A stretch of DNA of 26,485 bases from IMG/VR virus record IMGVR_UViG_3300020172_004172, positions 1 to 26,485 of that record. One strand, written 5' to 3'. Of this stretch, positions 1 through 26,485 are shown in pieces (the first letter of the stretch is position 1; each line of letters opens with the position of its first letter). Under the pieces are notes generated by a model. The model saw nothing but the letters and a program-made list of their open reading frames with translations. It ran no database searches and was not told the origin of the DNA. Position numbers and translations under genes: made by a program. The stretch is from a virus.

Positions 1-253
1 AACCACTATTCCCGCTCCAAGATTAGGTTTTAACCTCACGTTACGAACGGTTATCCGTGAGCACCGGTTCGTTTCATTTACACAGCTTGAACGTCAACGA
101 ACTACGAGATTCAAGCCATGGCTTATGCGGCTAGGCTATAAGCATTTGCGTCAAAGTTTGCACTTAAACGGTGATCCATTTATTACGATGCCAAGGATCA
201 TCATCGTGTTGAGGGACTATAGTTCCTATAGCTTGTCGAAACTACGCAGGCCC
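1..253 (-). ncRNA. ssrA: Transfer-messenger RNA (tmRNA), 5' part, 3' end beyond the window
   Basis: tmRNA rescues stalled ribosomes by acting as tRNA-Ala and then as a short mRNA that adds a degradation tag. On the minus strand the RNA starts GGGCCTGC at 253 and has the conserved TTCGAC at about 241-236. The resume codon GCA is at 161, 92 nt from the 5' end, close to the distance in E. coli tmRNA. The tag frame (161-123) reads ANFDANAYSLAA then TAA and ends in the usual LAA-type tail. Crossing helices form a pseudoknot before the tag (206-202 with 190-186; 200-195 with 177-172) and another after it (116-110 with 91-85; 102-96 with 73-67). A third is likely (61-56 with 40-35; 53-50 with 34-31). 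The order is that of a one-piece, non-permuted tmRNA. The T-arm and CCA end would lie to the left of position 1. Confidence 0.93.
123..161 (-). other. tmRNA tag-peptide reading frame (ANFDANAYSLAA)
   Basis: Twelve codons from the GCA resume codon to TAA, preceded by TTTAAGT, which resembles the element that sets the resume frame in other tmRNAs. With the alanine carried by the tRNA part, the added peptide would be A-ANFDANAYSLAA. The C-terminal LAA is what ClpXP-type proteases recognise. The middle (FDANAYS) is unlike the common ANDENYALAA tag. Confidence 0.9.
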
Positions 254-261
254 ATTGCATT

Positions 262-290
262 AATATACTCTAAAATGCGCTTGATTACAA
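262..290 (-). promoter_or_regulatory. Sigma70-like promoter of the tmRNA
   Basis: Minus strand: -35 TTGTAA (290-285), 17-bp spacer, -10 TATATT (267-262). Eight bases separate the -10 from the predicted RNA 5' end at 253, so the transcript could begin at or within a few bases of the mature end. This suggests transcription by host-type RNA polymerase, independent of the neighbouring gene. Confidence 0.65.
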
Positions 291-298
291 GAAATTTA

Positions 299-631
299 TT
301 ATGAATATCGCTCAACAAACTTTTGGATTGGCTCTGGAATCAGTGCTCTGAGTTTTGTATCTGTGGTGTTAATCAAACTGTTGGCTGAGATTAAATCCTG
401 GCGCTGAATAAAAGTTGCAATCTTTTGTATGCGGATCTCTTCTGCACGGCTAATATCGGCCAGCTTTGTGCTATTCATTAGCTGTTCTGCATACCGAGAG
501 CATATATTCTCAAACTCTCTAGGTTGATTCGTGAACTTACTAATAAAAGGGGCAAGCCTGCCCTGATGCTGGATGTAGTGTGACTCCGACAACACCTTTA
601 AGTGTCGCAAAAATAGCTTTTTGTTAAACAT
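299..631 (-). CDS. Small phage protein of unknown function
   Basis: 110 residues, basic and mostly helical in character, with no signal peptide, membrane segment or motif that I recognise. It is the last protein gene before the tmRNA promoter. The ATG at 631 is preceded by AGGAG at good spacing, and that ribosome-binding site lies in the loop and 3' arm of a hairpin. This suggests translational control. I cannot propose a molecular function. Confidence 0.7.
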   Translation of the reverse strand: MFNKKLFLRHLKVLSESHYIQHQGRLAPFISKFTNQPREFENICSRYAEQLMNSTKLADISRAEEIRIQKIATFIQRQDLISANSLINTTDTKLRALIPEPIQKFVERYS

Positions 632-650
632 GTTGTCTCCTGGGACAACA
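631..650 (-). promoter_or_regulatory. Hairpin enclosing the ribosome-binding site of the 299-631 gene
   Basis: Minus strand: TGTTGTC, loop CCAGGA, then GACAACA, a perfect 7-bp stem with a 6-nt loop. The AGGAG Shine-Dalgarno spans the loop and the start of the 3' arm. The final A of the hairpin is the A of the ATG. No U tract follows, so it is not an intrinsic terminator. The arrangement resembles translational operators bound by phage proteins, or a structure that needs unfolding before initiation. Confidence 0.6.
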
Positions 651-655
651 CTTAT

Positions 656-1108
656 TTAGTGAGGACTGATTTTGTTATCTTCATTCTCAATCTCTTCTTC
701 AATAGTCGCTTGCGCCTCTCGCAACACATGAAGCACACTTTCCATAAAATCTGTATTATCCATCTGATCGAATATCTTTGGATCTAATTTTGGTCTGTCG
801 TCAGTGCCAACTCGTCTCATCTCCCAAGCAAGCAAAAAGAATATGCAACAGCCGGCATGTGCGAGATGTGTTAGTCCAGTCTCCCGATCTTTGTCTTGTC
901 CATGAAACCATCGAGTCAAGTGGCGCTGTACTGCACCAAACACTCTCGACCAGTTCATGCCTTTTTCCCAGTTTCGTGCATCATACTTTGCTGCGCCAAA
1001 AGTGAGTACTTTTGCAATTTCATTTACCGCGTCGAACGGAACAAGATCCCATCGAATTTTGTGCTGATCATATTTCACTCCCTCAGTCTTTTTCTCTTTC
1101 TTGGTCAT
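656..1108 (-). CDS. dATP/dGTP diphosphohydrolase-like protein (MazZ/DUF5664 family)
   Basis: 150 residues of the phage MazG-like all-alpha NTP pyrophosphohydrolase type. Visible hallmarks are an early KYD...KIRWDL segment, FGAAKYDARNW near residues 38-48, the HLTRWFHG stretch, and the metal-site helix DRETGLTHLAHAGCC, followed by a helical, acidic tail. Family members hydrolyse dATP/dGTP to the monophosphate and pyrophosphate, and some serve phages that replace adenine with 2-aminoadenine. No PurZ or DatZ is visible here, so general nucleotide-pool control is the safer reading. The ATG has AGGGG upstream. Confidence 0.8.
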   Translation of the reverse strand: MTKKEKKTEGVKYDQHKIRWDLVPFDAVNEIAKVLTFGAAKYDARNWEKGMNWSRVFGAVQRHLTRWFHGQDKDRETGLTHLAHAGCCIFFLLAWEMRRVGTDDRPKLDPKIFDQMDNTDFMESVLHVLREAQATIEEEIENEDNKISPH

Positions 1109-1155
1109 TATACCCCTTCAGTGAATAGTGTGTTTATACTGTACATCAAGTGATG

Positions 1156-1668
1156 CTATGAAAGCAAACTTTTATCTAACAATCCGTAGGTGATGATATT
1201 GCCATCATCAAACTTCATACCCTCATGCTGTACAATACAGTTAAAGCCGGCTTTCTCTATAACATCCACGATTTTTGAATTTCGCATCCATGTGTGGACA
1301 GGATTTGATCCGGGAAGTTTCAGAGAACGAAGAGCATCGAGCAACTCCACAGCTCTAGTTTCTGTAAGCCTCTTGTTTTCAAATCGTTTAAGAATACGGT
1401 CAATAATTCGTCCACGAACATCTTCGTAAGTAACAAATGTGTCTGCGGATCTAAACCCTAAGTCGATTGGCACGAGAGTTCCTGAAATTCGATACGTCAA
1501 CACCTCCCCCTTGTTTTTGCCATCTTGCGAATACATCACTGCATGTTCTTTCGATGTACTAACCCAAGTGATTCTTCTATCCTTGTCTTGTCCAGCAACT
1601 GGGATACCTCGATATACAGTCAAAGACTCATTCAATGCAGTTTTGATAAAGTCTGAAAACCGTTTCAT
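1156..1668 (-). CDS. Possible ADP-ribosyltransferase-fold protein with capsid-targeting-like N-terminus
   Basis: 170 residues. The pattern VYRGI (about 18-22), then WVSTS (about 35-39) and A..YS, resembles the R and S-T-S segments of R-S-E ADP-ribosyltransferases. A glutamate in VQHEG near the C-terminus could be the catalytic acid, but the E-x-E element is not clear, so the call is tentative. The N-terminus MKRFSDFIKTALNES resembles the T4 capsid-targeting sequence, with LNE/S as a possible prohead-protease site. T4 Alt, also an ART, is packaged this way. The ATG follows the PhoH stop by one base (TAATATG) and lacks a clear Shine-Dalgarno. Confidence 0.45.
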   Translation of the reverse strand: MKRFSDFIKTALNESLTVYRGIPVAGQDKDRRITWVSTSKEHAVMYSQDGKNKGEVLTYRISGTLVPIDLGFRSADTFVTYEDVRGRIIDRILKRFENKRLTETRAVELLDALRSLKLPGSNPVHTWMRNSKIVDVIEKAGFNCIVQHEGMKFDDGNIITYGLLDKSLLS

Positions 1669-1669
1669 A

Positions 1670-2434
1670 TTAGTCTAATCCAAGATTGATTCTCGCTATG
1701 ATATACTCTTTGACGAATCCTGAACGAACAATGTCTGCAACGCCAAACTCAATCATAGAAAAGCTAGACATAGCTCTAGCAATCTGTAAGAGATTGTGCA
1801 TGCCAGTCTCTTGATTCTTTTTGCCGGTCATTTTCAAGTCGTTCTGGCGAGTGTCGCCGCAAAGAATAACACGAGTATTTTTGCCAACACGAGTCAATAC
1901 AGAATTGATCTCATGATCAGTAAGGTTCTGAACTTCATCAACGATAATGATGGCATCATCGAACGTGATACCTCGAATAAACGAAGTTGACATAAACTCA
2001 AGATACTCTCTCTTTTTTAAGAGATCGTACACATCTCTGCGGCCGTTACACAACTCTGCAAAAACTTCTCGATACGGTGCTTCATATAAAGCCATCTTCT
2101 CCTGCAAAGTTCCTGGAAGAAACCCCTGGTCTCGTGTTGTGACAGCACTGCGAACTATGATTATTTTCTTTGCATGACCATGCTTCAAATCCTGCAAGGC
2201 GAAGTATGATGCCAGAAAAGTCTTGCCAGTGCCTGCACATCCATACAAAACGAGATTTCTGCCATTACCATTTGTATGGAAGGCAGAAACTTGGTTGTCT
2301 GTTAATGGAGTAACATCTTTAATCTGAAAATTGTGACTCAATACCTTCTTTTGACGACGATAAGGATCTTGAATCTCTTCAATAACAGACTCTTCTTGTT
2401 GTTCTCTGTCCTTGTTTCTTGAGCGTTTGCCCAT
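1670..2434 (-). CDS. phoH: PhoH-like P-loop ATPase
   Basis: 254 residues of the PhoH family, common in marine phages. The Walker A motif GCAGTGKT is at 65-72 and the Walker B IIIVDEVQN at 162-170. The family's IIIVRSAVTT and LPGT segments lie between them, and GDTRQND follows Walker B. PhoH proteins are SF1-like ATPases, probably acting on RNA or DNA; their job in phage infection is not settled. The ATG has AAGGA nine bases upstream. One base separates its start from the stop of the upstream FmdB-like gene. Confidence 0.93.
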   Translation of the reverse strand: MGKRSRNKDREQQEESVIEEIQDPYRRQKKVLSHNFQIKDVTPLTDNQVSAFHTNGNGRNLVLYGCAGTGKTFLASYFALQDLKHGHAKKIIIVRSAVTTRDQGFLPGTLQEKMALYEAPYREVFAELCNGRRDVYDLLKKREYLEFMSTSFIRGITFDDAIIIVDEVQNLTDHEINSVLTRVGKNTRVILCGDTRQNDLKMTGKKNQETGMHNLLQIARAMSSFSMIEFGVADIVRSGFVKEYIIARINLGLD

Positions 2435-2695
2435 TTAATAATCCTTAATAGTATTTTTTCTACCAGATAGCTTCTTTATTTGTTGCATACGATCTCTAAA
2501 GTCGCCCTTAGGCTTGACGAGCCCTTCGACTCGAAACGGACTAACTAAAGATGGTGCAGTCATCGTGATGCTCACTGCGTTTTGTTTCCCGCAGCTAGGA
2601 CAAGGATTTTTTTCAGGCTCTTGTCTGTCATCAATCCTACATATTTTCTCGAAACGGTGCTCACACGAAGAGCACAGGTAGTCATAGGTTGGCAT
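2435..2695 (-). CDS. FmdB-like zinc-ribbon protein
   Basis: 86 residues. It starts MPTYDYLC, and C8-x2-C11 and C32-x2-C35 form a zinc ribbon typical of FmdB/regulatory zinc-ribbon proteins; the tail is basic. I use the ATG at 2695 because it has GGGAG upstream and gives the family N-terminus. A longer reading to 2851 only reads the neighbour's DNA in another frame. It overlaps the end of the upstream gene by 14 nt. A second FmdB-like protein lies at 23799-23984. The role is unknown, possibly nucleic-acid or protein binding. Confidence 0.85.
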   Translation of the reverse strand: MPTYDYLCSSCEHRFEKICRIDDRQEPEKNPCPSCGKQNAVSITMTAPSLVSPFRVEGLVKPKGDFRDRMQQIKKLSGRKNTIKDY

Positions 2696-3254
2696 TATTT
2701 TGTTCTCCCGCAAACCAAGAAGGAACAGGACGTTTAGTCCATTTAGCAAATCGATATTTGTCGCCGATGTAGTATTGCTGATAAGCAACGACAGGATTGG
2801 AGTGTTTGTATCGTTCTGGCATTGCTTGTGCTGGTGATGTGAATGGGGCATGAGAAATGCTTTTTGGTGCCGCCTTGAGGATGTCGCGCAGCATCAAATC
2901 AGTCTTGTGTTTTTTGCCGTAGCGGTGTGTATATTCATCACAGAGCGCCACGAAAAGCTCATATAACCACATATAGTTATTTATGTTATCTCGGCACCAG
3001 ACGGCACACGGATGATTGTTATGTGTTGCGCTATACATAAGCTCGTTGTTGAGTGGATTGGCGAGAATGTACTTTTTGACTTCACGAATTTTGCCCGACT
3101 TGGTTGTTTTTGATTGCTTAGTCTGAATGCCATCGAGTAGACGATGTGCAGTACACAATAACTGAGCAGATTCGAGAATCATCTTAACAACATGTTTATC
3201 GAGGTGATACTTGGCGGCTTGTTGTGGGTTTTCAGACAAGTAGAATATATTCAT
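2682..3254 (-). CDS. Conserved phage protein, resembles pyrimidine-dimer glycosylase (Pyr_excise) family
   Basis: 190 residues from the ATG at 3254; a TTG three codons upstream is less likely. The N-terminus MNIFYLSENPQQAAKYHLD, followed by KHVVKMILESAQLL, is the hallmark of a family widespread in marine T4-like phages. It recalls the start of Pyr_excise proteins, which act as DNA glycosylases on pyrimidine dimers. The rest (HPCAVWCRDN, YMWLYEL, AMPERYK, FAKWTKR) is conserved in phage versions. The enzymatic role is unproven. A promoter lies directly ahead of the start codon and there is no good Shine-Dalgarno. Confidence 0.7.
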   Translation of the reverse strand: MNIFYLSENPQQAAKYHLDKHVVKMILESAQLLCTAHRLLDGIQTKQSKTTKSGKIREVKKYILANPLNNELMYSATHNNHPCAVWCRDNINNYMWLYELFVALCDEYTHRYGKKHKTDLMLRDILKAAPKSISHAPFTSPAQAMPERYKHSNPVVAYQQYYIGDKYRFAKWTKRPVPSWFAGEQNNANL

Positions 3255-3261
3255 ACTTACC

Positions 3262-3290
3262 AATATAGCATAAATAAGTGAGTGCGTAAA
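3262..3290 (-). promoter_or_regulatory. Sigma70-like promoter abutting the 2682-3254 gene
   Basis: Minus strand: TTTACG (3290-3285), 17-bp spacer, TATATT (3267-3262). The ATG begins seven bases after the -10, so transcription would start at or next to the start codon. Only a weak GGTAAG lies between them. This suggests a leaderless mRNA. Confidence 0.5.
3269..3276 (+). promoter_or_regulatory. T4-like late promoter motif, plus strand
   Basis: CATAAATA on the plus strand, seven of eight bases of the T4 late consensus TATAAATA. It lies 34 bases ahead of the small plus-strand ORF at 3311 and overlaps the divergent promoter at 3262-3290. The same octamer occurs on the minus strand ahead of virion-type genes at 21711 and 24680. 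Confidence 0.4.
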
Positions 3291-3310
3291 CTTGTTTTAG
3301 GGTAATGAAC

Positions 3311-3457
3311 ATGAGTCTGAAACTAGCTAAGTGTTTATTGTGTCGCTTGTTATTCAAACTTGGATTGGTCAAGGCATGTAAGGCCCCGCCACTTCCACAG
3401 TCCGTTGTGGAAAAGCCAAAAAAGACTTCCAAGAAATCTTCTAAAAAAACTAGCTGA
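3311..3457 (+). CDS. Small basic Cys-containing protein, the only plus-strand gene seen
   Basis: 48 residues. An N-terminal stretch (MSLKLAKCLLCRLLFKLG) is hydrophobic and cationic with three cysteines by residue 23. It is followed by APPLPQ and a lysine/serine-rich tail (KPKKTSKKSSKKTS). AGGG lies eight bases before the ATG, and an in-frame ATG at 3305 is a less well-spaced alternative. It fills a gap with no convincing minus-strand gene, and a late-promoter-like motif lies upstream. Its end overlaps the end of the metalloprotease gene by 8 nt. The helix could be membrane-active, as in small lysis proteins, but that is speculation. Confidence 0.5.
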   Translation: MSLKLAKCLLCRLLFKLGLVKACKAPPLPQSVVEKPKKTSKKSSKKTS

Positions 3458-4163
3458 TATACTTCTTAACTTTGATAGAACGCTTCACGGAGTCACTCTT
3501 TGAAGCCTTTTTGTCATCTTCTGTAGAAGTTGTGGTCTCTTCATTACCTTGAGCCTGAGCTTTCTTAGATGGTGTGTAATATGGAGGCTCACACTTCTGC
3601 CAAATGTGCTGGTGATGTCCTCCACCCTCTGTTTCTGGATCATGCTCGTGTAAGAAGTAGTGTTGTAACTCATGTCGATATACCATAGGAGCATCAACAT
3701 TCTCTACCACATAAACAGTTCGTGTTTCTGGCTGATATACTCCAACTACTGCACCTACTCCAGTAAAATCGAATATAGGTAAGAAGTTAATTCCGTCTTT
3801 TGATAGAATGTTGGGCGATTGTGCTTTTACGATGTAGCATCTAGGTATTGGAAAATCCTTCTCATTTGAGGTGAGGGGTGTTTTTGGCCAAACATTGTCA
3901 TTAACGCACTGACGAGCTTTACGAAACTCCTCCTGCTCGTCAAAATATTGGCCGCAAGGTACAAGATCGTTCCAGGAAGAGTTTGGAAAAAGCTCATGAA
4001 TTACTGAATGATGGGTTGCTCCTAATGCAGTGACGCCGGAGCTTGCTACTATTTCAGGACGAGAAAGAGTTACAAAAACGAGAGCAGATGGCAAGATCAT
4101 GAAGAATAATCTGGTCGTGCTCGTAACAAGTGCTGCTAATGCAGATAAAATTATGTTTGACAT
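3450..4163 (-). CDS. Membrane-anchored HExxH metalloprotease-like protein
   Basis: 237 residues. A hydrophobic segment at about 5-33 is a membrane anchor or uncleaved signal, putting the rest outside the cytoplasm. H164-E-L-Q-H168 is an HExxH zinc-peptidase motif inside VYRHELQHYFLHEHD, followed by a His-rich GGGHHQHIW that could supply the third ligand. Cysteines at 70, 86, 109 and 191 could form disulfides. The C-terminal 45 residues are charged and low-complexity. The ATG has GGGAG upstream and follows a probable terminator, so the gene is probably transcribed separately. The substrate is unknown; a role in envelope processing or lysis is possible. Confidence 0.65.
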   Translation of the reverse strand: MSNIILSALAALVTSTTRLFFMILPSALVFVTLSRPEIVASSGVTALGATHHSVIHELFPNSSWNDLVPCGQYFDEQEEFRKARQCVNDNVWPKTPLTSNEKDFPIPRCYIVKAQSPNILSKDGINFLPIFDFTGVGAVVGVYQPETRTVYVVENVDAPMVYRHELQHYFLHEHDPETEGGGHHQHIWQKCEPPYYTPSKKAQAQGNEETTTSTEDDKKASKSDSVKRSIKVKKYIS

Positions 4164-4173
4164 TCATGCTCCC

Positions 4174-4211
4174 AAAAAACACATCAATGTTCTATTTAGA
4201 AACATTGTGTT
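4174..4211 (-). terminator. Probable intrinsic terminator
   Basis: In the minus-strand direction, AACACA pairs with TGTGTT (4211-4206 with 4183-4178). Inside it, ATGTTTCT pairs imperfectly with AGAACAT around an AAAT loop, with small bulges. The stem runs directly into a T tract (TTTTTT, 4179-4174). It sits in the 60-bp gap between the 4224-4487 gene and the metalloprotease gene. Confidence 0.55.
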
Positions 4212-4223
4212 GGGGCCTTCCAG

Positions 4224-4487
4224 CTAGTCGTCGGCATCCTCGGGTGTTATTGGAACGACAGAAATCTTGCTTTTCTTTTTTGGATCTTTGTATATTTGTG
4301 GCAAAGAATCCTTAAAGTGCTTACATAACAATCGATTAATTTCATCGATTAAGTGTATGGCCTGAGCTTCTATAAGCTCATTTGACTTGTTTGTATCAAA
4401 CGTCAGTATCAGTTCGTGTAGCTTTACCATCGCCCGGAGAGGCGCCTGCTGGACGGGTATTTTTGGTTGGTTTGTCTTTTTTGCCAT
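4224..4487 (-). CDS. Small phage protein of unknown function
   Basis: 87 residues: a basic start (MAKKTNQPKIP), a helical centre (LHELILTFD, EAQAIHLIDEINRLL) and an acidic end. The ATG at 4487 has AAGGA upstream and overlaps the 3' end of the preceding gene by 92 nt in another frame. A start at 4430 would shorten the overlap but has no comparable ribosome-binding site. A probable terminator follows. I recognise no family. Confidence 0.6.
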   Translation of the reverse strand: MAKKTNQPKIPVQQAPLRAMVKLHELILTFDTNKSNELIEAQAIHLIDEINRLLCKHFKDSLPQIYKDPKKKSKISVVPITPEDADD

Positions 4488-4920
4488 CGATCTTTCCTTC
4501 AGATTTTATCAAACCTGGAAAAACTTCGTCGATCACCTTCTTCGTTAATCCCAAATCTAACGTCCTATCTTTCGCCCCTACAAGAATGTCTGCCTCTTTA
4601 GGATCCAACGATTCGAGCAAATTGATAAACAAAGATTCTCTCTTTGTTTGCTTCAACTGTGGAGTTGCATCCCGCACGAAAACGTACCATCCCTTAGCCG
4701 ATGCCTTGAGAGTTGTTTCTCCAAAACCTTCAGGCACATTCCTCTTCTTATATGGAGGAGTGCCCTCTGGCAATGCCAGTATCAAAGATGCATCATAATT
4801 CATTCTAAGAAGTCCCCTAAGAGCGAGAGTGTCATTTCGTCTTAGTATCTCAACTCTATCATTCTTAGTCTTTGCATCTTTAAGACTCTCACACACTTCT
4901 GCAATAGTAAGGCTGCTCAT
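4396..4920 (-). CDS. Conserved T4-like phage protein (DUF6433-like)
   Basis: 174 residues from the second of two adjacent ATGs (4920), which is better spaced from GAGGA; the first at 4923 would add one Met. The pattern TIAEVCESLKDAKTKNDRVE, ILRRNDTLALRGLLR, ALPEGTPPYKK, RESLFINLLESLDPKEAD and FPGLI is typical of a conserved marine-phage family of unknown function. The last 40 residues are Lys/Thr-rich and likely disordered, and it is their coding DNA that also encodes the start of the 4224-4487 gene. Confidence 0.7.
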   Translation of the reverse strand: MSSLTIAEVCESLKDAKTKNDRVEILRRNDTLALRGLLRMNYDASLILALPEGTPPYKKRNVPEGFGETTLKASAKGWYVFVRDATPQLKQTKRESLFINLLESLDPKEADILVGAKDRTLDLGLTKKVIDEVFPGLIKSEGKIDGKKDKPTKNTRPAGASPGDGKATRTDTDV

Positions 4921-4930
4921 CACTTCCTCA

Positions 4931-5818
4931 TCAAAACTCAGAAATACTTTCCATTAAGTATTTGAGACGATTTTCTATAAAGTAATTTAGTAATTTTTTT
5001 CTCTCACCTGATGGGCCTTGCTCGAAAGATTCGATAATTTTGGACTCTAGCTGTGGAGGAACGTTACTCAAATCAATCAACATCTGATTGCGCTTGAAGT
5101 TTCGGAGTGCGTTCTCGTCGCAAAATTTTTCGGGGTCTGCAAGTTCAATCCATTCTTTTAGCTTCTCTCGGCGAATGGGTTTTTGGCGCTGGCCTTCAGT
5201 AACAAACACAGCATCACCAGACAAAAAGTTTGGAACACCATCTCCTGAGTCGCCAGTCAAAATATGCTCCATAAGATACCTCTCCGGCTGCTCTTCACGC
5301 AAGAACTTTTTCATTATGGGAGAATACTGAGCTACGTTAGGGTATTTTTGAAGCTGTAAGAAGTCTTTATCGCCAGACAGAATCAAAATAGGTTCATGCT
5401 CTGTGTCAAAACCATTCTGTTTGAGCATATGCGTCTGTGAATACTTACACATTGTGGCTATAACATCGTCAGCCTCGGCACCCTCAATCTGTATGACAAC
5501 ATAAGGAAATTGCTCTTTAATCTCATCACGAATTTTGTTGAGTGTGTTGAATATAAGATTCCAGTCATGTTTGGATGCATCACGCATTTTCTTGCGGTTT
5601 GCTTTATAGAATGGGAACACACTTTTGCGCCAGTAGTTTTTTCCGTCTGTGCAAAACACTAGCTGCCCATACTTCTCACTAAACTTTCGCTTGTATGAAA
5701 GGATAGAAGTTAGCACCATGTGCCGAATGAGTGTTTCTGAAAGCTCTTGTGTTGGATTAGAGCTAATCTGAGACATCAAATTGGAAATGAGGGTTTGATT
5801 AAAGTCGATCAATATCAT
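4931..5818 (-). CDS. rnh: T4 RNase H-type 5'-3' exonuclease (FEN-like)
   Basis: 295 residues. This nuclease removes RNA primers and adjacent DNA during lagging-strand synthesis. Metal-binding acidic motifs typical of the T4 Rnh/FEN family are present: D5 in LIDFNQ, AEADD at 114-118, SGDKDF at 148-153, and GDSGDGVPN at 189-197. The basic KANRKKMR segment is the arch region. Length is close to T4 RNase H (about 305 aa). A promoter lies six bases before the ATG with no Shine-Dalgarno. It works with the primase encoded at 16569-17582. Confidence 0.92.
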   Translation of the reverse strand: MILIDFNQTLISNLMSQISSNPTQELSETLIRHMVLTSILSYKRKFSEKYGQLVFCTDGKNYWRKSVFPFYKANRKKMRDASKHDWNLIFNTLNKIRDEIKEQFPYVVIQIEGAEADDVIATMCKYSQTHMLKQNGFDTEHEPILILSGDKDFLQLQKYPNVAQYSPIMKKFLREEQPERYLMEHILTGDSGDGVPNFLSGDAVFVTEGQRQKPIRREKLKEWIELADPEKFCDENALRNFKRNQMLIDLSNVPPQLESKIIESFEQGPSGERKKLLNYFIENRLKYLMESISEF

Positions 5819-5824
5819 ACAATC

Positions 5825-5853
5825 ATTATCTCACAAACCGGAGCCAGGCTCAA
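5825..5853 (-). promoter_or_regulatory. Sigma70-like promoter abutting rnh
   Basis: Minus strand: TTGAGC (5853-5848), 17-bp spacer, GATAAT (5830-5825), then six bases to the ATG at 5818. Normal start-site spacing would put +1 at the A of the start codon, giving a leaderless transcript. It occupies the whole 40-bp gap after the glycosyltransferase gene. Confidence 0.5.
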
Positions 5854-5858
5854 CACTA

Positions 5859-7211
5859 TTATTTCTTCCACACAAAATATGGCTCTGACGTATTTTGGAA
5901 ATCGTATATGTTTGGATCCAACATGAGAGCCGTCTTATATCGTGTGAAGTTGATTCCTTGCCCCCATCCAAAATGAAATAGTAGATCTTTTTTAGAAACC
6001 ACACCGCTTTTTTTAATAAAAGCCTTCAGCTCGTCTAGTTTGGATTGAGCTTGTACACACACGTTTTTTGACAAAACATCATCTATAGCCGCGGACAATT
6101 TGTGAACAGACTTGTTCTTGTATGGCAATTCTCGTTGAGCGTATTTGAGCTGCTCGTATGCCTTACTATTTCTAAGATTTTCGTCGTCGAGATATGCCGA
6201 CAAAAGATCAACAGCACGGTCAACGTTTGAGAATGTATCACCAACTGAACATAATTCCTTGTAGTATGGTGCGTCATAAAACACTACAGGACAACCATTC
6301 ATCATAGCATCGGTAGCAGAGATGCTCCAACCAGCATACTTCTGCTTGGGTGCATAGCACACACGACACTTCGATAAATGTTCATAGTATCCTTTCTTAT
6401 CAAACTTGTCGATGTACATATACGGAGCTTGACTGGTCTTTTCGAGAGGTACCCACACCTTAAAGTCCTGGCGTTTTTGCCATAAGGCGTCACATGTTTT
6501 CAGAAACACATCGTAGTCTTTGTATACCCAAGGGCGATGATTGAACGCAATAATCTTTTCTGTGCTGGTGCGAATCGAGTCTGCACAATCAGTTTCTTTG
6601 ATGCCCAAATAGTTGGGTTCAAGAATGTGATTCAATCGAGCTACAACGTCATTTGAATAAAACTCTTGTGCAGTCTTAATCGCAAGCTCTTTCTGTGCTT
6701 GTGTGTTTACGAAGCACTTGTCCATCTCTAGCAAGCCTGAGATGTTATACATGAACGTATCTTTCCAGGTTACAATCTTCGGGAAATCAAACCAGTGACA
6801 GTATCCTAAACACCTAAGATCGAAGTGAGTTCTATACTTCAGAATATTCATCAACTGAAGTGTGTGTTCTGGCAGATGACTAAACACCATGTCATAGTGG
6901 TAGTCTTTGTAATTCAGCACCTCTTTCTTTAGCTCATCTGTGTTGAAGTGTATTCGCATTTCTGGCGAATACGAGTGAAACCCGGAAATGACAAACTGAT
7001 GTGTATTGGGAAAATCAAGCCTATTCAACTTTGCGGGTGATATGATATACCAATACAGATCAGAGCGGACTTCTCGAAGCGATTGAATCATCATCGAGAG
7101 TGCATCAACATAGCTGTCAGTCTCGTAGTTGCGGCTTGTGATATTAGGATATACAAGTATTCGTTTTACCTTCTCGGTAGGTAAATCTTGAAGTGTTGTA
7201 AACGATGTCAT
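5859..7211 (-). CDS. GT-B type glycosyltransferase with C-terminal added domain
   Basis: 450 residues from the ATG at 7211, which overlaps the upstream stop as TAATG and has AGGTG upstream; six extra codons are possible. The second Rossmann half shows the GT4-like features: FNHRPWVYKDYD (about 223-234), then YAGWSISATDAMMNGCPVV (about 292-310), which is the nucleotide-sugar-binding region. The C-terminal ~55 residues (SKKDLLFHFGWGQG, INFTRYKTAL) look like a small helical, possibly DNA-binding, domain. Coupled to the PLP-like gene, it could glycosylate modified DNA bases, or instead a surface glycan. The acceptor is not known. Confidence 0.75.
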   Translation of the reverse strand: MTSFTTLQDLPTEKVKRILVYPNITSRNYETDSYVDALSMMIQSLREVRSDLYWYIISPAKLNRLDFPNTHQFVISGFHSYSPEMRIHFNTDELKKEVLNYKDYHYDMVFSHLPEHTLQLMNILKYRTHFDLRCLGYCHWFDFPKIVTWKDTFMYNISGLLEMDKCFVNTQAQKELAIKTAQEFYSNDVVARLNHILEPNYLGIKETDCADSIRTSTEKIIAFNHRPWVYKDYDVFLKTCDALWQKRQDFKVWVPLEKTSQAPYMYIDKFDKKGYYEHLSKCRVCYAPKQKYAGWSISATDAMMNGCPVVFYDAPYYKELCSVGDTFSNVDRAVDLLSAYLDDENLRNSKAYEQLKYAQRELPYKNKSVHKLSAAIDDVLSKNVCVQAQSKLDELKAFIKKSGVVSKKDLLFHFGWGQGINFTRYKTALMLDPNIYDFQNTSEPYFVWKK

Positions 7212-8026
7212 TATGCACCTACATTCCAAAACAAAACTGGATGAATCATATCATGGGTCTTGTAATATTCCATCATTGGCAGCCAGGCTTTTGCATCATA
7301 TTCAGGTGCGCTAGGAAAAGGCGGCATCTCACTATGCTTTACTCTTTGATTCCACTTATACTTCGATGGGTGAAATATGGCTCTACCAATTTCTCTCGAA
7401 TTCATATTATGTCCGCCAGATGAAACGACATGAACTTCTGCGTTAGGCCAGGCGAGCTGTAGAGATCTGCTCAATGTGCCTGAAGAGCCTATACTCCATA
7501 CATGATTGGGAACTATTGGTAATGACCTAGCAACTTTCATGAAACATGCAAATACTGTGGGGTGCTCTAGGCCTATAGGCAATAAAGCTCTAGTTGTGGG
7601 ATCTTCAGCAACATAATCTTTCGCTCGCCTTTTCGTGACATTCAACATGCCGTCGGGTACCCACCGATAATCAACACCCAACTCTATTCCTTTCTTTTGA
7701 TATGCATGTAATTTATCCATACCTCTCTCTGCCATGAATATGACTGCCTTCTTAGCATATCTGTTACATAAGAATGGTAGGCTAATCTGTGCATATCCGG
7801 TCGCGGGACACGATCCGTATACCCACTCTTTTATGTTGCGGTGTTTTGGACAGTGTCCGATTAAGTAGTCTGCACCTCGTATTTTTGTGCCAGCATCTAG
7901 CATGTCATCACGAACGACGTAGATGCCGTTATGGAGCTCTAATACTGGTGCTGGATATGGATCTTCCCAGCCAGTTATTAGCTGCAAATACTCATCTGAA
8001 GAGTCAGTCAAAAAGTCAAAGTTCAT
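7211..8026 (-). CDS. Fold-type-II PLP-dependent enzyme-like protein (ACC deaminase / tryptophan-synthase-beta-like)
   Basis: 271 residues. VVRDDMLDAGTKIRG (37-51) matches the RDD...G-x-K-x-R block in which lysine (here K48) binds PLP. YGSCPATGYAQ (70-80) resembles the substrate loop, and SIGSSGTLSRSL (178-189) the glycine-rich phosphate cradle. It is shorter than free-standing relatives (about 330 aa). The reaction is unknown: amino-acid lyase, transferase, or part of a base-modification pathway. Its stop overlaps the glycosyltransferase start (TAATG), so the two are probably made together. Confidence 0.55.
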   Translation of the reverse strand: MNFDFLTDSSDEYLQLITGWEDPYPAPVLELHNGIYVVRDDMLDAGTKIRGADYLIGHCPKHRNIKEWVYGSCPATGYAQISLPFLCNRYAKKAVIFMAERGMDKLHAYQKKGIELGVDYRWVPDGMLNVTKRRAKDYVAEDPTTRALLPIGLEHPTVFACFMKVARSLPIVPNHVWSIGSSGTLSRSLQLAWPNAEVHVVSSGGHNMNSREIGRAIFHPSKYKWNQRVKHSEMPPFPSAPEYDAKAWLPMMEYYKTHDMIHPVLFWNVGA

Positions 8027-8027
8027 G

Positions 8028-8276
8028 CTAATGTTTTGTAGGTCCGTACTTTATGCCACGATATTCATGATATGCTTTCTCAGCAATTTCCTTTCTGAAC
8101 ATCTCAGGGTCATACTCTCCCAATCCGAAGTAAAACCCGTCTTCGTATCCATCACAATAGATCGATCTCTCGTTATCATTTACGACACCTTTCTCGTGCT
8201 CATATCTCGTTAAGTATCCGAATACAAAACCGAGGGCCAGATTGATTAATGCAACAAACAAAAGAATAACAAGCAT
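8028..8276 (-). CDS. Small membrane protein
   Basis: 82 residues. One N-terminal transmembrane helix (about 2-22, LVILLFVALINLALGFVFGY) is followed by a charged, aromatic, acidic domain. GGAGA lies nine bases before the ATG, which follows the ung stop. One of three short single-helix proteins in 8028-9273. Function unknown; a holin-like or inner-membrane accessory role cannot be excluded. Confidence 0.7.
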   Translation of the reverse strand: MLVILLFVALINLALGFVFGYLTRYEHEKGVVNDNERSIYCDGYEDGFYFGLGEYDPEMFRKEIAEKAYHEYRGIKYGPTKH

Positions 8277-8277
8277 A

Positions 8278-8916
8278 TTAAGTTCTCCAATCTACAATTC
8301 CTTTCCCATGCCGATTGAGATATTCGTTGGCAATAGAAAAATGTTTACACCCAAAAAATCCCGTGTGTGCTGATAATGGGGATGGATGAGGGCATGATAA
8401 CACAAGATGTTTTGAATCATCAATCAAATTTTCTTTGGATCTTGCATAAGATCCCCAAAGCATGAACACTAAATTTTTGGAGTGTGTCGATAAGCCAGAA
8501 ATAATCCTGTCTGTAAAAATTTCCCATCCTAGATTTGCGTGGGAGCCAGGCTTGTCAATCTCGACTGTTAGTATGCTATTCATTAGCAGTACGCCATGTT
8601 TAATCCAAGGTGTAAGATCGCCAGATTTATTTTCAATACACAGATCAGAGTTTATTTCCTTAAAAATGTTTCGTAGAGATGGCGGCAACGGTAAGTCAGA
8701 ATTTACAGAAAAAGCAAGACCGTTTGCTTGATTCTCTCCATGATAAGGGTCTTGTCCCAGAATGACAACCCGCACTTGTTCAAAAGACATATTCTCAAAT
8801 GCACGAAACATAAGAGCTGATGAAGGTGCTGTGTTTGTTTTTGTCTTGAGAGCTTTCGTAAGATTCAAAAAATAGTCTTTGGTTAGCTCTTCGGATAGTA
8901 GAGAAGTCCAATTCAT
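8278..8916 (-). CDS. ung: Uracil-DNA glycosylase (family 1)
   Basis: 212 residues. It removes uracil from DNA to start base-excision repair. The water-activating motif GQDPYHG is at 54-60 (catalytic D56). LLMNSILTVE (110-119) and the DNA-intercalation loop HPSPLSAHTGF (177-187) are complete. Length matches the family. The ATG overlaps the stop of the tiny upstream gene as ATGA. Carrying Ung implies that this phage's own genome is not uracil-substituted. Confidence 0.96.
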   Translation of the reverse strand: MNWTSLLSEELTKDYFLNLTKALKTKTNTAPSSALMFRAFENMSFEQVRVVILGQDPYHGENQANGLAFSVNSDLPLPPSLRNIFKEINSDLCIENKSGDLTPWIKHGVLLMNSILTVEIDKPGSHANLGWEIFTDRIISGLSTHSKNLVFMLWGSYARSKENLIDDSKHLVLSCPHPSPLSAHTGFFGCKHFSIANEYLNRHGKGIVDWRT

Positions 8917-9044
8917 TTTCCATTTCTCACTTTCTTCATCTGATCTATTGCAGCGTCAAATCCTATATTATACCCAACCCCGAAAAGAAATGTGGTGTAA
9001 CACACAAACATAAAGACAATAAAAAATGCATCAATCGTTGTCAT
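8913..9044 (-). CDS. Very small single-helix membrane protein
   Basis: 43 residues, MTTIDAFFIVFMFVCYTTFL and then FGVGYNIGFDAAIDQMKKVRNGK. One transmembrane helix is followed by a short charged tail. GGAG lies eight bases before the ATG at 9044. It overlaps the upstream gene's end by 14 nt, and its TGA overlaps the ung ATG (ATGA). The tight fit on both sides is the main support for a real gene. No family recognised. Confidence 0.7.
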   Translation of the reverse strand: MTTIDAFFIVFMFVCYTTFLFGVGYNIGFDAAIDQMKKVRNGK

Positions 9045-9273
9045 TGTTCAGCTCCATCTGCTTTCTGGTTCTCTTCACTATCTCTTCCGTCGTCAGTTTC
9101 GTCAAATCTTCGCCCTTCAATGAAGCGACTTCATTAATCCTCTTCATAGCAGTCAGAACATCGTTCAGTCGGCTTGAATAGACCAACGACGATTCAGCAC
9201 GACCATACACACGCCCTAAAGAAAAACAGAGTAGTGATATAAACACTATGACAAAGAAATTTACTGTTACCAT
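9031..9273 (-). CDS. Small membrane protein with helical cytoplasmic tail
   Basis: 80 residues from the ATG at 9273; a TTG at 9291 is less likely. One N-terminal transmembrane helix (VNFFVIVFISLLCFSLGRVYG) is followed by a long amphipathic, charged helix. The start codon overlaps the end of the upstream gene (ATGGTAA). No motif recognised. It forms a run of short membrane proteins with 8913-9044 and 8028-8276. Confidence 0.68.
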   Translation of the reverse strand: MVTVNFFVIVFISLLCFSLGRVYGRAESSLVYSSRLNDVLTAMKRINEVASLKGEDLTKLTTEEIVKRTRKQMELNNDND

Positions 9274-9554
9274 TTGAGTAGTCTCGTCCAAAAAGTCTCA
9301 TGCGAGATGACGTTGCTTTTTAGCCACCAAATAATGTTTTTGGCAGATTCTAACCTATCCACTTGCTGTAAGAAGTACACTCGCTCTTCTGGCGACAGTG
9401 GAGCTTTCAAGTTCTCCATATACACAATATCAAACTTACTGTTCTCTAATGTGTCGGCAAGAAAGTCTAGCTGACGAACCAAAACATCTTTGCGATGTAG
9501 CAAGGCGTTTGGGTCTTTGGACGATTTTCTGAAAAAACGAGATATTATACTCAC
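9267..9554 (-). CDS. Small phage protein of unknown function
   Basis: 95 residues, likely all-helical, starting with a basic amphipathic stretch (MSIISRFFRKSSKDP). It starts with GTG overlapping the TGA of the exonuclease gene (GTGA), so translation is probably coupled. LSPEERVYFLQQVDRLESAK is the most distinctive segment. No family recognised. Confidence 0.65.
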   Translation of the reverse strand: MSIISRFFRKSSKDPNALLHRKDVLVRQLDFLADTLENSKFDIVYMENLKAPLSPEERVYFLQQVDRLESAKNIIWWLKSNVISHETFWTRLLKW

Positions 9555-10903
9555 GGTTTTTGTCTCACGATAGTCTTTAGTTGTTCGCCGGAAAGAGATG
9601 CTATGACACTCTGCTGATAGTATTGTTTTAGCTTCGACATCACAAGGGCGTTCTTTTCTTGCTTGGCAAGTTCATCAATCTGAGATAGCAACTCATTGTA
9701 TGTGGGATGAAAATCTTCGTCGTATACATTAGGATGATACTTGCTTTCTTGATTGTTGCGGCCAATCTTCATCTTACCACCATATCGATATATGGCATAA
9801 TCTTTCAGTTGCGATTCAATAGAGTGAATGTCGGCTTGATTTGATAAGTATCTCAAGTACAGTTGACTAGCAAACTTACTCTTAGTGAGCTTGATGTTTG
9901 TCAAGTCCCTCATCCATATAGCCTCATATAAAGAGCCTATATCAGATATTGGCATCATAAAAATGAATTGCTCCACATCACAGTTTTTAGGACTGAAGAA
10001 ATTTGACAATTTGATGTGTGATAGTGACGCTCGGGCAGCTTCAGCCCTCTTTTCATGTAGATCGTCGGTTAGGTACTTTTCGACATACATGGCAGATGTA
10101 TTTTTGTTATACCAAAACACGGAGTCTTTCCCTTTACCATCCTCAAACATTTTGAGATTGATCCAAAGGGCTTGCGTTTTATTCTGCTCAAGCAAAACCA
10201 TTGTGCAATACTCATCTTCAGTTTTCTTATTGTTTGAGTCAACAAAAGGAAATACTTTGACTACACTTCCGGCAGACTTGCGGACTTCATATGACGAGTA
10301 TGTTCTAACGTCTATTCCATAGTGCTTGTGTATGTGTTCTGCCAACTTAATCGTCAACATAACATCGGATAGAGACTCGTGCTTCTGTGCTTCAGTGAGA
10401 AGACCAAATGCTCTTGCTACAGACTCTAATTTTAGAGATGGCTTGCCGTTTTCTTTCTTTTCCAGCTTTTCTACAAACTCTGGGTTATCACAACACAACC
10501 TTCGTATGACATGAAGTAGGTCACCATACTTAACAGATCCTCCGAAATATGGATTGATACCGTTACGAATCATACTTGTTCTGAGATATGGCAAATCGAA
10601 TTTGTTGGAGTTGTAACCAATAAGCCTAGTGTCATCCCACTCTACTATATCAGAAATATACTTCTGTATAGCAGCCATCGCATCTGCTTCATGATGCTCT
10701 GCCGTTTTGTTATGCTCGAAGATGTCTGTCTGTGTGGCACAAATAGCTGCCGGATTAGGTAGCTGGGTGCGAGACAGTTTTATTGTGCCTCGATAACAAG
10801 AACGCATTGTCCAATTTTCGTCCATCTCAACGAAGGCGTAGTTTAGGATTTGTCCTACTGGATTGAGATCCGTAGTTTCCAAATCATAGAATATCGTTTT
10901 CAT
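9551..10903 (-). CDS. Exodeoxyribonuclease I-like DEDD exonuclease
   Basis: 450 residues. The N-terminal DnaQ-type domain shows YDLETTD (D7, E9), GYNSNKFDLPYLR (96-108, D103) with the ExoI-like RNGINPY following, and KLESVARAFGL...HESLSDVMLTI (H175, D180). All four acids and the catalytic His are visible. The order and flanks resemble bacterial ExoI (SbcB) more than the polymerase epsilon subunit. It would degrade single-stranded DNA 3'-5' in repair, recombination or host-DNA turnover. The C-terminal half diverges. The ATG follows the upstream stop by two bases. Confidence 0.8.
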   Translation of the reverse strand: MKTIFYDLETTDLNPVGQILNYAFVEMDENWTMRSCYRGTIKLSRTQLPNPAAICATQTDIFEHNKTAEHHEADAMAAIQKYISDIVEWDDTRLIGYNSNKFDLPYLRTSMIRNGINPYFGGSVKYGDLLHVIRRLCCDNPEFVEKLEKKENGKPSLKLESVARAFGLLTEAQKHESLSDVMLTIKLAEHIHKHYGIDVRTYSSYEVRKSAGSVVKVFPFVDSNNKKTEDEYCTMVLLEQNKTQALWINLKMFEDGKGKDSVFWYNKNTSAMYVEKYLTDDLHEKRAEAARASLSHIKLSNFFSPKNCDVEQFIFMMPISDIGSLYEAIWMRDLTNIKLTKSKFASQLYLRYLSNQADIHSIESQLKDYAIYRYGGKMKIGRNNQESKYHPNVYDEDFHPTYNELLSQIDELAKQEKNALVMSKLKQYYQQSVIASLSGEQLKTIVRQKP

Positions 10904-10905
10904 AA

Positions 10906-12021
10906 TTATACAACCCTAAGGAGAATTGTATCTTTGTTTATTCTCCCAGTCAACTTTTTTTCCTTAGTTCGTAAAGAAGGCAGGACCTTCCTCAATGCTA
11001 CTTTTCCCAATTCTAGTATGCTTGGAATAACTTCTTCAGGTTTTCTTAGTGTCTTTGTTATAGACTCGTTGATGTCATAATTAAGTATTGTACATCCCTT
11101 AACCATGAATCCGTGCTGGTTTGTACAGACATAGACTCCGAGACTCTTATATTTGACGTTGTATATCCAAAGTTGTGTGGCGCCGACGATCTGTGAAGGT
11201 GCGATACTCTTCAGATCCTCATGCGATTTCAAATACTGCAATTTTTCCACCTGCTTTGCTGCCGGTTTCGTTTTCTTAGCTCTCGGAGCTCTGTTGTTTT
11301 GTGATATTTGCTTTGCGATTCCTTGCCACTTGTTAGCATCTTCAACGATAGTTTCAACAAACTTTATGAACGATGATAATTCCTTTTTTGAAAGAAATGC
11401 GTATCCTTCTTTTAGCTGCTCACATTCTCCTGCCTGTGCTTCAAGCAGCTCGGCAAGTACCGTCTTTTGATAGTAGTCTGCGAGGGCTTTGGCATGGACA
11501 TGCTTAATCTTTTTCTGCTGAAGCCACTCATACAAACTGAAAGAAGATTTGCATTTGTTGGATAGAAAATCGTCTATTTGTGAATCTACGAATCCTAAAA
11601 ATTCTTTGAGTTGCTTCTGAATATGTTCTTGAATGCCCACTCGAACTTTTGGCTCTCGTTCGCTTTCCTCAAGTTCTTCTTGAGTAACAACCTGAAGAAC
11701 TCGTGTAGTTTCATCTTTGATATTTTTGAGGTACTTCAGAGGAAAAACACTTTCGTTGAGGGTGTATATCCTACACAACCATCCTACTGTGGTTGTAATC
11801 GAGATGTTTGACGACTTGGTTTTGAGTTTTTCAAATACATCCATGTCGTTGTTTTTCAGATATGCCAAAAAGTAGCTCTTTGCATCGTCGTGAGATTTGT
11901 TGTAGCTGTACCAATTTAGTATTTTGCCCAATTCTGACTGAATGTTATCACCCGAAGAAGGTAACATAGGCTCGTTAGGCTCTAGCGCAACTCTGCGAAT
12001 CGCTTTCACTCGTTTTGACAT
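10906..12021 (-). CDS. Large conserved marine-phage protein of unknown function
   Basis: 371 residues starting MSKRVKAIRRVALEPNEPML. The ATG at 12021 has GGAG six bases upstream, while the longer reading to 12045 begins at a GTG without one. The N-terminal part (NWYSYNKSHDDAKSYFLAYL) and C-terminal part (LRKPEEVIPSILELGKVALR, GRINKDTILLRV) fit a family I associate with T4-like marine phages. The centre is helical with a basic linker (RAPRAKKTKPAAK). It lies upstream of the exonuclease in the same transcript. No enzymatic motif is visible. Confidence 0.65.
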   Translation of the reverse strand: MSKRVKAIRRVALEPNEPMLPSSGDNIQSELGKILNWYSYNKSHDDAKSYFLAYLKNNDMDVFEKLKTKSSNISITTTVGWLCRIYTLNESVFPLKYLKNIKDETTRVLQVVTQEELEESEREPKVRVGIQEHIQKQLKEFLGFVDSQIDDFLSNKCKSSFSLYEWLQQKKIKHVHAKALADYYQKTVLAELLEAQAGECEQLKEGYAFLSKKELSSFIKFVETIVEDANKWQGIAKQISQNNRAPRAKKTKPAAKQVEKLQYLKSHEDLKSIAPSQIVGATQLWIYNVKYKSLGVYVCTNQHGFMVKGCTILNYDINESITKTLRKPEEVIPSILELGKVALRKVLPSLRTKEKKLTGRINKDTILLRVV

Positions 12022-12045
12022 GTGATACTCCATATAGACTAACAC

Positions 12046-12116
12046 AGTATATCACATCTGAGAGAGAAAAAAAGCACTTTTTTACTATAGTATATTCAAA
12101 TACTTGAGTAGTACAA
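12046..12116 (-). promoter_or_regulatory. Promoter region ahead of the 10906-12021 gene
   Basis: The 159-bp gap 12022-12180 has no convincing gene. Minus strand: an extended -10, TGATATACT (12054-12046), lies 24 bases before the ATG. Farther upstream is TTGTAC (12116-12111), a 16-bp spacer and TATACT (12094-12089). The gap also holds a 6-bp hairpin (12151-12169, ATCCTA/TAGGAT) just after the resolvase gene. It lacks a T tract and is not a clear terminator. Confidence 0.45.
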
Positions 12117-12180
12117 AAACGATAGGAAAACGAGTTCTATACACAGACTCATCCTAAGGTCAATAGGATTTGTGGATTGG

Positions 12181-12720
12181 TTATTGAGCTATTGTGGAAA
12201 ATGTGTACTTCGCTATGTAATATGAATCCACGATATCTGATATTGGGCTATCGCCGGGGGAGCATCCAAATGTTTTATCAACTTCACATCCAGTCTCTTC
12301 GACAAAAGCACTGTGCATAACCAATTTGTTTGCGTTTCCTTTTCCTGAGGCAAACTTTTTGATTGTGGGTGGCGAAAAAACATCAAACACAAACTTGTTT
12401 TGCCAAAGATAGTGTTTGAGTAAGCCTGTGTTTTCGCCTATATGAAATACAACACCTTTAGATGCGTATGCATATCCTTCTATACCCACAATAGACTCTT
12501 TGGGAATACGAGATATTGCCCAAGTGGCGATGTTATCAAACCTCTGCTCGTCCGCCAAAAAATCTTTGTGAAGAGAGCCGTCAAAAACGTTTGTTGACCA
12601 AGAATACTTCTTCTTTGAGGTTAGGTAATGAAACTGACAATTATCAAATGACCAATGCTTCCCCGTGTGAACGCAAATTGCGGGACTAGACATTGAATAG
12701 TCTATGCCTACGACAATCAT
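12181..12720 (-). CDS. ruvC: RuvC-like Holliday-junction resolvase
   Basis: 179 residues with an RNase H fold. The acidic catalytic set is visible: D7 in GIDYS, E81 in VGIEGYAYAS, and D162/D165 in SDIVDSYYIAKY. The SPPTIKKFASGKGNANK segment (116-132) matches RuvC-like proteins, where it contacts DNA. It would cut branched DNA during recombination or before packaging. Its ATG overlaps the upstream stop (TAATG) with GAGG five bases before it. The 12.05-12.18 kb gap follows. Confidence 0.82.
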   Translation of the reverse strand: MIVVGIDYSMSSPAICVHTGKHWSFDNCQFHYLTSKKKYSWSTNVFDGSLHKDFLADEQRFDNIATWAISRIPKESIVGIEGYAYASKGVVFHIGENTGLLKHYLWQNKFVFDVFSPPTIKKFASGKGNANKLVMHSAFVEETGCEVDKTFGCSPGDSPISDIVDSYYIAKYTFSTIAQ

Positions 12721-12947
12721 TAATCCTCTTCATCTTCGTATTCGTCTTTGGCATAATACTTATCATCATCAAAATCATCATACTCTTGAAAGTCTTTCAA
12801 AAAAGGTCTTTCATCTCTCAAATCGCAGACATCGCCACAGAAGGGACAAATATCTGGAACTAGCTTTTTGCCATTTTCGCCGATAACAACAATATTAAAC
12901 TCAACATCACATTCATGACATGTACATTTTGTTGTTTTTTTACTCAT
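12720..12947 (-). CDS. Small zinc-ribbon protein with acidic tail
   Basis: 75 residues. Cysteines C8, C10 and C13 (CTCHEC) and C34-x2-C37 (CPFC), with C41 nearby, make a probable zinc ribbon. The last 25 residues are Asp/Glu/Tyr-rich. It is coupled at both ends by TAATG, to the ribonucleotide reductase before it and to the resolvase after it. Function unknown; perhaps a nucleic-acid or protein adaptor. Confidence 0.75.
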   Translation of the reverse strand: MSKKTTKCTCHECDVEFNIVVIGENGKKLVPDICPFCGDVCDLRDERPFLKDFQEYDDFDDDKYYAKDEYEDEED

Positions 12948-14878
12948 TATAGTGTCTCACAGTGTCCAGCAGAACACGCCAACTCCTGTGTGGCAGTTGT
13001 CGAGTCTTCTTTTTCATACTGTGACAATTTAGTCCAATCAATATGCGTCGGCATTTTAGAAACCAATTCTTGAAACGCCTCTCTATCACACTCTTGATAT
13101 GGAGCCTGCTTGTATACATGATCGCTGAATGGAAGAAATGATATTCCCGAAATATGGTCAAAGTTCTTATAGACATAAGCAGCAACATCAAGCCACTCAT
13201 TCTCCTTCACAGAGATGGTTATGGATACAGTATGCTCTGCCCAATACTTTTTATAGAACATCCAAAGCTCAAGGTGCTTGATAGCACTTAACTGTTCTCT
13301 AAACACAGCATGAGAGGGTGATCTAACAGGAAATGAAAAGACGGTTGTATGTTCTGGTTTTGTAACATCAGGTTCGTTGGGGAATCCAAGCTCTTTCATC
13401 AATACACATAATGGATCTTTGTTGTCGGAACGGACCGTTCGTATGTAGTATTTTGAATGGCGAGCGTGGATGCCGGACGCACTATCGACTAATTGTGATA
13501 CTGTACCGGACGGTTTGACACATGTGATGGATGCAGATTCGGGAATGCCCAATAGCTTTGCCCACTTTCTGTTAGTCTCAATAGCATGGTCTTTCAGTTC
13601 TAGTAGCAGCTCTTTCAAAGAGTTGCTAGGTGTTGCGAGTATCTCATTGTCTAGTATTCCAGTAAGAGATACACCCAACAATCTTTCTTCTTCGGCATTT
13701 TTTTGCCACTCTTTGGTCAGATACCTAAAATTGGTTAGGGTTGACTGCATAGTTCCTAATATAGCGGCAAGCTCTACTTTTTTTAGTAGCGTCTCTCGTG
13801 TGTCATTTGCCCTAACAACAACTTCAGAAAGATTACAAAAGCCTCTATTACGCAGTAGTATTTCGGCGCAGGGATTCGTTCCTGCAATCTTTGACGAATC
13901 TCTTCGAGGTTCGTTTTGAGAGTTTACTCCGAGAGACTCCGCAGACTTCTTGGCTGCAACGAGATTGAATATTCCTCGCTCGCCAGACCGCGACTCATAC
14001 AACGATTTCCATTCATCCATGAATATGCCTATATCCGGCTTCTCCGTATAACATGCACTGTTATTAGCCAAGGCACGTTGCACATTTTCTATCCACCACT
14101 GGCCGCCCTTTGCAGCCCTCATTCTATCATCAGACAAGTTACTGAGAGAAATTAGTGCGGAGCGACGAACTCCACCTACGACAATGACTTCTGCAATCTT
14201 GCATACTATATCATGACATTCGATGGACTGTAGCTTACGGCCGGATGCGTTCTTAAACGTCTTTACACAAAACTTATACAACTCAACTAACGGCTGTGGT
14301 CCTGATGCTCTACCACCAAACGTTTTTAGTGGTGTGCCAGAAGGACGAACACGACTCACATCAAACTTAGGAACTTGCCCTTGATATAACAAACTCAGCA
14401 GCTCTTTCAGAGATTTTGCCCAGCCGATCCTAGAGTCTTGAACAACAATCGTCGTATCAGTATCATAAAAAGAATCTGCAACACTTGGCAACTGAGTTAC
14501 ATATTGACGCTCGACTGAGAAACCTACGCCGACGCCGCAAGACAAAATATACAAAATTTCGTCAAATGCACGAGGGCTATCAATAGCTATAAACGAACAG
14601 TTATACCCGGCAACTTCGTCTCTTTCTAGTGCCGGACCTGCGGTCATTAGACACCGCATCGAAGGCATAACACTTAAAGATAGTATAGCATCTCTCAGCT
14701 CATCTTTAATGGAGTCGCTTAGAGTGAAGTCGCATCGTTCTTTCAAGTGCTTTTCAAAAAAGCCAAAGTATCGTGAAACCGTTTCTTCCCAAGATTCTCG
14801 TCTGTTCTGGTCGGGTAGCCATCTGCTATACCTAGACAAGTGAATAAACTCTTGATAAAGAGATGGCAATTTTTTCAT
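12947..14878 (-). CDS. nrdJ: Adenosylcobalamin-dependent (class II, monomeric) ribonucleoside-triphosphate reductase
   Basis: 643 residues. It reduces NTPs to dNTPs using coenzyme B12 to make a thiyl radical. It starts like the Lactobacillus-type RTPR (FIHLSRYSRWLPDQNRRESW). GYNCSF has C94, GTNPCAEILL holds radical C337 and E339, and FCNLSE has C348, the partner of C94. The 11-residue spacing from C337 to C348 matches known enzymes. The C-terminus CSAGHCETL carries the redox-shuttle cysteines. It is about 100 aa shorter than the Lactobacillus enzyme. GGAG precedes the ATG and a good promoter lies upstream. Activity needs B12 from the host. Confidence 0.94.
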   Translation of the reverse strand: MKKLPSLYQEFIHLSRYSRWLPDQNRRESWEETVSRYFGFFEKHLKERCDFTLSDSIKDELRDAILSLSVMPSMRCLMTAGPALERDEVAGYNCSFIAIDSPRAFDEILYILSCGVGVGFSVERQYVTQLPSVADSFYDTDTTIVVQDSRIGWAKSLKELLSLLYQGQVPKFDVSRVRPSGTPLKTFGGRASGPQPLVELYKFCVKTFKNASGRKLQSIECHDIVCKIAEVIVVGGVRRSALISLSNLSDDRMRAAKGGQWWIENVQRALANNSACYTEKPDIGIFMDEWKSLYESRSGERGIFNLVAAKKSAESLGVNSQNEPRRDSSKIAGTNPCAEILLRNRGFCNLSEVVVRANDTRETLLKKVELAAILGTMQSTLTNFRYLTKEWQKNAEEERLLGVSLTGILDNEILATPSNSLKELLLELKDHAIETNRKWAKLLGIPESASITCVKPSGTVSQLVDSASGIHARHSKYYIRTVRSDNKDPLCVLMKELGFPNEPDVTKPEHTTVFSFPVRSPSHAVFREQLSAIKHLELWMFYKKYWAEHTVSITISVKENEWLDVAAYVYKNFDHISGISFLPFSDHVYKQAPYQECDREAFQELVSKMPTHIDWTKLSQYEKEDSTTATQELACSAGHCETL

Positions 14879-14918
14879 TGTAGGTCTCCAGACACACGAA
14901 TTGTTGATTATGAATAAC

Positions 14919-14948
14919 AGTATATTATGAATTCAGCGATTCAGTCAA
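14919..14948 (-). promoter_or_regulatory. Sigma70-like promoter of the ribonucleotide reductase operon
   Basis: Minus strand: TTGACT (14948-14943), 18-bp spacer, TATACT (14924-14919), each 5/6 to consensus. A leader of about 35 nt with GGAG before the ATG follows. It lies in the 82-bp gap after the secreted-protein gene and probably drives nrdJ, the zinc ribbon and ruvC. Confidence 0.65.
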
Positions 14949-14960
14949 TAGGTTTTATGA

Positions 14961-16295
14961 CTAATCTAGCCTTATTCTAGGATTGGGCAACTTGAAGCAA
15001 ATTTTCTTAGAAGATGCGTCAAATGTCAAGTATGTATTGAATGGGTATGTTGTGGGTGATTTATTAGAGCGAAATAGAGGGCGGCCGTCATGATAAGGTC
15101 CAGTGTTTGTGTACACATCAACAACTCTTGTGCCCTTTACAAGTAATGCTGATTGCACATTTCTGTATTCTGGGGGCAATATCAAAACACCACCCCTATC
15201 AGGAAATTCAGATTGTTTAAGCAATCGACCATATTTAAGTCCATCCTCGAAGTTATCAGATACAGTCGAACATGTTTTTGCCAAAGAATTGTCATCTGAT
15301 GTGTATGTGTCAGAAGTAGGCGCTATCTTACCTCGTTTATGAACGGCTATAATATCCCTCATTATTTGTCTGTACATTCTCCCAGATATGGCATGATTTC
15401 GTTTTCTTGGCTCCTTGAAGCCTTGCTTGTAACTCAGACCATTACCCTCTTGAGTCCAGACGAAAGCTACTTCACAACGGTTGGCATACTTTTCTAGCTG
15501 TTGAAATAGTGGAGTTCCAGAATGATAATAGTTTTTTGTTCCTGTATCTTCACCCAAAGCAGGTCTGTTGTCATACTTAACGTCTGTTCCGTCCATGTTA
15601 TAGATGCATGGAGCTTTTATTGAAGGGTACTGTCCATGCCCCTCGATCAAATCAGCGCCGACAAATTTTCTGGTCGTGAGGGCAGCTCGATGTGGGTTCC
15701 ATACAATTCGAGCTTCTGGAAACAATTCTCTAGTCCAAGAGATCAAAACTCGACCGGCATTTGCAGATACATTACTTTCAAGTCCGGGATTTATCAGCAA
15801 AGATGTGTGTGACTGAACATTCACAAGTACGTCCTGAAGTGGTCGAACATACTCTGTGAGCTTATTTTTGAGGCGGGCGTTTCTTGAAACCAGCTTTTTG
15901 TTGTATGTCGAGACGCTACCCACATCATACAAAAATTCGTAAGACCCTAGGCGATTGTTTCTATGTCCAGGTTCGTTGATCAAATTAACTTCGAGAGTTT
16001 TTAGTCTGGGATCAAGCAAAAGTCTATTCAAACATGAAAAATCGTTTCCGAAAGTATTGTACAAGAAGGCTATGTGTATCTCAGATAGAGGCTCAAGAGA
16101 GTTGATGAAGCCATCACAGTTAAATTTTGGTGAAGTTAAATTGAAAGCTGCATATCCAACATTGGAAAGACCCGTAGAAAATTCATCTTTCTGTGTTGAT
16201 GCGGAGAGATGCCTAACCAGGCTTTCATTTCCACTATACACAAAGTGAAAAACAGTTGCTATGCACACCAAAAAAAGTATTAGTATCCTTCTCAT
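14961..16295 (-). CDS. Secreted protein of unknown function
   Basis: 444 residues. The N-terminus MRRILILFLVCIATVFHFVY is a signal peptide or membrane anchor. The body alternates strand-like and helical segments: INSLEPLSEIHIAFLYNTFG, LLLDPRLKTLEVNLINEP, RIVWNPH, LIEGHGQYP, VAFVWTQEGNGLSY. This recalls a TIM-barrel or glycosidase-like fold with acidic residues at strand ends, but I cannot name a family. Cysteines are few. The Shine-Dalgarno is weak. It follows the tail-collar-like gene by 19 bases. A role in envelope or polysaccharide degradation is a guess. Confidence 0.6.
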   Translation of the reverse strand: MRRILILFLVCIATVFHFVYSGNESLVRHLSASTQKDEFSTGLSNVGYAAFNLTSPKFNCDGFINSLEPLSEIHIAFLYNTFGNDFSCLNRLLLDPRLKTLEVNLINEPGHRNNRLGSYEFLYDVGSVSTYNKKLVSRNARLKNKLTEYVRPLQDVLVNVQSHTSLLINPGLESNVSANAGRVLISWTRELFPEARIVWNPHRAALTTRKFVGADLIEGHGQYPSIKAPCIYNMDGTDVKYDNRPALGEDTGTKNYYHSGTPLFQQLEKYANRCEVAFVWTQEGNGLSYKQGFKEPRKRNHAISGRMYRQIMRDIIAVHKRGKIAPTSDTYTSDDNSLAKTCSTVSDNFEDGLKYGRLLKQSEFPDRGGVLILPPEYRNVQSALLVKGTRVVDVYTNTGPYHDGRPLFRSNKSPTTYPFNTYLTFDASSKKICFKLPNPRIRLD

Positions 16296-16314
16296 ACCAG
16301 TATGTATGAAAAAA

Positions 16315-16584
16315 TCATCGACACTTTATTATGATTTTGTGTGGGGTTTCTGTTGTGTCGAATAGATCAATCAAAGAACTTGCTGTAGGTAGCGTAAAGT
16401 GTTCATCACTCTCTACTACATTACCTCGCATAATTTCGTAGAGATCCATATAGTCCTGCTTGAGCATCTTTTGTCCAGAAACTTCGATGAAGTTTTCAGG
16501 CAGGTCGCTGAATGGATAATTGAACATATACCCTACCGGCAAACTTGCCAGCATTGTCCACATTTCTTCTATAGCTTTTTCCAT
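16315..16584 (-). CDS. Minimal phage tail-collar domain protein
   Basis: 89 residues. LPVGYMFNYPFSDLPENFIE, then VSGQKMLKQDYMDLYEIM and a late FTLP, fit the tail-collar pattern (PVG...F....P..F....G......Y..L...I....F.LP). IIIKCR at the end matches the typical final strand. Such domains usually sit in tail-fibre or baseplate proteins; here it stands alone. GGAG lies eight bases before the ATG. It overlaps the primase gene's end by 16 nt, which is odd company for a structural protein. Confidence 0.6.
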   Translation of the reverse strand: MEKAIEEMWTMLASLPVGYMFNYPFSDLPENFIEVSGQKMLKQDYMDLYEIMRGNVVESDEHFTLPTASSLIDLFDTTETPHKIIIKCR

Positions 16585-17582
16585 AACGAAAACTCCAACT
16601 CAGCTTTTAGTCCACTGAACGTTCTATCATCAACAATCTTCAGTACGTCATCTTTTGATAATCCAGAAAGTATCATGTCATTGATGTCTTTCTCTATGAT
16701 TGAGTTTGGCCAAATACAAACCTTTCTGTTCTGTTTTATTGCAGTTGAAATTAGCGAAAGTATCTCTTTATTTCTTGGTTCGTTATCGAAAATCAACACA
16801 GCATCGAGTTCTAAGTCTACTTTGTTCAAGCACGACGCCAAATCAGAATTGGCGGCAGCTAGACAATTTGGCAAAAACAGGCTGTCTATTGGACCCTCCA
16901 CGATATAAGCTCGACTGTTGCTTCTCAACCGGTCTAGTCCATACACAAGGTCTGTTGTTGAAGATGCTCTGATGGTTATGTATCGTAATCCACCTTCAGC
17001 AAACAGAGATCTGCCTTGCAGACCCAGCACACGCTGGTCTGAATCAAAAAAGGGAATTACGAGCCTAGAATCATTCGGCTTCAAGTTAGTGTACTTTCCG
17101 GGAAAAACGTCGTTGACAAGTGCTGCGAAATCTTCTGTATAAAACAGTCGATTATGATGCTGTTCTGGTATCTTTCTTCCTAGAACATACTGCTTAACAA
17201 AATGCTTATCATCAAGTTCAGAAATCTTGGTTGCGTGACTGCTGGTGAGGGTATAGAATTTAACTTCGGCTATCTTAGCTATCGTTTTTTCTACTTTGGG
17301 TGTAGAAGATCCTGACTTATACTTCTCCATCAAAAACTGATCATAGTATGCAGGAAAAACACTCTTCAAGAAATTGCCTACGCCCATTCCTGCGGTGCAG
17401 TTGTGACACTTATAGTACATCGACTGCCCCTTCTGATAGAAGAATCCTCGGGCTTTGGTTCGTTTCTTTTCGCTATCTCCACAGATAGGACAAGAACAGT
17501 TAAACAGGCAAGTATTTTTCTTTTTGAAGTTTCGTAGATTGGGTCCTACAAGAGATATGTACTTTAGATCGATGTGGAGCAT
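16569..17582 (-). CDS. T4 gp61-type DNA primase
   Basis: 337 residues. It makes RNA primers with the replicative helicase. The N-terminal zinc-binding domain has C31-x2-C34 and C59-x2-C62 (CPICGDSEKK; YYKCHNC). The Toprim-type catalytic part shows AYIVEGPIDSLF (225-236) and VLIFDNEPRNKE (262-273), with LQGRSLF before them. Length matches T4 gp61 (342 aa). A near-consensus promoter ends six bases before the ATG and there is no Shine-Dalgarno, so the mRNA may be leaderless. Confidence 0.93.
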   Translation of the reverse strand: MLHIDLKYISLVGPNLRNFKKKNTCLFNCSCPICGDSEKKRTKARGFFYQKGQSMYYKCHNCTAGMGVGNFLKSVFPAYYDQFLMEKYKSGSSTPKVEKTIAKIAEVKFYTLTSSHATKISELDDKHFVKQYVLGRKIPEQHHNRLFYTEDFAALVNDVFPGKYTNLKPNDSRLVIPFFDSDQRVLGLQGRSLFAEGGLRYITIRASSTTDLVYGLDRLRSNSRAYIVEGPIDSLFLPNCLAAANSDLASCLNKVDLELDAVLIFDNEPRNKEILSLISTAIKQNRKVCIWPNSIIEKDINDMILSGLSKDDVLKIVDDRTFSGLKAELEFSLWKKL

Positions 17583-17588
17583 TGTCTT

Positions 17589-17616
17589 ATTATAGACTAC
17601 ACAAAAAAATAATCAA
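17589..17616 (-). promoter_or_regulatory. Sigma70-like promoter abutting the primase gene
   Basis: Minus strand: TTGATT (17616-17611), 16-bp spacer, TATAAT (17594-17589, 6/6), then six bases (AAGACA) to the ATG. Standard spacing places +1 at the A of the start codon. This is the clearest of the three leaderless-type promoters in the window. Confidence 0.6.
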
Positions 17617-17619
17617 GTT

Positions 17620-17847
17620 TTAGTCGTGTGTGCTCAACAATTTTGTTACAAGGTCTTCCAGAACTTTAACTCTCTTGGAAAGGTCTTCAATAGGTTTTGA
17701 GATAGACTTTGGCAACAAAGATGATTTTTGTGGAGTGTGCTTAACAACCGGAGATGGAGTCTCAACTTTAGTCGGTGTTACTTCTGACAACACTTCAACT
17801 TCCACCTTCTTTTTCTTCGTAGTATTTTTAGTTTTTTGTTTTGCCAT
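17620..17847 (-). CDS. Small basic protein with C-terminal coiled coil
   Basis: 75 residues from the ATG at 17847 (MAKQKTKNTTKKKK), which is well spaced from GAGGGA; the ATG at 17862 is an alternative with a poorer site. A Lys-rich start is followed by a Val/Thr/Pro-rich linker and a C-terminal heptad-like helix (IEDLSKRVKVLEDLVTKLL), so it probably oligomerises. Its 5' end overlaps the o-spanin gene by 20 nt. Function unknown. Confidence 0.6.
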   Translation of the reverse strand: MAKQKTKNTTKKKKVEVEVLSEVTPTKVETPSPVVKHTPQKSSLLPKSISKPIEDLSKRVKVLEDLVTKLLSTHD

Positions 17848-18172
17848 CTTGCGATCCCTCATAATACTTTCTGTACAATCTGATTATCTTTCTCTGATTC
17901 TTAACATAGTTTCTAATCTGAATCGTATTCACCGCAAGATTTTTGTAGTCTGTACCACTCAAGGCAAACAAAACAGGTTCTTGTCCGGATGACTCCAAAT
18001 CAGAAAATGTTTTTTGTGCGTTGTCTTTATGAATCACCAGAAATTCTACAGGACGTAGCTTTAGTACTGGAGGGTCAGATAGTGATAGAGGAGGTTTCGT
18101 ATCAATCGGAGTAGTTGGCGTAAGCATCGCACATGATGTTAAGAATAATAGAACAAGCGTATATGGTCTCAT
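17828..18172 (-). CDS. Probable outer-membrane spanin lipoprotein (o-spanin, Rz1-like)
   Basis: 114 residues. The short hydrophobic signal MRPYTLVLLFLTSC ends in a lipobox (L11-T-S-C14), and a proline-rich stretch follows (LTPTTPIDTKPPLSLSDPP). Lipid-modified o-spanins bind a coiled-coil i-spanin across the periplasm and fuse the two membranes at lysis. The gene overlaps the i-spanin-like gene by ATGA. It has a near-perfect GGAGGTGA site seven bases before the ATG. It is longer than classic Rz1 because of a helical C-terminal part. Confidence 0.7.
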   Translation of the reverse strand: MRPYTLVLLFLTSCAMLTPTTPIDTKPPLSLSDPPVLKLRPVEFLVIHKDNAQKTFSDLESSGQEPVLFALSGTDYKNLAVNTIQIRNYVKNQRKIIRLYRKYYEGSQDGKTKN

Positions 18173-18597
18173 TGACAGTCACCTCCCTCAGAAATTGTGA
18201 CGAAGCAATCAAATGCTTTTTTGGTGGCTTTGTTCACAACCTTTTGTACTAAGCCAGTCTTTTTGATTGCCAACTCTTCCAACGACTTCTTCTTCCTATT
18301 CTCACGATATATCTTATCTTCTTCAATCTTTTGTTGTGACTTTAGGTTCTCAACCTCTTTGAGAAGCTCATCTTTTGCTTGAATTATTTGAACGTAATTA
18401 ACTTTGAGATTATCAATCTCTCGCTGCTGTTGTTCCATCTTTCTCGACAGTTCTTCATTGTCTCGGACTAGAGAGTCTATGCGAGCGGATGCATAGAGAT
18501 GGTATGTGTAGAATGATAAGATCAAAAACGCTACGCCCACAATCGATATGACGAGTCTGTTTTTGTAGAGAGTGCTCAATAGTGCCAATATGTCCAT
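18169..18597 (-). CDS. Probable inner-membrane spanin (i-spanin, Rz-like)
   Basis: 142 residues. A transmembrane helix near 15-33 (LVISIVGVAFLILSFYTYHL) is followed by a long, highly charged coiled coil (about 40-110) and a C-terminal domain with two cysteines (CFVTISEGGDC). One N-terminal helix plus periplasmic coiled coil is the i-spanin plan, and a lipoprotein gene overlaps its end. No Shine-Dalgarno is evident. The endolysin and holin expected to act before it are not recognised in this window. Confidence 0.7.
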   Translation of the reverse strand: MDILALLSTLYKNRLVISIVGVAFLILSFYTYHLYASARIDSLVRDNEELSRKMEQQQREIDNLKVNYVQIIQAKDELLKEVENLKSQQKIEEDKIYRENRKKKSLEELAIKKTGLVQKVVNKATKKAFDCFVTISEGGDCQ

Positions 18598-18601
18598 TAT
18601 A

Positions 18602-18991
18602 TCAATACCGTTTTATCGTCCATTTACCATCATATACTATGCTATATGCACTTTTGATTTCCCTTAATTTATACACAGTGGCATCAATTTTGTCAAAACC
18701 AAAGTCAGCTTGAACGAAAATCTTCGTTTTGACCGGTTGTGTCAGTCCAGATTCCACTCCAAGAAAATACTCAAGCTCTGCAATTCTTTGTATATCATGT
18801 GATAGCCAAACTTGTCCATGAACCTGATGAATTCCTATTGGGGTGTATCCCGCATCGAAGCCTATGTCCCATAAAGTTCCGTTCGTATAGCTCTCGTGCT
18901 CCCACGTCAACAACTCAAACCCAGGAAAAGGTTCATCTCTGAGATTGAACGTATTGACTTTTAGGTTATTGAAGATAAAGAACGCTTGCAT
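18602..18991 (-). CDS. Gamma-glutamylcyclotransferase (GGCT/AIG2)-like protein
   Basis: 129 residues. FFIFNNLKVN (4-13) sits where the family's YGSL loop is expected. NGTLWDIGFDAGY and HGQVWLSHDIQRIAELEYF match the later strands and helix (usual form: GTLYDLG...P...V.GEVY...L..LD..EG). Family enzymes cyclise gamma-glutamyl amines to 5-oxoproline. The catalytic acid may be the Glu in the ELEYFLGVE region. The start overlaps the upstream stop (TAATG). Placement among late genes is unusual. Confidence 0.5.
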   Translation of the reverse strand: MQAFFIFNNLKVNTFNLRDEPFPGFELLTWEHESYTNGTLWDIGFDAGYTPIGIHQVHGQVWLSHDIQRIAELEYFLGVESGLTQPVKTKIFVQADFGFDKIDATVYKLREIKSAYSIVYDGKWTIKRY

Positions 18992-19332
18992 TAGTGTATA
19001 GGTTCGTTGATTGTCTCTTTAGCACCGTCTGCACTCATAGAATATAGAAACGACTTGGCATCATTCTTGATCATTTCCGATAGGGCTATGATCTTGTTCG
19101 ATATGTCGTATATCATCTTGAAATCGCTATTTTTGACACAATCTTCGAGCTGATCGATATACTCTCGTTGCTTATCGATTGCTGGAAAATATGATTCAAG
19201 GCGATCAATATATTCGTGACCAGGGCCATACTTAACAAGAAACGAATCGTATGCCTGGCATACAGAATACTCAAGTTCTGTGACAGAGCGAGATAATTTA
19301 ACAATGAGATCCATAAAATGTGTTGTTTCCAT
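18991..19332 (-). CDS. Small helical phage protein of unknown function
   Basis: 113 residues from the ATG at 19332, which overlaps the upstream stop as TAATG; a longer reading to 19440 would only read the neighbour in another frame. Mostly helical and acidic, with YGPGHEYIDRLESYFPAIDK as a distinctive stretch. It also ends in a TAATG junction with the GGCT-like gene. No motif recognised. Confidence 0.65.
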   Translation of the reverse strand: METTHFMDLIVKLSRSVTELEYSVCQAYDSFLVKYGPGHEYIDRLESYFPAIDKQREYIDQLEDCVKNSDFKMIYDISNKIIALSEMIKNDAKSFLYSMSADGAKETINEPIH

Positions 19333-19655
19333 TATTGCACCGAATTGTTGTTTTTGCCGAAGACTACTGTAGTACACTCGGCGCATATCGAAGGTTCTTT
19401 CTGTGTTATGACACACACGAATATTCCCGGATCGAAGCACCTAGTTCTCAAGACATCAATCTTATCAACATCGACGACATTCATCGTAGCTTCAATATGA
19501 TCATTTATGAGGACGACGATGTTGCCTGGAGTTTCATCAATAAACTTCGTGATTGTGCCGTATATGGGGTATGTCTCCCCCAAAGAAACATCCGAGAATT
19601 GAACTTTCAGTCCAAGCTCATCGAATAAATTTTTGTCTTGATTCTCTTCGTTCAT
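19332..19655 (-). CDS. Small conserved-type phage protein of unknown function
   Basis: 107 residues, probably a small beta-rich protein (YPIYGTITKFIDETPGNIVV, INDHIEATMNVVDVDKIDVL, CFDPGIFVCVI). The strand pattern suggests an OB- or SH3-like barrel, but this is a guess. AGGTG lies close to the ATG, and an inverted repeat containing TATAAT lies just upstream. First gene of the TAATG-linked group that runs to 18602. Confidence 0.6.
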   Translation of the reverse strand: MNEENQDKNLFDELGLKVQFSDVSLGETYPIYGTITKFIDETPGNIVVLINDHIEATMNVVDVDKIDVLRTRCFDPGIFVCVITQKEPSICAECTTVVFGKNNNSVQ

Positions 19656-19675
19656 AACACCTATTTATTTTGGCT

Positions 19676-19695
19676 GTTGTTATTATACTAACAAC
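19676..19695 (-). promoter_or_regulatory. Inverted repeat enclosing a perfect -10 box
   Basis: Minus strand: GTTGTTA, GTATAA, TAACAAC, a 7-bp perfect inverted repeat with TATAAT spanning the loop and the start of the second arm. It lies 20 bases ahead of the 19332-19655 gene. No good -35 is visible. It could be an operator over a promoter, or an RNA hairpin ending the 19718-20074 message, although no T tract follows. Confidence 0.35.
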
Positions 19696-19717
19696 AAACA
19701 GATCCAAAAACAAGCTA

Positions 19718-20074
19718 TTATTGACGCTTTTGAAATTTTGGCTTTTTGCGAAATACTATAGGCTCACGCAATCCAGAAACATTTCCCCCAGAAACAGAAT
19801 TGGCAGGAACTTCCTCTTCCACAGATTTTAGTTGTGTGTAGTAGTCTGGCTTTTCTTTCAGGTGGGCGAGAACTATTTTTGCTAAGTCTTTTTTGGAATC
19901 AACCACATCTAGTTTTCCGCCGTCGTCGTGCTCAGACTCCACAGACAAACCACGGCGAAACTCTTGGGCGTCTACTTTACTCCAATCAACATCCAAAGAA
20001 TCTCCAAGAGATTTTGCTTCGTCTGGCGAAAACTCTTTATTAGACTCTTTGAGATATGCCAAAAACGGTATCAT
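19718..20074 (-). CDS. DUF5661-like phage protein with capsid-targeting-like N-terminus
   Basis: 118 residues. The centre carries the DUF5661 pattern: EAKSLGDSLDVDW, EFRRGLSVESEHDDGG, then KIVLAHLKEKPDYYTQL. The family is common in phages and has no known activity. The N-terminus MIPFLAYLKES has an aromatic at 4 and 7 and LKE/S at 8-11, aligning with the T4 capsid-targeting sequence and its protease site. The tail is basic. It overlaps the upstream gene by ATGA. Confidence 0.7.
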   Translation of the reverse strand: MIPFLAYLKESNKEFSPDEAKSLGDSLDVDWSKVDAQEFRRGLSVESEHDDGGKLDVVDSKKDLAKIVLAHLKEKPDYYTQLKSVEEEVPANSVSGGNVSGLREPIVFRKKPKFQKRQ

Positions 20075-20484
20075 ATTTTTCTGAGTATAGAGACTATGGT
20101 TTGATCGAGGGAAATGTTTGTGCTTACTATAGGAGAGTCATAAACACCCTCGACAGACTCGGGCATATAACTAAGAAATAGAAGAAACGTCTTTAGCTGT
20201 GGCCAAAATTCAACTTCTATTTTGAAAAAGAGCATCTTCGTTGCTTGTGTACCAAAAGAGTTATACAAGATGATCAGATGATTCAATATCAATCGCTCTT
20301 TGAGTTCGCCAGAAGTGAGATACCGACTAAGAAGCCTCTTGATATACTTTATGCGTTTGAGATCATCATGAAACTCATCAATGTTTAAGCATTGAGGATT
20401 CTGATAATGCTTCATCGCAAACATCACGAAATTTTGTTCCGTCAGTAGTGTTTGCATATTATTGCAATATGCTAGTGGCATCAT
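20071..20484 (-). CDS. Conserved T4-like phage protein of unknown function
   Basis: 137 residues, helical. FVMFAMKHYQNPQCLNIDEF, then KERLILNHLIILYNSFG and the MLFFK / LKTFLLFLSYMPE stretches are typical of a small conserved family in marine T4-like phages, probably structural or assembly-related. The start is uncertain: ATGs at 20484, 20481 and 20457 are possible and none has a good ribosome-binding site. It overlaps the DUF5661 gene by 4 nt. Confidence 0.65.
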   Translation of the reverse strand: MMPLAYCNNMQTLLTEQNFVMFAMKHYQNPQCLNIDEFHDDLKRIKYIKRLLSRYLTSGELKERLILNHLIILYNSFGTQATKMLFFKIEVEFWPQLKTFLLFLSYMPESVEGVYDSPIVSTNISLDQTIVSILRKI

Positions 20485-20496
20485 AACAAATATACT

Positions 20497-20811
20497 TTAC
20501 TCCGGATCTGTTCCGACACCCAAGGTAGTTTCTGTCACATCACTGTCATCAGCAACTACAGCATTAACTTCTCTTGGTGCATCGGCCAGTGCGATTAGAA
20601 GCTCCGCACGAACTCTATTTCCATTCTTCTGAATCAAGTACCACCCGGCGCTGGTAACACCCTTTGCCTTGTTTTCCGCAAGACTTGCTTCATCATTGTC
20701 GATGAGAACTAGCTTCTTGCCGGAGGCGTCTTGTGCTAGAGTTCCATCACTCTTCAACTGAATGAATGTAGGACGGCTCGCAGTCTTATCTGATTTTCCC
20801 CAAAGTGACAT
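20497..20811 (-). CDS. WGK-type virion-associated protein, short paralog
   Basis: 104 residues. MSLWGKSDKTASRPTFIQLK, GTLAQDASGKKLVLI and SAGWYLI parallel the first ~100 residues of the next gene (MPLWGKEDK..., PGWYLV, RVRMELLVAIAD). The two are tandem paralogs. Proteins beginning with this W-G-K-x-D-K motif are common structural-type proteins in marine T4-like phages, with no exact role known. Strong AAGGAG six bases before the ATG, consistent with high expression. Confidence 0.7.
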   Translation of the reverse strand: MSLWGKSDKTASRPTFIQLKSDGTLAQDASGKKLVLIDNDEASLAENKAKGVTSAGWYLIQKNGNRVRAELLIALADAPREVNAVVADDSDVTETTLGVGTDPE

Positions 20812-20825
20812 AGTTTCTCCTTACG

Positions 20826-21683
20826 TTAATTTAAGTCGGATGACTCTTCTAAAGTATCACTAGAATCAATTCTTAGCTCAATATCGGCTTTAACTGTGGT
20901 TGCATTAATACCTAAAGCATCAACTACAAGCTCAACGCTATTCTCGGCTGAAGAAGAGTTTGTGTTCAAAGCTACAGTGAAAACTCTCTGAGATGCTGTG
21001 AAAGATCCTAGGGTCGTTCCCGCAGTAAGCTGAACTCTAGGCAATTCAGAATGAACCTCTGGGTTCTGTCCAAAGTAGACTAAGTATTTTGTGTCGGCGA
21101 CACCACCCGCAGGCCAATTATAAACTCTGCTGGAGTGGGCAAATCCAGGTGCTATATCACCACTACCTGTAGGTGCTGTGTATACAACTAGAAAAGGTTT
21201 TGATGCTGTGGAATCTAATGTTACAACAGCATACGCAGAAAAGTTACCTACGGTTACGTTCTGTACTCTTCCGTCAAAAAAGTACCAGTTAATTTTCTTT
21301 CCGCCAACATCATTAATGAAGTACCAACCGGGGCGGCCTTTAGGATCTTCAAGACCTGGGGCTCCGTCAGCAGAAACATCTGTGTTAGTATTAAGTATAT
21401 GTGTTTCTATAAACTGGGCGTTGTTTACTGAGCCTCGCTCTTCATCAGCAATAGCGACAAGAAGCTCCATACGAACTCTCTGCTTGGCGGTGTCTTTGTT
21501 CGTTGTCAGAACTAAGTACCATCCGGGCGAAGAGGCTCCATTTGAAGTATTGACCGTAGCTTCTTCTGCACTCAGGAATACCAACTTTTTGCCAGAACTG
21601 TCTTGAGCGATACTGCCGTCAGCCTTTAGCTGAACAAATTTAGGACGTGCTGTTGTCTTATCTTCTTTACCCCAAAGTGGCAT
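20826..21683 (-). CDS. WGK-type virion-associated protein, long paralog
   Basis: 285 residues. An N-terminal WGK domain (about 1-95) is shared with the downstream short paralog. A second part begins GRPGWYFINDVGGKKINWYF and is rich in beta strands, Thr, Ser and aromatic residues (AYAVVTLDSTASKPFLVVYT). It looks like a virion surface or neck/tail protein. GGAG lies before the ATG and a late-promoter-like CATAAATA lies 27 bases upstream. No catalytic motif. Confidence 0.7.
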   Translation of the reverse strand: MPLWGKEDKTTARPKFVQLKADGSIAQDSSGKKLVFLSAEEATVNTSNGASSPGWYLVLTTNKDTAKQRVRMELLVAIADEERGSVNNAQFIETHILNTNTDVSADGAPGLEDPKGRPGWYFINDVGGKKINWYFFDGRVQNVTVGNFSAYAVVTLDSTASKPFLVVYTAPTGSGDIAPGFAHSSRVYNWPAGGVADTKYLVYFGQNPEVHSELPRVQLTAGTTLGSFTASQRVFTVALNTNSSSAENSVELVVDALGINATTVKADIELRIDSSDTLEESSDLN

Positions 21684-21710
21684 AGTTGTACTCCAAACTA
21701 AAGTCTGTGT

Positions 21711-21718
21711 TATTTATG
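21711..21718 (-). promoter_or_regulatory. T4-like late promoter motif
   Basis: Minus-strand CATAAATA, 7/8 to the T4 late consensus, 27 bases ahead of the long WGK-type gene and overlapping the end of the HAD phosphatase gene. It fits late expression of the paralog pair. Confidence 0.45.
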
Positions 21719-22283
21719 TAAATCCAAGTTTTTTCAGTTTGTTTATCACAGCAGAGCCGCTTGTTGCTTGTACTGGGATGCCACCAGCAGCTTGATACTC
21801 AATACAATTCTTATCATAATCATCAATCAACACAGTAGGTTTTCCATCAACTCTAGCATAATCTTTCTTTTCAGAACGAAGAACGAGATGAACTTCACCT
21901 AAGTTGTTATAGCCGAGGTGCTGTGCTATCCATCTCTTTTTGCCTTCACGACAGGTATTTCCTGCAAGAGAACCACAAGCACTCAATATGTTCGGCTTGT
22001 ACTTCTTAACGAAGTTCCATATCTGCTTGCCATCTGGCATCCAAGGCAGATTCTCCCAGAAGTTGGGGGTGTTGTTAAGTATCTCCCATTTGATTTTGTC
22101 GGCCTCTGCATCTGAGTATTTGTTCCAGTGGTCGGCGCGCCACTCTGGATGTCCGGATGCTACTAAGGCTCTATTAGCACCTTCCATCCAATTCACAATA
22201 GTTTCGTCCATATCAAGATAGATTTCCGGCAGCTTAGTTGCTACGGCAACATCTTCTTTAACATAGACACGAAACGATTTCAT
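21714..22283 (-). CDS. HAD-superfamily phosphatase (5'-nucleotidase-like) with capsid-targeting-like N-terminus
   Basis: 189 residues. YLDMDETIVNW carries the HAD nucleophile motif (D24-x-D26-x-T28). ILSACGS fits motif II, and VLIDDYDKNCIEYQAAGG fits the C-terminal acidic motif. The cap looks like that of small 5'(3')-deoxyribonucleotidases, so the substrate may be a nucleotide. The first ten residues MKSFRVYVKE align with the T4 capsid-targeting sequence, with VKE/D in the protease-site position. No Shine-Dalgarno is evident. Confidence 0.78.
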   Translation of the reverse strand: MKSFRVYVKEDVAVATKLPEIYLDMDETIVNWMEGANRALVASGHPEWRADHWNKYSDAEADKIKWEILNNTPNFWENLPWMPDGKQIWNFVKKYKPNILSACGSLAGNTCREGKKRWIAQHLGYNNLGEVHLVLRSEKKDYARVDGKPTVLIDDYDKNCIEYQAAGGIPVQATSGSAVINKLKKLGFT

Positions 22284-22294
22284 AGAGTAAATAA

Positions 22295-22912
22295 TTAAGA
22301 CGCATTAACAAGTGCGGAGTCGAGTGCTTCATTAAATTCAGGGAGTCCTTCTACGAGAGTACGAAGATCAGCAACACTAGCAGCTCCGGGAAGAGAAACT
22401 GGCGGATAGATTCGAGTACCCTCATTAGTTGCATACTGAATCAACAGACGATATTGAGTTGTGTTTGTGTATGGATCTGTGTCTTGAATTACATCTGCGT
22501 GTTTAGGGAGTGCTAAAGAAGCATCGCCAACACCTACTGCTCCATTAGTAGCAATCTCATCAGCAGAAAGAGCAATAGACTCTTTCAACTCATCTTCTGA
22601 CTCTTCTTCATCAATCTCTTTCTTCTTCTCACCAGCTTCATCACCATCTTTATGAAACGGCGCATCGCCGGGCATATCATCTTCTTCTACGTCAGTGCCA
22701 CACGAGCAGTCTGCTTCTGCCAATCGAATCTGTGTCCAAGCATGAAGAGCTTTTTGGTCTGCTTCAGAAAGCTCAGTAACACATGACACTCCAAAATGGG
22801 TGAGACCTTCAGATATAATCTTCTGAACTGTATTGTTGTATGTCTCTTCACTCTTTGTCACAACATCGATTACAGAATCGACTAACGATTTTGGCAAGTC
22901 ATTGATTGGCAT
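22295..22912 (-). CDS. Phage protein of unknown function with acidic linker
   Basis: 205 residues. A helical N-terminal domain (NDLPKSLVDSVIDVVTKSEE) is followed by a strongly acidic low-complexity centre (about 70-115, Glu/Asp/Lys) and a C-terminal domain with DPYTNTTQYRLLIQYATNEG. This make-up recalls core or scaffold proteins but is not diagnostic. AGGA precedes the ATG. It lies between the Ntn hydrolase and the HAD phosphatase in the late region. Confidence 0.6.
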   Translation of the reverse strand: MPINDLPKSLVDSVIDVVTKSEETYNNTVQKIISEGLTHFGVSCVTELSEADQKALHAWTQIRLAEADCSCGTDVEEDDMPGDAPFHKDGDEAGEKKKEIDEEESEDELKESIALSADEIATNGAVGVGDASLALPKHADVIQDTDPYTNTTQYRLLIQYATNEGTRIYPPVSLPGAASVADLRTLVEGLPEFNEALDSALVNAS

Positions 22913-22920
22913 ATAAAGTC

Positions 22921-23799
22921 CTACTTAGTAAAGTCCCTAAAACTCAGCAGTTTGCGTGTAGAGATGATTTCAAAAAACGTTCTCTCTTCTTCTGTATTTA
23001 GTTTATCAAGATCGAATTCCGTTTCGCACCATATAGGACGATAGTGTAATGTCTGTTCTTTTGGAACCATGACCAGTTGTCCAGTAGTTCTCATAGAATT
23101 GCGCTCTGGATCAACACGCAGCGGATTCATTTGTGGATTCTTATCCGACGTATCTGACATCGCATCCAAAAACTCATCAAACGTTTGTGCCTTCTTTATT
23201 CCCGATACTGCCTTTTCATACCGAGCATCTGATGATTCTCTCTTTGGAACTTGCTCGGGAATCTCTTTGCTATAGCCAGTCCACGGTAAGAATAGTCCAT
23301 GATTTGTTCTGACAGCTATCTTCTCTTTGGGCACTTCGAGAATCTTATACACATACTCATCATTCTCAACGAACGCACCTTCAAGAATGAAACATCGTTC
23401 TCGATCTGCGATGATAGTGTTGCCGGGAATCTCAAGCTCGATTAGTGCGCTTGCGGCTTCGGCAGCGGAACGCTCAAATAGTGCAGTTCGGATTCTTAGT
23501 CCATCCGGGGCGTAGTATGTTCTATTTTTAATCTTAGCTTTCTTGTCCAGCTTGTTTTGACTTACTGCGGCCTGCCCTTCAGCCTCATCTTCTTTTACAG
23601 TAACACTAGCACTGACGATTGCGACGCCGAACTCGTTTATTCCTTCAGTATATTTTGTTCTATCGTCCCAGATATAGAGACGTTCTGTGTTGCGACGAAA
23701 TGATTTGCGAATGATGATGGTGGGTTTGTAATTGCGATCTCGATTCTTTGCAATTACCCAGCCTATGTCTTCAAAGTATTTGCAAGCTACAACACACAT
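22921..23799 (-). CDS. N-terminal-cysteine Ntn hydrolase (linear amide hydrolase / AAT-like)
   Basis: 292 residues. It begins MCVVACK, so Met removal would expose Cys as the nucleophile. KNRDR (18-22), TEGINEFGVAIVS (51-63) and VRTNHG (163-168) match the conserved Arg-Asp, substrate-loop and Asn-His positions of choloylglycine-hydrolase/acyltransferase-type Ntn enzymes. These cut non-peptide amide bonds, such as acyl-homoserine lactones, bile salts or penicillins. The phage substrate is unknown. The start overlaps the FmdB gene stop (TAATG). Confidence 0.7.
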   Translation of the reverse strand: MCVVACKYFEDIGWVIAKNRDRNYKPTIIIRKSFRRNTERLYIWDDRTKYTEGINEFGVAIVSASVTVKEDEAEGQAAVSQNKLDKKAKIKNRTYYAPDGLRIRTALFERSAAEAASALIELEIPGNTIIADRERCFILEGAFVENDEYVYKILEVPKEKIAVRTNHGLFLPWTGYSKEIPEQVPKRESSDARYEKAVSGIKKAQTFDEFLDAMSDTSDKNPQMNPLRVDPERNSMRTTGQLVMVPKEQTLHYRPIWCETEFDLDKLNTEEERTFFEIISTRKLLSFRDFTK

Positions 23800-23984
23800 T
23801 AGGACTTCTTCTTATAATCCGTTTGATAAAATCCAGTACCCTTAAATTGTGGGGTTCCTGTGACGGATATAAGACGCTCGACCTTGTCTTTACAGGTCGG
23901 GCACTTTTTAAGAGGTGCGTCATCGATTTTTTGACGCACCTCTATAGTTCCACAAGTTTTACACGAATACTCGTACAATGGCAT
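23799..23984 (-). CDS. FmdB-like zinc-ribbon protein, second copy
   Basis: 61 residues: MPLYEYSCKTCG, then KKCPTCKDKVERLIS, with C8-x2-C11 and C28-x2-C31. This is a standard FmdB-type zinc ribbon, and the C-terminal TPQFKGTGFYQTDYKKK matches the usual family ending. A diverged relative lies at 2435-2695. No Shine-Dalgarno is obvious. It is coupled by TAATG to the Ntn hydrolase. Confidence 0.85.
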   Translation of the reverse strand: MPLYEYSCKTCGTIEVRQKIDDAPLKKCPTCKDKVERLISVTGTPQFKGTGFYQTDYKKKS

Positions 23985-24006
23985 ACAAGCATATTTAGCG
24001 CAAAAA

Positions 24007-24279
24007 TTACTGTGCTACTGATGTGTCCGCAGACTCAGCAGTAGTTTCGGATGTAGTAGAGCTAGGATTCTTACTGATGAGTGAGTTGGCAACAACAGCA
24101 ATCGTGTCGAGAGCTTGTGACCACTGATTAGCAAGAAAGCCAGGAACTCGATCAAAATTAGAGAAGAACTGGTGAGCAGCTCGAAGGGCATTAATCTCTT
24201 GTTCTGTAGTGAGGGACGGTGCAGAAACGGACACTTCTGCGGCGGTTTCTGTGGATGTGGCGGTTGTATCATCAGTCAT
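24007..24279 (-). CDS. Small Thr/Ser/Ala-rich phage protein
   Basis: 90 residues. Low-complexity Thr/Ser/Ala/Glu ends flank one predicted helical core (INALRAAHQFFSNFDRVPGF, LANQWSQALDTIAVVANSLI). GGAG lies eight bases before the ATG. Probably a small structural or accessory virion protein, judging by context. No family recognised. A second frame reading the same DNA is treated as a shadow. Confidence 0.6.
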   Translation of the reverse strand: MTDDTTATSTETAAEVSVSAPSLTTEQEINALRAAHQFFSNFDRVPGFLANQWSQALDTIAVVANSLISKNPSSTTSETTAESADTSVAQ

Positions 24280-24304
24280 ATTATTACTCCGTAAAATAAA
24301 ATTA

Positions 24305-24333
24305 AGAATACATCATGATTCGTCAACGGTCAA
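24305..24333 (-). promoter_or_regulatory. Possible promoter ahead of the 24007-24279 gene
   Basis: Minus strand: TTGACC (24333-24328), 17-bp spacer, TATTCT (24310-24305, 4/6), 25 bases before the ATG. It lies in the 59-bp gap after the internal-protein-like gene. The -10 is weak, so this is tentative. Confidence 0.35.
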
Positions 24334-24338
24334 GCTAT

Positions 24339-24674
24339 TTATTGGCCTGGGGTGTTCGATTTGTAATTTTTTACGAGAACTAACGTTCCATCCTCTAAGT
24401 ATTCAGGAACATATTCAACTTCACCGGGCTCATCTGATTCCAAAGATTCCTGCTTCTTTGCAGTTCGCTCGGCTTGCTTTTGTGCATCTTTCTGGCGTTT
24501 CTCAGACTCTTTCTTTCTGAAGTCATCTTGTCTAGCTTTCTCTAGCTCTCGCCCCTGGCGAGTACGCAGCTCTTCTTTTTCTCGGTCTTGACGCTCACGA
24601 GCTTTATCAACTTGATTGGGAGGCTTGTTTGTTTTGGTTTCAGCCTCATGTAGGAATGACTTGAATGTTTTCAT
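24339..24674 (-). CDS. Charged internal-protein-like ORF with capsid-targeting-like N-terminus
   Basis: 111 residues. MKTFKSFLHEAETK aligns almost residue for residue with the start of T4 internal proteins (MKTYQEFIAEA), and LHE/A fits the T4 prohead-protease rule (L/I-x-E). The rest is a highly charged Arg/Lys/Glu/Gln helix (about 20-85), as in packaged or core proteins, followed by an acidic end. A late-promoter-like octamer lies five bases before the ATG and there is no Shine-Dalgarno. Likely packaged in the head. Confidence 0.65.
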   Translation of the reverse strand: MKTFKSFLHEAETKTNKPPNQVDKARERQDREKEELRTRQGRELEKARQDDFRKKESEKRQKDAQKQAERTAKKQESLESDEPGEVEYVPEYLEDGTLVLVKNYKSNTPGQ

Positions 24675-24679
24675 GATGA

Positions 24680-24687
24680 TATTTATG
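24680..24687 (-). promoter_or_regulatory. T4-like late promoter motif
   Basis: Minus-strand CATAAATA, 7/8 to TATAAATA, ending five bases before the ATG of the 24339-24674 gene. If used, the transcript would start at or near the start codon. It sits in the 16-bp gap after the nucleotidyltransferase-ParB gene. Confidence 0.4.
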
Positions 24688-24690
24688 AAG

Positions 24691-25698
24691 TTACTCGCCT
24701 ATGTTTTTATAGGTTGTTTTTGGAAACTTATATGCGTACTTGAGCAAATCTTTCATCTTCAAGTCAACGACATAACACGACACCTTAGTGTTTTTATCGA
24801 GAACTCTCAGAGCAAATAGCTGATGATGTCCATCCAAAATGAAGTTGTCGTAGGAAACAACAAATGGCTTTGGTTCTTTTCCATTAGTAAACTTCTCAAC
24901 CTTTTCCTTAACCTTATCCAAATCAATTTCGTTCTGGGTGGGTTTTAGAGAAGATATGGAAATGTCCCGGTGAGAGACGCTAACACCACGATCTTTTAAT
25001 ACTTCTAAAAAGTCCGGTATGTATTTCTTCTTAATCTGTGGCATTTCTCGCCTAGGAATATTCAACGTATCACTCAAATGCTTAACTTGTTCAACCATTT
25101 CGTGTATGTCCATGGCTGTTCTGACATCATTAAACATCTGCTTTGCAAACTTGTCAGATAGTTTGGATGGAACACCTTTCTTAAAAGACTTGAAGTTGTC
25201 TTCGGCGGCAGCTTCACGCATTTTAGATGCACTCATTCCTGTTATGCCATCTGAGTCTGGATCTCGATCTCCTGCACTAACAATATCAAACGAATCGAGT
25301 CTGAACCCTTTTGTTGGGTCAGGATGATTAATATACTTACGAATAGAGTCTCCCAAATCAAGTCTATCTGACCCTGTAACAAGAACAACGTCAGTGAACC
25401 CTTGGTTCTCTAAAAACTTTACGGCATGAAACGGAGAAAGTACCGTAGTATCACTAAACACATAGCCTTCGGCGCCTGGGACGCCCATTTCAATATACTT
25501 CACCTTCTGTTTGCCAGTGAGAGGATTCTTCTTCACATCTTGAGAGTTGGATACAAAGATAAATGGAGTGGCGTTAAGTTTCTTAGCCACTGCCAAAACC
25601 TTTGTTATCAGCTTCTCATGTCCCGAAGTGGGAGGATTCATTCTTCCGAAAGCGAATACGGCCTTTTTCTTTTGAACCACTTCATTAAGAGTTTTCAT
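24691..25698 (-). CDS. Nucleotidyltransferase (HxGH-type) fused to a ParB-like domain
   Basis: 335 residues from the ATG at 25698; the longer reading begins at a TTG. The N-terminal ~180 residues form a cytidylyltransferase/NMNAT-like domain: FGRMNPPTSGHEKL (17-30), VTGSDRLD (107-114), and TGMSASKMREAA (153-164) in place of the ISSTxIR motif. The C-terminal part has VVSYDNFILDGHHQLFALRV (280-299), the DGHH core of ParB/Srx-like domains. MKTLNE/V at the start resembles a capsid-targeting and cleavage signal. Function is unknown: nucleotide or NAD-type chemistry plus DNA binding or cutting is possible. Confidence 0.75.
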   Translation of the reverse strand: MKTLNEVVQKKKAVFAFGRMNPPTSGHEKLITKVLAVAKKLNATPFIFVSNSQDVKKNPLTGKQKVKYIEMGVPGAEGYVFSDTTVLSPFHAVKFLENQGFTDVVLVTGSDRLDLGDSIRKYINHPDPTKGFRLDSFDIVSAGDRDPDSDGITGMSASKMREAAAEDNFKSFKKGVPSKLSDKFAKQMFNDVRTAMDIHEMVEQVKHLSDTLNIPRREMPQIKKKYIPDFLEVLKDRGVSVSHRDISISSLKPTQNEIDLDKVKEKVEKFTNGKEPKPFVVSYDNFILDGHHQLFALRVLDKNTKVSCYVVDLKMKDLLKYAYKFPKTTYKNIGE

Positions 25699-25699
25699 A

Positions 25700-25942
25700 T
25701 TAGTTTGTGTGGGCAACCTTAACTGCTAAAACATCTTCGGTAGCAACGAGAGAGTGTGTGGGCGCTTTTTGTATGTTGAGCACTTCACCTTGAGTTAAAG
25801 TAAGAGATGCTACAGTGGCACTTCCATCTTTTACAGTAACAACAACAGAGCTGCCCGTATTTACAAGCCTAACGACAGTTGCATTTTGTACTGTTGTGGC
25901 GGTGGCGAGATCAGTTTCTTCGGTCAATGGCTTTACGATCAT
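25700..25942 (-). CDS. Small virion-type protein of unknown function
   Basis: 80 residues, beta-rich and Val/Thr/Ala-rich: MIVKPLTEETDLATATTVQN, VVRLVNTGSSVVVTVKDG, LTLTQGEVLNIQKAPTHSL. Small proteins with this NTG...GEV...KAPT pattern are common near structural genes in marine T4-like phages. AGGAGA lies before the ATG. One base separates it from the nucleotidyltransferase gene. No catalytic residues. Confidence 0.65.
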   Translation of the reverse strand: MIVKPLTEETDLATATTVQNATVVRLVNTGSSVVVTVKDGSATVASLTLTQGEVLNIQKAPTHSLVATEDVLAVKVAHTN

Positions 25943-25951
25943 GAGTTTCTC

Positions 25952-26485
25952 CTATTTGTTAGTATACATTCTCCAGGCGGTTGCGTAAAGAACTTGTCGT
26001 CCTTTTTGAGGTCCGTACTGCTTAGAGAATTCTTGTCGGTTTTCATTTATCCACTTTTCTATCATTGAATCTGGCGGCGACTGTTCATTTATCTGTAACT
26101 TTCCCGTCTTTTCATTCCATACGAACGATCTATTTTTTACTGTGCCCCGTTCTGTTGCCACAACCGAGCCACCCGTGAGATCTACAGCATAGTCAAATTT
26201 CGAGTCGCTGGATTTGCCAATGAATATCTTCTTGGATGGATTGCTCTTTAGAACAAATTTTGTGTCTTTGTCTGGAGCGCCTGTGCTACGCAAAAATTTC
26301 TGAAACAACCTTGCGGCAGAAGAAAGATCGGCTTCTGCGGACTCTTGAAGTCTATAGTAACTAGACTCGGTATCTATGGGATTTGCACCCCACTGAGCTT
26401 TGACAGTATACACACCATCTTTTAGTGAGATCGATATGTTTCTATAACCAAAGGAAATCATTCTCTGTTTGATAGCATCTTCTGG
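25952..26485 (-). CDS. Phage protein with YG..KG..V.YATAW C-terminus, probably continuing beyond the window
   Basis: The reading frame is open to the window edge. An ATG at 26461 would give 169 residues, but the in-frame codons upstream (PEDAIKQR) read like protein and no Shine-Dalgarno precedes that ATG, so the start may lie outside. A beta-rich N-terminal part (ISLKDGVYTVKAQW, DYAVDLTGGSVVA) is followed by WINENRQEFSKQYGPQKGRQ and VLYATAWRMY, a short C-terminal module that I associate with several phage proteins. Function unknown. Confidence 0.6.
   Translation of the reverse strand, partial: PEDAIKQRMISFGYRNISISLKDGVYTVKAQWGANPIDTESSYYRLQESAEADLSSAARLFQKFLRSTGAPDKDTKFVLKSNPSKKIFIGKSSDSKFDYAVDLTGGSVVATERGTVKNRSFVWNEKTGKLQINEQSPPDSMIEKWINENRQEFSKQYGPQKGRQVLYATAWRMYTNK

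Follow-up and report, generated by a model that had tools for sequence, protein, structure and literature searches.

The bacterial one-piece tmRNA (RF00023) combines an alanine acceptor stem carrying a G3-U70 pair, a UUCGAC sequence, the pseudoknot PK1, a GCA resume codon, a tag ending in LAA, the pseudoknots PK2 and PK3, and a 3′ CCA. Phage tmRNA is already known as a kind: it was found with ARAGORN in 402 of 18,146 phages (PMC9004378), ten phage tmRNAs are named in PMC4131195, and complete tmRNAs reside in the genomes of the Bxz1 group, Wildcat and phage G. The phage Melnitz encodes a two-piece (permuted) tmRNA (PMC9004378). Among phages with related core genes, DLP_6, BUCT-ZZ01, Mosig and HTVC008M contain permuted tmRNAs over the RF04321 cut-off, and Cr30, PhiW-14, XG4, C48C1, SH-Ab 15599 and phiN3 contain no tmRNA over either cut-off (RF00023, RF04321). 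The permuted tmRNA of Stenotrophomonas phage DLP_6 (KU682439.2 102838-103059; RF04321, 136.8 bits) is not adjacent to phoH.

The window analyzed here is an entire linear viral contig of 26,485 bp, one end of which falls within a tmRNA gene next to phoH. The tmRNA clade represented by the window shares all the listed elements of the bacterial one-piece tmRNA and, like the known phage tmRNAs, is a complete tmRNA in a phage genome. It differs from the bacterial form in being phage-borne and ARAGORN-negative and in its ANF-type 12-aa tag and 6-bp T-stem, which gives a 13-bp instead of a 12-bp helix. Unlike the tmRNAs of Melnitz, Mosig, HTVC008M, DLP_6 and BUCT-ZZ01, it is built in one piece. In contrast to the known phage tmRNAs, it was not matched at the DNA level in any of 50,697 phage records (two copies gave nothing at E<=1, and a third gave only short matches of chance level). 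Counts of viral tmRNA are probably too low, because the largest one found for phages rests on ARAGORN, which reported no tmRNA in any member of the window clade.

Positions 253 to 1 of the minus strand contain the initial 253 nt of a one-piece tmRNA (ssrA) that overruns the contig end (Table 1). RF00023 aligns to this segment as a 3′-truncated match of 22.9 bits (E=5.2e-7), below the gathering score of 47 bits, the 3′ half of the gene being beyond the contig; against the same cut-off, relatives with a complete gene score 61-79 bits. At gathering level, an Rfam scan of the whole window gave no match, and ARAGORN found no tmRNA in the window. A permuted reading was rejected on an RF04321 score of only 19.6 bits versus 47 and on the one-piece order seen in the completed gene. 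The first-pass annotation had proposed a phage-encoded tmRNA with a TTCGAC-type 5′ end, a resume codon 92 nt into the RNA and crossing helices on both sides of the tag, and each of these elements was located. The TTCGAC sequence occupies 240..235, the resume codon GCA is RNA nucleotide 93 and opens the tag ORF at 161..123, PK1 is directly pairable ahead of the tag, and PK2 and PK3 lie 3′ of it, as in other tmRNAs.

The missing 3′ part is provided by IMGVR_UViG_3300020172_003728 (L229), a viral contig picked up by its T-arm pattern. L229 contributes 136 nt, which yields a joined RNA of 389 nt. The acceptor strands GGGCCUG and CAGGUCC of the joined RNA form seven of seven pairs with G-U as the third (G3-U70), and the RNA ends in ACCA with an encoded CCA. 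The tRNA-like half that the first-pass annotation expected within about 150 nt to the left of the window is therefore present, its CCA end being located 136 nt left of position 1, and the acceptor stem is of the predicted alanine type. The L229 strand of the long helix H2, AUAGCUU, is the exact partner of AAGCUAU in the window, whereas H2 differs (AGACUAU/AUAGUCU) in L002, the relative most similar over the 5′ half. This exact match favors a single molecule, and the window and L229 probably derive from one phage. The 99-nt identity might reflect an assembler k-mer, and L229 may represent a near-identical phage instead of the same one. Contigs break inside the tmRNA gene in four cases (window position 1, L003:1, L014:4977 and L229:9956), probably because co-occurring phages share stretches at which the assembly graph branches. 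The window tmRNA is also a mosaic, with an L002-like 5′ part and a PK3 and following stretch identical to L038. The window copy is 96.9% identical to L002 over alignment columns 1-100, and over columns 191-256 it is 100% identical to L038 and 84.8% identical to L002. Within-gene exchange between phages is the simplest reading of this pattern.

Table 1. Features of the tmRNA locus in the window and in related contigs (window positions unless a contig is named)
Feature	Position	Strand	Evidence or remark
One-piece tmRNA, first 253 of 389 nt	1..253	(-)	RF00023 E=5.2e-7; completed by 99-nt overlap with L229, which holds the remaining 3′ 136 nt
Stretch identical to L229 end	1..99	(-)	Exact suffix/prefix identity, 99 nt
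PK3	32..61	(-)	One covarying pair, most other pairs invariant
PK2, 3′ of tag	67..120	(-)	8/11 PK2a pairs change both sides
Resume codon and tag frame ANFDANAYSLAA-stop	123..161	(-)	Within-class changes all synonymous or stop-to-stop
PK1, CGAUG/CAUCG crossed with GAUCC/GGAUC	173..206	(-)	3/5 PK1b pairs change both sides
5′ strand of long helix H2, AAGCUAU	228..234	(-)	Exact partner AUAGCUU in L229
UUCGAC, reduced D loop	235..240	(-)	Sequence and RF00023 alignment, as in tmRNA
Acceptor stem 5′ strand GGGCCUG	247..253	(-)	Partner CAGGUCC in L229, G3-U70
Sigma-70-like promoter TTGTAA-17-TATATT	262..290	(-)	8 nt before mature 5′ end; recurs among copies
110-aa gene directly upstream of tmRNA	299..631	(-)	Diverged homologue in three relatives, 27-30% identity
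dATP/dGTP diphosphohydrolase-like gene	656..1108	(-)	PF18909 3.7e-34; usually between phoH and tmRNA
phoH-like gene	1670..2434	(-)	PF02562 1.6e-44; conserved neighbor
CyVA-1 RNA	L229:9610-9688; L040:1915-1990; L039:756-831; L038:1064-1142		RF02965 44.2, 43.6, 43.6, 39.7 bits; cut-off 41.4
CyVA-1 RNA	L016:7623-7698		By similarity only

Relatives were sought with the phoH gene (window 1670-2434), which identified 26 viral loci; a search using the 110-aa upstream protein as the query found none. Among the close loci (PhoH 74-83% identical), L002, L012, L013, L015, L017 and L018 contain complete tmRNAs above the Rfam cut-off, and the L014 and L003 contigs end within the tmRNA, as the window does. 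L003 and L002 represent one and the same phage, L246 provides a further copy that is 96.7% identical to L018 around the tmRNA, and L007, L008 and L019 stop short of the tmRNA place. The tmRNA is present in nine distinct phages, where it follows phoH or lies in matching sequence. In L016, phoH and the diphosphohydrolase gene are followed by a membrane-protein-like frame with no tmRNA between, so the tmRNA is optional and not essential to the group. Several of the phages have a CyVA-1 RNA (RF02965) downstream of the tmRNA position, 33 nt past the CCA in L229. Elsewhere in the window, a B12-type ribonucleotide reductase (12947-14878) is ~60% identical to rhizobial, roseobacter-type and marine phage enzymes. 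One protein (24691-25716) combines cytidylyltransferase-like and ParB-like nuclease parts, both weak Pfam matches, and another (7211-8026) matches phrog_7093, a phage family annotated as threonine dehydratase (1.3e-33), and no Pfam family.

Base pairing was evaluated in an alignment of eight complete copies, consisting of the joined window/L229 RNA and seven relatives, in which 62 pairs in ten helices were scored with the crossing helices included. Standard pairs account for 97.8% of the pair cells, and 23 of the 62 pairs change on both sides. Both-side changes occupy 54 cells versus 16.6 in shuffles, and none of 500 shuffles reached the real value on either measure. When the register was slid, only 34-41% of positions paired (the helices were picked with L002 in view, which favors the unslid register; the both-side changes sit in other sequences). 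Pair 3 is G-U in all eight copies, in a tRNA-like domain with an alanine acceptor and CCA. Homologues, covariation and synteny thus bear out a phage-encoded tmRNA.

The window tag, ANFDANAYSLAA, is a 12-aa peptide with an AN- start and the standard LAA end, and its short frame runs from the resume codon through this hydrophobic end to a stop, as expected of a tmRNA. Three tag classes are distinguished: ANFDANAYSLAA in the window and L002, ANFDSFDYALAA in L036, L037 and L246, and ANFNDSAYALAA in L014, L038, L039 and L040. All six within-class codon changes are synonymous or stop-to-stop, given a silent probability of ~0.38 for a random transition in the tag frame, and L246 carries two more synonymous changes. 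Judged from these codons, selection appears to act on the peptide, and the frame is therefore very probably translated. The first-pass annotation had called the tag unusual and suggested that it might redirect tagged proteins. The ANF form was indeed not found in 84,980 bacterial and archaeal species genomes with an exact DNA pattern, which would miss other codon choices, but the AN- start and LAA end are ordinary and invariant across all three classes, leaving the tag only mildly unusual. The RNA might work with the tag itself as its purpose, so that host or phage proteins meet a fate other than that under the host tag. The constancy of each class within the window clade and the unmatched ANF form are compatible with this reading; we consider it improbable, since every class retains what is an ordinary degradation signal, and redirection received no direct support.

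The proposed −35/−10 pair is at chance level in the window by itself (1 found, 1.4 expected). Across the eight copies compared, the summed best promoter score is 75, with none of 2000 shuffles exceeding 66, and TTGNNN-16/17-TATANT boxes are observed in seven of the eight, including the window, with L037 as the copy without them. This recurrence substantiates the claim that the gene has its own promoter. It also bears on whether the gene is a decaying relic from a host, acquired for example via prophage excision at ssrA. Such an origin has a basis in the use of ssrA as an integration site by some prophages, in which its fragments occur (PMC9004378), and would agree with the L016 locus. However, the gene is full-length, occupies the same place across diverged phages and retains compensatory changes, synonymous-only tag changes and the recurrent promoter, and no integrase was found among the 20 window proteins searched. 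The tag changes, the completion by L229 and the covariation largely refute the relic reading, which is very improbable.

The new element of this tmRNA is its T-stem, which the first-pass annotation could not include, as the contig ends before it. The T-stem contains 6 bp in all eight copies and, with the seven acceptor pairs, forms a 13-bp acceptor/T helix, departing from the usual tmRNA geometry of a 5-bp T-stem and a 12-bp helix, which is typical and not defining. The sixth T-stem pair covaries (AU in six copies, GC in one and UA in one), and in the Rfam alignment of L002 both sides of the stem carry a single inserted base. The T loop of the eight copies is UGCGACU; its UGCGA sequence (U55 to G) was dismissed as an oddity, being common in bacterial tmRNAs. 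An acceptor/T helix of 13 bp is known in bacterial selenocysteine tRNA, and a literature search largely outside subscription journals found no paper on such a helix in tmRNA.

A scan of bacterial genomes with a pattern that allows 12- or 13-bp forms gave 282 matches in 273 of 742 genomes from three phyla; the pattern demands GGAC and G.G/C.C and samples only part of the bacterial tmRNAs. One match is 34 nt long, which is the 13-bp length, and thirteen are 33 nt long, having the additional base on just the 5′ side. The sole 34-nt match (G556) is on a contig with endolysin-like and phage-type nuclease genes. In viral contigs, the mixed pattern gave one 34-nt match among the 80 matches listed, nearly all of which are 12-bp forms. 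The 13-bp pattern gave many matches, and a tmRNA above an Rfam cut-off was present in 9 of the 14 loci checked. Restriction of the 13-bp helix to the window clade is ruled out by the Rfam-passing L257, L245, L238, L200, L210 and L216 and the permuted L262 and L265. The viral tmRNAs of L257, L245, L238, L200, L262 and L265 have a 6-bp T-stem in one-piece and permuted forms, with tags such as AEDNVVSYDFSYDEVVALAA. The 13-bp helix is thus rare, recurrent in phages and not limited to the window clade. As a full cause of the ARAGORN failure it is not supported, because ARAGORN does find L210 and L216. L034 and L035, IMG/VR phages whose phoH homologue is more distant, also encode one-piece tmRNAs, but these have a 12-bp helix, are ARAGORN-positive and carry the tags ANQDDYFEYALAA and VDESFTDYALAA.

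It is highly probable that the RNA is a working phage one-piece tmRNA that uses host SmpB and AlaRS and adds to ribosome rescue and tagging. The RNA would be made from a sigma-70-type promoter of its own where a phoH/nucleotide-metabolism gene block ends; after trimming to 389 nt, host AlaRS would recognize G3-U70 and charge it with alanine. A search of eleven phage records, each of which may be a fragment, found no SmpB, so that host SmpB would have to serve; it would bring the RNA to ribosomes that have stalled on broken mRNA. Translation would resume at GCA, append (A)ANFDANAYSLAA and terminate at UAA, which would free the ribosome and leave the peptide with an LAA end that host ClpXP-type proteases could act on. 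The phage would gain rescue capacity while mRNAs are being degraded, and the earlier suggestion of continued ribosome recycling is plausible. A precedent is phage Wildcat, in which no lytic gene is expressed more highly than the tmRNA (PMC7474061). The 13-bp helix counts against a working tmRNA in that it could alter the fit to SmpB, EF-Tu or AlaRS. By changing delivery, the longer arm could also suit a decoy, which would slow host rescue without useful tagging by binding the SmpB of the host or by taking up stalled ribosomes. Phage DS6A has little beyond a tRNA-like domain, and a molecule similar to that of DS6A inhibits tmRNA, perhaps by SmpB titration (PMC4131195). A decoy would, however, have no need of a conserved tag, and the reading frame, stop and pseudoknots are under selection here, so that this role is quite improbable.

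Beyond the working tmRNA favored here, some phage tmRNAs may constitute a structural type of their own, marked by a 13-bp helix. Such a type would be scarce in host chromosomes or missing from them and would recur, one-piece as well as permuted, in phages unrelated to one another; its longer arm would change the use of EF-Tu, SmpB or AlaRS. This proposal is tentative and, on present evidence, rather unlikely; if it is true, the 13-bp arm could favor the phage RNA during infection or evade an RNA-cutting defense. The three conserved tag classes offer a test of whether tags are chosen by phages or merely kept, and the 13-bp arm, kept with compensatory changes, offers a direct test of the tRNA-like geometry that SmpB, EF-Tu and AlaRS need.
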